Source of the DNA: Sporolactobacillus sp. Y61 | Lineage (GTDB): Bacteria > Bacillota > Bacilli > Bacillales > Sporolactobacillaceae | DNA length: 64,000 nt | Direction of reading: 5' to 3' | Assembly (NCBI RefSeq): GCF_040529185.1 | Contig: NZ_CP159510.1 | Location: 248,001-312,000, forward strand | Shown: one piece after another, positions 1 through 64,000 of the stretch | Layout of the letters: each line of letters opens with the position of its first letter | Position numbering within the stretch: position 1 is the stretch's first letter | The notes under the pieces: generated by a model | The model's input: only the letters and a program-made list of their open reading frames with translations | Databases searched by the model: none | Told to the model about the DNA's origin: nothing | Made by a program: the position numbers and the translations under genes

Positions 1-28
1 GAGTCTGGATGATCATGCGGCCACGCCG

Positions 29-958
29 ATGTCAGATAATGCCAATGGATCGCTTAAAGCGGAAACCATCAGACTGGCTAATCTGATTGATACTCATTCT
101 TCACATGATGGGACCTATGCCGCGCGAATCCCCGGGTTATATGTCAATCGCTATTCGCGAATAGAAGCCGCGGATTATGTGCATACCATTTACTCGCCTG
201 CTGTCGGCATTGCAGCACAGGGTAAAAAAATCATAACTGTCGGAAGGGATGTCTATGAATACGGAGGGTCACGGATTTTTATTGCTCCCGTTGCCTTACC
301 GGTTGCCATGAAAACCATTTTGGCCAGCCCTGCCGAACCGTTTCTGGGAGTAGGGCTATATCTCGACCCGCAAAGGATCGCGGTGTTGGTGTCGAAAGTA
401 TATCCGCAGGGCTTGCCAACGATTCGTAATCGGCGTGCGGGTTATGTCATGGATGCTGATTTGGCTCTGATTAATGCCATGGCAAGACTGGTCGATTGTC
501 TCTCTAGTCCCGGCGATGATCATTTAATTGCCCCGCTCATCACGGATGAGATTTTCATTCGACTTCTTCGCAGCCCCATCGGCGTTTACGTTGCTGAGAC
601 CGTTTTTGCGGAATCCAGCATACAGCGAGTTGTGAAAGCAATGGACTGGCTCCAGAACAACTTCTCCCAGCCATTTAAAATCGCTGATTTGGCAGAGATG
701 GTCCATTTGAGCGAGTCCTCTTTCCGTGAGCATTTTAAGTCCGTCACCGCGATGAGCCCCTTGCAATACCGTAATGTACTGCGTCTTCAAGAAGCCAGGC
801 GGCTGATGTTATCCAATCAAATGGATGCGACAACTGCATGCCGAATTGTGGGATATGCGAGCGATTCCCAATTCAGCCGGGAATACAGTCGCTTCTTTGG
901 AAGCCCGCCAAACAGAGATATCGCCAGATGGCGCCAGAAAAGACAGAATTTAAACTGA
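29..958 (+). CDS. AraC-family transcriptional regulator
   Basis: A DNA-binding regulator with an N-terminal AraC_N-type sensing domain (about residues 20-190, beginning near YAARIPGLYVNRYSR) and a C-terminal pair of helix-turn-helix motifs (about residues 205-300, including SSFREHFKSV and CRIVGYASDSQFSREYSRFFG). The length, 309 aa, is usual for the YqhC-like subfamily. The frame stays open upstream to the window edge and no ribosome binding site is visible before ATG 29, so the true start may lie outside the window. The SDR gene downstream is on the same strand after a 227-nt gap with its own strong RBS. Regulation of that neighbour is plausible but not shown. Confidence 0.85.
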   Translation: MSDNANGSLKAETIRLANLIDTHSSHDGTYAARIPGLYVNRYSRIEAADYVHTIYSPAVGIAAQGKKIITVGRDVYEYGGSRIFIAPVALPVAMKTILASPAEPFLGVGLYLDPQRIAVLVSKVYPQGLPTIRNRRAGYVMDADLALINAMARLVDCLSSPGDDHLIAPLITDEIFIRLLRSPIGVYVAETVFAESSIQRVVKAMDWLQNNFSQPFKIADLAEMVHLSESSFREHFKSVTAMSPLQYRNVLRLQEARRLMLSNQMDATTACRIVGYASDSQFSREYSRFFGSPPNRDIARWRQKRQNLN

Positions 959-1185
959 CCAGGATGCCTCGTCGCCCTTTTTTCATATCCTCGCTGCTTC
1001 AAGGCTTGGCGCTTTTTTTGAACAGGTTTCGTTAAATCGAGCAATAACTCAATCAGAACACGCAAACATCCAAGTGAACCCTCTTCTATAATTAGGTTAA
1101 CCATGAGACGACCGTGCAACTCGCTTACGGCACTGAGCATGGTTCAAACCACCCAATTATAACTGCTTATAAGGAGGTTTTTCAT

Positions 1186-2151
1186 ATGCGTGTTTTTGTT
1201 ACGGGAGCGACCGGATTCATCGGATGGGCGGTTGTTCGTGAACTAATGGATGCCGGCCATCATGTTATCGGCCTTGTTCGTTCCGGGGAAGCTGCCAAAA
1301 GGCTTATTGCCCTTGGTGCAGAGGCTCACCAGGGTTCAATCGAAGACCTGGGAAGCTTGCGCAGCGGTGCTGCCGCTGCAGATGGCGTCATTCACACAGC
1401 CTTCTTCCATAAGTTCTCTCATGCACGACTATCAACACGCCTGCGAATAATGTTTGGTGGAACCCCCCGTCAGGCGCCATTGCGATTCATGACGGCAGCT
1501 GTCGAGACGGACCGACGTGCCATTGAGACACTGGGTACCGCGCTTTCCGGCCGCGACCGCCCTCTTGTTGTCGCTATGCCGACACTGACCCTCACTCCCA
1601 ATCAACTCGGAACGGAGGACAATGCGGCTGACCCTGATTCCGCTGGAAAATTACGCGTCCCGTCGGAAAAGACAACGCTGGCGTTAGCCGATCAAGGCGT
1701 TCGTTCCTCAATTGTTCGTATCCCTCCACTTGTACACGGTGATGGCGATAAGCATGGGTTCGTCCCGAGCCTGACCGACATCGCTCGCAAGAAGGGCATT
1801 TCAGCCTACATTGGAACTGGAGCCAACCGTTGGCCAGCTGTGCATCACCTCGATGTGGCACATCTTTTTTGCCTCGCTTTGGAAAAGGCCCCGGCAGGGT
1901 CGCGGTTTCACGCTGTTGCCGATGAGGGCGTGCCCTTTCGTGATATCGCCGTCGCCCTTGGCCAACATCTCAACCTGCCGGTAAAAAGCATAGACGCGAA
2001 AAAGGCAAATTCGCATTTCGGATGGCTGGGCGACTTCGCATCAGTCGACAACCCTGTATCAAGCGCATTAACCCATAAACGCCTGGGGTGGCGCCCCGTG
2101 CATCCCTCTCTAATTGAAGACATTAATCAAGGTTACTATTTTCAGAGATAA
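1186..2151 (+). CDS. SDR-family NAD(P)-dependent oxidoreductase (atypical/extended type)
   Basis: The protein opens with the Rossmann motif VTGATGFIG (glycine-rich nucleotide-binding loop) and has the extended-SDR layout over 321 aa. Start ATG 1186 is chosen over an in-frame start 24 codons upstream because AAGGAGG lies at 1171-1177. The usual YxxxK catalytic tyrosine is not obvious: the matching region reads KLRVPSEKTTLAL, so this may be an atypical SDR. The motif VRIPPLVHGDG is typical of the NAD-dependent epimerase/dehydratase group. The substrate is unknown. A strong terminator follows, so the gene ends its transcript. Confidence 0.85.
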   Translation: MRVFVTGATGFIGWAVVRELMDAGHHVIGLVRSGEAAKRLIALGAEAHQGSIEDLGSLRSGAAAADGVIHTAFFHKFSHARLSTRLRIMFGGTPRQAPLRFMTAAVETDRRAIETLGTALSGRDRPLVVAMPTLTLTPNQLGTEDNAADPDSAGKLRVPSEKTTLALADQGVRSSIVRIPPLVHGDGDKHGFVPSLTDIARKKGISAYIGTGANRWPAVHHLDVAHLFCLALEKAPAGSRFHAVADEGVPFRDIAVALGQHLNLPVKSIDAKKANSHFGWLGDFASVDNPVSSALTHKRLGWRPVHPSLIEDINQGYYFQR

Positions 2152-2216
2152 TAGGATCTCTCTTCCGGCCTTTGTGCTGATCAGACCACTTTTCAAGTAT
2201 CACTTTCGCTTCTAAA

Positions 2217-2252
2217 AACAAAGCGCTTCCCTTGATTGGGAAGCGCTTTGTT
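2217..2252 (+). terminator. Rho-independent terminator-like hairpin after the SDR gene
   Basis: A perfect 15-bp inverted repeat, AACAAAGCGCTTCCC and its complement, with a 6-nt loop. Only a few Ts follow on either strand, so it could act in both directions. Confidence 0.75.
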
Positions 2253-2397
2253 CATTCCATGATCTTTAGATTTCTGTGCGGTGCCTTCGTATGCGTCTTC
2301 GAGGATCCGCTTCTTTCATTAAGTTTTCGTCGTTTTAATGATACATCGGATTTTATGATGGCGTTTTATTACTTCAACCTAACTGGCTAATTTGATT

Positions 2398-2650
2398 TTA
2401 CAAGTGGCCAAATTTTTTATTTTTAGAAAAAGCAGTTTGAATATCACCGGGAGAAAGACCTTCGGTGGAAGATTCCTGTAAAAAAGCCACCATCTGCCGG
2501 CGATCCGCTTCCGAAAGCGTACCTGGCAATAGATAGAGCCGCGTTCCCGCTTTAGCGTTGGCCAAAACATCATGACTTACTTCAATCCCCAATTTGGACA
2601 AATAATTGGGCGATACGGTAAAGTACCAGAACGGCCGAAGCGGAATTTTT
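2398..2650 (-). pseudogene. Truncated remnant of an unrecognised gene
   Basis: An open frame encodes a C-terminal-looking fragment that includes FWYFTVSPNYLSKLGIEVSH and RLYLLPGTLSEADRRQMVAF, and stops at 2398. Upstream in the same frame it runs directly into a copy of the R1 repeat edge (about 2638-2680) and a stop, so the 5' part is missing. There is no convincing start or RBS; a TTG at 2601 is possible. It loosely recalls the extracytoplasmic part of DUF1430-type membrane proteins, but I cannot confirm that. Confidence 0.4.
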
Positions 2651-2815
2651 CCGTCTATTCATCTGATCGTATGCTTAACCGAGTCCCCTAACTGATAAGA
2701 GCGGATCCCGGAAAGCCTCCGTCTGTATTTTTCATATTGGGGTAAATCGTCCCTTATTTTTGACCATACGACTTCAGATTTGCCCTCTGTTTTGGGAGAA
2801 AATAATTTCAGAACT

Positions 2816-3744
2816 TCTTCAAATACGTAGATGAATTCATTGCCGATGATCCTGCGCTTTTTCTCAGTATCACCGACATCCGCCAGCTTGTCCAAGAAAC
2901 GCTTTTGGCATCGACAGGGATAAAGTTCATTTGAAAACGGTTTTTGAATGTATCGATGACGCCTTCCGCTTCCCCTTTTCGGAGCAGTTCGTGATCGACA
3001 AAAACCCAGGTAAGCTGGTCGCCGATCGCTTTGTGGACAAGCGTTGCCGCAACCGATGAATCGACTCCACCGCTCAGCGCGCACAGCACTTTGCGGTTGC
3101 CGACACTCTTGCGGATCTCTTCAGCTTTTTCATCGAGAAAATGTTCCATTGACCAGGTGGCATTCGCGCCACAGATCGAAAAGATAAAATTGCTCAGCAG
3201 ATCATTGCCGTACTTTGTATGACGCACTTCCGGGTGATACTGAACGGCATAGACATTTTTCGCTGCGTTGCTCATAGCCGCAACCGGGCAGGACTCGCTT
3301 ATGGCGAAGACTTCGAATCCTTCCGGCGGTGTCTTAACCAGATCGTCGTGGCTCATCCAGACCGACTGCCCGGCAGGCTGTCCTTTAAAGAGCAGGCTGC
3401 CTGTATCGGTAATGATGTCTGCCTTGTCATACTCACGATGCACCGCGCGCTCCACCTCAGCGTCAAATTGCCTATTGATCAGGTGCAGGCCGTAACAGAT
3501 GCTCAGAATCGGAACACCCAGATCAACAATCGCCGGATCACACTTTGGTGCCCCCCTCACCGTACACACTGCTTGGACCTCAGTAGAAACTGATGCCCGT
3601 CGGCTGCTTCTTTCTGATCTGTGCTGCTGTGAGCGTATTCGGAAGGAGTTCGCTGTATACGCCTAAATCACGGATGCGCCTGGCAATCAGTTGATTGTAC
3701 TGGCCGGAAAAGTCCATCACAATTATCAAGTCGTTCTGATCCAT
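2816..3744 (-). pseudogene. Truncated, frameshifted second copy of GMP synthase
   Basis: The sequence aligns along most of its length with the intact guaA at 7585-9126. It holds the glutaminase part ([21 protein letters not shown]) and the start of the ATP-pyrophosphatase domain ([20 protein letters not shown]). The start ATG 3744 has the same upstream context as guaA. Lesions: an in-frame TGA at 3580-3582, a one-base change in the C-run at 3551-3556 (a G-run in the coding sense), and a one-base loss near 2905 that moves the frame to [20 protein letters not shown]. Similarity ends after [11 protein letters not shown] (about 2816), so the dimerisation domain is absent. The tail frame running to 2659 is unrelated to GuaA. 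Many substitutions relative to guaA show that it is not a recent duplicate. Confidence 0.9.
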
Positions 3745-3860
3745 CCCCGCCTTGCACCCTATCTCTGATTTTTCTTTAAATTACCGAATAGATAAAGCCG
3801 GAAACCCGATCAGGGGCTCCGGTTATGAAATCTGACTTTTTCATGATGGCCGCCGATTTG

Positions 3861-3959
3861 TCAAAAAGTGTTCAGCGAACCATTGAACCATTTCTCTATT
3901 TTATCAATCTCAGAAGCTTCATCAAGTCCGTATCTGATGTAAGTGCAGCCTTTATCCAT
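3861..3959 (-). CDS. Small ORF (32 aa) overlapping the end of hicB
   Basis: The reading frame encodes MDKGCTYIRYGLDEASEIDK and ends IEKWFNGSLNTF. Its ATG overlaps the last 8 nt of hicB, an arrangement suited to translational coupling. The peptide is charged and soluble-looking, with no membrane segment. I do not recognise a family. It could be a real third cistron of the toxin-antitoxin operon, the start of a gene cut by deletion, or chance. A weak GC-rich hairpin follows at about 3798-3826. Confidence 0.35.
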   Translation of the reverse strand: MDKGCTYIRYGLDEASEIDKIEKWFNGSLNTF

Positions 3960-4377
3960 TAACTGAATGTCTCTCCTCTATGCCGACTTGTTTTTTTATA
4001 GCTGATTGTAATACTTGAGAATAATTCACGTTGTTTTCCTTAGCAAGATCATCCAGCCACTTAGGGATGGTCAATGTTTTCTTCACGGACTGGTTAAAAA
4101 TTTGCTGAAGATATGGGGCCATTAATACATCGACCAGGATAACGCACTGATGCTTTTCTATCTTCAGGTCTCTAATACTTGAAGCTTCCGGAATATCTTC
4201 TCCGTCCTTATCCATTCCGTATAAGTGCAACGCAAGAGCCTCCCTCGCGTTTTTCTGAACCTCTTCCAAAGTTGAACCATAAGGAAGGCACCCAGGCAAG
4301 TCAGGAAATTGAACAGAGTAGCCTTTTTCCTCTTCTGTTAAAATAGCAGGAAATATATATTTAGACTTTAAACCCAT
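3952..4377 (-). CDS. hicB: HicB-family antitoxin
   Basis: The N-terminal half has the HicB pattern FPAILTEEEKGYSVQFPDLP followed by GCLPYGSTLEEVQKNAREAL, the partly degraded RNase H-like fold that binds HicA. The C-terminal part (about residues 95-141, LTIPKWLDDLAKENNVNYSQ) looks like a ribbon-helix-helix or similar DNA-binding arm, as expected for autorepression. The length, 141 aa, is normal. It lies 41 nt downstream of hicA on the same strand, the usual toxin-first order for HicAB. An RBS-like GGAG lies close before the ATG. Confidence 0.9.
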   Translation of the reverse strand: MGLKSKYIFPAILTEEEKGYSVQFPDLPGCLPYGSTLEEVQKNAREALALHLYGMDKDGEDIPEASSIRDLKIEKHQCVILVDVLMAPYLQQIFNQSVKKTLTIPKWLDDLAKENNVNYSQVLQSAIKKQVGIEERHSVNG

Positions 4378-4418
4378 AGTCAGATCAACTCCTTTTTTAC
4401 GGGTAGAAAAAGAAAAGG

Positions 4419-4616
4419 TTAGGAAAATCGAACTCCTGATTGCTTTTCAATACTCATTAAAGTTCCGGTTGGTATATCCTTTCTTGGATGAGTCAGTGTA
4501 ACCCTTCCCTTTTTCGTTGGATGCTTCAATTGAACATGATCCCCAACAGTATCAACAATATACCATCCGTTTTTTTTGAGTATCTTAAGGACTTCTCTTG
4601 AGGAATATGATTTCAT
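4419..4616 (-). CDS. hicA: HicA-family mRNA interferase toxin
   Basis: A 65-aa protein with the double-stranded RNA-binding-like HicA fold. It has the start SSREVLKILKKNGWYIVDTV followed by GDHVQLKHP, with the catalytic histidine in the GDHVQLKHP segment, and then GRVTLTHPRKDIPTGTLMSI. HicA proteins cleave mRNA and block translation until neutralised by HicB. The gene is intact and preceded by a consensus promoter with a palindrome, so the module looks functional. Confidence 0.92.
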   Translation of the reverse strand: MKSYSSREVLKILKKNGWYIVDTVGDHVQLKHPTKKGRVTLTHPRKDIPTGTLMSIEKQSGVRFS

Positions 4617-4637
4617 AACCTAACCTCTTTCTCCTGT

Positions 4638-4666
4638 ATCTTAACACGTGTTATAGTACGTGTCAA
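4638..4666 (-). promoter_or_regulatory. hicAB promoter with overlapping palindromic operator
   Basis: On the minus strand TTGACA (4661-4666) and TAAGAT (4638-4643) are 17 nt apart. The spacer carries ACACGT and ACGTGT arms plus the palindrome AACACGTGTT (about 4643-4663), a likely binding site for HicB or the HicAB complex. Confidence 0.75.
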
Positions 4667-4843
4667 CAAAGACGAAATGAGACAACTTCGTGATCTATAT
4701 ACGTTGACCATAAGATTGTCATCTTTCTGCCGCGTGACTGGCGGGAAGGATGTCTTTAAAACTTTTCTGTGAAAAATGTCAATCAATATTCGTGAGGATT
4801 AAGCATTATCTTACATTACACTGATAATCGGCGTCCTGTGTGA

Positions 4844-6103
4844 TTATGCTCTCTCCGATTCAAGATTTATTTTTACAAACTTCCTTTTGCCAACCTGAAC
4901 GACCATGCCATCATGTACATTAATTTTTGCTCCGATGTCGGACAGTTTCGTCTGATTAATTTTTACGCCGCCGTTCTGGATCATCCTGCGCGCCTCTCCG
5001 TTACTTTGAAAAAGGCCAAGTCTCACCAGAAAAGCAACCACCCAGATCTGTTGCGTGGAACCGTTCCAATGCACTTCCGGAAGATCGCCCGGAAGCGCGT
5101 GTTGACGGAACACCTCTGCAAACTGTGCGCTCGCCTGATCTGCCGCTTCCTTGCCATGATACATGTTCACCAGTGTCCAGCTTAGCCGTTCCTTCACATC
5201 CCTCGGATGGATGGAGCCATCCTTTAATCCAGCCGCCAGACGGTTGATCTCTTTAATGGGCAGATCGGTCGCCAAAGTAAAGTACTTGATCATCAGTTCA
5301 TCCGGCAGAGACATCGCCTTGCCGAAAATCTCATCCGCTGATTCGTCAATGCCGATATAATTGCCAAGCGACTTGGACATTTTCTTCTTTCCATCCAGCC
5401 CTTCCAGAAGAGGGAGCATGATCGCCACCTGTTTTTCCATGCCGTAAGCTTCCTGAATATGCCGTCCCATCAGCAAATTAAACTTCTGATCCGTGCCTCC
5501 GAGTTCAATATCGGATCGAAGTGCAACGGAGTCGTACGCCTGCATCAGAGGATAGAAGAACTCATGAATCGATATAGACTGCCCTGACCGGTAGCGATTG
5601 CTGAAATCGTCACGTTCAAGCATGCGCGCCACCGTTGTTTTGGCGGACAAGTCAATGACATCGGAAAAACTCAGGCGGGACAGCCATTTCGCGTTAAAGG
5701 CAACGGTCGCTTTCTCCATATCGATAACCTTGCTAAATTGTTCAAAGTATGTCTGTGCATTCGCCTGAACTTCTTCATCCGTTAATTGCCGGCGTGTCGC
5801 CGATTTGCCCGTCGGATCGCCGATTTTTCCTGTAAAATCGCCGATCACGAGCTGAACCTGATGGCCGAATTGCTGAAACTGGCGCAGTTTATGCAGCACC
5901 ACCGTGTGTCCGATATGCACGTCCGGAGCCGATGGATCAAGGCCCAGTTTAACATGCAACGGCTTTCCGGTCGCCACTGACTTTTTCAGTTTTTCTCTAA
6001 GCTCAGCCTCAGGAACAATTTCCGCTGCACCCTGTTTCAGAGTGTCAAACTGTTGTTGGACAGCTTCCTGCTGTGAAACCGATAAATGAATCTCAGCATT
6101 CAT
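4844..6103 (-). CDS. tyrS: Tyrosyl-tRNA synthetase
   Basis: A class I synthetase that charges tRNA-Tyr. The signature HIGH-type motif is in [16 protein letters not shown] and the KMSKS loop is in [14 protein letters not shown]-terminal S4 RNA-binding domain follows ([20 protein letters not shown]). The sequence is of the TyrZ-like type ([12 protein letters not shown]) rather than the classical Bacillus TyrS. The start was moved from a longer frame to ATG 6103, which follows a GGAG about 8 nt upstream and gives 419 aa. A tyrosine T-box leader precedes it. Confidence 0.95.
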
Positions 6104-6196
6104 TTCTCCCACTCCATTTCCGTTATTCTTCATACGTTTTCGATGAAAGCCGCCGACACGAACCATGAACTGCTGTCACACCCGTAAAACAGGAAT

Positions 6197-6450
6197 AAAA
6201 AAACGCCCCCTCTGAAAAGGGACGAAAATTCCGCGGTACCACCCTCGTTGAGCGCTCAGCCAGCTCTCCACTTGTTCCGTTAACGGCAGCAACCGTTTTC
6301 TGCTACTGGCTTGAACGAAGACGGCGTTTGCAGAAAAACTCAGGGAAGTAATTCATGACTGCCTTTGTGCCGGCTCGCATCGTCCGCCGGCTTTCTGGAA
6401 CAGGGAAACAGCCACTACTCATTCCAATCATCGCGATCAATGTGAAATTA
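6197..6450 (-). promoter_or_regulatory. T-box leader (tyrosine) of tyrS
   Basis: The conserved T-box sequence, GGGTGGTACCGCGGAATT on the minus strand, lies at 6227-6245. It is followed by a terminator hairpin and a run of Ts (6197-6224). Stem I carries a TAC tyrosine specifier candidate in GAATTACTTCCC (about 6346-6357). Uncharged tRNA-Tyr would stabilise the antiterminator and allow tyrS expression. Confidence 0.95.
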
Positions 6451-6455
6451 TTCTT

Positions 6456-6485
6456 ATCCTATGACAGAATTCTACGTTCTGTCAA
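6456..6485 (-). promoter_or_regulatory. Promoter of the tyrS T-box leader
   Basis: TTGACA (6480-6485) and TAGGAT (6456-6461) are separated by 18 nt on the minus strand, just upstream of the T-box stem I. Confidence 0.75.
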
Positions 6486-6692
6486 CAGCCTACATCGCAA
6501 TTAGCTCCCCGTGGGCTTTTTATTTTTCAGGAACATCTACACTCACTTACGATACGGTTCACCGTATCGCAGCAAAATGAGGTTCTCCCCGATTTTTTCA
6601 ACGATCAAAAAGAACACTCAATCAACCCGTCTCGCAGGGATTTTCATCTCACTTTCTTGTATGTCCTTAATGGAATCACGAGCAAAAAGTAA

Positions 6693-6888
6693 AATAAGCG
6701 GATGTTTTCCGGTTAGATGCAGAATGGGACTCTTTTCGGGGGTATATAAGGGGAAGTTTTCCGGTTATGCAAAACAAAAAGCTCCATTCACCCTTTTTTC
6801 AAGCTAATAGGCGGAACCCTTCCGTCTATTTTAGCTGCTTTTCATTTTATTTACCAAGTAAGTGGAATTTTTCCGTCTATTCATCTGA
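6693..6888. repeat. R1 intergenic element, copy a (four-hairpin repeat)
   Basis: About 195 bp built of four short inverted repeats with a CGGA...TCCG core. It aligns module by module with 20750-20943 and with the reverse complement of 58659-58850. This copy is the most diverged. The rest of 6486-6692 shows no gene. The right edge joins a decayed antitoxin gene. Confidence 0.8.
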
Positions 6889-6896
6889 GCGTATGC

Positions 6897-7227
6897 TTAA
6901 ACATCTAACTTCTGATATCTTTCATACTCTTCTTTAGACATTGAATGCTCAGGTGGAAGGCTTGTTCCGGATGCCTTTCATAATTCTTAATTCGATCCGC
7001 AACTTCCTTATAGATCAGTTTATCTTCAAGGTAGTTTATCCGTTCAAACATATTTTCGTATTCCCGATAGTCAAGAATGATTGAGTCAAGCTTATGATTG
7101 TCAGTAATCACTTGCGGCTTTTTTTTGGCCCGTTTGCGAACTGAACTGAATGTCTTAACCGCCACAGAAGATGGAATAATCTGGTCTTCAGAAAATTAGG
7201 TTTGACCACGATTGATTCATCATCCAT
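6897..7227 (-). pseudogene. Frameshifted Phd/YefM-type antitoxin
   Basis: Reading across two frameshifts gives an antitoxin-like protein of about 110 aa: MDDESIVVKPNF, then IIPSSVAVKTFSSVRKRAK, then VITDNHKLDSIILDYREYEN, then a tail SMSKEEYERYQKLDV. The motif ITDN.K.DSIILDY.EYE is typical of type II antitoxins of the Phd/YefM/RelB kind. The start ATG 7227 has a good RBS (GGAGGTG). Frameshifts lie near 7192-7196 (an A-run on the plus strand) and near 6946-6955. No toxin gene follows; an R1 repeat edge lies right at the stop. Without the frameshifts an 86-aa internal ORF (6905-7165) remains and might still be translated. Confidence 0.7.
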
Positions 7228-7449
7228 AACTTTGACACCTCCGTTCGATTATTTCCCTTTCAACATTTATTATGCAACTTTTTTCATTCGATGTGTCATT
7301 AAATGATATCGTTTTATGTTAGTAAAGAATGACTCTGCTTCTACTGAGGTGTATATACACACAATAAAAGACTTGATCCAGAGATAAATATTATATGGTC
7401 GTCAAAAAGGAAAACGACGAAAAAGGTTTAAAAAGACTCCCATTAAAGC

Positions 7450-7485
7450 AAAAAACACCCTGCCAGATCATTCATTCTGGCAGGG
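7450..7485 (-). terminator. guaA terminator
   Basis: A 9-bp perfect stem, CCCTGCCAG / CTGGCAGGG, is followed on the minus strand by a T-run. The stretch 7228-7449 upstream of the antitoxin remnant holds no gene that I can see. It has one palindrome, GTGTATATACAC, at 7349-7360. Confidence 0.85.
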
Positions 7486-7584
7486 ATCTTGGCAGGAACC
7501 ATTAAATTTTAGCAGTTTTTATCCGCTTTACATCACAATAAGCCTTGTGAAACAGGCATTCTCTCTCTAATTTGTATTTTCCTT

Positions 7585-9126
7585 TTATTCCCACTCAATT
7601 GTGGCCGGCGGCTTGGAGGTAATATCATACACAATACGGTTGACGTGCTCCACCTCATTCACGATTCGGTTCGATATTTTTTCGAGAACCTCCCATGGGA
7701 TGCGTGCCCAGTCGGAGGTCATGCCGTCGATTGAGGTGACAGCGCGGATGGCGATACAGTGATCGTAGGTACGTCCGTCCCCCATAACGCCGACACTCTG
7801 GATGTTCGGCAGCACGGTGAAGTACTGCCAGATATCGCGGTCGAGACCGGCTTTTTTGATTTCCTCACGCAGAATGGCATCTGATTCACGGACAATCGCC
7901 AGCTTGTCCTCGGTGATCGCGCCGAGTACGCGGATGCCGAGGCCCGGTCCCGGGAACGGCTGGCGCCAGACGATATCGTCCGGCAGGCCGAGCTGGGTGC
8001 CGAGCTCGCGTACCTCATCCTTGAACAGCGTATTCAGCGGTTCAATCAGCTTAAATGTCATATCTTCAGGAAGCCCGCCGACATTATGATGCGACTTGAT
8101 GGTCTGTGAGGAGCCGCCCGCGCCGCTCTCTACCACATCCGTATAGAGCGTGCCCTGAACAAGAAACGAGATATCCTTAAGCTTGCTTGCTTCTTCTTCA
8201 AAAACATGGATGAATTCATTGCCGATGATTTTGCGCTTTTTCTCCGGCTCGCTGACATCCGTCAGCTTGTCCAGAAAGCGCTGTTTCGCGTCGACAAAGA
8301 TAAAATTCATATGGAAGCGGTTTTTGAATGTCTCAACAACGCCTTCTGCTTCGCCTTTGCGGAGCAGACCGTGATCGACAAAAATGCAGGTCAGCTGATC
8401 GCCTATGGCCTGGTGTACCAGAGCTGCAGCAACCGAAGAATCAACTCCGCCGCTCAATGCACAGATTACTTTCTTATCGCCGACAGTGGACCGGATCTTC
8501 TCCACCTGCTGATCGATGAAGTGTTCCATCGACCAGTTCTTTTCCGCTTTACAGATGTGAAAAATAAAATTATTCAGAAGATCATTCCCGTATTCTGTGT
8601 GGCGGACTTCAACGTGGTACTGCACTCCGTACAGATTTTTTGCGACATCACTCATCGCCGCCACCGGACACGATGCGCTTTTCGCATCGACTTTGAATCC
8701 TTCCGGCGGCGTTTTAACGAGATCGCCATGGCTCATCCAAACCGTCTGCTTTGCCGGCTGCCCCTGGAAAAGGGCACTGTCCGTATTCGCGGAAATTTCT
8801 GCTTTACCATATTCTCTGTGGGAGGCATGTGCGACATCCGCCCCGAAGTGCAGGCTCATCAGTTGCATCCCGTAACAGATACCGAGAATCGGAATCCCGA
8901 GGTCATAGACCGCCGGATCGACTTTCGGCGCGCCCTCCCAGTAGACACTGCTCGGCCCGCCGGAGAAGATGATCCCTTTCGGCCTTTTTTCTCTGATCTG
9001 TTCCGCCGTCATCGTATTCGGCAGAAGTTCACTGTATACACCAAGATCACGGACACGTCTTGCGATCAGCTGATTATACTGACCGCCGAAGTCCATGACA
9101 ATGATCAAATTCTCAGGTTGTCCCAT
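7585..9126 (-). CDS. guaA: GMP synthase (glutamine-hydrolysing)
   Basis: Converts XMP to GMP with glutamine and ATP, the last step of guanine nucleotide synthesis. The class I glutamine amidotransferase domain comes first (nucleophile Cys in [11 protein letters not shown], then [10 protein letters not shown] where the usual motif is YHPEV). The ATP-pyrophosphatase P-loop follows ([12 protein letters not shown]), and the C-terminal dimerisation domain ends TIEWE. The length, 513 aa, matches the family. Start ATG 9126 is taken because [20 protein letters not shown] aligns with the family N-terminus; the longer frame does not. Note H-V-E in place of H-P-E at the triad site; the decayed copy at 2816-3744 keeps HPEV. 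Confidence 0.95.
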
Positions 9127-9252
9127 CCCCGTTTGCACCCCGCAATTTTTTATATAAAGAATAAGGATGCACCTCGCTCGAAGGCGTCCTCTTGTTTCCA
9201 CTGATTTTGTATTACGTACCTATTTTAACAATCCGGCGCTGCTGCGGCAACC

Positions 9253-10532
9253 TCACATCAGGTAACGGAAATAAACATAGAGCGTTGAGATGACCAGCGA
9301 CAGGAGCATCACCGGCAGACCGATTTTCATAAACCCGATAAAGGTAATCGGATGCCCTTCTTTCCCGCGATTCCCGCCACAACGAGATTGGCGCTTGCGC
9401 CGATTAATAGACCGTTTCCACCAAGACAGGCCCCGAGCGACAGGCTCCACCAGAGCGGCTCCAGATTGGTCATTCCCATTTCGCCCATATCCTTAATCAG
9501 CGGAATCATTGTCGCAACAAAAGGAATATTATCGACAAAAGAGGAGACAATCCCGCTCATCCACAGGATCAAAAAGGTGGTCGGCAGCGGTTCCCCGCCG
9601 GTCAGGTCCAGTGCACCGTGCGCGAGCCGGGTCATGACACCCGTTTCAACCAGACCGCCGACCAGGACAAACAGCCCGATAAAAAAGAAAATGGTTGTCC
9701 ATTCAACGTCTGACAAAGCCTTCTCAAGATAGCGCTCGCCGGTCAGAAGCAGCAGCAGAAAGGCACCGGAGAGCGCTATGGTTGCTGTTTCAACCCCGAG
9801 CATCTGATGCAGGAAAAAGCCGATCACGGTCAGAATAAGCACGATCAGTGATTTGGCAAGCAGAACGGAATCCGTGATTTCCTCCCGGGCATCGAGGCCG
9901 GCGAGCACTTCCCGGGCATCCGGCCGCCCGTTAAGTGAATTCCGGTAAATGAAGCTCAGCAGGATCAGGACAGCGATGATGATCAGTACAATCACCGGTG
10001 CCAGGTTGGTGATGAAATCAATAAAGCTCAGGCTTTTGACCGCGCTGCCGATCATGATGTTCGGCGGATCACCGATCATTGTCGCCGTGCCGCCGATATT
10101 CGACATCAGGATCTCAGACATCAGAAACGGGACAGGCGACATCTTCAGTTGTCTGGCAATACTGAACGTTACAGGAGCGATCAGAAGAACGGTTGTCACA
10201 TTGTCGAGAAAAGCTGAACCGAACGCCGTAATCAATGAAAAGATGACAAGCAAAGCAAACGGCTGCCCGTCCACTTTCCTGGCTGCCCAGATCGAAACAA
10301 AACGGAACAGTCCGGTCTGTGACGTGATAGAGACAATGATCATCATGCCAATAAGGAGCCCCAGTGTGTTGAAATCAATGTGGCGGATAGCTGTCGCCTG
10401 ATCGATGACGCCAAAGAACAGCAGAGCCGAAGCGCCGAGCAGGGCGATGATGGTCCGATGAATTTTCTCTGATATGATAAAACCATAGGCAACAAGAAAA
10501 ATGCCGATGGCAAGTAATGCGTGATTCCCCAA
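9253..10532 (-). pseudogene. NhaD/ArsB-type permease with a C-terminal frameshift
   Basis: A polytopic ion-transporter-superfamily membrane protein related to Na+/H+ antiporter NhaD and arsenite permeases, with about ten hydrophobic segments. Conserved stretches are FLDNVTTVLLIAPVTFSIAR, IGGTATMIGDPPNIMIGSAV and SFVDNIPFVATMIPL. The first frame ends at 9327 after an off-family tail (KKGIRLPLSGL). The expected ending, GKEGHPITFIGFMKIGLPVM followed by LYVYFRYLM, continues in another frame to 9253. The change is a one-base loss in an A/G-rich run around 9356-9366. If it is not a sequencing error, the last membrane helix is lost. It follows the 95-aa gene by 70 nt. Confidence 0.75.
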
Positions 10533-10602
10533 TAGAAAACAGACCTTTCTGAATAGATTGCCTGTACTTGTTAAGCAGATTTCCGCCTGCTTCCGCCCCG
10601 GA

Positions 10603-10890
10603 TCAGCCCGTCAGCCAGCGGATGGATCGCAGCAACTGCAGCTGAAACAGATGGGCGAGAAACGGAACATAAGCATCCCGCCGGACGATCACCTGCCACG
10701 TCCGTTCCCCGCGGCTGTAGAATAGAATATCCGAATAAACTTTATCACGGTCAAAGAACGCCCTCAGCTGATGCAGGCAATCGACTGCTTCACTGGTTTT
10801 TGCCCGGATCAGAAAGTCAGTATCCTGTTCGTTCCGTTGTTCCCGCAAAGCAATCTGCTGATCATTGATTTCATAACGAACCGGTTTCAT
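10603..10890 (-). CDS. Conserved small protein of unknown function
   Basis: A 95-aa soluble protein, rich in charged residues, with no signal peptide or membrane segment. I do not recognise the family. It sits between two cation transporters on the same strand (38 nt after the NapA-like gene and 70 nt before the permease) and so probably belongs to their operon. A purine-rich RBS (AAGAAGGTGG) precedes the ATG. Confidence 0.7.
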   Translation of the reverse strand: MKPVRYEINDQQIALREQRNEQDTDFLIRAKTSEAVDCLHQLRAFFDRDKVYSDILFYSRGERTWQVIVRRDAYVPFLAHLFQLQLLRSIRWLTG

Positions 10891-10928
10891 GAGGCCACCT
10901 TCTTTTTTTATTCATTGTAGCATGTTCT

Positions 10929-12080
10929 TCAGGCTGCTTCATGATCTCTTTCATTGGCAAAGAGCCTGCTTAAGGCGGGCGGCGTCACCAGCGTGGTGAT
11001 CAGAACGACAAGGATCAGCGGGGTATAATACATCTCATCCAGAAGGCCTGAAGTCATACCGATGGAGGCAAGGATCAGGGCCACCTCTCCACGCGAGATC
11101 ATACCCGCCCCGATTTTCGCTGCGCCGTGAAAATCAAATCCGGTCATCCAGGCACCCAGACCTGAACCCGCAAGTTTGGTGAAAATGGCCAGAAGCGAAA
11201 GGGCGATAATGAACCAGATGTGACGGTCAAGTCCGGTAAACGTGACATTCAGTCCGATACTGACAAAAAACACCGGAACAAAAATGCCATATGAAATCGG
11301 CTCAATCTTCTGTTCCACCTTCTCCTTAAAGGGTGTCTGTGCGATAGCCGCCCCGGCGATAAAAGAACCGATGATACCCGCCACGCCAAGCCATTCGGCA
11401 TAACAGGCAAAGAAGAACCCGATCATGACTGCCGCGCTGACCACCGGTTCGGAGACCTTCAACCCGCCGAACCAGCGCATGATCCATGGAACAGCTTTCC
11501 AGCTGATCAGGAGGATGGTGGCAAAGAACAGAATTTTCTGTCCAATTACAAGCAGTGTACTCTCATCTGATCCGCCGAAAAAGCTCATGACAAAAGCCAG
11601 CAGAACAATGACCAGAACATCGTCGAGTACCGCGGCCCCGAGGATGGTCGTACTTTCCCGCGTCTGAAGCTTGCCCATTTCCTTCAAAGTCTGTACCGTA
11701 ATGCTCACTGAAGTCGCAGAAAGAACCAGCCCCAGAAAGATCCCCTGATTAAGCGGCATGCCCATCCCGAGTCCTGCCAGCGTACCAAATCCAAGCGGAA
11801 AGATAATCCCTCCGACGGCCACAGCCGTCGACGGCCGGGCATTTTTTCGCAGATCGTCAAGGTCAGCTTCAAGTCCGGCAATGAACATCAGCAGGATCAC
11901 ACCGGCTTCGCTGATGATATGGATCATTTCCGAATTGGGTATCCACCCCAGAACAGCCGGGCCAATCAGAATGCCCACCAGTAATTCCCCAAGCACAGCC
12001 GGCTGTTTCATCAGGACACTCAGATGTCCGGCTATTTTGGTCGCAAGTAAAATGACAGCCAGTTCAAAAATAAAGTCCAT
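10929..12080 (-). CDS. Monovalent cation:proton antiporter, CPA2 family (NapA/GerN-like)
   Basis: A membrane protein of 383 aa, exactly the size of NapA/GerN-type Na+/H+ antiporters, with about 12 hydrophobic segments. Family features include QPAVLGELLVGILIGPAVLG near the N-terminus, the double Asp DDVLVIVLLAFVM in the ion path, and GAGMISRGEVALILASIG late in the protein. It would exchange Na+ or K+ for protons at the cell membrane. There is no C-terminal TrkA domain. The RBS is GGGGGG-like before ATG 12080. It heads a likely operon with the next two genes. Confidence 0.9.
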   Translation of the reverse strand: MDFIFELAVILLATKIAGHLSVLMKQPAVLGELLVGILIGPAVLGWIPNSEMIHIISEAGVILLMFIAGLEADLDDLRKNARPSTAVAVGGIIFPLGFGTLAGLGMGMPLNQGIFLGLVLSATSVSITVQTLKEMGKLQTRESTTILGAAVLDDVLVIVLLAFVMSFFGGSDESTLLVIGQKILFFATILLISWKAVPWIMRWFGGLKVSEPVVSAAVMIGFFFACYAEWLGVAGIIGSFIAGAAIAQTPFKEKVEQKIEPISYGIFVPVFFVSIGLNVTFTGLDRHIWFIIALSLLAIFTKLAGSGLGAWMTGFDFHGAAKIGAGMISRGEVALILASIGMTSGLLDEMYYTPLILVVLITTLVTPPALSRLFANERDHEAA

Positions 12081-12102
12081 CGGTTCCCCCCTGTGATGAA
12101 AT

Positions 12103-12264
12103 GATAAAGTGAAACGTCAATCCGTGAGGGACTTTCGAGCACACAGGGCACCCTCATTTTTAGCCTGCGCGCATCCCTCCGCTGATTGTCTGTTGGACCC
12201 ATCGTGCTGCAGCAGGCAGTGATCCCACACCCGGGCAAGAGGGCACTGCCCGTTCAGGCGGGAT
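12103..12264. repeat. R4 intergenic element, copy a
   Basis: This shares with 23553-23690 the left edge ATAAAGTGAAACG.CAA..(C/A)GTGAGGG, a middle CCATCG.GCTGC..C.GGC, ACACCCGGGC, and the right edge CACTGCCCGTTCA.GCGGGAT. The right edge can form a CCCG/CGGG hairpin. Its orientation relative to the adjacent gene differs between the copies, which argues against a simple leader function. Confidence 0.65.
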
Positions 12265-12273
12265 AAAAAAAGC

Positions 12274-12301
12274 AAAAAAGGAGCCTGTGCTGACAGGCTC
12301 C
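12274..12301 (-). terminator. Rho-independent terminator
   Basis: GGAGCCTG / CAGGCTCC hairpin with a T-run on the minus strand (12274-12279). It is the second of two minus-strand terminators between the DUF3298-like gene and the NapA-like gene. I see no gene in 12302-12379. Confidence 0.75.
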
Positions 12302-12379
12302 ACCAGAATCGTGCATATTTATCTTTATATTGTTTATCTCTACTTTATCCTGAGACAGGTGGCTATGTCAAATATTAAT

Positions 12380-12406
12380 AAAAAAAAAGAGCCCCTGTTC
12401 GGGCTC
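12380..12406 (-). terminator. Terminator of the DUF3298-like gene
   Basis: GAGCCC / GGGCTC stem with a 6-nt loop and about nine Ts on the minus strand. Confidence 0.8.
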
Positions 12407-12537
12407 AACAATCTATATCATAAAAGGGGGGAAGCCAAAAGAACAACGCATTGCTTTAACAGTTATTATCATACTGCATCCAGCTGATTATTGGCACAAT
12501 ATGGCATAATTTTGATAAACATCACAGATTTCTCATA

Positions 12538-13233
12538 TCATTTGAAAACTTCCCTCGGGACATGGATATGAATGATTCCGTTTGAATAAGGTGCAACTTC
12601 ATATTCCTGAAAAACCAGCGTGATGCCATCCCTGTCGAAGTAAAACTGCCCCTCTTTTTGATCGATGCCTTTGAAGCTGTCAATAAAGAAATCATATCGA
12701 CCCGCTTTTTTCAGTTCAATCATTTGATTCTTCACATAATCATTGACCTGATCAAGCTGCGTTTGATTTGTCACGACATCCCCGAGTTGTAACTGTTCCC
12801 CTGTGTCCGTTTTGAAATTATAAGTTTTTTCATAATGCATGCCGTGCGCTCCGCCGGTGTAAGCTTCATCGACAAAAGAAACACTGAGCAGCCGGCCGTC
12901 ATTGAAGCGCACATAAGGTCTCGTACTGGCATAATACGGTCCCGGGATACCGGTCAGCTTGTCTTTTTCGTACTGTTTTCGGTATGCCTGATCTTTTCGC
13001 CATATGGCATCCGCGTGCTCCAGAAAAGCCTTATTAATGTTTTTTCGAATCGATTCCTGATCGATTCCGGACCTCACCACAGGATAGAAGATCCCGTTTG
13101 ACAATTTCTGAATGCTGATCTTCACCGGGGACGGCTGGTCTGCCGCCACAGCCTGTCCCGCCGGCGGCCACCATCCCATCAGCACAAGTACCATCACTAG
13201 TGCCATCATGCTTTTCCCTGTCACACGCTTCAC
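12538..13233 (-). CDS. Secreted DUF3298/DUF4163-type protein (RsiV-like fold)
   Basis: A 231-aa exported protein. A positively charged N-terminus (MKRVTGK) and a hydrophobic core (SMMALVMVLVLMGWW) followed by AVA-A make a signal peptide cut near residue 31. The mature part has the PdaC/RsiV-type features YYASTRPYVRFNDGRLLSVS and AYTGGAHGMHYEKTYNFKTD, then a C-terminal domain (FYFDRDGITLVFQEYEVAPY). Related proteins bind lysozyme or wall components, but the role here is unknown. Terminators follow. Confidence 0.8.
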   Translation of the reverse strand: MKRVTGKSMMALVMVLVLMGWWPPAGQAVAADQPSPVKISIQKLSNGIFYPVVRSGIDQESIRKNINKAFLEHADAIWRKDQAYRKQYEKDKLTGIPGPYYASTRPYVRFNDGRLLSVSFVDEAYTGGAHGMHYEKTYNFKTDTGEQLQLGDVVTNQTQLDQVNDYVKNQMIELKKAGRYDFFIDSFKGIDQKEGQFYFDRDGITLVFQEYEVAPYSNGIIHIHVPREVFK

Positions 13234-13354
13234 CCCAACTCGCCTTTATTATTCCTAGTATGTCCTTATGATCTTACGTTATAAAAAAGGGCAGAGTCAT
13301 TTATCATTCTTTTTTCAGAACGAAACCGTTAGAATAGAAGATGAGGTGAATCAG

Positions 13355-13654
13355 ATGATCATTATTCACGCAACCTTTCATGTCAGACAGGAAAACCGTG
13401 ATCTTTTTCAGACAGAATCAGTCCCGCTGATTACCGGATCCCGGATGGAATCTGGAAATATCCGCTATACCCTTTACGAAGATCCCTCAGACAGGAACAG
13501 CTTCATCCTGGTTGAAGAATGGAAAGATGAAAAAGCTGTTCAGCGCCACAGACAGTCTGCACAAGTTACCGCATTTATGGCCAGAGCGGACCTGCTTTTC
13601 GATCGTCCGACAGCGATTAGCTGTTATTCAGCCAGAAAACTGCCTTCTGAATGA
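13355..13654 (+). CDS. ABM-domain monooxygenase-like protein (YgiN family)
   Basis: A 99-aa single-domain protein of the antibiotic biosynthesis monooxygenase fold (IIIHATFHVRQENRDLFQTE, then YTLYEDPSDRNSFILVEEWK). Such small dimeric alpha-beta barrels act as quinol monooxygenases, haem-degrading enzymes or stress proteins. Nothing here decides among them. Start ATG 13355 is chosen over a longer frame because GAGGTG sits about 6 nt upstream and the domain begins immediately. The broken DUF1232 gene follows 9 nt later. Confidence 0.8.
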   Translation: MIIIHATFHVRQENRDLFQTESVPLITGSRMESGNIRYTLYEDPSDRNSFILVEEWKDEKAVQRHRQSAQVTAFMARADLLFDRPTAISCYSARKLPSE

Positions 13655-13663
13655 GGTGCGGTC

Positions 13664-14095
13664 ATGTCACAGAAACTTAAAGCGCTCGCCCACTTGTCAA
13701 AAGAACGATTGTGGATCCCTTAACGCCTCAAAAGACAGACGGACACCATGGTATGCGAAAGCCTTTGCCTGTGCATCGTTGCCTGCGCGTTCAACCCGAT
13801 TGATCCGATTCCAGACTTCATCCCGATTCCCCGCTATCTGGATGAGTTCATAATCACCCCTTTTGCCCTCATGCTGGCTGTAAAATGTATTCCTGAATCC
13901 GTCATGACGGACGCAAAAATAAAAACACAGCAACGAAAAAGAAATACAGGAACGCCAAAATTCAGAACAGCTGTTTCAGGCTTCTCTGCCTGCACGGATT
14001 CTGTACTGGATTTTCTTATACTGGCTTTGATTCTCCGGCCGGATGATTTGTGCATTCGGTCGGATCTTCGCCATTTCCACCGGATTATGGCCTGA
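13664..14095 (+). pseudogene. Frameshifted DUF1232 (YkvA-like) membrane protein
   Basis: The DUF1232 pattern is present but split over frames: MSQKLKALAHLSKERLW from ATG 13664, then KDRRTPWYAKAFA in a second frame, then NPIDPIPDFIPIPRYLDEFI in a third (frame of 13748). Breaks lie near 13710-13725 and 13770-13790. GAGGTG precedes the ATG. The tail after ALMLAVKCIPESVM is not family-like. Its close spacing after the ABM gene suggests it was once the second gene of that operon. Confidence 0.7.
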
Positions 14096-14125
14096 ACTGA
14101 CCGGAATCCCGATATTTCGGCAAGT

Positions 14126-14902
14126 TCAGTACCCTGCGCCCTCTTCTCGGGGATCAGGAGACAGTTCAGTTAGCATGTGTTTCAGATGATTCACTTCAAT
14201 CTGTCCAGGCGCGGAAACCTCGTTCAGGCTTCCGAAAGTGACAGCGGATCCGGTGAGCATTCCGCTGATTCGGGAAACTTTACCCAGACTGCCCATTGCC
14301 ATCGTAATAATCGGAATCGTCATTGACTCCCTCGCCTCCAGAGTTGCCTCCATCAGTGTCAGCACGTCGCCCGGTAAACGGGGCATCACCGCTATTTTTG
14401 CTATATCCGCCTTTCCCGCTTCCATTTTTTTCAGTTTTGTGACGAGGTCATTCCGGGAAGGGGTATGGGAAAAGTCATGTGAACTGATGATCACTTTCCC
14501 TCCTGCCCGGTGTACCGCATCAATAAGGCGTGCCCTTCCCCTTGAAGGGCGTGTCTGTTCCAGATCAACAGCATCAGCCAGTTTCCGCTCGATCAGCCTC
14601 TCGTACAGCTGAAAATATGCCGGATCACTAAGCGGCTTCTCCCCGCCTTCGCGTGAGCTTCTGAAGGTGGCCAGCAGCGGCTTTTCGCCAAGGACCTCCC
14701 GCAACCGTCCGGCTGCATGCAACAGGGATGCAACGGACAGATCCTTCATGTAGTCGATACGCCATTCGGCAAAGTCGGCCGGACCGGAGGCGATCTGTGC
14801 TGCAATATGCGCCGCTGCTTCACAGGACGTTCCCGTGATCGGTACACAGATCTTCGGTATGCCGGAACCGATGGTCAGATTTTTTAACGTAACTGTTTTC
14901 AT
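14126..14902 (-). CDS. aroD: 3-dehydroquinate dehydratase, type I
   Basis: Removes water from 3-dehydroquinate in the shikimate pathway through a Schiff-base lysine. The N-terminal strand carries VPITGTSCEAA and FAEWRIDYM. The family's His lies in VIISSHDFSHTPS and the Schiff-base Lys in ADIAKIAVMP. MAMGSLGKVSRISG is the substrate loop. ATG 14902 gives 258 aa with AAGGGTG as RBS; the longer frame adds an unrelated leader. It is divergent from the tkt-aroF-aroB operon, whose AroB makes its substrate. Confidence 0.93.
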   Translation of the reverse strand: MKTVTLKNLTIGSGIPKICVPITGTSCEAAAHIAAQIASGPADFAEWRIDYMKDLSVASLLHAAGRLREVLGEKPLLATFRSSREGGEKPLSDPAYFQLYERLIERKLADAVDLEQTRPSRGRARLIDAVHRAGGKVIISSHDFSHTPSRNDLVTKLKKMEAGKADIAKIAVMPRLPGDVLTLMEATLEARESMTIPIITMAMGSLGKVSRISGMLTGSAVTFGSLNEVSAPGQIEVNHLKHMLTELSPDPREEGAGY

Positions 14903-15051
14903 ATTCACCCTTCTTACAGCCGTTTCTGTTATCGCGAGCGTAGCATGCAGCTGACGGACTGTCAATCAGCCTGAAGAGCCCGGCGAGCCCCTGTTTTCAG
15001 ATATTGTCCATGATTCTCTGTCAGGATACCTTTCCATTTTTCAAACTTGTC

Positions 15052-15080
15052 TTGACATTTTTAATATTTACTGCTATCTT
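15052..15080 (+). promoter_or_regulatory. Promoter of the aromatic leader and tkt-aroF-aroB operon
   Basis: TTGACA (15052-15057) and TATCTT (15075-15080) are 17 nt apart. This would start the transcript about 20 nt before the leader peptide. Confidence 0.7.
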
Positions 15081-15107
15081 ATTAACACTAACTGATTGGG
15101 AGTTTTG

Positions 15108-15179
15108 ATGATGGTTCATGCAGAACAAGGGTGTTGTTTTCAAATGAATCGATACTATTACTTTGGCTGGTTTATTTAG
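15108..15179 (+). CDS. Aromatic leader peptide (attenuation)
   Basis: A 23-codon frame begins at ATG 15108 with GGGAG 5 nt upstream and ends at TAG 15177-15179. The last eleven residues read MNRYYYFGWFI, so three Tyr, two Phe and one Trp occur in the final eight codons. An internal in-frame ATG (15144) with AAGGGTG upstream is an alternative start. The peptide is followed at once by alternative hairpins and lies upstream of three genes that make aromatic precursors. I infer a regulatory role through ribosome position, not a function of the peptide itself. Confidence 0.8.
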   Translation: MMVHAEQGCCFQMNRYYYFGWFI

Positions 15180-15317
15180 GTGTTTGCACCTCGCCCGCAG
15201 CAGATGCAAACACTTCCGTTTGCATCTGTGCCGGCCAAAGCAGTTTCGCATGTGTCAGAAAAACGAGCCGCACAGATGTTGTCCAGACAGATAAGGACAA
15301 TAAACTGTGCGGCTTTT
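15180..15317 (+). promoter_or_regulatory. Transcription attenuator with five mutually exclusive segments
   Basis: Segments by perfect or near-perfect pairing: S1 15180-15188 (GTGTTTGCA), S2 15202-15213, S3 15218-15235, S4 15267-15278, S5 15305-15313 (CTGTGCGGC, then TTTT). Possible stems are S1:S2 (9 bp), S2:S3 (AGATGCAAAC with GTTTGCATCT, 10 bp), S3:S4 (CATCTGTGC.GGC with GCCGCACAGATG) and S4:S5 (9 bp plus Ts). A ribosome at the stop codon would cover S1, allow S2:S3 and hence the S4:S5 terminator. A ribosome stalled on the aromatic codons would leave S1:S2, then S3:S4, and allow read-through. Confidence 0.75.
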
Positions 15318-15344
15318 CCCGGTTCAGAGTAAGAAATCGAAAAA

Positions 15345-15380
15345 GGCCCACGGTTTATTGAAAACCGTGGGCCCTTTTTT
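15345..15380 (+). terminator. Second terminator upstream of tkt
   Basis: A 12-bp stem, GGCCCACGGTTT / AAACCGTGGGCC, is followed by C and six Ts. It is stronger than the S4:S5 hairpin and lies between it and the tkt start. I found no clear alternative partner for it. Confidence 0.85.
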
Positions 15381-15434
15381 CAGTACGTCCGTCGCTGCCG
15401 GGATTGACAAGAAACAGAAAGGAGTGAAGCTACA

Positions 15435-17462
15435 ATGAAGTTTGACGAAATTGACGAAAGTTGTGTGAATGCGATACGTATGCTGAGCTGTGAATGCATT
15501 GAACGTGCCGGTTCCGGACATCCGGGACTTCCTCTCGGTGCCGCTCCGATGGCCTACGTGCTGTGGCGCAATCATTTACGTCTGAATCCGGATGATCCGG
15601 AATGGTTTGATCGCGACCGCTTTGTCCTGTCGGCCGGTCATGGCTCAGCCATGCTTTACAGTCTGCTGCATTTGTCGGGATTTGATCTAACCATGGATGA
15701 TTTGAAACATTTCCGCCGGTTCCGCAGCAGAACGCCCGGACACCCGGAACGGGGAAGCGCGCCCGAAGTTGAGGCAACAACTGGTCCACTGGGCCAGGGC
15801 CTTGGAATGGCAACAGGTATGGCTATGGCTGAAGCCCATCTGGCAGCTGTCTGTCACTCAGGCGAGGAGGTGATCAATCACCGGACATTCGTTCTGTGCG
15901 GAGACGGAGATCTGATGGAAGGCGTTTCCTATGAAGCTGCAAGCCTCGCCGGTCATCTGAAACTGAACAAATTAATGGTCCTGTATGATTCGAACAGCGT
16001 CTCACTTGATGGCCGGGCAGACCGATCATTTTCTGAAGATGTACGCGGCCGTTTTAAAAGCTGCGGCTGGAATTATCTGCGGGTGGAAGACGGCAATGAT
16101 CTGTCCGCCATCGACGCGGCGATTGAACGCGCAAAACAGCAGAGGAATGGACCGACGCTGATAGAAGTCCGGACGGTCATTGGTTTCGGTGCGCCGGGTC
16201 AGGGAACAAATCAGGTCCACGGCACCCCGCTCGGAGAAAAGGGATTGGCAGAACTTCGCCGCCGGCTGCACTGGGATCATCCTGAATTTACTGTTCCCCG
16301 GAACGTTCGGGAACGCTTCAGGCAGTGCATCGGCCAACGGGGAGGGCAGGCTGAAGCTGAATGGAAGTGCCGGGTGAATCAATGGGCGGCAGGTCATCCG
16401 GATAAAGCCGAAAAGTTAACGCAGGCATTGAACCATCAGCTGCCTCCGGACTGGAAAGAGGGACTCCCGCGCGAGGTGACCGGTTCCGAGTCCGGACGCG
16501 TGACCAGCCATCGCATCATTCAGATTCTGGCAGATAAGCTTCCCTTTCTGTGGGGCGGATCAGCCGATCTCGCCAGTTCGAATAAAACAAATATTGAACG
16601 CAGCGATTTGTTCCGTGCGGAGCGCCGTGAGGGACGAAATATTGCCTTCGGTGTCCGTGAGTTTGCTGAAGCATCGGCGCTGAACGGGATCGCGCTTCAC
16701 GGCGGCAGCCGGGTATTCGGCGGCACCTTCTTCGTTTTTTCCGATTACATGCGTGCCGCCATCCGCCTGGCAGCCCTTCAGAAGCTGCCTGTGATCTATA
16801 TTTTCACCCACGATTCGATTGCCGTTGGAGAAGATGGTCCGACCCATGAACCGGTGGAACAGCTGATGAGTCTGCGGGCGATGCCCGGTGTGTCGCTCAT
16901 CCGTCCCGCTGATGCGAATGAGACCGTCGCAGCCTGGGAAGCAGCAATAGAGACCTCAGACCGGCCAACGATTCTCGCCCTGTCCCGCCAGAAACTGCCT
17001 GTACTGAGCGGAACCGCGGAACAGGCTGAAGAAGGGGTCCGGCACGGCGGTTACGTGCTTTCCCCGCAGGAGGGGGCATGGCCCGAGGGGATTCTGATCG
17101 CCACCGGATCGGAAGTCCGGCTCGCTATCGGTGCACAAAAGTTGCTGCGCCAGTCCGGGCATGATGTTTCCGTAGTATCGATGCCCTGTTTCGACCGGTT
17201 TGAGAAACAGAGTCAGGCCTATCGTGAATCGGTTCTTCCTTCCACCGTGCGCCGGCGGATGTCGATTGAAATGGGGGCGACATTCGGCTGGGAACGTTAT
17301 GTCGGCCTGCAGGGCATCTCCCTTGGCGTCGACACATTCGGCGCCAGCGGATCTGCAGAAGATCTGATGAATCATTTCGGTTTTACAGAAAATCATATTG
17401 TCACGCTTTACACGCAGGCAGCCGAGAAGCCTGTCAACCTGGTTCATCCGCAGGTTGGCTGA
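15435..17462 (+). CDS. tkt: Transketolase
   Basis: A thiamine diphosphate enzyme that exchanges two-carbon units between sugar phosphates and can make erythrose 4-phosphate. The 675 aa follow the family order: the N-terminal ThDP domain (ERAGSGHPGLPLGAAPMAYV, GDGDLMEGVSYEAASLAGHL), the pyrimidine domain (FGVREFAEASALNGIALHGG, then THDSIAVGEDGPTHEPVEQL) and a C-terminal domain. The RBS GGAGTGAAG precedes ATG 15435. Its place in front of DAHP synthase suggests a dedicated supply of erythrose 4-phosphate. Whether another tkt exists in the genome cannot be seen here. Confidence 0.95.
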   Translation: MKFDEIDESCVNAIRMLSCECIERAGSGHPGLPLGAAPMAYVLWRNHLRLNPDDPEWFDRDRFVLSAGHGSAMLYSLLHLSGFDLTMDDLKHFRRFRSRTPGHPERGSAPEVEATTGPLGQGLGMATGMAMAEAHLAAVCHSGEEVINHRTFVLCGDGDLMEGVSYEAASLAGHLKLNKLMVLYDSNSVSLDGRADRSFSEDVRGRFKSCGWNYLRVEDGNDLSAIDAAIERAKQQRNGPTLIEVRTVIGFGAPGQGTNQVHGTPLGEKGLAELRRRLHWDHPEFTVPRNVRERFRQCIGQRGGQAEAEWKCRVNQWAAGHPDKAEKLTQALNHQLPPDWKEGLPREVTGSESGRVTSHRIIQILADKLPFLWGGSADLASSNKTNIERSDLFRAERREGRNIAFGVREFAEASALNGIALHGGSRVFGGTFFVFSDYMRAAIRLAALQKLPVIYIFTHDSIAVGEDGPTHEPVEQLMSLRAMPGVSLIRPADANETVAAWEAAIETSDRPTILALSRQKLPVLSGTAEQAEEGVRHGGYVLSPQEGAWPEGILIATGSEVRLAIGAQKLLRQSGHDVSVVSMPCFDRFEKQSQAYRESVLPSTVRRRMSIEMGATFGWERYVGLQGISLGVDTFGASGSAEDLMNHFGFTENHIVTLYTQAAEKPVNLVHPQVG

Positions 17463-17517
17463 CCGGCCCCGGCAACGTAAAATTATATCAACCTATACCA
17501 AAGTGAGGTCATACAAC

Positions 17518-18515
<998 letters not shown>

Positions 18516-18519
<4 letters not shown>

Positions 18520-19601
18520 TTTTGGAAGTCTCTGTAAATCTGCCAGACAAAACCTATAAGGTGCTGATTCACCGCGGCCTGATTCATCACCTGGGAAATC
18601 GGCTCAGCCGGATCTGGACACCCGGGAAGGTCGCTGTCATCAGCGACAGTACGGTTGGCCCCCTTTATCAGGATCAGGTCATTCGCCAGCTGCGAACCGC
18701 GGGCTTTCTGGCGACCGGTCTCAAGGTACCGGCCGGAGAGTCTTCGAAAAGCTGGGAGACAGCTGTCACACTCTACCGGGCACTGATCGATCATCATTTT
18801 ACACGATCAGACGGCATAGTCGCTTTGGGTGGTGGCGTGATCGGTGATCTTGCCGGTTTTGTCGCCTCAACTTATATGCGCGGCATCGCATTCGTCCAGG
18901 TCCCGACATCACTTCTGGCACAGGTCGACAGCAGCGTCGGTGGTAAGACGGCGGTTAACCTCGATACAGGCAAAAATATAGTGGGCACGTTTTATCAGCC
19001 TGATGCCGTCTTTATCGATCCCGACACTCTTGAAACCCTCCCGGATCGTTACATCGCCGAAGGATACGCGGAAATTGTCAAAATGTCTGCCCTGTCAGGC
19101 GGTTCATTCTGGGAGACAACCGGACAGATCCATCACCCGGAAGACATTGTTGCCCGGGCAGAGGTGCTGATTCAGAAAAGTGTCGCTTTTAAAGCCCGTA
19201 TCGTCATTGCAGACGAGAAGGAATCCGGTCTCCGGCAGATTCTTAATTTTGGCCACACGATCGGCCATGCGATAGAGCTTCAGGCCAAAGGCAGACTGGC
19301 TCACGGCGAAGCCATCAGTATCGGTATGGCAAGACTGTCACAACTGTTCGAGAACTACGGCCTGACCGAATCCGGTACCTCCCGCAGCCTGATTCAGCGG
19401 CTGCAGGAAGTGGGACTGCCGCTTGACTCTTCATTGATTGGCACTTCGGACTTTTACCATAAAATTATTTCGGACAAAAAGAATCACGGCGGCCGCCTCA
19501 ATCTTGTCTATTTAAAGAAGCCGGGTGAACCGGCCCTGTATCCTGTGCCGACTGACCAGCTCCAATTGTTTTTCTCGGGAAAGAATTCCCTGGAATCTTA
19601 A
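18516..19601 (+). CDS. aroB: 3-dehydroquinate synthase
   Basis: Cyclises DAHP to 3-dehydroquinate using NAD and a metal ion. The motifs GGGVIGDLAGFVASTYMRGI and VPTSLLAQVDSSVGGKTAVN are diagnostic, and metal-ligand histidines lie in LNFGHTIGHAIE and AHGEAISIGM. The length, 361 aa, is normal. The ATG overlaps the aroF stop (ATGA), so the two are probably translationally coupled. A terminator follows, ending the three-gene operon. Confidence 0.96.
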
Positions 19602-19638
19602 CCGGCAGAACATTGAGAATCCTGAACGCCATATTCAG

Positions 19639-19676
19639 AAAAAAACCTCTTTTTCATCAGCAGAGAGGTTTTTTTC
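19639..19676 (+). terminator. Terminator of tkt-aroF-aroB
   Basis: Stem AAAAAAACCTCT / AGAGGTTTTTTT with a 13-nt loop and a T-rich 3' arm. Confidence 0.85.
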
Positions 19677-19884
19677 CTGCCTATCGTCATGTTTATGAGA
19701 CAGGCTATGGATCATTCCTCTTCCTTTTTCCCGAAAAAAAAGACTTCCTTTGTCGCAGATATGGATCAAGGCTTACGAATCCGGGAAAAGAAGAAAGGAT
19801 GTGAATCGTTCTCTATTAAATGATCGCCTCAGTAACCACGGACAAATAGCCCACATACAGTAACTGTGTTGTGAAGAAAAACTT

Positions 19885-19941
19885 GCCGACTGGCCGGTCG
19901 CAGGCGCCGCCTGAAGTTTCGTTTTTCTGAACCTTTTTTCT
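19885..19941 (+). repeat. R3 intergenic element, copy a
   Basis: Shares GCCG.CTG...CGCCGCC.G.AG.TT.GTTTTTCTGAAC.TTTTTTCT with 24481-24540 and with the reverse complement of 29186-29246. The remainder of 19677-19980 shows no gene. Confidence 0.65.
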
Positions 19942-19980
19942 ACAAAAAGGATAAAAAAGAATCAGGAGTGATCATCTATA

Positions 19981-20460
19981 ATGAATTATGACTATCAGAA
20001 TCCTTATCACATGGACCGGAATCCGAATGACATGACTCAGAACCCCTATTATAGGAACATGAATCCGGATCCTATGAATCCAGGTTACATGAATCCGGAT
20101 CCTATGAATCCAAGTCACATGAATCCGGGTCATATGAATCCAAGTCACATGAATCCGGGTCATATGAATCCGGGTTATATGAATCCAAGTATGAATCCAG
20201 GTCAAGTGAATCCGGGTCATATGATGCCCAATCCGAATAGTCATCCTGCACATCTGAAAGATCGCGTCCTCAGTGCCGTTGCCCCTGTTCTCCAGTATGG
20301 GATGAAAGAAGCCATGTACACCTCTCATCATCACGCAATGACAGAAGTCGCCGCAATCACGTATCTCATGGGCATGGGCTACGATCCCCGGATGGCAAGA
20401 CAGATTGTCGAGTCATGGGAGATCGATGAAGCCTTTTATCCACGTCAGGAAAATCGTTAA
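19981..20460 (+). CDS. Met-Asn-Pro repeat protein, possibly a spore or surface protein
   Basis: A 159-aa protein. Residues 1-26 are rich in Asn, Pro, Tyr and Met. Residues 27 to about 85 are some twelve pentapeptides of the form MNP-(D/G/S)-x, such as MNPGH and MNPSH, encoded by near-identical 15-nt units. Residues 90-159 form a non-repetitive helical domain (LKDRVLSAVAPVLQYGMKEA, AAITYLMGMGYDPRMARQIV). There is no signal peptide or membrane segment. GGAG lies about 12 nt before the ATG, a long gap. I do not recognise a family. Asn/Pro/Tyr-rich repeats recall coat proteins of spores, which is only a guess. Confidence 0.7.
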   Translation: MNYDYQNPYHMDRNPNDMTQNPYYRNMNPDPMNPGYMNPDPMNPSHMNPGHMNPSHMNPGHMNPGYMNPSMNPGQVNPGHMMPNPNSHPAHLKDRVLSAVAPVLQYGMKEAMYTSHHHAMTEVAAITYLMGMGYDPRMARQIVESWEIDEAFYPRQENR

Positions 20461-20496
20461 ATCTGAACAAAAAGGCATTTCCCCCGTCATATATCA

Positions 20497-20522
20497 GGAC
20501 ACCCGGTGATGGGTGCCCTTTT
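20497..20522 (+). terminator. Terminator of the Met-Asn-Pro repeat gene
   Basis: GGACACCC / GGGTGCCC stem (one bulge), loop GGTGAT, then four Ts. Confidence 0.7.
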
Positions 20523-21236
20523 AAACATGACGAACCCGCCACATTTTTACCCCATTCCAAAATGACATGTACCTGTCCGGACGGGTTGTAGAAAGAGTCG
20601 GGCAAAGAAGCACGATGAGAAGAGGGGTTCTCCTCTGGGGGCGGGCTGCTTGCGTAAACGGCCGTCTCTCCACCCAGCTGTTTCGGCGCGATCAACAACC
20701 AACTAACCAGACAATGGACAGGATCGTTAGTTGTGAATCCAGTCGTTTGCTTAATAGGCAGAGATTTTCCGCTTAAATGCAGAATGGAACTCGTATCAGA
20801 GTATCATAAGCGGAGATTTTCCGATTAGGCAATGAAAAATCCCCCCTTTTCATGTTTTGTTGAGTCAATAGGCAGAATCCCTCCGTCTATTGAAATTCGC
20901 ATTGATCCTTTTTACTGAGTTAGACGGAATTTTTCCGCCAAGCGGTTTTGCGCCTGCTTCGAACCCGAAACAGCCGGCGCTCAGCACCGTGCTGCCGTGC
21001 TTACCTCACCCGAACTGCTGATGTCCTCATTTATTGAGCCACCGGGCAGCAATGCCGGGCCATCCTGGGTGAGACCGTAATCCTTAAGTTTTGTCTGCAT
21101 TAAAAAAAGGGGGCCGATCGTCACTGCTGTTCATAACCATGGATGTGCAGTCTGCCGGGCACACAGGGGAGCCATTCAGGAAAGAGTTTTGTTGCTGCAG
21201 CAGATGCCGGTCTCTTTAACTTCAAAAAAAGGCACG
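20523..21236. other. Non-coding stretch between the repeat-protein gene and groEL
   Basis: About 700 nt with no ORF that looks like a gene in codon use or RBS. It holds the R1b repeat (20750-20943). I see nothing definite in 20523-20749 or 20944-21236. Confidence 0.6.
20750..20943. repeat. R1 intergenic element, copy b
   Basis: Four inverted-repeat modules in order: an AGGCAGAGATTTTCCGCTTA-like unit, TAAGCGGAGATTTTCCGATT, CAATAGGCAGAATCCCTCCG followed by TCTATTG, and TTAGACGGAATTTTTCCGCC. It aligns without large gaps to the reverse complement of 58659-58850. Confidence 0.85.
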
Positions 21237-21280
21237 AAAAAAGAGGCCCTCATCAGTAGACTAACCTCATGAGAAACCTC
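21237..21280 (-). terminator. groESL terminator
   Basis: Minus strand GAGGTTTCTCAT ... ATGAGGGCCTC hairpin followed by six Ts. Confidence 0.8.
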
Positions 21281-21366
21281 TTATTTCCTTATTAAATCAG
21301 TTTACAGCACATAGATGGCAGATTAATATCCGAACTATGCCCGGGTCCCCTGGGGGTCAGGCATGA

Positions 21367-22998
<1,632 letters not shown>

Positions 22999-23029
22999 TT
23001 AAATTCCCTCCTGATATGATTTAACCGTT

Positions 23030-23314
23030 TCATTCAATGACTGCAAGAACGTCGTCCTGACGAACAACCAGGTAGGCCTTACCGTCATATTTCACTTCGG
23101 TACCTGCATATTTTGAAAAGATTACTTTTTCTCCTTCTTTCACATCAAGCGCGATACGTTCGCCCTTATCGGACACTTTGCCCGTTCCGACTGCGACAAC
23201 CCGTCCTTCCTGCGGCTTTTCTTTGGCCGAGTCAGGCAGCACGATGCCACTTGCCGTCTTCTCTTCCTTTTGCTGTGGTTCGATGACGATCCGATCACCT
23301 AATGGCTTTAACAT
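23030..23314 (-). CDS. groS: Co-chaperonin GroES
   Basis: The 94-aa cap of Gro[22 protein letters not shown] contains the family start. [18 protein letters not shown] is the mobile loop and its flank that binds GroEL. It is the first gene of groESL, with an AAGGAGGG RBS before ATG 23314. Confidence 0.98.
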
Positions 23315-23354
23315 GAAAAAACCCTCCTTAAAAAGGTGTTAAGTAAGTACTTTG

Positions 23355-23381
23355 TTAGCACTCTCACCCTCTGAGTGCTAA
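23355..23381. promoter_or_regulatory. CIRCE operator (HrcA site)
   Basis: TTAGCACTC - 9 nt - GAGTGCTAA, a perfect match to the CIRCE inverted repeat, directly upstream of groES. It implies repression by HrcA. Confidence 0.97.
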
Positions 23382-23391
23382 TCCATCTAAT

Positions 23392-23420
23392 ATAATAATC
23401 AATTCCCTTCTTTTTTGCAA
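23392..23420 (-). promoter_or_regulatory. groESL promoter
   Basis: TTGCAA (23415-23420) and TATTAT (23392-23397) on the minus strand are 17 nt apart, just upstream of the CIRCE element. Confidence 0.8.
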
Positions 23421-23552
23421 GTTTTTCCTTAAAAATTTATCGCACCCGATGCACCGCTTCAGGAAGGGCTTTGCGGGCTTCCGTCCGTTCATTGCAGCCG
23501 GAGATTGTGTCAATCAGGCGCCATCAGCAGATTGTTCTCTGATGTATGCTAA

Positions 23553-23690
23553 AATAAAGTGAAACGCCAACCAGTGAGGGGTCCCTTTGAACCCATCGAG
23601 CTGCTGCGGGCTGTGATTCTCCACCCGGGCCGGTTCGTTTACTTTCATAACTTTAAGATGGGAGGCTCACTGCCCGTTCATGCGGGATAC
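23553..23690. repeat. R4 intergenic element, copy b
   Basis: The partner of 12103-12264, with the same outer edges (ATAAAGTGAAACG..., CACTGCCCGTTCATGCGGGAT). Here it lies upstream of, and in the same sense as, the CPBP gene. Confidence 0.65.
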
Positions 23691-23748
23691 ATATTACCGT
23701 TTCTGACGTGCTTTTTTCATTCTAACAGAGATATGAGGTGTCCGGGAT

Positions 23749-24429
23749 TTGCTGAAACGCTATATTATGATTGTGGTTATTTATTTACTATGCTTTATCT
23801 CCCCTTTTATACCAGGTTTCATGTGGCTTGCCGGCCGGTTCCCGACGATTCAGCAGGGATATGGAACGGTTTATACCGGCGTCTTTCTGATCACACTGGC
23901 GGTTGTTCTGCTGCTGCTGCTTCCTGAGCGGCACATGCGTTCAGATAAAAAAGCTTCTCCGCTGATCTCGGTCGTCTGGGCGGTACTCGGCGTCTTCGCT
24001 CTCTACCTGATTCAGGTTCTGTCTGTGTTGATCAATTATGCCGCATTTGGACAGATTCCGAAATCGGAACATACGCAGGACATTATTTCTCTGGCCCGTA
24101 TGTCCCCGATCTTTATTTTAACGGTCAGTATCGTCGGCCCGCTGCTGGAAGAAATTGTTTTCCGTAAGATCTTCTATGGCAGCCTGCGCAGAAAAACAGG
24201 TGTGATCCTGGCGGCAATTATCAGTTCCCTCGTTTTCGCATTGATGCATGGTGATATCCGCAATCTGATCATCTATTTCAATATCGGACTTTTCCTCTGC
24301 TTTACCTATCAGATGACGAACCGAATCGTGGTCAATATGTTCATGCATGCCGCCATGAATGCCGCAGCTGTGCTGATCAGCCTGAATGCTCCGGCCATAT
24401 CAGGCCTGGCTCTCTCCTTCTTCCGCTGA
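23749..24429 (+). CDS. CPBP-family intramembrane metalloprotease
   Basis: A 226-aa membrane protein with six or so hydrophobic segments and the CPBP (Abi/CAAX) motifs: EEIVFRKIFYG (EExxxR) and FALMHGD (second metal-ligand site), then NMFMHAAMNAAA (HxxxN). Such enzymes cleave within membranes and in some Gram-positives confer bacteriocin self-immunity. The TTG start at 23749 is supported by GAGGTG 9 nt upstream. It occupies the same place next to groESL as ydiL in B. subtilis. Confidence 0.85.
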   Translation: MLKRYIMIVVIYLLCFISPFIPGFMWLAGRFPTIQQGYGTVYTGVFLITLAVVLLLLLPERHMRSDKKASPLISVVWAVLGVFALYLIQVLSVLINYAAFGQIPKSEHTQDIISLARMSPIFILTVSIVGPLLEEIVFRKIFYGSLRRKTGVILAAIISSLVFALMHGDIRNLIIYFNIGLFLCFTYQMTNRIVVNMFMHAAMNAAAVLISLNAPAISGLALSFFR

Positions 24430-24480
24430 ACCTGTCCTGTTGACAGGGGTAGCTTTTCGCCTCATAACGAAGAACAATCT

Positions 24481-24540
24481 GCCGGCTGACAAATTGCGGA
24501 CACCGCCGGAGGCTTTGTTTTTCTGAAACTTATTCTGGAA
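24481..24540 (+). repeat. R3 intergenic element, copy b
   Basis: GCCGGCTGAC...ACCGCCGGAGGCTTTGTTTT and the following TCTGAAACTTATTCT match copies a and c. It lies between convergent genes (CPBP and map). Confidence 0.65.
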
Positions 24541-24554
24541 AAAAACTTTATACT

Positions 24555-24591
24555 AAAAAAAGGATTCCACTTCCAGCGGAATCCTTTTTAC
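24555..24591. terminator. Bidirectional terminator between the CPBP gene and map
   Basis: AAAAAGGATTCC / GGAATCCTTTTT stem with T-runs on both strands. Confidence 0.85.
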
Positions 24592-24599
24592 AGCCCTGT

Positions 24600-25358
24600 T
24601 TATGCTTCATCATCAAGGGTGGTCAGAATTTCCGGACCATCCTTTGTAATGGCAATCGTATGCTCATATTGTGCGGAAAGTGAACCATCCACCGTCCGTG
24701 CTGTCCAGCCATTGTTATCAACTTTCGCCTGCCAGCCTCCGGTATTCAGCATCGGCTCAATGGTAATCGTCATGCCGTCCCTGAGTCTGAGACCGCGGCC
24801 CGCTTTGCCATAATGGGCGACGGCCGGATCCTCGTGCATGGTCGGTCCGATCCCATGACCCACAAATTCACGGACAACGCTGAGTCCACGCGTCTCCGCG
24901 TATTCCTGGATCGCATGGCCGATGTCCCCCAGCCGGTTGCCGACGACGGATTGCTTTATTCCTTCATAGAGGGCTTCTTTTGTCGTATCCAGCAGGTGCT
25001 GCGCTTCATCAGAAATATTTCCAACTGCATAACTCCATGCGGAATCGGACAGTGCACCGTTCAGGTTTACAACCATATCAATCGTCACAATGTCACCGTT
25101 TTTCAGTGGCTTTTTGTTTGGAAAACCATGGCAGATTTCATCATTGACCGAGGCGCAGGTTGCATATTTATAGCCCTGAAATCCCTTTTCCTCCGGAGTG
25201 GCACCGTTTTTTTTCAGAAAATCATTGACGAATTCTTCGATGTCCCAGGTGGTGACCCCCGGCCTGATCATCGATCTGATTTTCTGATGCGTCAATGCAA
25301 GTAATCTGCCGGACTTTTTCATCTCGGCTATTTCATTTTTTGATTTTAACTGAATCAT
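24600..25358 (-). CDS. map: Methionine aminopeptidase, type I
   Basis: Removes the start methionine from new proteins with a two-metal centre. The 252-aa pita-bread fold shows the metal ligands in IVTIDMVVNLNGALSDSAWS, FVGHGIGPTMHEDP and TITIEPML, and the last in QYEHTIAIT. The order and spacing match bacterial type I enzymes of the YflG/MapB kind. Convergent to the CPBP gene, with a shared terminator. Confidence 0.95.
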   Translation of the reverse strand: MIQLKSKNEIAEMKKSGRLLALTHQKIRSMIRPGVTTWDIEEFVNDFLKKNGATPEEKGFQGYKYATCASVNDEICHGFPNKKPLKNGDIVTIDMVVNLNGALSDSAWSYAVGNISDEAQHLLDTTKEALYEGIKQSVVGNRLGDIGHAIQEYAETRGLSVVREFVGHGIGPTMHEDPAVAHYGKAGRGLRLRDGMTITIEPMLNTGGWQAKVDNNGWTARTVDGSLSAQYEHTIAITKDGPEILTTLDDEA

Positions 25359-25441
25359 CCGTACATTCCACCTTTATCTTTCCCGTGTCTACTTTACCAG
25401 AGCATAACACTTTGTATTGTAACACTTTATCAGCTTTAAGA

Positions 25442-26086
25442 TTATTGAGATTGCTTTTCTTCTATTGCATGATTCAGGAAATAAATCAGCGCCTGGAGCT
25501 CTACCGTCATGTCGACATGGCGGACATAAACGTCAGGCGGCAGCTGCAGGCGGACCGGAGCAAAGTTCAGAAACCCGTGTATACCCGAAGCCATGGCAAG
25601 TTCCGCTACTTTCTGCGCCTGGCCGGCCGGAACCGTCAGAATGGCCGCTGCGATGTCGGTGTTATCGTCCGTCTTCAGTTCATCCAAGGTATGAATCTTT
25701 GTTCCGCCAATCTCCTTCCCCGCTTTCGAAGGATTGACATCATAAGCTTTCACAATCCTTGTATTATCATTTTTTTGTAAGTTGTGGTTCAGGAGCGCTG
25801 TACCAAGATGACCGACACCAATTAAAATCACTTTCGATAATTCATCCTGATATAAAGTCTTTCTCAGAAATTCCATCAGATGCCGGGTATTATACCCGTA
25901 GCCCTTTCTCCCGAGCGCACCAAAATAAGAAAAATCCTTGCGAATGGTTGTGGAATCTATCTGCACAATTTTACCAAACTCAGAAGATGAGATGCGTGTT
26001 TTTCCATTTGCCACCAGGCGCTGAAGCGACCGGTAGTACACCGGAAGCCGTTCCGCAGTCGCCTGGGGTACTTTTTGAACTGCCAT
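25442..26086 (-). CDS. rex: Redox-sensing transcriptional repressor Rex
   Basis: Senses the NADH/NAD+ ratio and represses fermentative and respiratory genes. The N-terminal winged helix (ATAERLPVYYRSLQRLVANG, then DSTTIRKDFSYFGALGRKGY) is followed by the Rossmann domain (VILIGVGHLGTALLNH). The C-terminal helix for domain swap ends ALIYFLNHAIEEK. The length, 214 aa, is normal. It is divergent from ydiF, as in B. subtilis. Confidence 0.97.
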   Translation of the reverse strand: MAVQKVPQATAERLPVYYRSLQRLVANGKTRISSSEFGKIVQIDSTTIRKDFSYFGALGRKGYGYNTRHLMEFLRKTLYQDELSKVILIGVGHLGTALLNHNLQKNDNTRIVKAYDVNPSKAGKEIGGTKIHTLDELKTDDNTDIAAAILTVPAGQAQKVAELAMASGIHGFLNFAPVRLQLPPDVYVRHVDMTVELQALIYFLNHAIEEKQSQ

Positions 26087-26193
26087 GACTGTCCTTCCTC
26101 CCCGCTCTGTATCAATCCACCTGTATCTCTTTAATTATATTCATTTTTGAAAGCGGATCATTCTTTTTTACTATACATCAATACGAAACATAT

Positions 26194-26211
26194 TTGTTCC
26201 TCTTTTCACAA
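26194..26211. promoter_or_regulatory. Possible Rex operator between rex and ydiF
   Basis: TTGTTCCTCTTTTCACAA: the right half matches TTCACAA fully, while the left half matches TTGTGAA at the first four bases only. Confidence 0.35.
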
Positions 26212-26224
26212 CCGATATTCCCGG

Positions 26225-26254
26225 TTGCCTGATAAAACGGGAATAGGATACAAT
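26225..26254 (+). promoter_or_regulatory. Promoter of the ABC-F gene
   Basis: TTGCCT (26225-26230) and TACAAT (26249-26254) are 18 nt apart on the plus strand. Confidence 0.55.
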
Positions 26255-26295
26255 GATGAGTGTGAATGCTTATTGCGTACCTGAGGTGATCATGA

Positions 26296-28257
26296 TTGAT
26301 ACTCCTGCAGACAAATGGGATCAGCAAATCTTTTGCTACTGAACTTATTTTATCTGATATTAATATAGAAGTGAAATATGGTGAACGTGTTGCGCTTGTC
26401 GGAAGAAACGGTGCCGGAAAATCGACACTTCTGAAAATCATTGCCGGTGTGATGCGTGCGGACAGCGGCGAAGTCATTATGCCGAAAGACCGCACGATGG
26501 GCTATCTGCCGCAGAACGCGACATTAAACTCGACACGGGGCATCTTTGACGAACTGCAGACCGTATTTGAGCCGCTCATTGAAATCGAGAAAAAAATGCA
26601 GCAGATGGAGAAACAGATGAGCGACCCCTCCCGGTTTACCGATGACAAAGCGTACAACCAGCTGCTCAAATCCTATGACACGCTTCAGGCAGAATACAAG
26701 GCAAAAGGCGGATATACGTATCAGGCTGAGATCCGCAGTGTACTGAACGGACTGAATTTTGCCGATTTCCCTGATGACACACCGGTCAACAACCTGTCCG
26801 GGGGCCAGAAAACTCAGCTGGCGCTGGGTAAGCTGCTCCTTCTCAAACCGGACCTTCTGATTCTGGATGAACCGACAAATCACCTGGATATCGAAACGCT
26901 GAACTGGCTTGAAAACTACCTTCAGCGCTATCCGGGCAGTATCCTCGTCGTCTCCCATGACCAGTATTTTATGGATAAAATTGCGACGAAAGTCTATGAA
27001 GTGGTGCATCATACCGTTCATAAATATGATGGCAATTATACCCGCTATCTGGAACTGAGGGCGGCGGAATACGAAAATGCGATGAAGCGCTACGATAAAC
27101 AGCAGAAAGAAATCGAACGGCTGAATGAATTTGTCCAAAAGAATATTGTCCGGGCGTCGACGACCCGACGCGCACAGAGCCGCCGTAAACAGCTGGAAAA
27201 AATGGACATCATGGATAAACCACGCGGAGATGAAAAGTCGGCTGCTTTTTCTTTTGACATTGAAAAACAGAGTGGAAACGACGTCCTGTCTGTTTCAGAC
27301 CTGTCCGTCGGCTACTCCGCGGATTCCCCGATTGTCTCCGGCCTCCATTTTCGCATCACGCGGGGAGAACGGGTAGCTCTTGTCGGGCCAAACGGGATCG
27401 GCAAATCAACGATCTTAAAGTCTATTGCCGGAGGATCTACCCTGATTTCGGGTCACGTCCAGCTCGGCAGCCAGGTTACTATCGGTTATTATGATCAGGA
27501 ACAGACAAGTCTGATCCCGGAAAAGACGGTTCTGAATGAACTCTGGGATGACTATCCGCTGAAACCGGAGAACGAGATCCGAAATGTCCTCGGCGGATTT
27601 CTCTTCTCGGGTGATGACGTCAAAAAATTAGTTGCTCAGCTCAGCGGCGGAGAAAAAGCAAGGCTTCTTCTGGCCAAACTGATGATGCGCCATGACAACC
27701 TCCTGATTCTGGATGAACCGACCAACCATCTGGATCTGGACAGTAAAGAAGTCCTTGAGGCGGCACTGATGGATTATCCCGGGACTATCCTTTTTGTTTC
27801 GCATGACCGGTATTTTATCAATCATCTTGCGACCCGTACTCTTGAACTGTCCAGAGAGGGGATCACCGAGTATCTTGGAAATTATGATTATTATGTAGAC
27901 AAAAAGGAGGAGCAGCGGGAAATTGAAGAACTTGATGCACAGGATGGGCAGAGTGCTCCTGCAAAATCCGAGAAAGCTCCTGCTTCGTCAGGGAAACAGC
28001 ATTTTCTGAAGGATAAAGAGAAGAAAAAGAAACGGAGACAGCTGCTGCGTACCATTGAACAGACCGAAAAAGAAATCAGCGGTCTTGAAGCCGATATTGA
28101 CAAGGGCGAAAAATCGCTCCTGTCGCCCGCCGTTTTCAACGACACGAAGAAGGCAAAAGAAGTGCAATCGCAAATTGATCAGAACAATGCACAAATCGAA
28201 ACGCTGATGGAGAGATGGGAGTCAGATCAGCAGGAGCTTGAGAACCTTGGCGAATAG
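26296..28257 (+). CDS. ABC-F family ATPase (YdiF-like)
   Basis: A soluble protein of 653 aa with two ABC ATPase domains and no membrane part. The first Walker A is GRNGAGKST, with signature LSGGQ and Walker [13 protein letters not shown]. The second is GPNGIGKST, with [16 protein letters not shown] and [15 protein letters not shown] charged inter-domain linker (about residues 240-310) and a C-terminal coiled coil rich in Lys and Glu (about 560-650) fit ribosome-acting ABC-F proteins. TTG 26296 is used because a stop precedes it in frame and GAGGTG lies 8 nt before it. Translation factor or antibiotic-resistance type cannot be told apart here. Confidence 0.92.
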
Positions 28258-28313
28258 ACCGGGAATCACTAGTCACGAAAAAAGGAACGGGGATGAACAA
28301 GGAGGTCCTGAAC

Positions 28314-29123
28314 ATGTTTCACCAGCTCGCATCATTAAATCCAATACTGCTTGCACTTATTGCAGGTCTGTTTACATGGGGCTGCACAGCACTGGGCGCC
28401 TCGCTCGTCTTTTTCTTTAAAAATCTGAACACAAAAATGGCTAATGTGATGCTTGGATTTGCTGCCGGGGTGATGATTGCGGCCAGTTTCTGGTCTCTGC
28501 TCTCACCGGCTATTGAATTGAGTTCCGGTCTTGGCAAACTTTCATTCATTCCCGCACTCGTCGGTTTCTTACTTGGCGGAGTCTTCCTGCGCCTCGTTGA
28601 CCGGCTGATCCCTCATCTGCATTTCGGCTTTCCGGAAGTTGAAAAAGAAGGGCCGAAAACAAAGCTGCGGAAAATCATTCTGCTCGTTCTTTCCATTACC
28701 ATTCATAATATTCCGGAAGGTGCCGCTGTCGGCGTCGCCTTCGGAGCTGTTGTTACCGGAAATACTGAAGCGCTCATCGCCGCCCTGGTTCTGGCCTTCG
28801 GTATCGGGATCCAGAATTTTCCTGAGGGTGCCGCTGTTTCCATACCTCTTCGCGGCGAAGGCCTTTCACGAGGCAAAAGTTTCTGGTACGGCCAGCTGTC
28901 TGCCGTTGTCGAGCCCATCTTCGCCGTCATCGGTGCGTTCCTTGTCGTCGTTGTATCGCCGGTTTTACCCTATGCTCTGGCTTTTGCTGCCGGCGCGATG
29001 ATCTTCGTCGTCATTGAGGAACTGATTCCCGAATCCCAGCGGGAAGGATCTACAGATCTGGCTACAGCAGCAACCATGATCGGATTTGCTATCATGATGA
29101 CGCTCGATGTGGCACTCGGCTGA
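28314..29123 (+). CDS. ZIP-family divalent metal transporter
   Basis: An inner-membrane transporter of the ZIP (zupT-like) family, 269 aa, with eight hydrophobic segments. Two metal-binding helices carry [14 protein letters not shown] and [14 protein letters not shown], the hallmark of zinc/iron uptake ZIPs. ATG 28314 is preferred to ATG 28293 because AAGGAGG lies 8 nt upstream of it. It follows ydiF at 56 nt and may be co-transcribed. Confidence 0.93.
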
Positions 29124-29132
29124 TCCGATTTT

Positions 29133-29166
29133 AAAAAGGCGATGGACTTGATGCCCATCACCCTTT
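29133..29166. terminator. Terminator between the ZIP gene and tsaD
   Basis: AAAGG.GATGG / CCATC.CCTTT stem with a T-run on the minus strand. It best serves the tsa operon and may work both ways. Confidence 0.65.
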
Positions 29167-29185
29167 AGAAGGTATAAAACTTTTG

Positions 29186-29246
29186 AGAAAAAAAAGGTTC
29201 AGAAAAACGAAGCCTGCGGGCGGCGTCTGCCATTTACCCCGCCGGC
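29186..29246 (-). repeat. R3 intergenic element, copy c (inverted)
   Basis: The reverse complement carries GCCGGCGGGGTAAATGGCAG, CGCCGCCCGCAGGCTTCGTT and TTTCTGAACCTTTTTTTTCT, which match copies a and b. It lies between convergent genes. Confidence 0.65.
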
Positions 29247-29302
29247 CGGTTTTTCTTCAGTATCAGGTCTGCCTGAAGCCATGGAGCAAAAGGCCGAAAG
29301 AA

Positions 29303-30328
29303 TCAAAAATCTTCGATCCGCAGATTTGCGCTTCCATTTAAGGACAGGTCCGCCCTTGTCCCCTTGAGATAGCCAATGGTTCCGGCCGCCGCAATCATTG
29401 CCGCATTGTCTGTGCATAATTTAAGCGGAGGAATCGACAGAGGAATACCGCGCGTCCGGGCGGTTTTTTCCATTTCGCTTCTGATTCTGCTGTTCGCCGA
29501 AACACCTCCGGCAACAAGGATCTGCACGGCACCAAATCTTTCTGCAGCCCACATTGTTTTTTTCGTCAGGACTTCGGAAACACTTTCCTGGAAACTTGCC
29601 GCCACATTTGCCCGGTCAATATTCCGGCCTCGCTGCCGCTCATTGTGAATATAATTGATCACCGAAGATTTCAGCCCGCTGAAGCTGAAATCAAGCGACC
29701 CTTCTTCAAGCCACGCTCTTGGGAAAGGAATCACCGCTTTTCCCTCCCTTGCCAGCCGGTCGATTTCCGGTCCGCCGGGATAAGGGAGCCCCAGCGTACG
29801 TGCTACCTTGTCAAAAGCTTCACCTGCAGCGTCGTCTCGGGTTGTACCGACGACCTGATACGAGCCATGTTCCTTCATATAAACAAGCTCCGTATGGCCT
29901 CCGGAGACAACCAGCGCAATCAGCGGGAACCTGAGCTCATGAACGAACCGATTGGCGTAGATGTGTCCGGTGATGTGATGAACGGGAACAAGCGGCAGAT
30001 GATGGGCAAAGCAGAGCGCCTTGGCTCCATTTACGCCAACCAGCAGTGCGCCGATCAGACCCGGCCCCTGCGTCACGGCCACAGCATCTAGATCCTTCCA
30101 TGTCACACCCGACCGGTTCATCGCCTCTTCGCAGACCACCGTAATCTGATCAACGTGATGGCGGGAAGCCACTTCAGGCACCACCCCGCCAAATCTTCTT
30201 TGAATATCTATCTGTGAAGCAACGGCATTAGAACGAATGATCGTTCCATTTTCAACAACTGCCGCCGCCGTTTCATCACAACTCGTTTCAATACCAAGAA
30301 TCATTGTTTTCTGATCGATTTTTATCAT
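29303..30328 (-). CDS. tsaD: tRNA N6-threonylcarbamoyladenosine synthase subunit TsaD
   Basis: The transferase subunit of the t6A37 modification of ANN-decoding tRNAs. The ASKHA-type protein has [14 protein letters not shown], metal-ligand histidines in ASRHHVDQ (HxxxH), and [12 protein letters not shown] and [12 protein letters not shown] motifs. The start ATG 30328 overlaps the rimI stop (TAATG), giving 341 aa. It is the last gene of tsaE-tsaB-rimI-tsaD. Confidence 0.96.
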
Positions 30329-30783
30329 TATAAATTCACCCACATAACCAGAGCATCTTCACCGTTATTGGAATAATATTTTTCACGGATTCCTCCGTGA
30401 CGAAAGCCGAGTTTCCTGTACAGATTCTGCGCGATGAAGTTACCCGCGCGCACTTCCAGACTCATTGTTCTGCAACGCCGGGAGCGTGCCAGCATCATGA
30501 CTGTACGAAGAAGGGTCTCTCCCGTTTTTCGCCCTCTGTACCCGGCAAGGACAGCCAGATTCGTGATATGAGCTTCATCGACAATCAGCCAGACCCCGCA
30601 ATAACCGATAAGCTTACCTGCAACATCTGCCACATAATAGAAAGCAAAGTGATTATGCTTCAGTTCGTTCTCAAACGCCTGCCTTGACCACGGCACGTCG
30701 AATGCACTGTGTTCCACCAGCATAACCTGCTCAATATCAGCAAAGGTCATGGGCCGGATCGTTATGGATTGCTGCTGCATCAT
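30328..30783 (-). CDS. rimI: Ribosomal protein S18-alanine N-acetyltransferase
   Basis: A GNAT acetyltransferase of 151 aa. The acetyl-CoA loop region is [20 protein letters not shown] and the C-terminal motif is [23 protein letters not shown] 30783 is preferred over the overlapping GTG 30792 because AGGAG lies 8 nt before it. It lies between tsaB and tsaD, the standard Firmicute order. The substrate is inferred from the family and context. Confidence 0.9.
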
Positions 30784-30788
30784 CTGCT

Positions 30789-31481
30789 TCACTCCTGACG
30801 CTGGCGTTTCAGCCAGTTTGCCTCGGCCTCAGCCAGGCGAAGATAGGTGGGCAGAAAGTGATGAATGTCTGACTCCGGCTCTTTTTCTATGCCCAGGCGT
30901 GCCAGTTCCCCGGCCCTCGGCACCCGTTCTGCCGGGCTCCCGGTGTGAGCCTGCGGGAAGCCCTTAAGCCGCTCCTGCCACTTACTCAGATCATTGCTTA
31001 AGAAAAGAACCGGTCTGGCAACGTTTTCCAGTTCTGCCAGCCAATCCTCCATAAGCAGCAGCCGATCAGACATCACCGGTTCCATATGACCGTTTCTGTT
31101 CTGATACAGTCCGGCAAAAACCTGGCCGCGACGCGCATCAAAGAACGGAGCAACAAGGCCATTAAAATACCGCCCGTTCTGAGCGACGACCTCAAGGCTG
31201 GATACACCGGCAAGCTCTTTCTTCAGCGTCCAGGCGAGCATTTTGGCAATGGTAATGCCGATACGCAGCCCGGTATAGGAGCCCGGTCCCTTTGCGACAA
31301 CAATCCGGTCGAGATCTTCCGGCCCTATACCGACATCTTCCAGCAGTCTGGAAATAGCCGGCATCAGCCGTTCCGAATGATTTTTTTTACTGTTCGTCAT
31401 GAGTTCACCCAGAACTTTATCTTCTGTTGCAACCGCAACACCCATGACCAGGTTAGATGAATCAATGGCCAGTACATGCAT
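30789..31481 (-). CDS. tsaB: t6A synthesis protein TsaB
   Basis: The non-catalytic ASKHA partner of TsaD, 230 aa. It starts MHVLAIDSSNLVMGVAVATE and has KGPGSYTGLRIGITIAKMLA. It overlaps the end of tsaE by 20 nt and is followed by rimI at 5 nt. Confidence 0.95.
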   Translation of the reverse strand: MHVLAIDSSNLVMGVAVATEDKVLGELMTNSKKNHSERLMPAISRLLEDVGIGPEDLDRIVVAKGPGSYTGLRIGITIAKMLAWTLKKELAGVSSLEVVAQNGRYFNGLVAPFFDARRGQVFAGLYQNRNGHMEPVMSDRLLLMEDWLAELENVARPVLFLSNDLSKWQERLKGFPQAHTGSPAERVPRAGELARLGIEKEPESDIHHFLPTYLRLAEAEANWLKRQRQE

Positions 31482-31929
31482 CGTGCATTATCTCCCTGTA
31501 TAAGGTTTCCGATCTTGCGCCATGAGCAGAAAGCATCAGTGATCTTTCAGTCTGACCTGTTCTGGCAATCGCAACAGACAGATAATCCCCGGGAAGCCAG
31601 GAAGGAATATTCTCAGCCCATTCAATCACCGTTACACCACCCTGATCATAATAATCTTCAAGCCCGATATCCTCATCATCACTGATCCGATAGACATCCA
31701 TATGAAAAAGGGGCAGTCGCCCGCTTCTGTATTCCTTTACTATGGTAAACGTCGGGCTGCTGACCATTTCTTTAATGCCCAGGCCCCTGGCCAGACCCTT
31801 GGTAAAAACGGTTTTCCCCGTACCAAGTTCCCCGGACAGCGTCAGCACATCATTTGCTGTCAGATGTTCCGCCATTTTTTCCGCAAAGTTCATTGTCTCT
31901 TCTCTTGAATGGACGATCCACTGTTTCAT
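31462..31929 (-). CDS. tsaE: t6A synthesis ATPase TsaE
   Basis: A small P-loop ATPase that regenerates the TsaB-TsaD complex. Walker A is GELGTGKTVFTKGLARGLG. SPTFTIVKEYRSGRLPLFHM leads to the DVYR motif. ATG 31929 follows AAGGTGGGAG. It is the first gene of the minus-strand operon. The length, 155 aa, is normal. Confidence 0.95.
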   Translation of the reverse strand: MKQWIVHSREETMNFAEKMAEHLTANDVLTLSGELGTGKTVFTKGLARGLGIKEMVSSPTFTIVKEYRSGRLPLFHMDVYRISDDEDIGLEDYYDQGGVTVIEWAENIPSWLPGDYLSVAIARTGQTERSLMLSAHGARSETLYREIMHDACTGH

Positions 31930-32060
31930 GGCTCCCACCTTCTCATTATCCAGACGGGTTCACTCCCGCCTGACATATGGTTAGTGTACCATAACTGACT
32001 TTTTTTCGCTCCCGGGTTCGCCTCGTGGATCGTGCCCGGGTGATTCATCTCATTTTCCCC

Positions 32061-32429
32061 GGCTGAAATATGGCGTACACCGGCTGATATATCCGGGAGT
32101 CCCGCTGAATTATTTGGGGTATCGGCTGATAACCAGTGGCAGCTGGCTGAATTCCATTCCCCCGGCTAAAATATGGCGTAATCCGGCTGATATATCCCGG
32201 AGTCCCGCTGAATTATTTGGGGTATCGGCTGATATACAGTGGTAGCTGGCTGAATTCCATTCCCCCGGCTGAAATATGGCGTAATCCGGCTGATATATCC
32301 CGGAGTCCCGCTGAATTATCCGGGGCATCGGCTGATAACCGGTGGCAGCTGGCTGAATTCCATTCCCCCGGCTGAAATATGGCGTAATCCGGCTGATATA
32401 TTCCGGAGTCCCGCTGAATTATTTGGGAT
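32061..32429. repeat. R2 tandem array: 103-bp unit, about 3.6 copies
   Basis: Copies begin at GGCT 32061, 32164, 32267 and 32370, exactly 103 bp apart; the last is cut after about 60 bp. Within each unit a GGCTGA(A/T)(A/T)TAT-like word recurs near 0, 21, 42, 63 and 84 bp. Unit differences are few. Two overlapping ORFs on the minus strand are by-products of the repeat. Confidence 0.9.
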
Positions 32430-32815
32430 TGATATGTCATTTGGATCAATCATACAATTTTTATGCACGTCAAGACGACTTTATCGATACAACTTTCGGC
32501 GTTCGTGTTTGATTGCATAGTTGATGCTAGTGTGTGACGAAATTGATGGATCTGTCCGGAAGAGATTTACCGGTCAACATTCAAGATTTATCAGTCTATG
32601 TTCAGAAATTATCAGCCAGATCGCCGGCTTCAATCAAAAGCACCGTCCGATCCTGCTGCGTCATGTCATCCGTTTTCAGAAAAGCACTTACTCATCCAAT
32701 AACAACTTAAATCTAATTGTAAAGCACTTTATTCACATGTCACACATGATTCCTGTCACGGGAAATCCCGGGACGATCAGAAGCGTTATCAGATGAAGAA
32801 TCAGGATCACCGACG
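32430..32815. other. Non-coding stretch between the tandem array and the rRNA terminator
   Basis: No convincing ORF, RNA or repeat is seen. It is AT-richer than its surroundings. Confidence 0.5.
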
Positions 32816-32816
32816 A

Positions 32817-32853
32817 AAAGAGGCATTCCCCACTTTTCGGGAAATGCCTCTTT
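32817..32853 (-). terminator. rRNA operon terminator
   Basis: AAAGAGGCATT(T)CCC / GGGAATGCCTCTTTT hairpin just beyond 5S on the minus strand. Confidence 0.85.
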
Positions 32854-32861
32854 AATCATTT

Positions 32862-32978
32862 GCCTGGCAGTGACCTACTCTCACAGGGGGACAGCCCCCC
32901 ACTACCATCGGCACAGAAGAGCTTAACGACCGTGTTCGGGATGGGAACGGGTGTGACCTCTTCGCTATGACCGCCAGA
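32862..32978 (-). rRNA. 5S ribosomal RNA
   Basis: About 117 nt. The reverse complement contains the conserved segments CCCATCCCGAACACG and GTGCCGATGGTAGTG. It lies 87 nt after 23S. Ends are estimated to within a few nt. Confidence 0.95.
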
Positions 32979-33065
32979 CTTGAAAATCACCCGGGGCCAG
33001 ACGACCCCTCAAAACCGGTAACGAAAGATACAGCACGTCTTTTTTCCTTCTGTCCGCTGACTTTG

Positions 33066-35994
<2,929 letters not shown>

Positions 35995-36169
35995 ACCGAC
36001 ACAATCATTGATTGTATCCTGGACAAAATGGAATTCTTGACGTGTTTTCTGTATCTTTCGTTATCCAGTTTTCAAGGATCGTCCCGCGTGCCCTGCGGCA
36101 CGCCGGGTATTGAAGGAATGACTCCTTCAAAACCAAACAAAAGCCCAAACGTTTCGCTATCGATCGTTT

Positions 36170-37727
<1,558 letters not shown>

Positions 37728-37883
37728 GTGTTGCTTCTTCCGGATCCCTTTCGGCATCCGGGTCAGTCTTTTTCGTTCATCAGATCCATAGCAAATTGAA
37801 TTGATCAGGGGATAAACCCCTTAAATCACGCTTGGCTTTTGTTCAGTTTTCAAGGAACATTCCAGAATAAAAAGCAAAAATAA

Positions 37884-37960
<77 letters not shown>

Positions 37961-37978
37961 ACATTATAAAAGAAAATA

Positions 37979-38052
37979 TGGAGCGGGTGATGGGAATCGA
38001 ACCCACGACCAGAGCTTGGAAGGCTCTTGTTTTACCACTAAACTACACCCGC
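37979..38052 (-). tRNA. tRNA-Gly(TCC)
   Basis: A cloverleaf beginning GCGGGTGTAGTTTAGTGGT, anticodon TCC in CCTTCCAAG, CCA encoded. Confidence 0.95.
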
Positions 38053-38064
38053 AAAAAAGATGAA

Positions 38065-38141
<77 letters not shown>

Positions 38142-38145
38142 ATAA

Positions 38146-38222
<77 letters not shown>

Positions 38223-38232
38223 ATAATAAAAT

Positions 38233-38318
38233 TGGTGCGGTCGAGAGGACTCGAACCTCCACGAAGTTTCCTCCACTAGCCCCTCAAGCTAGCGCGTCTG
38301 CCATTCCGCCACGACCGC
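38233..38318 (-). tRNA. tRNA-Leu(GAG)
   Basis: A class II tRNA with a long variable arm, anticodon GAG in GCTTGAGGGGC, CCA encoded. Confidence 0.95.
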
Positions 38319-38340
38319 ATAACTATTAAATTTTTGAATA

Positions 38341-38425
38341 TGGTGCGGGTGAAGGGACTCGAACCCCCACGTCGCAAAACACTAGATCCTAAATCTAGCG
38401 CGTCTGCCAATTCCGCCACACCCGC
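38341..38425 (-). tRNA. tRNA-Leu(TAG)
   Basis: A class II tRNA with a long variable arm, anticodon TAG in GATTTAGGATC, CCA encoded. Confidence 0.95.
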
Positions 38426-38430
38426 TAAAA

Positions 38431-38503
38431 TGAGCCACGAAGGATTTGAACCTTCGACCCTCTGATTAAAAGTCAGATGCTCTACCCCTGAGCTAGTGGC
38501 TCA
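38431..38503 (-). tRNA. tRNA-Lys(TTT)
   Basis: A cloverleaf beginning GAGCCACTAGCTCAGGGG, anticodon TTT in GACTTTTAATC. CCA is not encoded. The 160 nt upstream (38504-38663) hold no gene. A weak promoter TTGACT - 18 nt - TAAACT lies at 38620-38649. Confidence 0.93.
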
Positions 38504-38663
38504 CATTAAGAAGCGACTGTCTCATCTGGAACACGATAGGAATCACACAAGCTTTTATATAGAAGCCAGAAGCCGTTGCGCTTTATCATCGCTATATCCT
38601 GTACATTACCCATCTCTGAAGTTTAACGCACATCTATGAAATCAGTCAATGGTATTTTTTTCA

Positions 38664-38735
38664 GTGACCTGTGCGGGACTTGAACCCGCGACCCATTAAT
38701 AAGATGGTGCCATAACCGTTTGACGAACGGGTCAC
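38664..38735 (-). pseudogene. Degenerate tRNA-Glu-like gene
   Basis: The D-arm (CGTCAAACGGTTA) and T-arm (GCGGGTTCAAGTCCCGC) are tRNA-like, and the acceptor GACCCGT pairs with ACAGGTC except for one mismatch. The anticodon arm is damaged: a 4-bp stem CCAT/ATGG, loop CTTATTA, and a variable loop of only two or three nt. The position after Asn-Ser and the D-arm sequence point to an ancestral tRNA-Glu, which would have a TTC anticodon. No CCA is encoded. Confidence 0.65.
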
Positions 38736-38744
38736 AATTAAAAA

Positions 38745-38836
38745 TGGCGGAGAAGGAGGGATTCGAACCCTCGCACGATTCACACCGTCTACTCCCTTAG
38801 CAGGGGAGCCCCTTCAGCCAGCTTGGGTACTTCTCC
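38745..38836 (-). tRNA. tRNA-Ser(GCT)
   Basis: A class II tRNA beginning GGAGAAGTACCCAAGCTGG, anticodon GCT in CCTGCTAAGG, long variable arm, CCA encoded. Confidence 0.95.
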
Positions 38837-38840
38837 ATAG

Positions 38841-38912
38841 CTCCACAGGCAGGGTTCGAACCTGCGACCAATCGGTTAACAGCCGATTGCTCTACCGCTG
38901 AGCTACTGTGGA
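38841..38912 (-). tRNA. tRNA-Asn(GTT)
   Basis: A cloverleaf beginning TCCACAGTAGCTCAGCGG, anticodon GTT in GGCTGTTAACC. CCA is not encoded. First gene after the promoter. Confidence 0.95.
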
Positions 38913-38943
38913 ATAAGTGTTTTTTCTTGCAAAGTCAAATGAA

Positions 38944-38972
38944 ATTATACACAACTTAAGTCCACCTGTCAA
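38944..38972 (-). promoter_or_regulatory. Consensus promoter of the tRNA-rRNA cluster
   Basis: TTGACA (38967-38972) and TATAAT (38944-38949) with a 17-nt spacer: a perfect sigma-A promoter about 30 nt before tRNA-Asn. Confidence 0.9.
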
Positions 38973-39068
38973 CGTCGTTCAACAAGCCTCAGGGTTGCCT
39001 TGTCCTTTTGACGACCTTAATAATTTAACACAAAAGGAGAGAACGCGTCAACCCTTTTTTTATTTATT

Positions 39069-39551
39069 TCACCCTTTCCCGTATTTTCCCGGAAGCTCTT
39101 TTTTAACGAATTGAATCTTCCCGCCACAGGACGCGCACCTGTATCGGCGGGGATCCATCCGTCTTTTTCTGGAAAAAAGGGCCCCGCAGTTTTTACATTG
39201 GTATGTATAGTGCAGCACCGAATGGTTTCCTGTCCCCGGAATCGAACCGCAGAAACGCGAGCCTCCGACTTTTTTCAGGAGTTGCCTGAAATCCGCATCC
39301 CTGTGCCTGTAACCCCGTCCACTCAGATGGAGGTGGTAATGACACAACTCATGTTTGATGATTTTTACAAAGGCGTCCAGGCCGAAATACTGAAGCTGCA
39401 ACACATTAAATTCGAGATAATGACTGTTCAGTAAATAGCGTCCACCTGTTGTCCTCAGGCGGGGATTAAAGACGGCCTTATGGACAAAAGGGCGGTGAAA
39501 ACTTTTCAGAGAAATCTGCTGTACCAGTTTCTGAAGTTCCTCATCTGTCAT
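39069..39551 (-). CDS. SprT-like zinc metalloprotease-fold protein
   Basis: 160 aa, the homologue of B. subtilis YdcK by fold and by its place next to tex. The HExxH site is HELCHYHLH and the C-terminal zinc ribbon has paired CxxC motifs (YQCKNCGALF, RCASCGGKI). Its cellular role in bacteria is not established. It lies 55 nt downstream of tex on the same strand. Confidence 0.92.
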   Translation of the reverse strand: MTDEELQKLVQQISLKSFHRPFVHKAVFNPRLRTTGGRYLLNSHYLEFNVLQLQYFGLDAFVKIIKHELCHYHLHLSGRGYRHRDADFRQLLKKVGGSRFCGSIPGTGNHSVLHYTYQCKNCGALFSRKRRMDPRRYRCASCGGKIQFVKKELPGKYGKG

Positions 39552-39606
39552 TGGGTCTGCCTCCGACGGTGAATTAATGCCGCATCAGGTGCGTGCTGAT
39601 AGTTTA

Positions 39607-41778
39607 TTATGTGGCAGGAGTCGTTCTGTTGTCAATCATACTTAGCGACACTCTGCCCTTCTCAAGGTCAACACTGTCCACCCAGACAGTCACTACCTGT
39701 CCGACATGGACGACATCAAGCGGATGTCTGACAAAATGTCCGGCAAGTTTTGAAATATGAACAAGTCCGTCCTGTTTGAGACCAATATCAACGAAAGCTC
39801 CGAAGTCGACTACATTACGCACAGTACCTTCCAGTCGCATGCCCTTATACAGATCTTCCGGTTTCAGAACATCTGCCCGCAGCTGCGGCTGATCCGCTTC
39901 ATCACGCGGATCACGCCCGGGGCGGCACAGCGCTTCAATGATGTCACGCAATGTCGGTTCCCCAATGGCAAGTTGCGCTGCGGCCCGAGAAAGATCGAGC
40001 TGCCCTATCCTTCTCCTCAGCGACTCCTTATTGAGGGCTTCCGCTGATAGGCCTACAGTCCCGAGAAATTTTCTGGCTGCATCGTAACTTTCGGGATGAA
40101 TTGAAGTTCCGTCGAGCCGTTCGCTTCCGCCGGTTATCCTGAGAAAGCCGGCGCATTGTTCGAACGTCCGCGGTCCCAGACGCGGCACATCTTTCAACTG
40201 CCGGCGTGAATGGAAACGGCCCAGTTTGTTTCGCACCCGGATAATATTCTCTGCAGTTGTCCGGGACAATCCCGCGACATACTTCAAAAGTTCAGCTGAA
40301 GCTGTATTAAGATTGACACCCACTCTGTTTACCACAGTTTCAACCACAAACCGGAGTGATTCACTCAGTATTTTTCGCGGCACGTCATGCTGGTATTCAC
40401 CCACACCGATGGATTCCGGGTCAACCTTGACAAGTTCTGCAAGCGGATCCTGCAGCCGCCTTGCAATAGAAACAGCACTGCGCTCTTCAACCTGCAGATT
40501 GGGGAATTCTTTCCGCGCCAGAGTAGAGGCCGAATAGACACTTGCTCCCGCCTCATTCACCATGATATAAAAAATTTTTCTGTCACGCATTTCCTTAAGG
40601 GTCTCCGCAATGAAAGATTCCGTTTCCCGGGATGCCGTTCCATTTCCGATGGCAATCAGATCGACATCATAGGTCTGAATCAACGAAAGAACCTTCCGTC
40701 TGGCCGCAGTCCGCTCTTCTTTCGGTGGCGTAGGATAAATCACGGATACGTCCATCAGTTTTCCTGCAGGGTCCACAACAGCAAGCTTGCAGCCGGTGCG
40801 GTAGGCGGGATCCACACCGAGAATCGTCTTTTCTTTCATTGGGGGCTGCATAAGCAGTCCACGAAGATTTTCCGAAAAGATATGTATCGCCTGCTGCTCC
40901 GCCCTTTGCGTCAGCTCCTGCCTGAGTTCCCGCTCTACAGCAGGGATAATCAGCCGTTTGCAGGCGTCCTCCGCAGCTTCGGTCAGATAACGGGCAGCGC
41001 TTGTTTTCCGGTTTCTGATCAGGAGCCGGCACGCGGTTTTCATCAGGTTATCCATCGAGGCATCAACTGAGACACGCAGGATTCCCTGCGCTTCTCCACG
41101 ATTGACAGCGAGTATCCGATGCGGAACCATGCATTTGGCCTGTTCCCGATACTGATAATACATTTCGTAGACCTTTTTACTGTCCTTAGCCTGGTTCTTT
41201 CCCGGGCTGGTCGCGATCACGCCTTTTTCAAAAATCTCCCGGCGCGCCAGTGCACGAAGCTCAGCATTTTCTGAAAGCCGTTCGGCAAGTATGTCTTTTG
41301 CTCCCTTAATGGCTTCCTCAGCAGTGCGCACGCTCTTGTCTTCCGAAAGGTATTTCGCCGCCTCTTCAGCTACCGGGGTTTTAGGCAGTGATGCCAGCCA
41401 CCCGGCCAGCCGCTCCAGTCCTTTTTCAGCAGCAGCCTGGGCACGTGTCCTCTTTCTGGGGCGATAGGGCAGGTAAAGGTCTTCGATGTCCCGGATCCGC
41501 TCTGCTTGCAAGAGCTTGCGTTTTAAGTCCGGATCCATCCTGCCCTGCTCTTCAATCTGTTTTATAACTTCTTCGCGGCGTTTTTCCAGCCGGCAGGCAC
41601 GCACATAGGCTTCCTGTATGTCTCCGATACGGACTTCATCCAGACCGCCGGTCATTTCCTTCCGGTAACGGGCGATAAAAGGAATGGTATTGCCCTTTTC
41701 AAGCAGGCGGATCACCTGTTCAACCTGTTTTGTGCGAATAGCCAGTTGATCCGAAATTCTGCGGCAGATGTTTTCCAT
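39607..41778 (-). CDS. tex: Tex-like RNA-binding transcription accessory protein
   Basis: 723 aa with the Tex order: an N-terminal helical domain (IPFIARYRKEMTGGLDEVRI), a YqgF/RNase H-like domain (TILGVDPAYRTGCKLAVVDP), helix-hairpin-helix motifs (VGVNLNTASAELLKYVAGLS, FHSRRQLKDVPRLGPRTFEQ) and a C-terminal S1 domain (GMRLEGTVRNVVDFGAFVDI). It binds nucleic acid and affects transcription. It is followed by sprT, as in B. subtilis ydcI-ydcK. Confidence 0.96.
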   Translation of the reverse strand: MENICRRISDQLAIRTKQVEQVIRLLEKGNTIPFIARYRKEMTGGLDEVRIGDIQEAYVRACRLEKRREEVIKQIEEQGRMDPDLKRKLLQAERIRDIEDLYLPYRPRKRTRAQAAAEKGLERLAGWLASLPKTPVAEEAAKYLSEDKSVRTAEEAIKGAKDILAERLSENAELRALARREIFEKGVIATSPGKNQAKDSKKVYEMYYQYREQAKCMVPHRILAVNRGEAQGILRVSVDASMDNLMKTACRLLIRNRKTSAARYLTEAAEDACKRLIIPAVERELRQELTQRAEQQAIHIFSENLRGLLMQPPMKEKTILGVDPAYRTGCKLAVVDPAGKLMDVSVIYPTPPKEERTAARRKVLSLIQTYDVDLIAIGNGTASRETESFIAETLKEMRDRKIFYIMVNEAGASVYSASTLARKEFPNLQVEERSAVSIARRLQDPLAELVKVDPESIGVGEYQHDVPRKILSESLRFVVETVVNRVGVNLNTASAELLKYVAGLSRTTAENIIRVRNKLGRFHSRRQLKDVPRLGPRTFEQCAGFLRITGGSERLDGTSIHPESYDAARKFLGTVGLSAEALNKESLRRRIGQLDLSRAAAQLAIGEPTLRDIIEALCRPGRDPRDEADQPQLRADVLKPEDLYKGMRLEGTVRNVVDFGAFVDIGLKQDGLVHISKLAGHFVRHPLDVVHVGQVVTVWVDSVDLEKGRVSLSMIDNRTTPAT

Positions 41779-41929
41779 ACATGTCCCTCCCGCTTTATTT
41801 TACCAGAATCTCAGTGAGCATACTCGCACTTCAGTGGTGAGATCTCTACTTTGATTGATCAAAAGGGGGAACTATTGTTCTATATTAAACGAAAGAATCT
41901 TTAAACAGCTTAGAAAGGAGGTCTCCTTC

Positions 41930-41971
41930 ATGGCAACCCAAAGAAACAGAAATAAGAGGTTCATCCATTGA
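41930..41971 (+). other. Mini-ORF (13 codons) with a strong RBS inside a hairpin
   Basis: GAAAGGAGG lies about 9 nt before ATG 41930. The frame MATQRNRNKRFIH ends within the loop of the 41950-41991 hairpin. It is between divergent tex and convergent ndoA. It could be an unannotated micro-peptide or chance. Confidence 0.3.
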
Positions 41972-41991
41972 ACTGGATAAACCTCTTATTT
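41950..41991. terminator. Terminator of the ndoAI-ndoA transcript
   Basis: A 16-bp stem, AAATAAGAGGTT plus ATCC with GGAT plus AACCTCTTATTT, 15 nt past the ndoA stop. T-tracts are weak on both strands. Confidence 0.65.
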
Positions 41992-42005
41992 CCATCGGCG
42001 GATGA

Positions 42006-42356
42006 TCAAAAATCCACCAGACTCAGGCTGATTTGAATGGCTTTATTGACATGACCCATCATTTCTTCATCAAGATGTGTAATCTTGTCAGTCAGACGCT
42101 GTTTATCGATTGTTCTGATCTGTTCCAGAAGAATAACCGAGTCCCTGTCAAAACCGTACTTTTTTGCGTCAATCTCCACATGAGTTGGAAGTTTTGCCTT
42201 CTGTATCTGTGCGGTTATCGCCGCAACAATGACTGTCGGACTGAACCGGTTTCCTATATCGTTTTGTATCACCAGAACCGGTCTGACACCACCCTGTTCC
42301 GAGCCCACTACCGGGGAAAGATCCGCAAAATAGACGTCGCCACGCTTTACTATCAA
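42006..42356 (-). CDS. ndoA: EndoA/MazF-family mRNA interferase toxin
   Basis: 116 aa, nearly the same as B. subtilis EndoA over [39 protein letters not shown] and [20 protein letters not shown]. It cleaves RNA at UACAU-type sites in that species. The start is TTG 42356, which restores the exact family length; the longer frame upstream is spurious. The TTG lies 5 nt after the ndoAI stop, in keeping with tight coupling and a low toxin to antitoxin ratio. Confidence 0.96.
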
Positions 42357-42360
42357 GCTC

Positions 42361-42639
42361 TCACACCCCGCTAACGGAGCGTTCCAGAGTAATCTCTGCC
42401 TCCTCTTCAGCAAGAAAAGCCTCAGAAGCGATGTTCAGATTTATTTTAGCCATCTCCATGTAGCCCTGTCGCATCAGATCACGGACATAGCCTTTATTCC
42501 GTTCGCGTACGTACATTCCGATCGCGCGATGGAGAAATTCGTTCCGATTCACGTTATCTCGACTGGCAATGCCATCAATTTCACTCAGCAAATGTTGCGG
42601 CAAACTCAGCATAATTTTTTCCAGATTCGACTCAGGCAT
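42361..42639 (-). CDS. ndoAI: EndoAI antitoxin (ribbon-helix-helix)
   Basis: 92 aa. The N-terminal ribbon-helix-helix ([20 protein letters not shown], then [14 protein letters not shown]) binds DNA. The C-terminal part neutralises EndoA. It lies directly upstream of ndoA and downstream of alr, the conserved Bacillales order. Confidence 0.95.
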
Positions 42640-42822
42640 GCCTGCACCCCCACCACTATGATCCGATTTTTTTATTTTTATCTAAAAATTATATTAACAT
42701 GTTCCCAATCGGTTTGCAAAGCAGATTTCGGCAAAAATCGCCTGTATTATATATTTTTTTGAATTTTGTCATACTATTTCATGGATTCCTGCAGCATCTG
42801 TCCGGTTGACACGGCCTGCCGC

Positions 42823-44010
42823 TTAATCCAAAAGGCCAAGTACCGGATTCAGGACATCCGTCTTCTTACCGCCCTCATGAAAAATTCTCGGTACGCGCGG
42901 CTGGATCATACATGTCACTTCATAGTTGATCGTTCCCAGTTTTTTTGCGATTTCATCCGCGGTAATCTCCTCAGACCCCTCTCTTCCAATCAGTGTCACT
43001 TCTGTTCCGACAGGAAATTCATGAGGCAACCGGCACATCAGCTGATCCATACAAATTCTTCCGACAATCGGACATCTGTGACCTGCGACAAGAAGATCTG
43101 ATCCGCTCAGCGCCCGAAGCCATCCATCGGCATAACCGATCGGAACCGTACCGATCCACTCGGCTGAAGGAGACTGATAGCTGGCCCCGTACCCGATGGA
43201 TGTCCCCTTTTCTACCTTTTTCACATGCATCAGCCGGCTGTGCAGGGACAGCACGCGTTTCAGCGGAAAAGGCAGCTTCTTTATCATTTCCGGAGACGGA
43301 GAAAGGCCATACATCGATATGCCGTAGCGGACCATATTGAAAAGATGACGCTGTTCAGCCGGATATTTAAGGGTGGCCGCGCTGTTGCCGCAATGGATCA
43401 CCTTCGGCCGGACGCCCAGTTCAAGAAACCAGTCAATCATCGTTTCAAAACGGTTATACTGTTCATTAAAATAAGTCTCATCATCCTGATCCGCGGTAGA
43501 AAAATGCGTAAACAGACCCTCTGCAGTGAACTTGCGGTCTGCCTGAATCACCTCAGCGAATGCCGCCGCCTCTTCTTTATTGCGGATGCCGATCCTGCCC
43601 ATGCCCGTATCACAGGCAATATGGATCAGGACCGGATCAGACAGTGAAGCAGGGAGCGCTTCTTTTGCCTTCTCCACCCATTCTTTTTGAAAAACAGTCA
43701 GTGAAATTTTGTACCTGGCTGCGATTTCTGCGTCTTCCGGACGGATCGGAGACAAGACCAGTATGGGTGCTTTAATTCCCGCCTTTCGCAGTGCAAGTGC
43801 TTCATCAAAAATAGCAACAGCGAGCCAGCTGGCTCCGTTCTTCAGTGCCGTCTCAGCAATACGTACAGCACCATGCCCATACGCATTGGCCTTAACAACA
43901 GCCATCAGCATCGTTTCTTCAGGAATAAGCGCCCGCATACGTGCCACATTATAGCCGGCAGCGTCCAGATCTATGTCTGCCCACGTTTCCCGGTAGTAAG
44001 AGCTTTTCAT
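42823..44010 (-). CDS. alr: Alanine racemase
   Basis: A PLP enzyme that makes D-alanine for peptidoglycan. The N-terminal barrel has the PLP lysine in MAVVKANAYGHG. The catalytic tyrosine lies in GYGASYQSPS, followed by VPIGYADG, and metal or substrate residues lie in GRICMDQLMCRLP. The length, 395 aa, is usual. The RBS is weak. The upstream stretch 44011-44241 holds no gene but contains an imperfect hairpin, GCCGAATC / GATTCGGGC, around 44107-44146. Confidence 0.96.
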   Translation of the reverse strand: MKSSYYRETWADIDLDAAGYNVARMRALIPEETMLMAVVKANAYGHGAVRIAETALKNGASWLAVAIFDEALALRKAGIKAPILVLSPIRPEDAEIAARYKISLTVFQKEWVEKAKEALPASLSDPVLIHIACDTGMGRIGIRNKEEAAAFAEVIQADRKFTAEGLFTHFSTADQDDETYFNEQYNRFETMIDWFLELGVRPKVIHCGNSAATLKYPAEQRHLFNMVRYGISMYGLSPSPEMIKKLPFPLKRVLSLHSRLMHVKKVEKGTSIGYGASYQSPSAEWIGTVPIGYADGWLRALSGSDLLVAGHRCPIVGRICMDQLMCRLPHEFPVGTEVTLIGREGSEEITADEIAKKLGTINYEVTCMIQPRVPRIFHEGGKKTDVLNPVLGLLD

Positions 44011-44241
44011 GAATATGTCCCAGCCTTTATCTGCAAGTTAATAACCCGTTATCTCCGATATGCTGCCGGATTATTTTCGTATTTTATTGATATTCATCTG
44101 ACTTGTGCCGAATCCCGCATGCATTTTTTACATACATGATTCGGGCAGCATCATGAGACATCACCTTTCTATTTAATCACTTATACAAAAAAAACGGAAG
44201 GGTCTGTCTTGTTCGGGGGACATGCAAGAGGTTCTAAAAAG

Positions 44242-44268
44242 AAAAAAACCCGCAGACCATTGCGGGTT
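44242..44268 (-). terminator. ydcC terminator
   Basis: AACCCGC / GCGGGTT stem with seven Ts on the minus strand. Confidence 0.88.
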
Positions 44269-44281
44269 GGGGGAGTCTCGT

Positions 44282-45292
44282 TTATTTAATAACCGTACCA
44301 TTTACTGATTGCGCGATGGCTGTCATTTCCTCACGGGTCAGTTTTTCTGAAGCAAGGAAGTAATCTGTTCCGCCCTCCGACCAGGACAGCGTTCGTTCTC
44401 CTGCAGTGCCGACCGCAAAGCCGAGATTTGCCGGGTCGCCGGAAGCAAAGGTCGGAACAACGGAAAGGCCTCTTTTACTCTTTGTTTCTATCAGGGTAAA
44501 GGGCTTTTTCCCGCCGTATTGCAGAACATACTTTTCACCTGATTGGGTGACTTCCGGCTTCATGGCAGACAGTTTGGTTCCGGAAATCCGGGCCGTCGGA
44601 TACTGAACTTTGAAAGAGGTCTTTTCGGCAGAGGTCTTCCTGCTGCCCTTTTCGATCTGCGATGCCGTCATGTTCTGCCGGACATCGAACGTTTTTTTAT
44701 CTAGAGACGGATTGACTTTAAAATGGGTGAATTTAACCGACACGATCACATTCTGATCCTTATCCTTCACCTGAACATTGTCCGGCGTCAGATCTTTTTT
44801 CAGCGTAATCGTCTGGTTGGCAAGTTGTGTTGTATTATAATTCGTTTTTGTATCAAAAATATATTTATTGTCCTGTGCTTTAAATCCCGGATTCGGATCA
44901 TTCAGGATGTCGTTTGCAACTGAGTGATACAGATAAGCCTGGCTGCGGTTATTCGGCCATGTACTCTCAAACTGATAACTCTTGTTCAGTTCCGGCGTCA
45001 GGACAAACACCCCGTCTTTATTTCTGATAATCATTTGTTTATTCGTCTTTTTGTCGTCGCTGAGTGCGACCCGGTACTGATTCGGCTTCTGAAAAGAAAT
45101 ATTGGCTTTATACGTCTGCTTCTTTCCATTATGCTGGAATGTCATTGTTGCGTCCGCCTGATAGCTGCTCAGTCTGTCCATTTTCTTTCTCAGGTCTCCG
45201 GTAACACTTTTTTCGGACTTTGCTCCGCATGCAGACAGAAGAACACTGAGCAGCAGAACGGTAATCAGTCCGACTGACGACCACTTTTTCAT
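44282..45292 (-). CDS. ydcC: LolA-fold lipoprotein (YdcC-like)
   Basis: A membrane-anchored lipoprotein of 336 aa. The signal peptide ends with a lipobox LLSVLLSAC, so Cys20 or so is lipidated. The mature part has the LolA/LolB-like fold (LRKKMDRLSSYQADATMTFQ, then KKQTYKANISFQKPNQYRVA). Homologues lie between acpS and alr in Bacillales and are linked to sporulation in some. ATG 45292 is chosen for its AGGGG RBS and clean signal peptide. Confidence 0.88.
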   Translation of the reverse strand: MKKWSSVGLITVLLLSVLLSACGAKSEKSVTGDLRKKMDRLSSYQADATMTFQHNGKKQTYKANISFQKPNQYRVALSDDKKTNKQMIIRNKDGVFVLTPELNKSYQFESTWPNNRSQAYLYHSVANDILNDPNPGFKAQDNKYIFDTKTNYNTTQLANQTITLKKDLTPDNVQVKDKDQNVIVSVKFTHFKVNPSLDKKTFDVRQNMTASQIEKGSRKTSAEKTSFKVQYPTARISGTKLSAMKPEVTQSGEKYVLQYGGKKPFTLIETKSKRGLSVVPTFASGDPANLGFAVGTAGERTLSWSEGGTDYFLASEKLTREEMTAIAQSVNGTVIK

Positions 45293-45312
45293 GTATATCC
45301 AACCCCTTTGCC

Positions 45313-46845
45313 TCATTTCGGTGACAAAGGAGGGGTTCTACACGTCGTATGCTGATAAAGCGCATGCAAGACGGGAGGAAGCTGTTCAATCAGGTCTGTC
45401 GCCAGGACATCAAGTGCAGAATGCCCCTCATGTACCAGGCTGTCCGCCAGCAGGCCATGTATATACACCGCATTACATACCGCATCCATCACCCTCTGAT
45501 GCTGCAGAAGGAAGGCCAGAAGGATTCCGGTCAGGACATCGCCCGACCCCCCTTTGGCAAGGGCTGCGTTTCCTGTCGGATTCACCGTCTGGGTCCCGTC
45601 CGGCGCGGTGATGATCGTATACCTGCCCTTCAGTACCAGTGTCGTTCCGTATTTCTCTGTGAAAGCCTTAGATGCGCCGAATCGATCGCTTTCCACTTCA
45701 CGGACCGTTGAACCAAGCAGCATCGCCATTTCTCCGGGATGCGGGGAGAGAATGACCGGGCTGTTTCTTTTCTTCAGTTCATCAAGCATGCCGGATAAAT
45801 GATACAGCCCGTCCGCGTCAATCACGCAGGGAATCTGATCGTATTCCAGCACCTTTCGGACGAGCCGCGCTTTCTCCGGCTCCCTGCCGAGCCCGGGTCC
45901 GATTGCAATCCCCGACAGGTTGTGAAAATCCAGCTCATGCCGCGGCATGAACAGGGTCTCCGCAAGCCGTGCGGCAATGATTGGCCGGATCGGGTCCGGC
46001 ACGCTGACTTTCAGCAGGCCGATACCGGACCTGAGTGCGGCTTTAGCCGCAAAAAATGCGGCTCCGGGCATCTGAGGCGCGCCGGCAATAATCAGTCCTC
46101 TGCCGTGCGACCCTTTATGAGAGAAAGGATCGCGCCGCGGCAGGGTCCGCCTGACTTCCTCCTCCGACCGGATGGTTCTTCTGACGCCGCATGCTCTGAC
46201 GGAGACGTCCGGAATGCCAATTGAAAGAACACGGACCTTTCCAAAATGCCTGGCGGCAGGCTGAACAAACTGGGCCAGTTTCGGACAGGCCAGCGTCATG
46301 GTGACGTCGGCGTTCACGGCGCGATGGGTGAAGTTTTCCCCGTCCGCCGGTACCCCGCTCGGCAGATCCACCGACACCACTTTTCCCGCTGCCTGATTGA
46401 TCCTGTCAATCACCCTGAGATAGCCAGGATACGGGCTGCCGTGAATTCCGGTTCCAAGCAGTGCATCGACAATCAGATCCGCCTGTCCGAGGCTCGTCAA
46501 AAATGCCTCTTTCTCCTCCTGGATCCGGCGTACTTTCCCGCCTGAGGCAAGGTAAGCCTTCATGTGGCAGGCGGCATCGCCTTTAATCTCCGACGGATCG
46601 GGTAAAATCCAGGTTTCGGACGTCACTGCCGTATTGAGCAGATAACGTGCCACAACGAATCCATCTCCGCCATTATTTCCCTTGCCGATGACAAGAACGA
46701 CACGCATTCCTTCTTTCAACCCCGGGACGAGCGCCTGAAACACCGCCCGGCCCGCATTTTCCATCAGCAGCGGTCCTCCCAGCCCGATCTGCTGAATGGT
46801 GTAACGATCAATAGCTTGCATTTCTTCCCGTGATACGACGTGCAC
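45313..46845 (-). CDS. nnr: Bifunctional NAD(P)H-hydrate epimerase / ADP-dependent dehydratase
   Basis: Repairs hydrated NADH and NADPH. The N-terminal YjeF_N epimerase domain (GNNGGDGFVVARYLL, LIVDALLGTGIHG, VSVDLPSGVPAD) is followed by a C-terminal ribokinase-like dehydratase domain (KGSHGRGLIIAGAPQMPGAA, VIDADGLYHLSG, LSPHPGEMAMLLG, GNAALAKGGSGDVLTGIL). The length, 510 aa, is that of the fused form. It lies between acpS and ydcC. Confidence 0.95.
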   Translation of the reverse strand: MHVVSREEMQAIDRYTIQQIGLGGPLLMENAGRAVFQALVPGLKEGMRVVLVIGKGNNGGDGFVVARYLLNTAVTSETWILPDPSEIKGDAACHMKAYLASGGKVRRIQEEKEAFLTSLGQADLIVDALLGTGIHGSPYPGYLRVIDRINQAAGKVVSVDLPSGVPADGENFTHRAVNADVTMTLACPKLAQFVQPAARHFGKVRVLSIGIPDVSVRACGVRRTIRSEEEVRRTLPRRDPFSHKGSHGRGLIIAGAPQMPGAAFFAAKAALRSGIGLLKVSVPDPIRPIIAARLAETLFMPRHELDFHNLSGIAIGPGLGREPEKARLVRKVLEYDQIPCVIDADGLYHLSGMLDELKKRNSPVILSPHPGEMAMLLGSTVREVESDRFGASKAFTEKYGTTLVLKGRYTIITAPDGTQTVNPTGNAALAKGGSGDVLTGILLAFLLQHQRVMDAVCNAVYIHGLLADSLVHEGHSALDVLATDLIEQLPPVLHALYQHTTCRTPPLSPK

Positions 46846-46888
46846 AATAGTCCCTCCCAGCGTAGTACACTATATGAGACAAGGTCCC

Positions 46889-47269
46889 TTAATATGCAGA
46901 CTTGCCTGACGGGCTTTCAATCACAACAAAAGCTGCTGCGGTCTGCCCGGTATGTGTGATGGACACATGTATGGATTGTTTTTTATGCTGCACTCTGTGA
47001 TCGTAAATCACCGGCTGACCTTCAGCGTTATTGAGTACACTCAGATCCTGAAAAGACAGCCGTCTGCCCAGCCCTGTACCTGTTGCCTTGGCATAGGCTT
47101 CTTTTGCTGAAAAACGTCCGGCAAGATATTCTGTCCGTCTGCTGCCCTTCAGCTTCATATAAACACTTTGCTCCTCCGGGGTCAGCACGCGGCGGATGAA
47201 CGCCTGGTCATCTGTATGCTTTTCGATCCGATCCAGTTCCGTCAGATCGACACCGATTCCTGTAATCAT
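46889..47269 (-). CDS. acpS: Holo-[acyl-carrier-protein] synthase
   Basis: Transfers phosphopantetheine from CoA to ACP. 126 aa from ATG 47269, with GIGVDLTELDRIE (metal Asp) and FSAKEAYAKATGTGLG (Glu and Lys of the active site). The 16-codon extension of the frame upstream lacks family similarity. Divergent from the rhomboid gene, 180 nt away. Confidence 0.95.
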   Translation of the reverse strand: MITGIGVDLTELDRIEKHTDDQAFIRRVLTPEEQSVYMKLKGSRRTEYLAGRFSAKEAYAKATGTGLGRRLSFQDLSVLNNAEGQPVIYDHRVQHKKQSIHVSITHTGQTAAAFVVIESPSGKSAY

Positions 47270-47448
47270 CCGGATCGCCGTTCCCTTCTTCTTTTCATCC
47301 GTTGATTCTGTCCGCACGCTACTGAAAAAAGCATTTTTGGGCGAATATGTATCTATACCCTGTTCTCACTCGTCATTTTCATGACTACCCTTATCAAACA
47401 TTTTACCCTATACTGGATAAAGAATCATGTCAAAAGGAGGAACATCCT

Positions 47449-48075
47449 TTGTTTATTCGAAACGAGCCTTTCAGATTTTTCCTGAAGCATTATCCCGTCA
47501 CTTCACTGATTCTGGCGGTTAATCTTTTGATTTTCCTGGTTCTGTATATATCAGGTACCTGGCATGTGGCACCGGTTTTTGCCTATAACGTGTTTCAGTT
47601 TATGGTCGGTTCGAACGCCATGATCCTTCAGGGGGCCTGGTGGCAGCTGATCACGCCGATTTTCCTGCATATTTCATTCTCCCATTTCCTGTTTAATGCC
47701 TTCTCTATTTTTCTTTTTGCCCCTGCTCTGGAGGCGCTGCTTGGCAGACTGAAATTCCTTCTGGCCTTTCTTGGAACGGGAATTATCTCTAACATCGCCG
47801 TCCTTTTTCTTGAATCTCCGGGGTTCAGTCACAACGGCGCCAGTGGAGCCGTATTCGGACTGTTCGGTATTTACCTGTATCTGGTGATCTTCAGGAAGGA
47901 GTTGATCCCGCGGCCGGATCAGACAATCATTATTGTTCTTCTCGTTCTTGGACTGATCAGTTCTTTTCTGTATCCGAATATCGATATAAAGGGGCATCTG
48001 ACCGGATTTCTTGCCGGACTTGCGCTTGCACCCCTGCTTTTTCTGAATGTACGGTTCAGGTCATCCCGAAAATGA
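47449..48075 (+). CDS. Rhomboid-family intramembrane serine protease
   Basis: A six- or seven-helix membrane protein of 208 aa. The catalytic serine lies in HNGASGAVFGLFG (GxSG) and the histidine in KGHLTGFLAGLAL. ITPIFLHISFSHFLFNAFSI carries the conserved HxxxxHxxxN pattern. TTG 47449 is chosen because AAAGGAGG lies 8 nt upstream; the longer frame starts before this RBS. Its place beside acpS matches ydcA of B. subtilis. Confidence 0.9.
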   Translation: MFIRNEPFRFFLKHYPVTSLILAVNLLIFLVLYISGTWHVAPVFAYNVFQFMVGSNAMILQGAWWQLITPIFLHISFSHFLFNAFSIFLFAPALEALLGRLKFLLAFLGTGIISNIAVLFLESPGFSHNGASGAVFGLFGIYLYLVIFRKELIPRPDQTIIIVLLVLGLISSFLYPNIDIKGHLTGFLAGLALAPLLFLNVRFRSSRK

Positions 48076-48170
48076 TGAGGAAAACGATTTTCCCTATGAA
48101 AATATTGAATTTCTCGTAAAAATTAGTCATACTGGAAGTAGATTCGCACTCACTGAAAGGAGATCTTTAC

Positions 48171-48410
48171 ATGGCATTCGTCATAACTTCCGCCTGTGAA
48201 AATGAAAAAGCCGGAGAATGCATAGAAACATGCCCCGTTGATTGTATTGTCGAAGGGAAGAAGCAAATGTACATCGATCCGGATGTCTGCATTGACTGCG
48301 GCGCCTGCGAAGCGGTCTGCCCGGTTGAAGCGATTTACCCGGAAGATGAAGTTCCGGACAATGAACAGAAGTACATTCAGATCAACCGTGACTTTTTCAA
48401 AAACAGATAA
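48171..48410 (+). CDS. Ferredoxin with two iron-sulfur clusters
   Basis: 79 aa. The first half, C-x7-C-x3-C-x3-C (ACENEKAGECIETCPVDC), has the spacing of a 7Fe-type [3Fe-4S] site. The second half, CIDCGACEAVCPVEA, is a standard [4Fe-4S] site. The acidic C-terminus is typical. GGAGA lies before the ATG. A single-gene transcript with its own terminator. The electron partner is unknown. Confidence 0.93.
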   Translation: MAFVITSACENEKAGECIETCPVDCIVEGKKQMYIDPDVCIDCGACEAVCPVEAIYPEDEVPDNEQKYIQINRDFFKNR

Positions 48411-48428
48411 ATGTTTCCTTTAAACCAG

Positions 48429-48462
48429 AATCCCGCTGTATCCGTTGCAGCGGGATTTATTT
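48429..48462. terminator. Terminator between the ferredoxin and comFB genes
   Basis: AATCCCGCTG / CAGCGGGATT stem followed by TATTT. The 3' arm overlaps the end of the comFB-like ORF. Confidence 0.8.
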
Positions 48463-48747
48463 ATGCCGTTCATCCGATGTCTGACTATGATGGGGAGAAG
48501 CGGAGACAATTTTTGCACTTTCAACAATCGCTGTCAGTATGGTTGCGCGGGACTGTTCGGTCATCAGACCCGCTTTGGTGTACATCAGTCCTGTCCGCTG
48601 CCGGACATAGTGCGGTTTCAGCCGGTTCAGACTTAAAGCCAGAACATCCGCCCGGCATTCATCACAATGGCAGGACAGATTAAGATACTGCCACTGACTG
48701 TCCAGCAGATCCTGAACAGCCTCTTCCATCATATTATGGACATTCAT
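48457..48747 (-). CDS. ComFB-family protein
   Basis: 96 aa from ATG 48747 (AAGAAGG 7 nt before). It has the ComFB pattern NMMEEAVQDLLDSQ, a zinc-type CHCDEC motif, DVLALSLNRLKPHYV and MYTKAGLMTEQS, then an alanine/serine-rich tail. ComFB lies in the late competence comF operon of B. subtilis, where its role is not known. Here it stands alone, convergent with the ferredoxin gene. Confidence 0.88.
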   Translation of the reverse strand: MNVHNMMEEAVQDLLDSQWQYLNLSCHCDECRADVLALSLNRLKPHYVRQRTGLMYTKAGLMTEQSRATILTAIVESAKIVSASPHHSQTSDERHK

Positions 48748-48898
48748 GGCCAGACCTTCTTTTCCCATTCTTACTCACCGTATTATACTCGCATCGTAAC
48801 ATAGAAGCGCGACAGACTCAAGATCGTAAAAACGGTGCTGGCCTGTGCGGGTGCCACATGAGCGTCAGGGGATCAATGCAGCCGGAAGTCGGCAGAGA

Positions 48899-49837
48899 TT
48901 ATTCCAGTATTTTGACTTTGACTGTCCGTCTTCCCCATTGGAGCGCCGTCTGATTATCCTTGAAAAAAACGTCAATCCTGCGTCCCTTAATCGCTCCCCC
49001 GGTGTCCCCGGCTACGGCATGACCGTAGCCTTCTACATACAGCTTTGTGCCGAGCGGAATCACCGCCGGGTCAACTGCTACAACCTTTGCATTGGGGTTT
49101 GCCCGCAGATTAATACCTGTTGCCGTTGTTCCGGAGCACCCGCTGCAAAAGGCGGTATAGGCTGTGCTGTTCGCATAAAATTCCCTGATGATGGTGACTT
49201 TCTCCCGTTCCTTTTTTTCAACTTTACCAGTGGGTGAGGACTTCCCCGTTTTTTTCGATGTTCCTCTCTTCAGCTCTTTGAATACCTGCTGATCCGGCCG
49301 GACGTTTTCCCCTTTTTTCTGCCGGATCAGCAGGTTTTCTATACTTTTCCATGTTTCAGGTCCGGTGACCCCGTCGACGGTAATTCCCGTTTTCTTTTGC
49401 AGTACGGAAACCCCCAATCCGGTGCCGCGGCCATATATTCCGTCTACTTTTCCCTCATAATAGCCGAGTTTTTTCAGCATCTTCTGAAGAGAACGGACTT
49501 CCTGCCCTGCTGAGCCTGACCGAAGCGGACGAACCTTCCCTATGACCGCATCAAAAGCCTGCCTGGTCTGCACATCCGACCATCCGCTTTCTGTCATCCC
49601 GCTCAGAAGCTGCAGATGTCTGACCTTCTTCCCGGAAAAAAATGCGATTCTGCCCGAGGGCGGATAGTGACCGATGGCTTTCAGCAGGGATTGGATCGTA
49701 TAAATTTCGTCACGTTCCGGTCTGTAGAGATCTTCTGGAGCAACTTGTCCGGAGGTGACCTGAGGGACCATGAAAATTGAAGAACCAACCGTGGCCGCAA
49801 CCGCCGCACTTTTTGCCAGAGCATTTCCGGTATACAT
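48899..49837 (-). CDS. Secreted peptidoglycan-binding 3D-domain protein (YocH-like)
   Basis: 312 aa with a weak N-terminal export signal. The order is one degenerate and one clear PG_binding_1 module (LRSGSAGQEVRSLQKMLKKL, then YYEGKVDGIYGRGTG), a Lys/Ser-rich linker and a C-terminal 3D domain (TAYTAFCSGCSGTTATGINL, VAVDPAVIPLGTKLYVEGYG, AGDTGGAIKGRRIDVFF). The three aspartates that name the domain are present. Family members are lytic transglycosylase-like wall enzymes. Confidence 0.92.
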   Translation of the reverse strand: MYTGNALAKSAAVAATVGSSIFMVPQVTSGQVAPEDLYRPERDEIYTIQSLLKAIGHYPPSGRIAFFSGKKVRHLQLLSGMTESGWSDVQTRQAFDAVIGKVRPLRSGSAGQEVRSLQKMLKKLGYYEGKVDGIYGRGTGLGVSVLQKKTGITVDGVTGPETWKSIENLLIRQKKGENVRPDQQVFKELKRGTSKKTGKSSPTGKVEKKEREKVTIIREFYANSTAYTAFCSGCSGTTATGINLRANPNAKVVAVDPAVIPLGTKLYVEGYGHAVAGDTGGAIKGRRIDVFFKDNQTALQWGRRTVKVKILE

Positions 49838-49943
49838 AGGTGACTCCTCCTGTCTGTTGTTTTCTATCTACTTCTATGACAGGTGAGCATGCTCAATACT
49901 TTACAATCAGATGACAGGACAGCCGCCTTTATTCTCTCCGGCG

Positions 49944-50696
49944 TTATTTCTCCTTAAGGGCATGATCCACAGCCTGTTTCAGTATCAGATAATCCTGTGA
50001 TCCTTCAACATAGTGTCCGTTGACAAACACAGCAGGCGTGCCTGGAACGCCGAGATCTTCAGCCAGCTGATTATCCTCTGCTATTTCTTTTTTATGCGTC
50101 TGGTTATCCAGAGCACTCTGGAAGGCCCTGACGTCAAGAGAAGGAACGGTTTTTTTGGCAATACGGGTCAGGAGATCTTTGGTGACCCAGTCTTTATCGG
50201 CGTTTTCATCACCCTGGGCTTCATAAAGCGCTTTGTGAAATACCCAGAAACCCTGAGGATTCTGGTGATAGACTTCTTCAGCCGCGCTGGCTGCCAGAAC
50301 AGAGCCCGGTCCAAGTATGGTATAGTTGATAAAATAGAAGCTTGCCTTGTTAGTATCGATATATTCTTTCTTAAGCTGGGAGACCACATCCTGTTCAAAA
50401 ACCTTGCAATAAGGACAACGATAATCAGCAAATTCAACGATTTTGACCGGCGCATTAGTACTCCCGATCAGTGGCTGTCCTTTATAATTAATTTGAACGG
50501 TTTGTTCGGTTCGATAGGCTGGCGGTTCTTTTTTTGCCTGGGGCTGACTTGACTCCAGATATTTGTAGATCATGATGGTGATCGCAGCGACCAGCACGAC
50601 AACGACTACAAGGCTGAAAAGGACGATCCTCCGCCTTCTTAAAGCCATTTCCTGATCTCCGTTTTTCCGGGAACTCTTCTTATTTTTTCCAGACAT
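49944..50696 (-). CDS. Membrane-anchored DsbA-family thiol oxidoreductase (BdbD-like)
   Basis: 250 aa. One membrane helix (IVLFSLVVVVVLVAAITIMI) leads to an outside domain. The active site is RCPYC and the cis-proline loop is GTPAVFVNGHYVEG. It would oxidise or isomerise disulfides in exported proteins. There is no BdbC-like quinone reductase partner nearby in the window. Confidence 0.92.
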   Translation of the reverse strand: MSGKNKKSSRKNGDQEMALRRRRIVLFSLVVVVVLVAAITIMIYKYLESSQPQAKKEPPAYRTEQTVQINYKGQPLIGSTNAPVKIVEFADYRCPYCKVFEQDVVSQLKKEYIDTNKASFYFINYTILGPGSVLAASAAEEVYHQNPQGFWVFHKALYEAQGDENADKDWVTKDLLTRIAKKTVPSLDVRAFQSALDNQTHKKEIAEDNQLAEDLGVPGTPAVFVNGHYVEGSQDYLILKQAVDHALKEK

Positions 50697-50853
50697 GTGC
50701 GCACCCCTTTTTCCTGTATCACATCATTGGCCGATCTATGTCCTGACTGATCACTCATTTCGCTGATATAATGATTAACGAATATGCCCAGGCTGTAAAC
50801 AGTGCGTCCGGGCAAGAGATACGCCAGACCCGGCTGTTGGAGTGAAACGATTG

Positions 50854-51450
50854 ATGGATCAGATACAAGCCTTCTTTAATGCGTATGGATATCTTGCGGT
50901 TTTTATTTTTCTTTACTGTGGTCTGATCGGTATTCCCGCAGCTGAAGAATCCTTTATGCTTTTTGTCGGTATTACGCTCCGCGTCCCGGTTTCCGGATAC
51001 ACGCCCAGTGTGGTGCTCTGCGTCCTTATGGCGGCGCTGGGTTCGGCATCAGGGATGGCCACTGCTTATCTGATCGGCTACTATATCGGTGAGCCGTTCC
51101 TGAACCGGTATGGTAAATATATCGGACTGACACCAGAGCGATGGAAAGTGGCCAGGAATCGTTTCCAGAGGCATACCTTTCTCGCCATTATCGCCGGGTA
51201 CTTTATTCCCGGGATCCGGCAGATTAATCCCTACCTTGCCGGAATCAGCCGTGCACGATTCCTTACTTTTCTGACAGCCGCTCTGACCGGTTCATCTATC
51301 TGGGCTTCCCTGTTTATTTTTTCCGGGTATTTTCTGGGCAGCCAGATTCACCGGTTTCTTGATTTCGGCCCCGAACACCTCATTGTGATCGGCGCCGTGC
51401 TGTTCATCGGCTTTGCGGTCACAACTTTCGTCCAGCTTAGAAAAAAATAG
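50854..51450 (+). CDS. DedA-family membrane protein
   Basis: A membrane protein of 198 aa in the DedA/SNARE-associated family of lipid carriers, with conserved GLIGIPAAEESFMLF near the first re-entrant segment and FIPGIRQINPYLAG. Some DedA proteins flip undecaprenyl phosphate or phosphatidylethanolamine. The exact substrate is unknown. The ATG at 50854 with GGAG upstream is chosen; GTG 50842 is an alternative. Confidence 0.88.
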   Translation: MDQIQAFFNAYGYLAVFIFLYCGLIGIPAAEESFMLFVGITLRVPVSGYTPSVVLCVLMAALGSASGMATAYLIGYYIGEPFLNRYGKYIGLTPERWKVARNRFQRHTFLAIIAGYFIPGIRQINPYLAGISRARFLTFLTAALTGSSIWASLFIFSGYFLGSQIHRFLDFGPEHLIVIGAVLFIGFAVTTFVQLRKK

Positions 51451-51544
51451 ATCCTTCATCCTGCCGTGCCCTGCCGCTTCTTTCAAATTATAGCATGACA
51501 GGCTGAACCGTCTCTAATGATTGATCCCTCAATGAAAAAAAGCA

Positions 51545-51573
51545 GAAAAAAGCAGCCGGAAAACCAGCTGCCT
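51545..51573 (-). terminator. ypuA terminator
   Basis: GGCAGCTGG / CCGGCTGC stem with six Ts on the minus strand. Confidence 0.8.
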
Positions 51574-51596
51574 GATCCCGGAGCATCTCTGTCCCG

Positions 51597-52490
51597 TCAT
51601 TTAAAAAGTGAGGCGATGGCGTCAAAAATAGCACTAAAGAAGTTGCCGATGGCTGTCAGTACTTCTGCGAAGAAACCTTTAGCCTGGTCTGAACCGGCCA
51701 CTTTATTGAGCTGATCTTTGACCTGCTGCATCTGGTCGCCTACCTGGTTCCAGTCGATGTGAATGGTTCGCATTTTATCAAACAGATCAATCAGCTTCTG
51801 GATATCTGCATCATTCAGGTTCACATTGACCTGGTTTACGGAATCGCGGACAATCTGTTCGACATCCGCGCGGGAATCCGGCGTGTTTTTCGCCATCTGA
51901 TCCTTGATCTCTGTCACCAGTTCCGCTGCCTTCTGCTTGCCGACCCCGTCTTTATTACCGATTTCAGAAGTGACGACGACTTCCTCGTTGGCCACCTGTT
52001 TCTGCTTTTCCGGGATCACTTCCCCGGTCTTCACTTCATACGCTTTGATCATTCCGGTCAGCGCAGCGGTCCCCGAAACAGGAAAGGGCGCTGTGATATA
52101 TACATCTGCATCTTTCACACCGGCCGTTGCCAGCGCATTGATGTACATGTCTTTCGTGACATAGGTAATGTTATGCGTCCTTGCACTCAAGCCTGAACCC
52201 TGTTTGCCCAAAGTAATTTTCGACGAACTGATGGCACGGGTTCCGATCTGAGACGGCGAGAGATACTTGTCGAGATACTTGTGCTCCTCACTGTTGGTGA
52301 CTTCCACAATCTGTGCCGAATTCTGATCAATATCCATTTCGCTGATCATCGCTTTTCGCTGATCAGGTGTCAGATTTGCGCCAAGCGTGACGATGACGTC
52401 GCCCGGCGCGCTGTCGGCAAACGCCTGCGCCGGTCCGAATGCACTGATGACAATCATGGCAGTTAACGCCATCACGAGAAGTTTTTTCAT
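51597..52490 (-). CDS. Secreted DUF1002 protein (YpuA-like)
   Basis: 297 aa. The signal peptide MKKLLVMALTAMIVISAF ends at AFA-D. The DUF1002 body has GDVIVTLGANLTPDQRKAMI and KITLGKQGSGLSARTHNITY. The C-terminus holds a repetitive helical stretch and ends with an amphipathic helix (FFSAIFDAIASLFK). GGAGG precedes ATG 52490. The function of the family is unknown. A single-gene transcript. Confidence 0.88.
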   Translation of the reverse strand: MKKLLVMALTAMIVISAFGPAQAFADSAPGDVIVTLGANLTPDQRKAMISEMDIDQNSAQIVEVTNSEEHKYLDKYLSPSQIGTRAISSSKITLGKQGSGLSARTHNITYVTKDMYINALATAGVKDADVYITAPFPVSGTAALTGMIKAYEVKTGEVIPEKQKQVANEEVVVTSEIGNKDGVGKQKAAELVTEIKDQMAKNTPDSRADVEQIVRDSVNQVNVNLNDADIQKLIDLFDKMRTIHIDWNQVGDQMQQVKDQLNKVAGSDQAKGFFAEVLTAIGNFFSAIFDAIASLFK

Positions 52491-52710
52491 AGCCTTTTCC
52501 CTCCGGTTGATCCCCTGCAAACTTTTAAATCACCTATTCTATTCGCCGCAAGCCCGGATTAATTGCACGTCATGAAACGAGCCGCATGCGGAGGATAGAT
52601 TCATTTTACCATTCTCGAGCAGCGGCTCAAAGTCTGCCGGGACGTACCGAAAAAATGTCTGCACGGTATGGCCGTGCAGACACTGAATTCCATATCCCGT
52701 TTTTTAAAAC

Positions 52711-54396
52711 TTACCTTCCTGCATCAAACTGATAAACTTTCGTTTCATAAGGCCGGAGCGTGACGCCCAGGTCATCGTCATAATTGCCGATCAGTTTCTT
52801 CTGTGCCGCTGCCTGCCCATAGTCACGGGAAAGTTCATGATCGGTAAAATTACTGATCACAAGCAATTTTTCCCCCTTATAGTGGCGCTGATAGGCAAAC
52901 ACTTCATTGTCATCCGGATCAAGCTCCTGATAGTCACCATAGACAATCAAGTCACTGTGATGGCGCAGCTGAATTAATTTTTGATAGTAATAGAAAACGG
53001 AGTCCGTATCTTTCAGTTCATCCTGGGCATTGATCTTCTCGTGATTCGCATTTACGGACAGCCAGGGCTCGCCATCCGTGAAACCGGCATTTTGTGAACG
53101 ATCCCACTGCATCGGCGTGCGGGCATTATCCCGTGACTTAGTCGCCAGGTAACGCATCATGGTATCATGGTCCACCAGGCGTTCCTGGTCGACCAGCTGA
53201 TGATACGCAGCGAGCGATTCAATGTCCTCATACTGGGACAAATCCGTGAAATGGGAATTGGTCATACCCAGCTCTTCGCCTTGATAAATGTAGGGCGTAC
53301 CCTGCATCATATGAAGTGTCGTACCCAGCATCTTGGCGGAACGCACGCGGTATTCCGGGGTGTCATTTCCAAACCGTGAGACGGCCCGTGGCTGGTCATG
53401 ATTGTTCCAGTATAAACTGTTCCAGCCCTTGCCGTCCAGTGCATACTGCCAGCGGGATAAGGAAGCTTTAAGGTCGGTCAGCTTCACGGGCTGATCATTC
53501 CATTTCCCAAGACGCGGATCAGGATTAGCCGCCAATGTCACATGATCAAACTGAAAGACCATGTTTAACTCTCCGGCGTCAAGCCCGGTGTACTGCACCG
53601 CATCTTCAGGTTTGGAACTCGGCATCTCCCCGACGCTCATGACATTGTAACGGGCAAGGACTTTGTCATGCATTTCTTTTAAATAGTCGTTCAGTTTCGC
53701 CCCATCCGCCACCAGCGGTTCGGCATTGCCGTACAGCGCATGTTCAGGATTAGGTGCATCCGGCAGGCCCTCCGGCTTCGAGATAAAGTTGATCACATCC
53801 ATCCGGAAACCATCGACACCCTTATCCAGCCAGAAACGCATCAGTTCCCAGACTTGTTCACGCATGCGGGGGTTTTCCCAGTTCAGATCAGGCTGTCCTT
53901 CAGCAAAGAGGTGAAGATAATACTGCCCGGTCTGTTCATCATATTTCCAGGTTGAACCGCCAAAATAAGATCCCCAGTTATTCGGTGCTTTACCCTTCTT
54001 GCCGTCACGCCAAATGTAAAAATCCCGGTACGGATTATCCTTCGATTTTCTGCTCTCTTTAAACCACTCATGCTGATCAGAAGTATGATTGACAACCAGA
54101 TCCATCAGAATTTTTATCCCTGATTCATGCGCTTTAGCAACCAGCGTGTCGAAAGTCTGCATATCACCAAATTTGGGTTGAATATCACGATAATCACTGA
54201 TGTCATAACCATTATCTTTGTCCGGAGACTTGTAAATCGGATTCAGCCAGATCACATCTGCACCCAGTTTTTTAATGTACGGCAACCGTTTGATCACACC
54301 GCCCAGATCACCGATACCGTCACCATTACTGTCTTGAAAGCTGCGGGGGTAGACTTGATAGACAACTGCCCTCTGCCACCAGTTTTGTTTCTCCAT
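52711..54396 (-). CDS. GH13 alpha-glucosidase (oligo-1,6-glucosidase type)
   Basis: A cytoplasmic glucosidase of 561 aa. The barrel motifs are DLVVNHTSDQHEWF (region I), GFRMDVINFIS (nucleophile Asp), GEMPSS (acid Glu) and NNHDQPR (region IV), plus QVYPRSFQDSNGDGIGD at the N-terminus. The subfamily covers oligo-1,6-glucosidase, maltose/isomaltose hydrolases and trehalose-6-phosphate hydrolase. The unphosphorylated transporter next door favours a maltose- or isomaltose-type substrate. It lies 32 nt after the transporter. Confidence 0.93.
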   Translation of the reverse strand: MEKQNWWQRAVVYQVYPRSFQDSNGDGIGDLGGVIKRLPYIKKLGADVIWLNPIYKSPDKDNGYDISDYRDIQPKFGDMQTFDTLVAKAHESGIKILMDLVVNHTSDQHEWFKESRKSKDNPYRDFYIWRDGKKGKAPNNWGSYFGGSTWKYDEQTGQYYLHLFAEGQPDLNWENPRMREQVWELMRFWLDKGVDGFRMDVINFISKPEGLPDAPNPEHALYGNAEPLVADGAKLNDYLKEMHDKVLARYNVMSVGEMPSSKPEDAVQYTGLDAGELNMVFQFDHVTLAANPDPRLGKWNDQPVKLTDLKASLSRWQYALDGKGWNSLYWNNHDQPRAVSRFGNDTPEYRVRSAKMLGTTLHMMQGTPYIYQGEELGMTNSHFTDLSQYEDIESLAAYHQLVDQERLVDHDTMMRYLATKSRDNARTPMQWDRSQNAGFTDGEPWLSVNANHEKINAQDELKDTDSVFYYYQKLIQLRHHSDLIVYGDYQELDPDDNEVFAYQRHYKGEKLLVISNFTDHELSRDYGQAAAQKKLIGNYDDDLGVTLRPYETKVYQFDAGR

Positions 54397-54428
54397 AACA
54401 TAAGACTCCTTTTTCTTATTAGATTTTT

Positions 54429-55814
54429 TTAAGCATCTGCATAATTTTTCTTAACAACGGTACTCGACTGCGGCTTGTCTTCATGAATGGCAGAAACCGC
54501 CACGACCCCAAGCAGCATGGCAATACCGGCGATCAGGATCATTCCCGGCATTGATTTCCCAATCAGCGGGAAGAAGGCAAAGCTGGCTACCGAAGCAATA
54601 ATTTGCGGCAGACAGATTCCGCAGTTGAACAGCCCCATGTAGGCGCCTTCATTTTTGCCATTTAATGACGAAGTAAAGATGGAGAACGCCTCTGTCTGCA
54701 TCGTCAGATAGCTGACGCCGATCAGACAGAACGGCAGAATCATAAGATATTGATTGTGCGTGAAAAAGACCAGGATAAAGCCGGCCGCACCACTGAGCAG
54801 GCCGACCCGCAGCCAGAATTTCCGCTTAAACTGACTGGTATGGGAAAGAACTAAAAAGCCCCATGCTACTGCAGCCAATGACGAAACACAAGTGAGAACG
54901 CCATACCAGTTTCCGGCGGCCTGATAACCGGCAGATGTTGGATCTGTCGTGCCCCATACATTTTGGGCAATGGCTCCCGTCGCGTAAGTCCAAAGATATT
55001 GGAAGGCAAACCAGTCAAATAACTGCACAAGTGATACTTCCCAGAATGCCCGTGGTGCGTTCCTGACCAGATGCCATAGCGAAGGACTGTCTTTATGCGC
55101 ATTGGGCTTGATGTGATGATAAGTGGCATAGGTTTTCGGATCGTACTCCTTCACTGAAATAACCGTATAAAGCGAGGTCAACAGCAACACACCGGCACCA
55201 ATATAAAACGCCAGCCGGACAGATAGCGGAACTTCACCGCGCGGCGCTGTATTGGCAACACCAAATACCGTCAGAACAAATGGAATAATCGTTGCAATAA
55301 CGCCGCCCAGGTTACTGAAGGATTGTTGCCATGACCAGGCGAGATCCTTCTGTTTTTCATTCACCATATCCCCGATAATCATTTTGAACGGCTGCATGCA
55401 AACGTTGCTTGACAAATCCATAAACAGAATGGCGACTGCACCAAACAGCAACGCAGCAAATGAAGCATAACCAAACCCTAATGACCCGGAATTTGGCAAA
55501 AGGATCATGACAAGCGCAGCAACTGGTGCGGCAATCAGCAGATAGGGCATCCGCCGGCCCAATCTATTGGACCAGGTCTGGTCTGAATATTTTCCGACTA
55601 ATGGCTGAACAATCATGCCTGCCAGTGGGGGTAAAATAAAAAAATAACCCAACTTGGTGGGATCCGCCCCGATTGTCTGAAAAATCCGTCCCATCTGTGA
55701 GAATTGCAGTGAAAAAGCCATATTGACACCAAAAAATCCAAAAGTCATCGCAAATATGGTCATCAGGGACAGCCGCGGTAAAGAATTGGATCTGCTGTGT
55801 GTATCCATGGTCAT
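54429..55814 (-). CDS. MFS sugar:proton symporter (MalT-like)
   Basis: A 461-aa membrane protein with 12 predicted helices, related to the SLC45/GPH-like maltose symporters of lactobacilli. Conserved stretches are TFGFFGVNMAFSLQFSQMGR near the N-terminus and RLGRRMPYLLIAAPVAA in the first cytoplasmic loop. GAGGAGG precedes ATG 55814. It forms a two-gene operon with the glucosidase, divergent from the LacI regulator. Confidence 0.9.
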   Translation of the reverse strand: MTMDTHSRSNSLPRLSLMTIFAMTFGFFGVNMAFSLQFSQMGRIFQTIGADPTKLGYFFILPPLAGMIVQPLVGKYSDQTWSNRLGRRMPYLLIAAPVAALVMILLPNSGSLGFGYASFAALLFGAVAILFMDLSSNVCMQPFKMIIGDMVNEKQKDLAWSWQQSFSNLGGVIATIIPFVLTVFGVANTAPRGEVPLSVRLAFYIGAGVLLLTSLYTVISVKEYDPKTYATYHHIKPNAHKDSPSLWHLVRNAPRAFWEVSLVQLFDWFAFQYLWTYATGAIAQNVWGTTDPTSAGYQAAGNWYGVLTCVSSLAAVAWGFLVLSHTSQFKRKFWLRVGLLSGAAGFILVFFTHNQYLMILPFCLIGVSYLTMQTEAFSIFTSSLNGKNEGAYMGLFNCGICLPQIIASVASFAFFPLIGKSMPGMILIAGIAMLLGVVAVSAIHEDKPQSSTVVKKNYADA

Positions 55815-55878
55815 ATACCTCCTCTTGATGTGTTAAAGTAAAGAATCTATTCAAAACAGGTTCTGTATGATCCTTAAA

Positions 55879-55892
55879 GGAATCGCTTACAA
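55879..55892 (-). promoter_or_regulatory. Candidate cre site (CcpA)
   Basis: TGTAAGCGATTCCT on the minus strand matches TGWAANCGNTNWCA at all but two fixed positions. It lies downstream of the transporter promoter, a usual place for catabolite repression. Confidence 0.45.
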
Positions 55893-55897
55893 TTAGA

Positions 55898-55926
55898 AAT
55901 ATAGCACTAAAAGCAAACGTTTGCAA
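55898..55926 (-). promoter_or_regulatory. Transporter-glucosidase promoter with LacI-type operator O1
   Basis: TTGCAA (55921-55926) and TATATT (55898-55903) are 17 nt apart. The palindrome GCAAACGTTTGC (55913-55924) overlaps the -35 box. Confidence 0.8.
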
Positions 55927-55945
55927 TACCTATACATCAATATTA

Positions 55946-55982
55946 CAAACGTTTGCATAGTTAAGGCTTTTTATTGTCTAAT
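55946..55982 (+). promoter_or_regulatory. LacI-regulator promoter with operator O2
   Basis: TTGCAT (55953-55958) and TCTAAT (55977-55982) are 18 nt apart. CAAACGTTTG (55946-55955) overlaps the -35 box. O1 and O2 centres are 32 bp apart, about three helical turns. Confidence 0.7.
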
Positions 55983-56056
55983 TTACTTGCATGACTTATT
56001 ATTTAAATAAAGGTATTCTTGTCATCGTACGGCCCATATGAAGAGAGGTAATTTCT

Positions 56057-57052
56057 ATGCGTGTGACCATTAAAGATATCGCGGAAACGGCCAAAGTTTC
56101 CCCATCCACCGTTTCACGTATTTTGGCGGGTAAGACCGATAACTATGCTTCAAAAACCGTGAAACGGGTTTGCCGAATTGCGGTTCAGATGGGTTATCAG
56201 AAAAATACTGCAGCAAGAGAGCTGGTCACACGGAAAAGCAATGTGCTGGCGGTCATTGTCTCTGAAACCCGGACGAATTTTTCAGAGGAAATCATTCAGG
56301 GGATCCATCAGGTTGCTTTAGACAAAAATTTGAGCGTCATGATCGTTTATGCAGGAGAAAGTGATCAGGGCCGGCAGCATCGGGCCATTAAGACGGTTAT
56401 TGAACGCGGCGTACGTGCCATCCTATTACTTGCCATTGTCCCCGGAGAAGACAATACCCGTCTCCTGCATGCCAGTCATATCCCTTTCATTTTTTTAGCC
56501 ACGGCCCTGGGCAGGAAAGATCTCCCGTTTATTTCATCTAATGATTTTGATATCGGCTATCAGGCAACGGACTATTTACTGAAACGGGGGCATGTTAAAA
56601 TTGGCTTTGCCGGCCTGAACCTGGGCACTTATGTCGGTGATTTACGCTTTCAGGGTTACCAGTATGCCTTTCAGAAAGCGGGCCTGGACTGGCAAAACGA
56701 GTGGATCAAGTCCGGCAGGTGGAGCTATCAGGACGGCGTACGCGCCATGAAGGCCTGGGGTAGAGGGACAGAACTTACCGCAATTATCGGGGCAAGCGAC
56801 CTGGTTGCTATCGGCGTCATGAATACGGCCCTGGATTTAGGTATGGCGGTTCCCGATCAATTATCCGTTCTTGGCATTGACGGGACCTCCTTATGTCACA
56901 TCGTACGGCCTGAGCTCACTGCAATCCGCCAGGCTTTTTATGAGATGGGACGGCGGGGTGTTCAGAGGCTTATGGATCACGCCGGCATTGAATCCGCATT
57001 TACATCTATTGATATCCTGCCGGGCGGCAGTGTCACTGCACCGCGGAGTTAG
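56057..57052 (+). CDS. LacI-family regulator of the sugar operon
   Basis: 331 aa. The N-terminal helix-turn-helix (VTIKDIAETAKVSPSTVSRI, then the hinge helix region) precedes a periplasmic-binding-protein-like sensor. The CAAACGTTTG operators in the divergent promoter region fit this family, so it likely represses both the transporter operon and itself. The inducer is probably the imported sugar or a product of it. Confidence 0.93.
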   Translation: MRVTIKDIAETAKVSPSTVSRILAGKTDNYASKTVKRVCRIAVQMGYQKNTAARELVTRKSNVLAVIVSETRTNFSEEIIQGIHQVALDKNLSVMIVYAGESDQGRQHRAIKTVIERGVRAILLLAIVPGEDNTRLLHASHIPFIFLATALGRKDLPFISSNDFDIGYQATDYLLKRGHVKIGFAGLNLGTYVGDLRFQGYQYAFQKAGLDWQNEWIKSGRWSYQDGVRAMKAWGRGTELTAIIGASDLVAIGVMNTALDLGMAVPDQLSVLGIDGTSLCHIVRPELTAIRQAFYEMGRRGVQRLMDHAGIESAFTSIDILPGGSVTAPRS

Positions 57053-57061
57053 GGGCGCACT

Positions 57062-57105
57062 AAAAAACCATTGTACCGGGAGAGCTCTCCGTTACAATGG
57101 TTTTT
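57062..57105. terminator. Bidirectional terminator
   Basis: AAAAACCATTGTA / TACAATGGTTTTT long stem between convergent lacI-type and dctA-type genes. Confidence 0.88.
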
Positions 57106-57145
57106 AATTCTTTTCACTGATTATGGGGCGCCCTCAGGCGATGCA

Positions 57146-58453
57146 TCAAGAGAGATGCGTGTTCTCCACCGACACTGCCTGATCCAACGTGTTCGTCGTT
57201 CCCCGACCGCGCATCAGTGCCAGTGCCCGTTTCTCCTTTTCTTTGTCAAATGCCTTCTCACTCTTGGATACGACAATCGTTGCGATACCGTTTCCGATCA
57301 GATTGGTGATGGCCCGTGCCTCACTCATGAAACGGTCGACACCCAGCAACAAGCCAAGTCCGGCAAGCGGAATGAGATCCATCGCTGTCAGCGTCGACGC
57401 CAGAACAATAAATCCGCCGCCAGTAACCGCTGCAGCACCCTTGGAAGTCAGCATCAGGATCAGAATAATCGCAATTTGCTGGCCGAGATCAAGCGGTACC
57501 TGAAAAACCTGGGCGAGAAAAATGACCGACATCGTCAGGTAAATCGACGTCCCATCCAAATTAAATGAGTAACCCGTGGGAATGACCAGCCCAACGACAG
57601 ATTTTTCACAGCCGAGGCGCTCCATCTTATCCATCATTCTCGGCAGTGCGGCTTCTGATGAGCTGGTTCCGAAAACAAGCAGCAGTTCATCTTTGATATA
57701 TCTCAGATAGGTGAAAAGATTGAATCCGGCAACCCTGCAGATCAGGAACAGTACAACGAAAATAAATAGCGCCATCGTCGCATAAACCGAAAGCATCAGT
57801 TTAATCAGCGGGCCAATCGTCTGCAGGCCGAAATTGCTGATGGTGTAGGCCATCGCACCGAATGCGCCGAGCGGTGCCGCGTACATGATGTATCCGATGA
57901 TTTTAAAGAAGACATGCGAAACCTGATCAAAAAAGTCAACAAGCGGACGCCCGTGTTTGCCGAGTGCCGACAGGCCGAATCCGAACAGCACCGAGAAAAA
58001 GAGCACCTGGAGGATATCTCCCCGGGCAAAAGCATCGATCACATTTCCCGGAACAATATTGAGGAAAAATTCACCCCAGTTCATCTCCGATCCACCACTG
58101 GATGTGAATTTCGAGATATCCCCGCGGGGCATCTTATCCGGATCCAGACCTGACCCCGGTTTAAGAATATGAGACACAATGAGCCCGATGATCAGGGCGA
58201 TCGTTGTCACGACCTCAAAATAGATCAGTGCTTTTCCCCCGACCTTGCCCACCTTCTTCATATCACCCATTCGGGATATTCCGACGACAATCGTCAGGAA
58301 GATGATCGGGGCAATCACCATTTTTACCGCCTTGATAAAAGTTGTTCCCAGTACTTCAAGATGGGAACCGACGTCTGGAAAGAAGGCGCCTGTAAGAATA
58401 CCCGCGACGATCGCCACCGCTACCTGAAAGGTCAGGTTTTTCAATAACCGCAC
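57146..58453 (-). CDS. Dicarboxylate/amino acid:cation symporter (DctA/GltP family)
   Basis: 435 aa of the DAACS family. Family marks are KMVIAPIIFLTIVVGISRMG, the Ser-rich re-entrant loop LLVFGTSSSEAALPRMMDKM, the IPTGYSFNLDGTSIYLTM motif and the final LGVDRFMSEARAITNLIGNG. The C4-dicarboxylate type (DctA-like) is most likely from SSSEAALP and NLDGTSIY. Glutamate transport cannot be excluded. A single gene. Confidence 0.92.
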   Translation of the reverse strand: MRLLKNLTFQVAVAIVAGILTGAFFPDVGSHLEVLGTTFIKAVKMVIAPIIFLTIVVGISRMGDMKKVGKVGGKALIYFEVVTTIALIIGLIVSHILKPGSGLDPDKMPRGDISKFTSSGGSEMNWGEFFLNIVPGNVIDAFARGDILQVLFFSVLFGFGLSALGKHGRPLVDFFDQVSHVFFKIIGYIMYAAPLGAFGAMAYTISNFGLQTIGPLIKLMLSVYATMALFIFVVLFLICRVAGFNLFTYLRYIKDELLLVFGTSSSEAALPRMMDKMERLGCEKSVVGLVIPTGYSFNLDGTSIYLTMSVIFLAQVFQVPLDLGQQIAIILILMLTSKGAAAVTGGGFIVLASTLTAMDLIPLAGLGLLLGVDRFMSEARAITNLIGNGIATIVVSKSEKAFDKEKEKRALALMRGRGTTNTLDQAVSVENTHLS

Positions 58454-58658
58454 AAGAACATCTCCTCTGTTGATAACGTTTTCATTTTTTGCAAAGCAAA
58501 AAAAGGCTGATAATGTGAACTTTTTGTGTATTTATTATATCACATTTAATCAATTAATCCATACTGATATAATATTTCATTTGATTCCACAGAAGTGAAA
58601 ATCAGTTCCCGTGCGGTGCAGAAAACAGGCCGGCATCGCTGCCAGGTGGCTCTGTAAA

Positions 58659-58850
58659 TTAGACGGAGAAATTCCGCCTATCCTAGTAAAAAGAAAAAAG
58701 GCGAACTTCAATAGACGGAGGAATTCCGCCTATTGATTCAAAAAAATGAAAAGGGGGTATTTTTCATTGCCTAAACGGAATTTCTCCGCTTATCATACTC
58801 TGAAACCTGTTCTATTCTGCCTTTAAGCGGAAAATCTCCGCTTATTAAAG
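58659..58850. repeat. R1 intergenic element, copy c (inverted)
   Basis: The same four hairpin modules as copy b, read on the minus strand: AAGCGGAGATTTTCCGCTTA, TAAGCGGAGAAATTCCGTTT, CAATAGGCGGAATTCCTCCG followed by TCTATTG, and ATAGGCGGAATTTCTCCGTC. The rest of 58454-59016 holds no gene I can support. Confidence 0.85.
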
Positions 58851-59016
58851 ACGACTCCCATTTCCAATGATGATCCTGTTAATCATCTGCTTCATGCGGC
58901 TGGCGCGATCCATTCTGTTCTAAGCGTCACCCCATGATGACAGGATCAACACGTCGATTCAGGTTGGCTTTAAACTCGCCACAGCTTCTCAATTTTGGGC
59001 GATTTCAGCCGAAACG

Positions 59017-59044
59017 AAAAAGCCTGTCCCACACAGGAACAGGC
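59017..59044 (-). terminator. Terminator of the Dabb-protein gene
   Basis: GCCTGTTCC / GGACAGGC stem followed by five Ts on the minus strand. Confidence 0.82.
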
Positions 59045-59059
59045 AGCACCTATTCATCA

Positions 59060-59365
59060 TTATTTTTCAGACGGAATTTCAAAATCAACTGCGAGGGAAT
59101 CTACAAGTCCAATTTCTTTCATATAAGATACCACCGCCTGATGCTCCGGTGACGGAGTGTAGTGCTCATGGTCGGCTTTCGTCGGGAAGCGAACGGTCAG
59201 GCCCAGAGAATAGCCCTTGCTTCGCGTCGAGTAATTCTGCCCGGCCTGAATATCGATAATTCCCGGCAATTCATGGATTAAATGCCGCAGCCGCCGTGCG
59301 GCTTCCTCTTTCTGCGCTTCTGTTGTCCTGTCGCTGAACTTGAACAGCACTATATGTTCAATCAA
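59060..59365 (-). CDS. Dabb-domain stress-responsive protein
   Basis: A 101-aa dimeric alpha-beta barrel protein. The Dabb motif IEHIVLFKFSD begins the protein, with NYSTRSKGYSLGLTVRFPTK, then YTPSPEHQAVVSYM. TTG 59365 is chosen because GGGG lies 8 nt before it and it matches the usual MIEHIVLF start. The function is unknown. It follows yitJ by 73 nt and could be read through from the met operon. Confidence 0.82.
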   Translation of the reverse strand: MIEHIVLFKFSDRTTEAQKEEAARRLRHLIHELPGIIDIQAGQNYSTRSKGYSLGLTVRFPTKADHEHYTPSPEHQAVVSYMKEIGLVDSLAVDFEIPSEK

Positions 59366-59438
59366 GATAAACACCCCTTTTCATAAAATAGATGCTTCGT
59401 CTATCCATCATATCACGATTCTGGAGTCTGATGTCTTT

Positions 59439-61310
59439 TTATCGGGCACTGTGGCTATGCAGCCGGGCAAGGTCAGGCAGGATACGTTCTTTTTCTTTTA
59501 CATACTGAATCAGCTCAACCGACATCGAGTACCGGCTCAGCGGCGTAATCAGATAAATACCGCGGAAGTACTGCATGGCCGTATCAATCAGTTCTTTTGC
59601 AATCGCGAGTCCCGTTTGTCTTTCTTGCGCTTTACCCTGCTCTGCGGCCAGCGCCATCCGCTGCCGAACCTCATCGGTCAGCTGAATACCCGGCACTTCG
59701 TTATGCAGAAATTCAGCGTTACGCGACGAGGTCAGCGGCATAATGCCAAGGTACACCGGGGCCGATACCCCGCTTAATGTCTGACTGATTTCAACGATCC
59801 GCTTTTTATCAAAGACCGGCTGAGAGATAAAATAGTCGGCGCCACAGTCGATCTTCCTTTTCAGGCGCTGAACGGCACGGTCGAGATTACGGACATTGGG
59901 ATTAAAAGCCGCGGCAACTCGAAAATGCGTGGGATGACGGAGACTTTTTCCTGAATAAGAGATGCCCCGGTTAAACTTTTTCACCAGTTCAATTAATTGC
60001 ATGGAGGACAGATCATAAACAGAGGTCGCTCCGGGAAAGTCACCGATCTTTGTCGGGTCTCCAGTCACAATCAGCAAATCATGAAGTCCCAGGATATCCA
60101 GCCCCATCAGATGGGACTGAAGGCCAATCAGATTGCGGTCACGGCAGGTCAGATGAATCAGCGGCGGGATGGTAAAATGCTCTATAATCAGCCGCCCGAT
60201 TGCTGAGTTACTGATACGCGGTGACGCCAGCGAATTATCGGCCATGGTGATCGCATCAGCGCCTGCATCCTGCAGGGCCCGGACCCCTTTAAAGAACTTA
60301 TCAGTCTTTAAGTTGCGCGGGGTGTCGTATTCGACAAATACAGAACGGCCACTGATCGCTTTTTTATAAAGCGGCGTCTCGAGATCATTTTCCCGGACGG
60401 TGATCTGAATCGATTCGACGGGTTCGGTAACCGATTTAGTTACCAGTGGCTCAAGTTCGGAAATGCCCTGCCTGAAAGCTGCGATTTGTACCGGTGTCGT
60501 CCCGCAGCAGCCGCCAAGCAGCCGCACTCCTTCATTTCGGAATTTTACCGCATATTTTTTAAAATATTCCGGCTTGGTCTCATAATACAGCTTTCCGTCA
60601 CGGTAATCCGGAAGACTGCCGTTCGGGTAAGCAGACAGGAAAGCGTGCTTCGGAAGCGGGATGCCGCTCAGAGCCTGAACCATATGAAACGGACCCAGTC
60701 TGCAATTTGTCCCGACGATATCGGCTCCGAGATTTTCAAGTTCGGACAGGGCGGAGGCAAAAGGAAGTCCATTTAGCAGAACACCGGGCTCCTGCATTGA
60801 CACATGGGTGATAATCGGCCGATCGGTCATCTTTCGCGCGATCTTCAGCACATGACGCAGTTCATCAAAATCATAATAGGTTTCAAGAAGCAGACCATCT
60901 ACACCACCGTCAAGAAGCGTTTCCGCCTGTTCACGAAAGCTATCTGTAATCTCGCTGAGGCTCGAGGGCTGCTGCCTGAGGCCGCGAATCCCCCCAATCG
61001 TACCGACCACAAACGTTTCCGGCCGGGCTGCACTTCTGGCCAGTTGAACAGCCGCCGTATTGATGGACCTAACCTCCTTTTCAAGTCCGTACCGCGCCAG
61101 TTTAATCGCGTTCGCCCCGTACGAATTAGTCTGAATCAGATCTGCTCCTGCGTTGATATAAGCCTCATGGACGTGGCGGATATCATCTGCATGTGAAAGA
61201 TTCATTTCCTCAAAACATCGATCAATGCCATAGGAATAAAGCAGAGTCCCCATCGCGCCATCACCGATCAGTATTCTTTTCTTTAATTCATTCAAGATAG
61301 ATGTCCGCAA
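59439..61310 (-). CDS. yitJ: Bifunctional homocysteine S-methyltransferase / methylenetetrahydrofolate reductase
   Basis: 623 aa. The N-terminal homocysteine methyltransferase has the zinc site NCRLGPF ... LLGGCCGTTP. The C-terminal MTHFR-type flavin domain has MADNSLASPRISNSAIG, NLIGLQSHLMGLDILGLHDL and DYFISQPVFDKKR. The fusion couples methyl-folate supply to methionine formation, as in B. subtilis YitJ. The TTG start at 61310, with GGAG 6 nt before it, overlaps the end of metC by 19 nt. Confidence 0.94.
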   Translation of the reverse strand: MRTSILNELKKRILIGDGAMGTLLYSYGIDRCFEEMNLSHADDIRHVHEAYINAGADLIQTNSYGANAIKLARYGLEKEVRSINTAAVQLARSAARPETFVVGTIGGIRGLRQQPSSLSEITDSFREQAETLLDGGVDGLLLETYYDFDELRHVLKIARKMTDRPIITHVSMQEPGVLLNGLPFASALSELENLGADIVGTNCRLGPFHMVQALSGIPLPKHAFLSAYPNGSLPDYRDGKLYYETKPEYFKKYAVKFRNEGVRLLGGCCGTTPVQIAAFRQGISELEPLVTKSVTEPVESIQITVRENDLETPLYKKAISGRSVFVEYDTPRNLKTDKFFKGVRALQDAGADAITMADNSLASPRISNSAIGRLIIEHFTIPPLIHLTCRDRNLIGLQSHLMGLDILGLHDLLIVTGDPTKIGDFPGATSVYDLSSMQLIELVKKFNRGISYSGKSLRHPTHFRVAAAFNPNVRNLDRAVQRLKRKIDCGADYFISQPVFDKKRIVEISQTLSGVSAPVYLGIMPLTSSRNAEFLHNEVPGIQLTDEVRQRMALAAEQGKAQERQTGLAIAKELIDTAMQYFRGIYLITPLSRYSMSVELIQYVKEKERILPDLARLHSHSAR

Positions 61311-62497
61311 GACACTCCACTCCTTACTGCGCCATTCTTACTTTTTCTTACTGCTGAAAGACCCCTCCGGAGGTCACAGATCAGGTCCTCTGAGTCTTCA
61401 AGGCCGACGGACAGCCGAAGCAGTCCGCTGCTGATTCCGGCGTCTTTCTGTTCATCCGGTGAGAGCTCCGCATGGGACATTCTCGGCGGATAAGACAGAA
61501 TCGACTCAACAGCACCAAGGCTGACTGCGAAAACCGGGATTTCGACCCTGTCAACGAAAAGCCGCGCACCGGCCTCATTCCCCAAATCAAACGACAGAAC
61601 CGCACCTCCGGATTCTGACTGACGGGCCTGCACGGCGTGCCCCGGGTGGTCAGGCAGGCCGGGATAATAAACATGCCTGACCTCAGGCTGCTCAGCCAGA
61701 AATCCGGCAATTTTACGGGCAGATGCCGCCGACCGGCGAATGCGGACGTCCAGCGTTTTCAGTCCTCTGAGCAGAAGCCAGGCGTCCTGTACACCGAGGA
61801 CGGCACCCAGCGCGTTTTGCAGAAAATACATTTTTTCCGCAAGTTCCTCACTTCCCGCCACGGCAAGCCCGGCCACAACATCGCTGTGACCGGAAATGAA
61901 TTTGGTTGCGCTGTGGAGGACCAGATCGGCGCCAAGCGCAAGCGGACGCTGAAATACCGGACTCATAAAGGTATTGTCTGCGAACGTATAACATCGATGG
62001 GCTCTGGCAATCTGCGAGATTGCGTGTATATCCGTAATCCTGAAAGTCGGATTGGACGGCGTTTCAATATAAATCACTTTCGTATTCGGTCGAATGGCCC
62101 GCTCGACCGCATCCGGATCTGTCATATTGACAAAAGTATGTTCGATGCCAAGCCTGCCCAGAACCTGCGTCAGAATCCGAAACGTCCCGCCGTACACATT
62201 CTTCGGAACCACCGCATGATCACCGGAAGAAAGCAGCAGAAAAGCTGTCGAAATCGCCGCCATGCCGGAGGAGAAAGCAAACCCGCGGACACCGCCTTCA
62301 AGACGGGCAATGGCCTGTTCCAGCACTTCCCGCGTCGGATTGCCTGATCGGCTGTAGTCATACTTTCCGAACTGATCAAAACTTTTCTGATGAAACGTCG
62401 ATGACAGGTAGACCGGTACATTCGCCGCACCGGTCTGTTTATCAACTGCCACCGACTCCCGGATCAGCCGTGTCGAAAATCCGAAAGAATCAGCCAT
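61292..62497 (-). CDS. metC: Cystathionine beta-lyase
   Basis: A PLP enzyme, 401 aa, converting cystathionine to homocysteine. It has SRSGNPTREVLEQAIARLEG, the PLP-lysine motif VLHSATKFISGHSDVVAGLA, and PSNPTFRITDI. The family split between gamma-synthase and beta-lyase rests on gene order: it is the second of the metI-metC pair. The ATG overlaps the metI stop. Confidence 0.9.
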   Translation of the reverse strand: MADSFGFSTRLIRESVAVDKQTGAANVPVYLSSTFHQKSFDQFGKYDYSRSGNPTREVLEQAIARLEGGVRGFAFSSGMAAISTAFLLLSSGDHAVVPKNVYGGTFRILTQVLGRLGIEHTFVNMTDPDAVERAIRPNTKVIYIETPSNPTFRITDIHAISQIARAHRCYTFADNTFMSPVFQRPLALGADLVLHSATKFISGHSDVVAGLAVAGSEELAEKMYFLQNALGAVLGVQDAWLLLRGLKTLDVRIRRSAASARKIAGFLAEQPEVRHVYYPGLPDHPGHAVQARQSESGGAVLSFDLGNEAGARLFVDRVEIPVFAVSLGAVESILSYPPRMSHAELSPDEQKDAGISSGLLRLSVGLEDSEDLICDLRRGLSAVRKSKNGAVRSGVSCGHLS

Positions 62498-63611
62498 GAA
62501 CCGCCGCCCCCTTCTGTAAAGACCGGAACGCCTGATCCAGATCAGCAATCAGATCATCCGGGTGTTCAATTCCCGCCGACAGGCGAAGCAGCCTGTCGGA
62601 CAGACCGTATTTCAGCCGCAAAGCTTCGGGAATATCGGCATGCGTCTGTGTCGCCGGATAGGTGATCAGACTTTCCACACCTCCCAGACTCTCAGCAAAA
62701 GTAATCAAGTGAAGGGCTTTGAGAAACGGCTCAATATACGCTTTCTTCGTCAGTTCGAAGCTGACCATGCCGCCTTTTCCCGGATACAGCACTTTTGTGA
62801 CAAAAAGCTGCTTTCCAAGCCAGGCAGCAAGACGCCCGGCATTCTCCTGGTGCTGCCTCATGCGCAGGGCCAGTGTCTTGAGACCGCGTATCAGAAGCCA
62901 CGAATCAAACGGATCCAGAACCGCACCACAGGAATTGTGATACACTCTCAGCCGTTCTGTCACTTTTTCCGAATTGGATACAACCAGTCCGGCCAGTACA
63001 TCGTTATGCCCGGCCAGGTACTTGGTTGCACTGTAGACGACCAGGTCTGCCCCCTCGGCGATCGGTTTCTGCAGCACCGGAGTATAGAAGGTATTGTCTA
63101 CAATCAGCAGTAAATGATTTTTCTTCGTGATATAAGAAAGTTCAGAGATATCGACTTCATGCATCAGCGGATTCGTCGGTGTTTCAATGAACAGCGCTTT
63201 AGTCTCCGGACGGATGTCAGCCGCAAGTTCTTCAACGCTTTCGCCGTCCCAGTAAGTAAAGGAGAGGTGAACCTGTTTTGCGAGGATTTCAAACAGACGG
63301 TACGTGCCGCCATAAAGGTCACGCGAGGCAATAATGTGGTCACCTGAACTGAAGAGTGAAAAGACAAGCTGAATGGCACTCATACCAGAACTACAGGCAA
63401 AACCTTCCTGCCCGCCTTCGATTTCGGCAATCGCCTTCTCGAGGACGGATCGTGTCGGATTTCCTGTTCTGATATAATCATAGCCCTTGGAAATGCCAAT
63501 GCCCTGATGCCTGTATGCCGTCGATAAATAAATCGGTATATTCACCGCTCCTAACTGGTCAAACCCATTCCCAATCTGCGTCAGCTTCGTTTCCGTCTGA
63601 TAGTTTGACAT
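62490..63611 (-). CDS. metI: Cystathionine gamma-synthase / O-acetylhomoserine thiolyase
   Basis: A PLP enzyme, 373 aa. It has YIRTGNPTRSVLEKAIAEIE, TPTNPLMHEVDI and the PLP-lysine motif VVYSATKYLAGHNDVLAGLV. It starts homocysteine synthesis from an acylhomoserine. ATG 63611 is preceded by AAGGGGG; the 29-codon extension upstream reads into the riboswitch terminator. First gene of metI-metC-yitJ. Confidence 0.93.
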   Translation of the reverse strand: MSNYQTETKLTQIGNGFDQLGAVNIPIYLSTAYRHQGIGISKGYDYIRTGNPTRSVLEKAIAEIEGGQEGFACSSGMSAIQLVFSLFSSGDHIIASRDLYGGTYRLFEILAKQVHLSFTYWDGESVEELAADIRPETKALFIETPTNPLMHEVDISELSYITKKNHLLLIVDNTFYTPVLQKPIAEGADLVVYSATKYLAGHNDVLAGLVVSNSEKVTERLRVYHNSCGAVLDPFDSWLLIRGLKTLALRMRQHQENAGRLAAWLGKQLFVTKVLYPGKGGMVSFELTKKAYIEPFLKALHLITFAESLGGVESLITYPATQTHADIPEALRLKYGLSDRLLRLSAGIEHPDDLIADLDQAFRSLQKGAAVHG

Positions 63612-63655
63612 GCTCAGTTCCCCCTTTATATATTCAGGGATATCCGGTGCCCGGC

Positions 63656-63826
63656 TAAAAAATAACAGCCTTCTTCGGAAAGAAGAAGGCTGTTTCACCA
63701 GGTTTCTTCTTATCCCTCAGACTCCTTGTTTGGTCTGCTGGAATTAGCACCTTGTCGCCTGCTTTCGGCGACGGTTGCTGAAGCGTCATCGGGCCAGTCC
63801 CTCGACTTCTCTTGATAAGAATGGTT
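63656..63826 (-). promoter_or_regulatory. SAM-I riboswitch (S-box) of the met operon
   Basis: On the minus strand: CTTATCAAGAGAAGTCGAGG, GACTGGCCCGATGACGCTTC followed by AGCAACC, then AAGGTGCTAATTCCAGCAG and CTGAGGGATAAG, all canonical S-box parts. A 12-bp terminator (AACAGCCTTCTT / AAGAAGGCTGTT) with a T-run follows at 63656-63694. Confidence 0.97.
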
Positions 63827-63853
63827 TTATTCATTCGTTTTCAGTTGATAATT

Positions 63854-63882
63854 AGTTTACAATACTTGAATGGTATTTTCAA
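63854..63882 (-). promoter_or_regulatory. Promoter of the met operon
   Basis: TTGAAA (63877-63882) and TAAACT (63854-63859) are 17 nt apart on the minus strand, about 28 nt before the riboswitch. Confidence 0.7.
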
Positions 63883-63958
63883 GATCTGTTTTCTATCCTT
63901 ATGCAGAACAGTCAGATTTCATGATGCAGGAAACCAATGATCGACCCGTTCAGCTGGG

Positions 63959-64000
63959 TCAACCGTTCATTTTTTCTGCCAGTTCTTCCGGATAAAGACG
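63959..64000 (-). CDS. C-terminal end of a gene that continues outside the window
   Basis: An open frame entering from the right edge ends RLYPEELAEKMNG and a TGA at 63959-63961. A GACCC/GGGTC hairpin lies just after it. Too little is present to identify it. Confidence 0.4.
   Translation of the reverse strand, partial: RLYPEELAEKMNG

Follow-up and report, generated by a model that had tools for sequence, protein, structure and literature searches.

Amino acid control in Bacillota is usually described in terms of T-boxes and DNA-binding regulators, and the aromatic genes of Bacillales are usually under T-box or TRAP control. In the trp, phe and his attenuators of enteric bacteria a leader peptide with regulatory codons is combined with alternative helices and an intrinsic terminator, and the his leader relays through six segments. 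The aroF gene of C. glutamicum is also controlled by attenuation. Among Bacillota and their relatives, leader-peptide attenuation is known or predicted for hisS-type genes, as stated in the accessible part of PMC2965389. The S. aureus ilv-leu leader is likewise a case of leader-peptide attenuation in Bacillales and has genetic support, but as described in the available portion of PMC5794164 it differs from the leader reported here in concerning branched-chain amino acids only and in having another RNA layout. By its description in the accessible text of PMC8632094, uORFC-13-1 resembles the present leader in controlling aroF through a leader peptide, in this case in Acholeplasma; it is reported to carry Phe codons and to occur in Acholeplasma and environmental sequences only. 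A leu/phe leader of Lactococcus is catalogued in the part of PMC2864571 that was available. The accessible part of PMC5593968 reports sRNA_2410, a 195-nt RNA with two transcripts and an unstated function, and the words 'leader' and 'attenuat' are absent from its main text according to term counts. Ribosome-mediated attenuation is already known; the layout and the spread described below would probably be unexpected to a specialist, and no description of this attenuator family was recognised in a full-text search that mostly covered journals outside subscription.

The DNA analysed here, in the following called the window, is a stretch of 64,000 nt from the 3.22-Mb chromosome of Sporolactobacillus sp. 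Y61. It contains tkt, aroF and aroB behind a structured leader (Table 1), with aroD upstream of the leader in divergent orientation. The initial annotation had taken this leader for an attenuator that senses aromatic starvation. The elements named by it were found again: a Shine-Dalgarno-like GGGAG (15098-15102) followed after 5 nt by the ATG at 15108 (a second ATG lies at 15111), a 23-codon ORF ending NRYYYFGWFI with its TAG stop at 15177-15179, S1 beginning flush against this stop codon at 15180, the pairings S1:S2, S2:S3, S3:S4 and S4:S5, all among the inverted repeats, and the three downstream genes, which scored above NCBIfam cut-offs. The absence of a T-box from the leader also held, as the T-box model was silent here and matched at 6215-6440. 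S1 to S5 are present as listed, but the count of five segments was too low, because S0:S3b, S5:S6 and S6:S7 had gone unlisted and the whole element extends to about 15380. Similarly, S4:S5, given as the last hairpin with Ts, does end in four Ts (15314-15317, the first of them inside the stem), but it is probably not the main terminator, as S6:S7 has the longer U tract.

Translation of the leader is predicted from the ribosome binding site, the start and the conserved frame. The score of the candidate promoter is weak when taken alone, as shuffled sequences yield 0.8 such hits per region; by eye, six of the seven relatives have TTGACA and the remaining one has TTGACT. A terminator scan gave one hairpin before tkt, at 15345-15373 with six Ts on the plus strand, and its reverse on the minus strand; the scan was limited to loops of 3-8, and S4:S5 with its 10-nt loop lay outside its reach. 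The observed score of each of seven helices was reached by none of 2000 dinucleotide shuffles, a comparison that is not blind, since the boundaries were picked on the real sequence. Compared with 100 shuffled versions, the folded leader RNA is more stable by 8.4 sd (z -8.4).

Table 1. Features of the tkt leader and the genes behind it, in window positions; inverted repeats are given with both arms.
Feature	Position	Strand	Basis or remark
Candidate sigma-A-type promoter TTGACA-17-TATCTT with TG	15052..15080	+	Motif scan, 10/12
Predicted leader peptide ORF MMVHAEQGCCFQMNRYYYFGWFI-stop	15108..15179	+	23 codons; start 15108 or 15111; kept in 10 genus loci
Predicted sensor codons Tyr-Tyr-Tyr-Phe-Gly-Trp-Phe	15153..15173	+	Sequence and conservation
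S0	15161..15170	+	Inverted repeat; mainly Phe-Gly-Trp codons; can pair with S3b when ribosome-free
S1	15180..15191	+	Inverted repeat and duplex energies
S2	15201..15213	+	Inverted repeat and duplex energies
S3	15218..15231	+	Inverted repeat and duplex energies
S3b, partner of S0	15231..15240	+	Inverted repeat and alignment; just 3′ of S3
S4	15266..15284	+	Inverted repeat and alignment
S5 and short U run	15295..15317	+	S4:S5 is hairpin T1 (putative weak terminator and/or anti-antiterminator)
S6	15340..15360	+	Inverted repeats and duplex energies; pairs with S5 or S7
S7 and U tract	15361..15380	+	S6:S7 is predicted intrinsic terminator T2; repeat and terminator scan
Repeat S0:S3b	15161-15170/15231-15240		90%
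Repeat S1:S2	15180-15191/15202-15213		Inverted-repeat search
Repeat S2:S3	15201-15211/15218-15228		Inverted-repeat search
Repeat S3:S4	15223-15231/15270-15278		Inverted-repeat search
Repeat S4:S5	15266-15275/15305-15314		Inverted-repeat search
Repeat S5:S6	15298-15317/15341-15360		20 nt, 85%; helix joins both hairpins
tkt, transketolase	15435..17462	+	TIGR00232 above cut-off
aroF, type I-beta DAHP synthase	17518..18519	+	NF006421 and TIGR01361 above cut-off
aroB, 3-dehydroquinate synthase	18516..19601	+	TIGR01357 above cut-off

The leader combines an ORF, the segments S0 to S7 and two tandem hairpins, and this arrangement is conserved in relatives. It is very probably a ribosome-mediated transcription attenuator, and it may well respond to the position of the ribosome from two sides. 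A ribosome at the stop codon would cover S0 and S1, S2:S3 would form, followed by S4:S5 and S6:S7, and transcription would stop. If the ribosome instead pauses on one of the Tyr, Phe or Trp codons, it would cover S0 and leave S1 free to pair with S2; S3 would then pair with S4, S5 would be freed for S6, both hairpins would be undone and tkt-aroF-aroB would be transcribed. In an untranslated leader S0 would pair with S3b, S3 would be withheld from S4 and the operon would be off. If this is true, 'no translation' and 'translation finished' are both OFF states. It is plausible that the leader senses Tyr first. In its leader peptide with regulatory codons, its alternative helices and its intrinsic terminator the tkt leader is like the enteric trp, phe and his attenuators; unlike them, it has eight segments plus S3b, two tandem hairpins that are coupled and a host in Bacillota, and its read-through would need S1 to be free and, as proposed, S0 to be covered.

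Within Sporolactobacillus, the leader element was present in all ten genomes with an aroF orthologue, the own genome included. The comparison of tkt rests on seven genus relatives (69-74% identical, leader in 7/7), with 79 other loci of 46-59% identity left out. A genome of the same species (G098) also carries the leader. In G005 the leader is present and aroF (77%) is intact, and tkt has decayed; a 111-residue frame at 1100-1460 of this locus (L037) fuses N- and C-terminal parts of tkt and is followed by a frame that by eye is aroB-like. Alignment of the tkt upstream regions of relatives, which had been proposed as a check, supported the starvation-sensing reading: the Tyr/Phe/Trp run was found in all ten tkt leaders, and the stems paired throughout with several double changes. 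G005 alone has one Tyr changed, to Asp, and the G009 leader has an altered end, YYYFDWLSFS. In a MAFFT alignment of the ten rows, the share of paired cells was 99.0% for S0:S3b, 99.1% for S2:S3, 91.7% for S4:S5 and 89.1% for S6:S7, and both sides had changed in 9 of 51 pairs, a count attained by 6 of 500 column shuffles. On the unfitted tkt alignment, double changes fell on 2 of 18 pairs of S4:S5 and 5 of 12 pairs of S6:S7. In the same ten rows S3:S4 was paired to 94.2% with two doubly changed pairs, and S5:S6 to 88.3% with none. For the antiterminator structure of the tkt group, the number of doubly changed pairs was unexceptional against column shuffles (140/500), and S1:S2 was shifted by one base in two rows. 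The value of 45% paired for S1:S2 on the MAFFT alignment was discarded as an artefact of this shift, and duplex energies were used instead.

In a swapped-partner test, the duplex energy of the own partners was compared with that of partners shuffled among loci; exact S5/S6 duplicates were removed from both locus sets and G598b from the first. The permutations ignore phylogeny, the windows for S0 to S3 are fixed offsets, and the loci come from searches with models that include S0:S3b, S2:S3 and S4:S5. In the first set (51 of 56 loci) z was -11.3 for S0:S3b, -7.4 for S1:S2, -8.0 for S2:S3, -5.5 for S3:S4 and -13.4 for S5:S6, with controls at 0.3 (S5:S7), 0.5 (S4:S6) and 0.8 (S1:S3); the control S3:S5 reached -3.4 in this set and 2.1 in the second. 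The second set (46 of 52 loci) gave -8.7, -9.3, -4.9, -6.8 and -13.8 for the same five helices and -0.2, 0.7 and -0.8 for the same three controls; having been found with a model that holds S0:S3b, S2:S3 and S4:S5, it is independent only for S1:S2, S3:S4 and S5:S6. The values for S4:S5 (-14.4 and -15.1) and S6:S7 (-17.4 and -21.9) are high by construction, as these hairpins were located by stability. In S5:S6 the letters differ and the pairing stays, with CAATAAACTGTG/CACGGTTTATTG in the window and ATCTAAATGG/CCGTTTAGAT in G654. In alignment A8 (44 rows), which was fitted to its own structure, S0:S3b was paired to 97.2% and 6 of its 10 pairs had changed on both sides. S0 also retains a partner in every codon-swapped locus displayed for the second set.

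The preference of S5:S6 for its own partner in both locus sets bears against a plain five-segment attenuator, in which S4:S5 would be the sole regulated terminator and the hairpin at 15345-15373 an unregulated second one. That reading accounts for the stability of S4:S5 and for the at least four Ts in a row found there in 10/10 tkt leaders, but a run of five or more Ts after S4:S5 occurs in only 4/10 tkt, 4/14 aminotransferase/ADTH and 2/32 other leaders, and a strong unregulated terminator before tkt would be expected to shut the operon. It is therefore considered unlikely. Under the coupled arrangement of both hairpins, S6:S7 is probably the terminator outside Sporolactobacillus, because T runs after S4:S5 are rare there, and S4:S5 probably holds S5 away from S6; the tkt leaders may terminate at T1 as well. 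S6:S7 was located by requiring a T-rich tail, and its own T count is no test of this role.

For each ribosome position, folding was modelled at the moment at which S4 has emerged and S5 is still to come. In equilibrium folding, group means had S3:S4 mainly with the ribosome on the sensor codons. The window's own leader kept S2:S3 at every ribosome position and did not switch, and plain equilibrium folding was rejected as proof of switching for this reason. In a stepwise model S1:S2 persists once formed, S3:S4 is counted at five or more pairs and the ribosome edge is set at +12. When the A site was placed six codons upstream of the stop, S3:S4 formed in all 10 tkt leaders, in 11 of the 14 aminotransferase/ADTH leaders and in 28 of the 31 others. 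The corresponding counts were 3/10, 1/14 and 4/31 without a ribosome and 2/10, 2/14 and 6/31 with the ribosome at the stop codon (0, 1 and 5 at edge +14). At 9-16 codons before the stop, between 4 and 9 of the 10 tkt leaders and between 3 and 13 of the 31 others formed S3:S4, and the window's leader did so at all those positions; the upstream side was sharp only in the aminotransferase/ADTH leaders, with 0-2 of 14 at 11-16 codons. As far as such models go, they back the stop-codon side of the gate well and the upstream side partly.

Covariance model R1 detected a second member of the family in these genus genomes, ahead of a PLP aminotransferase gene (NF005588, 579.6 versus 576). In G001, a member (L073) precedes a gene for 2-amino-3,7-dideoxy-D-threo-hept-6-ulosonate (ADTH) synthase (NF005556, 319 versus 241); the next gene, incomplete at the end of the locus, has a weak match to 3-dehydroquinate synthase II (65.9 bits, cut-off 375). 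As an aroF match is absent in G001, the same switch appears to sit there on a non-homologous route to dehydroquinate. The ADTH synthase of this locus is of the archaeal type and lies alongside the DHQ-synthase-II-like gene. Model R2 matched strongly in 14 of 15 genus genomes (10 tkt, 13 aminotransferase and 1 ADTH leaders), G010 being the only one of the 15 with no R2 match. Among 11 genomes from other genera of the own family, R2 gave matches at E 0.02-0.09 in five and none in six. R1 matches outside the genus (L074-L076, E 2.7e-4 to 0.015) look like chance and were set aside; nine further genomes had R1 matches at E of 0.09 to 0.5. In the own genome a third and weaker member (38.7 bits, R3) with the leader MTKRWFKGQIGYYSFYYFR lies before an MFS transporter gene (L253). 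Five weak third R2 matches, with E within 0.004 to 0.03, were seen at G001:C2:86120-86326, G002:C1:1118170-1118375, G008:C4:75753-75967, G009:C64:8836-9052 and G004:C41:109718-109939; they are alike in length and may be further members, for example counterparts of the MFS leader.

In the class, R2 matched 33 of 398 genomes, 30 of them beyond the own order; the weakest of these matches (E 8e-4 to 0.004) are doubtful. The covariance model R3, built from 44 rows, matched in 260 of 395 sampled genomes and 62 of 80 genera of the order of G432, with up to five matches per genome. That order is presumably Lactobacillales, as judged from five loci with matches to RF02863, an Enterococcus family, and from the presence in one of its families of RF01743, which among 14 named controls occurred in Lactococcus lactis only. 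In the phylum sample R3 matched 3 of 348 genomes, one being the own genome and the other two belonging to the order of G432; in the own order it matched 4 of 199, all from the own genus. A transfer into Sporolactobacillus would be a guess. The R2 class matches in G543, G677 and G235 were left out, as were G569 (without a leader, E 8.4e-4) from the later locus sets, G598b (no T1 found) from the 51-locus energy set and the 31-row folding group, the unplaced, incomplete loci L244 and L259 from the gene-class and second energy sets, and the duplicate places L234, L239, L251 and L252.

The gene behind each of 108 leaders was classed by blastp against 15 references; these loci comprise the best-scoring matches and the matches of 18 hand-picked genomes and are a non-random sample. 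Most frequent were TrpX-like binding proteins (42), aroE (25), aminotransferases (14, of which 13 from Sporolactobacillus and one from the other order), tkt (10) and aroF (4). The remainder were family-3 binding proteins (3), true TrpX (2) and one each of ADTH synthase, aroC, MFS, D-LDH-type, ilvA, ilvB, ilvE and a Liv-like binding protein. In the order of G432, members lie before aroE-aroF, aroC and TrpX-like binding proteins. Four leaders with Ile/Leu/Val codons, ending NIISIIR, LLISVIR, AAIISIIR and VIITSIIR, precede ilvA, ilvB, ilvE and the Liv-like binding protein; the three ilv products score above an NCBIfam cut-off, and the Liv-like protein stays below the cut-off of its match (162.5 versus 477; Pfam Peripla_BP_6). 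A leader with Trp codons (…RTWQNWRR, L254) precedes TrpX (620.7, cut-off 390), whereas five scored binding proteins behind Tyr- or Phe-leaders reach 274-332 and lie under this cut-off. The nearest solved structures of two such proteins are 6hni, a tyrosine binder, and 3lft. These Ile/Leu/Val and Trp leaders before matching genes argue for amino-acid-specific sensing, and the sensor codons would be a replaceable module, with Tyr/Phe codons in front of aromatic genes, Ile/Leu/Val codons in front of ilv genes and Trp codons in front of trpX. Two loci do not fit: the other true TrpX locus (G369), where the leader is of the Tyr type, and the locus of a D-2-hydroxyacid dehydrogenase gene, which follows a Phe-codon leader (…AVFFNSNFR). 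Leader codons may predict transporter substrates, as with the Trp leader before TrpX and the Tyr/Phe leaders before proteins under its cut-off.

An in-frame leader ORF was found in 108/108 loci by a script that demanded one. In seven of these leaders (L200, L255, L257, L260, L268, L272 and L280) the usual Arg is followed by three more codons (...FRYSL, ...FRSCL, ...FRVCL), so that the ribosome would finish inside S1. In TnaC, a nascent peptide stalls the ribosome together with a free amino acid. A comparable arrest, in which the leader peptide itself stalls the ribosome, perhaps with a free amino acid, would explain the strong conservation of the C-terminus as peptide and the Arg end in 90/108 leaders. 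However, the Ile, Phe/Asn and Trp versions have the common architecture with different peptides, and the RF02863 consensus structure shows the stretch with the Ser and Arg codons paired to S3/S3b, by which the conservation of these codons can be explained. Peptide arrest is accordingly judged quite improbable.

Two Rfam families cover parts of the element. The model of RF02863 (sRNA_2410) spans S0 to about T2 in the aroE-aroF leaders (L195-L199, 65.0-80.5 versus 61), and an aroC leader scores 73.5; L195-L199 and L270 are above gathering, and the window's leader (L069) was unmatched even at E 0.5. The two stems of RF04312 (trpB ncRNA motif) align with S2:S3 and S4:S5. The trpX leader L254, at 68.7 versus 59, was the sole one above gathering among 26 loci, and the window was unmatched in the Rfam 15 scan. 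In contrast to the present leaders, RF04312 matches begin at S2 and leave the leader ORF, S0 and S1 outside the model, and RF02863 is filed as a small-RNA gene. A free-standing small RNA with incidental downstream genes, as the Enterococcus label of RF02863 suggests, would agree with scores above gathering in 5 of 16 loci scanned and with the discrete 195-nt RNA of E. faecium in the accessible part of PMC5593968. This is very improbable, as the genes behind the 108 leaders are mostly aromatic biosynthesis or TrpX-like genes and the codons track the gene class. RF01743 (leu-phe_leader, Lactococcus) is similar in that leuA-like and permease genes (labels by eye) are preceded by leader peptides containing Leu codons, but by eye these codons are next to or within the first stem, and there is a single terminator after it. 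It was below gathering at the window leader, and R3 matched none of the leaders in 12 leu-phe loci, with two weak matches elsewhere in L293; membership in the present family was rejected, and these leaders are a different RNA. As to a T-box, TRAP or metabolite riboswitch, the usual aromatic-gene controls in Bacillales notwithstanding, such a control is next to impossible here, since Rfam 15 has no match at the tkt leader although its T-box and SAM models do match at other places in the window. Of 13 non-orthologous loci scanned around a more distantly related DAHP-synthase gene, six have T-boxes nearby, and all six of these are on the opposite strand to the gene.

Taken as a whole, the evidence tilts slightly towards a widespread modular family that gauges ribosome position from both sides, with S0 covered and S1 free, and that is re-addressed by swaps of codons and S3b. 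If true, two Rfam entries, one of them filed as small RNA, would be pieces of one family, and that 'small RNA' would be re-explained. With matches in 260 of the 395 genomes sampled from a single order, such a leader-peptide family would add a major control layer, and its members would form a naturally occurring set of re-addressed attenuators in which the reading of ribosome position could be studied.

Elsewhere in the window, a T-box leader (6215-6440) precedes tyrS (TIGR00234, 4844-6166, minus strand). Tyrosine supply thus seems to be watched twice about 9 kb apart, with this T-box serving tyrS and the leader peptide serving tkt-aro. On the minus strand at 2808-3569, a partial frame of GMP synthase (guaA; 264.6 bits versus 400, profile 57-279 of 512) is accompanied by an apparently full-length guaA frame at 7585-9201, the 3′ end of which is touched by a match to the Listeria sRNA family rli38 of Rfam (7450-7599, minus strand, 64.7 versus 49 bits). 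A SAM riboswitch (S box) lies at 63707-63821 on the minus strand (90.5 bits). Behind aroB, an ORF at 19981-20460 contains many tandem MNPxHMNP-like repeats.
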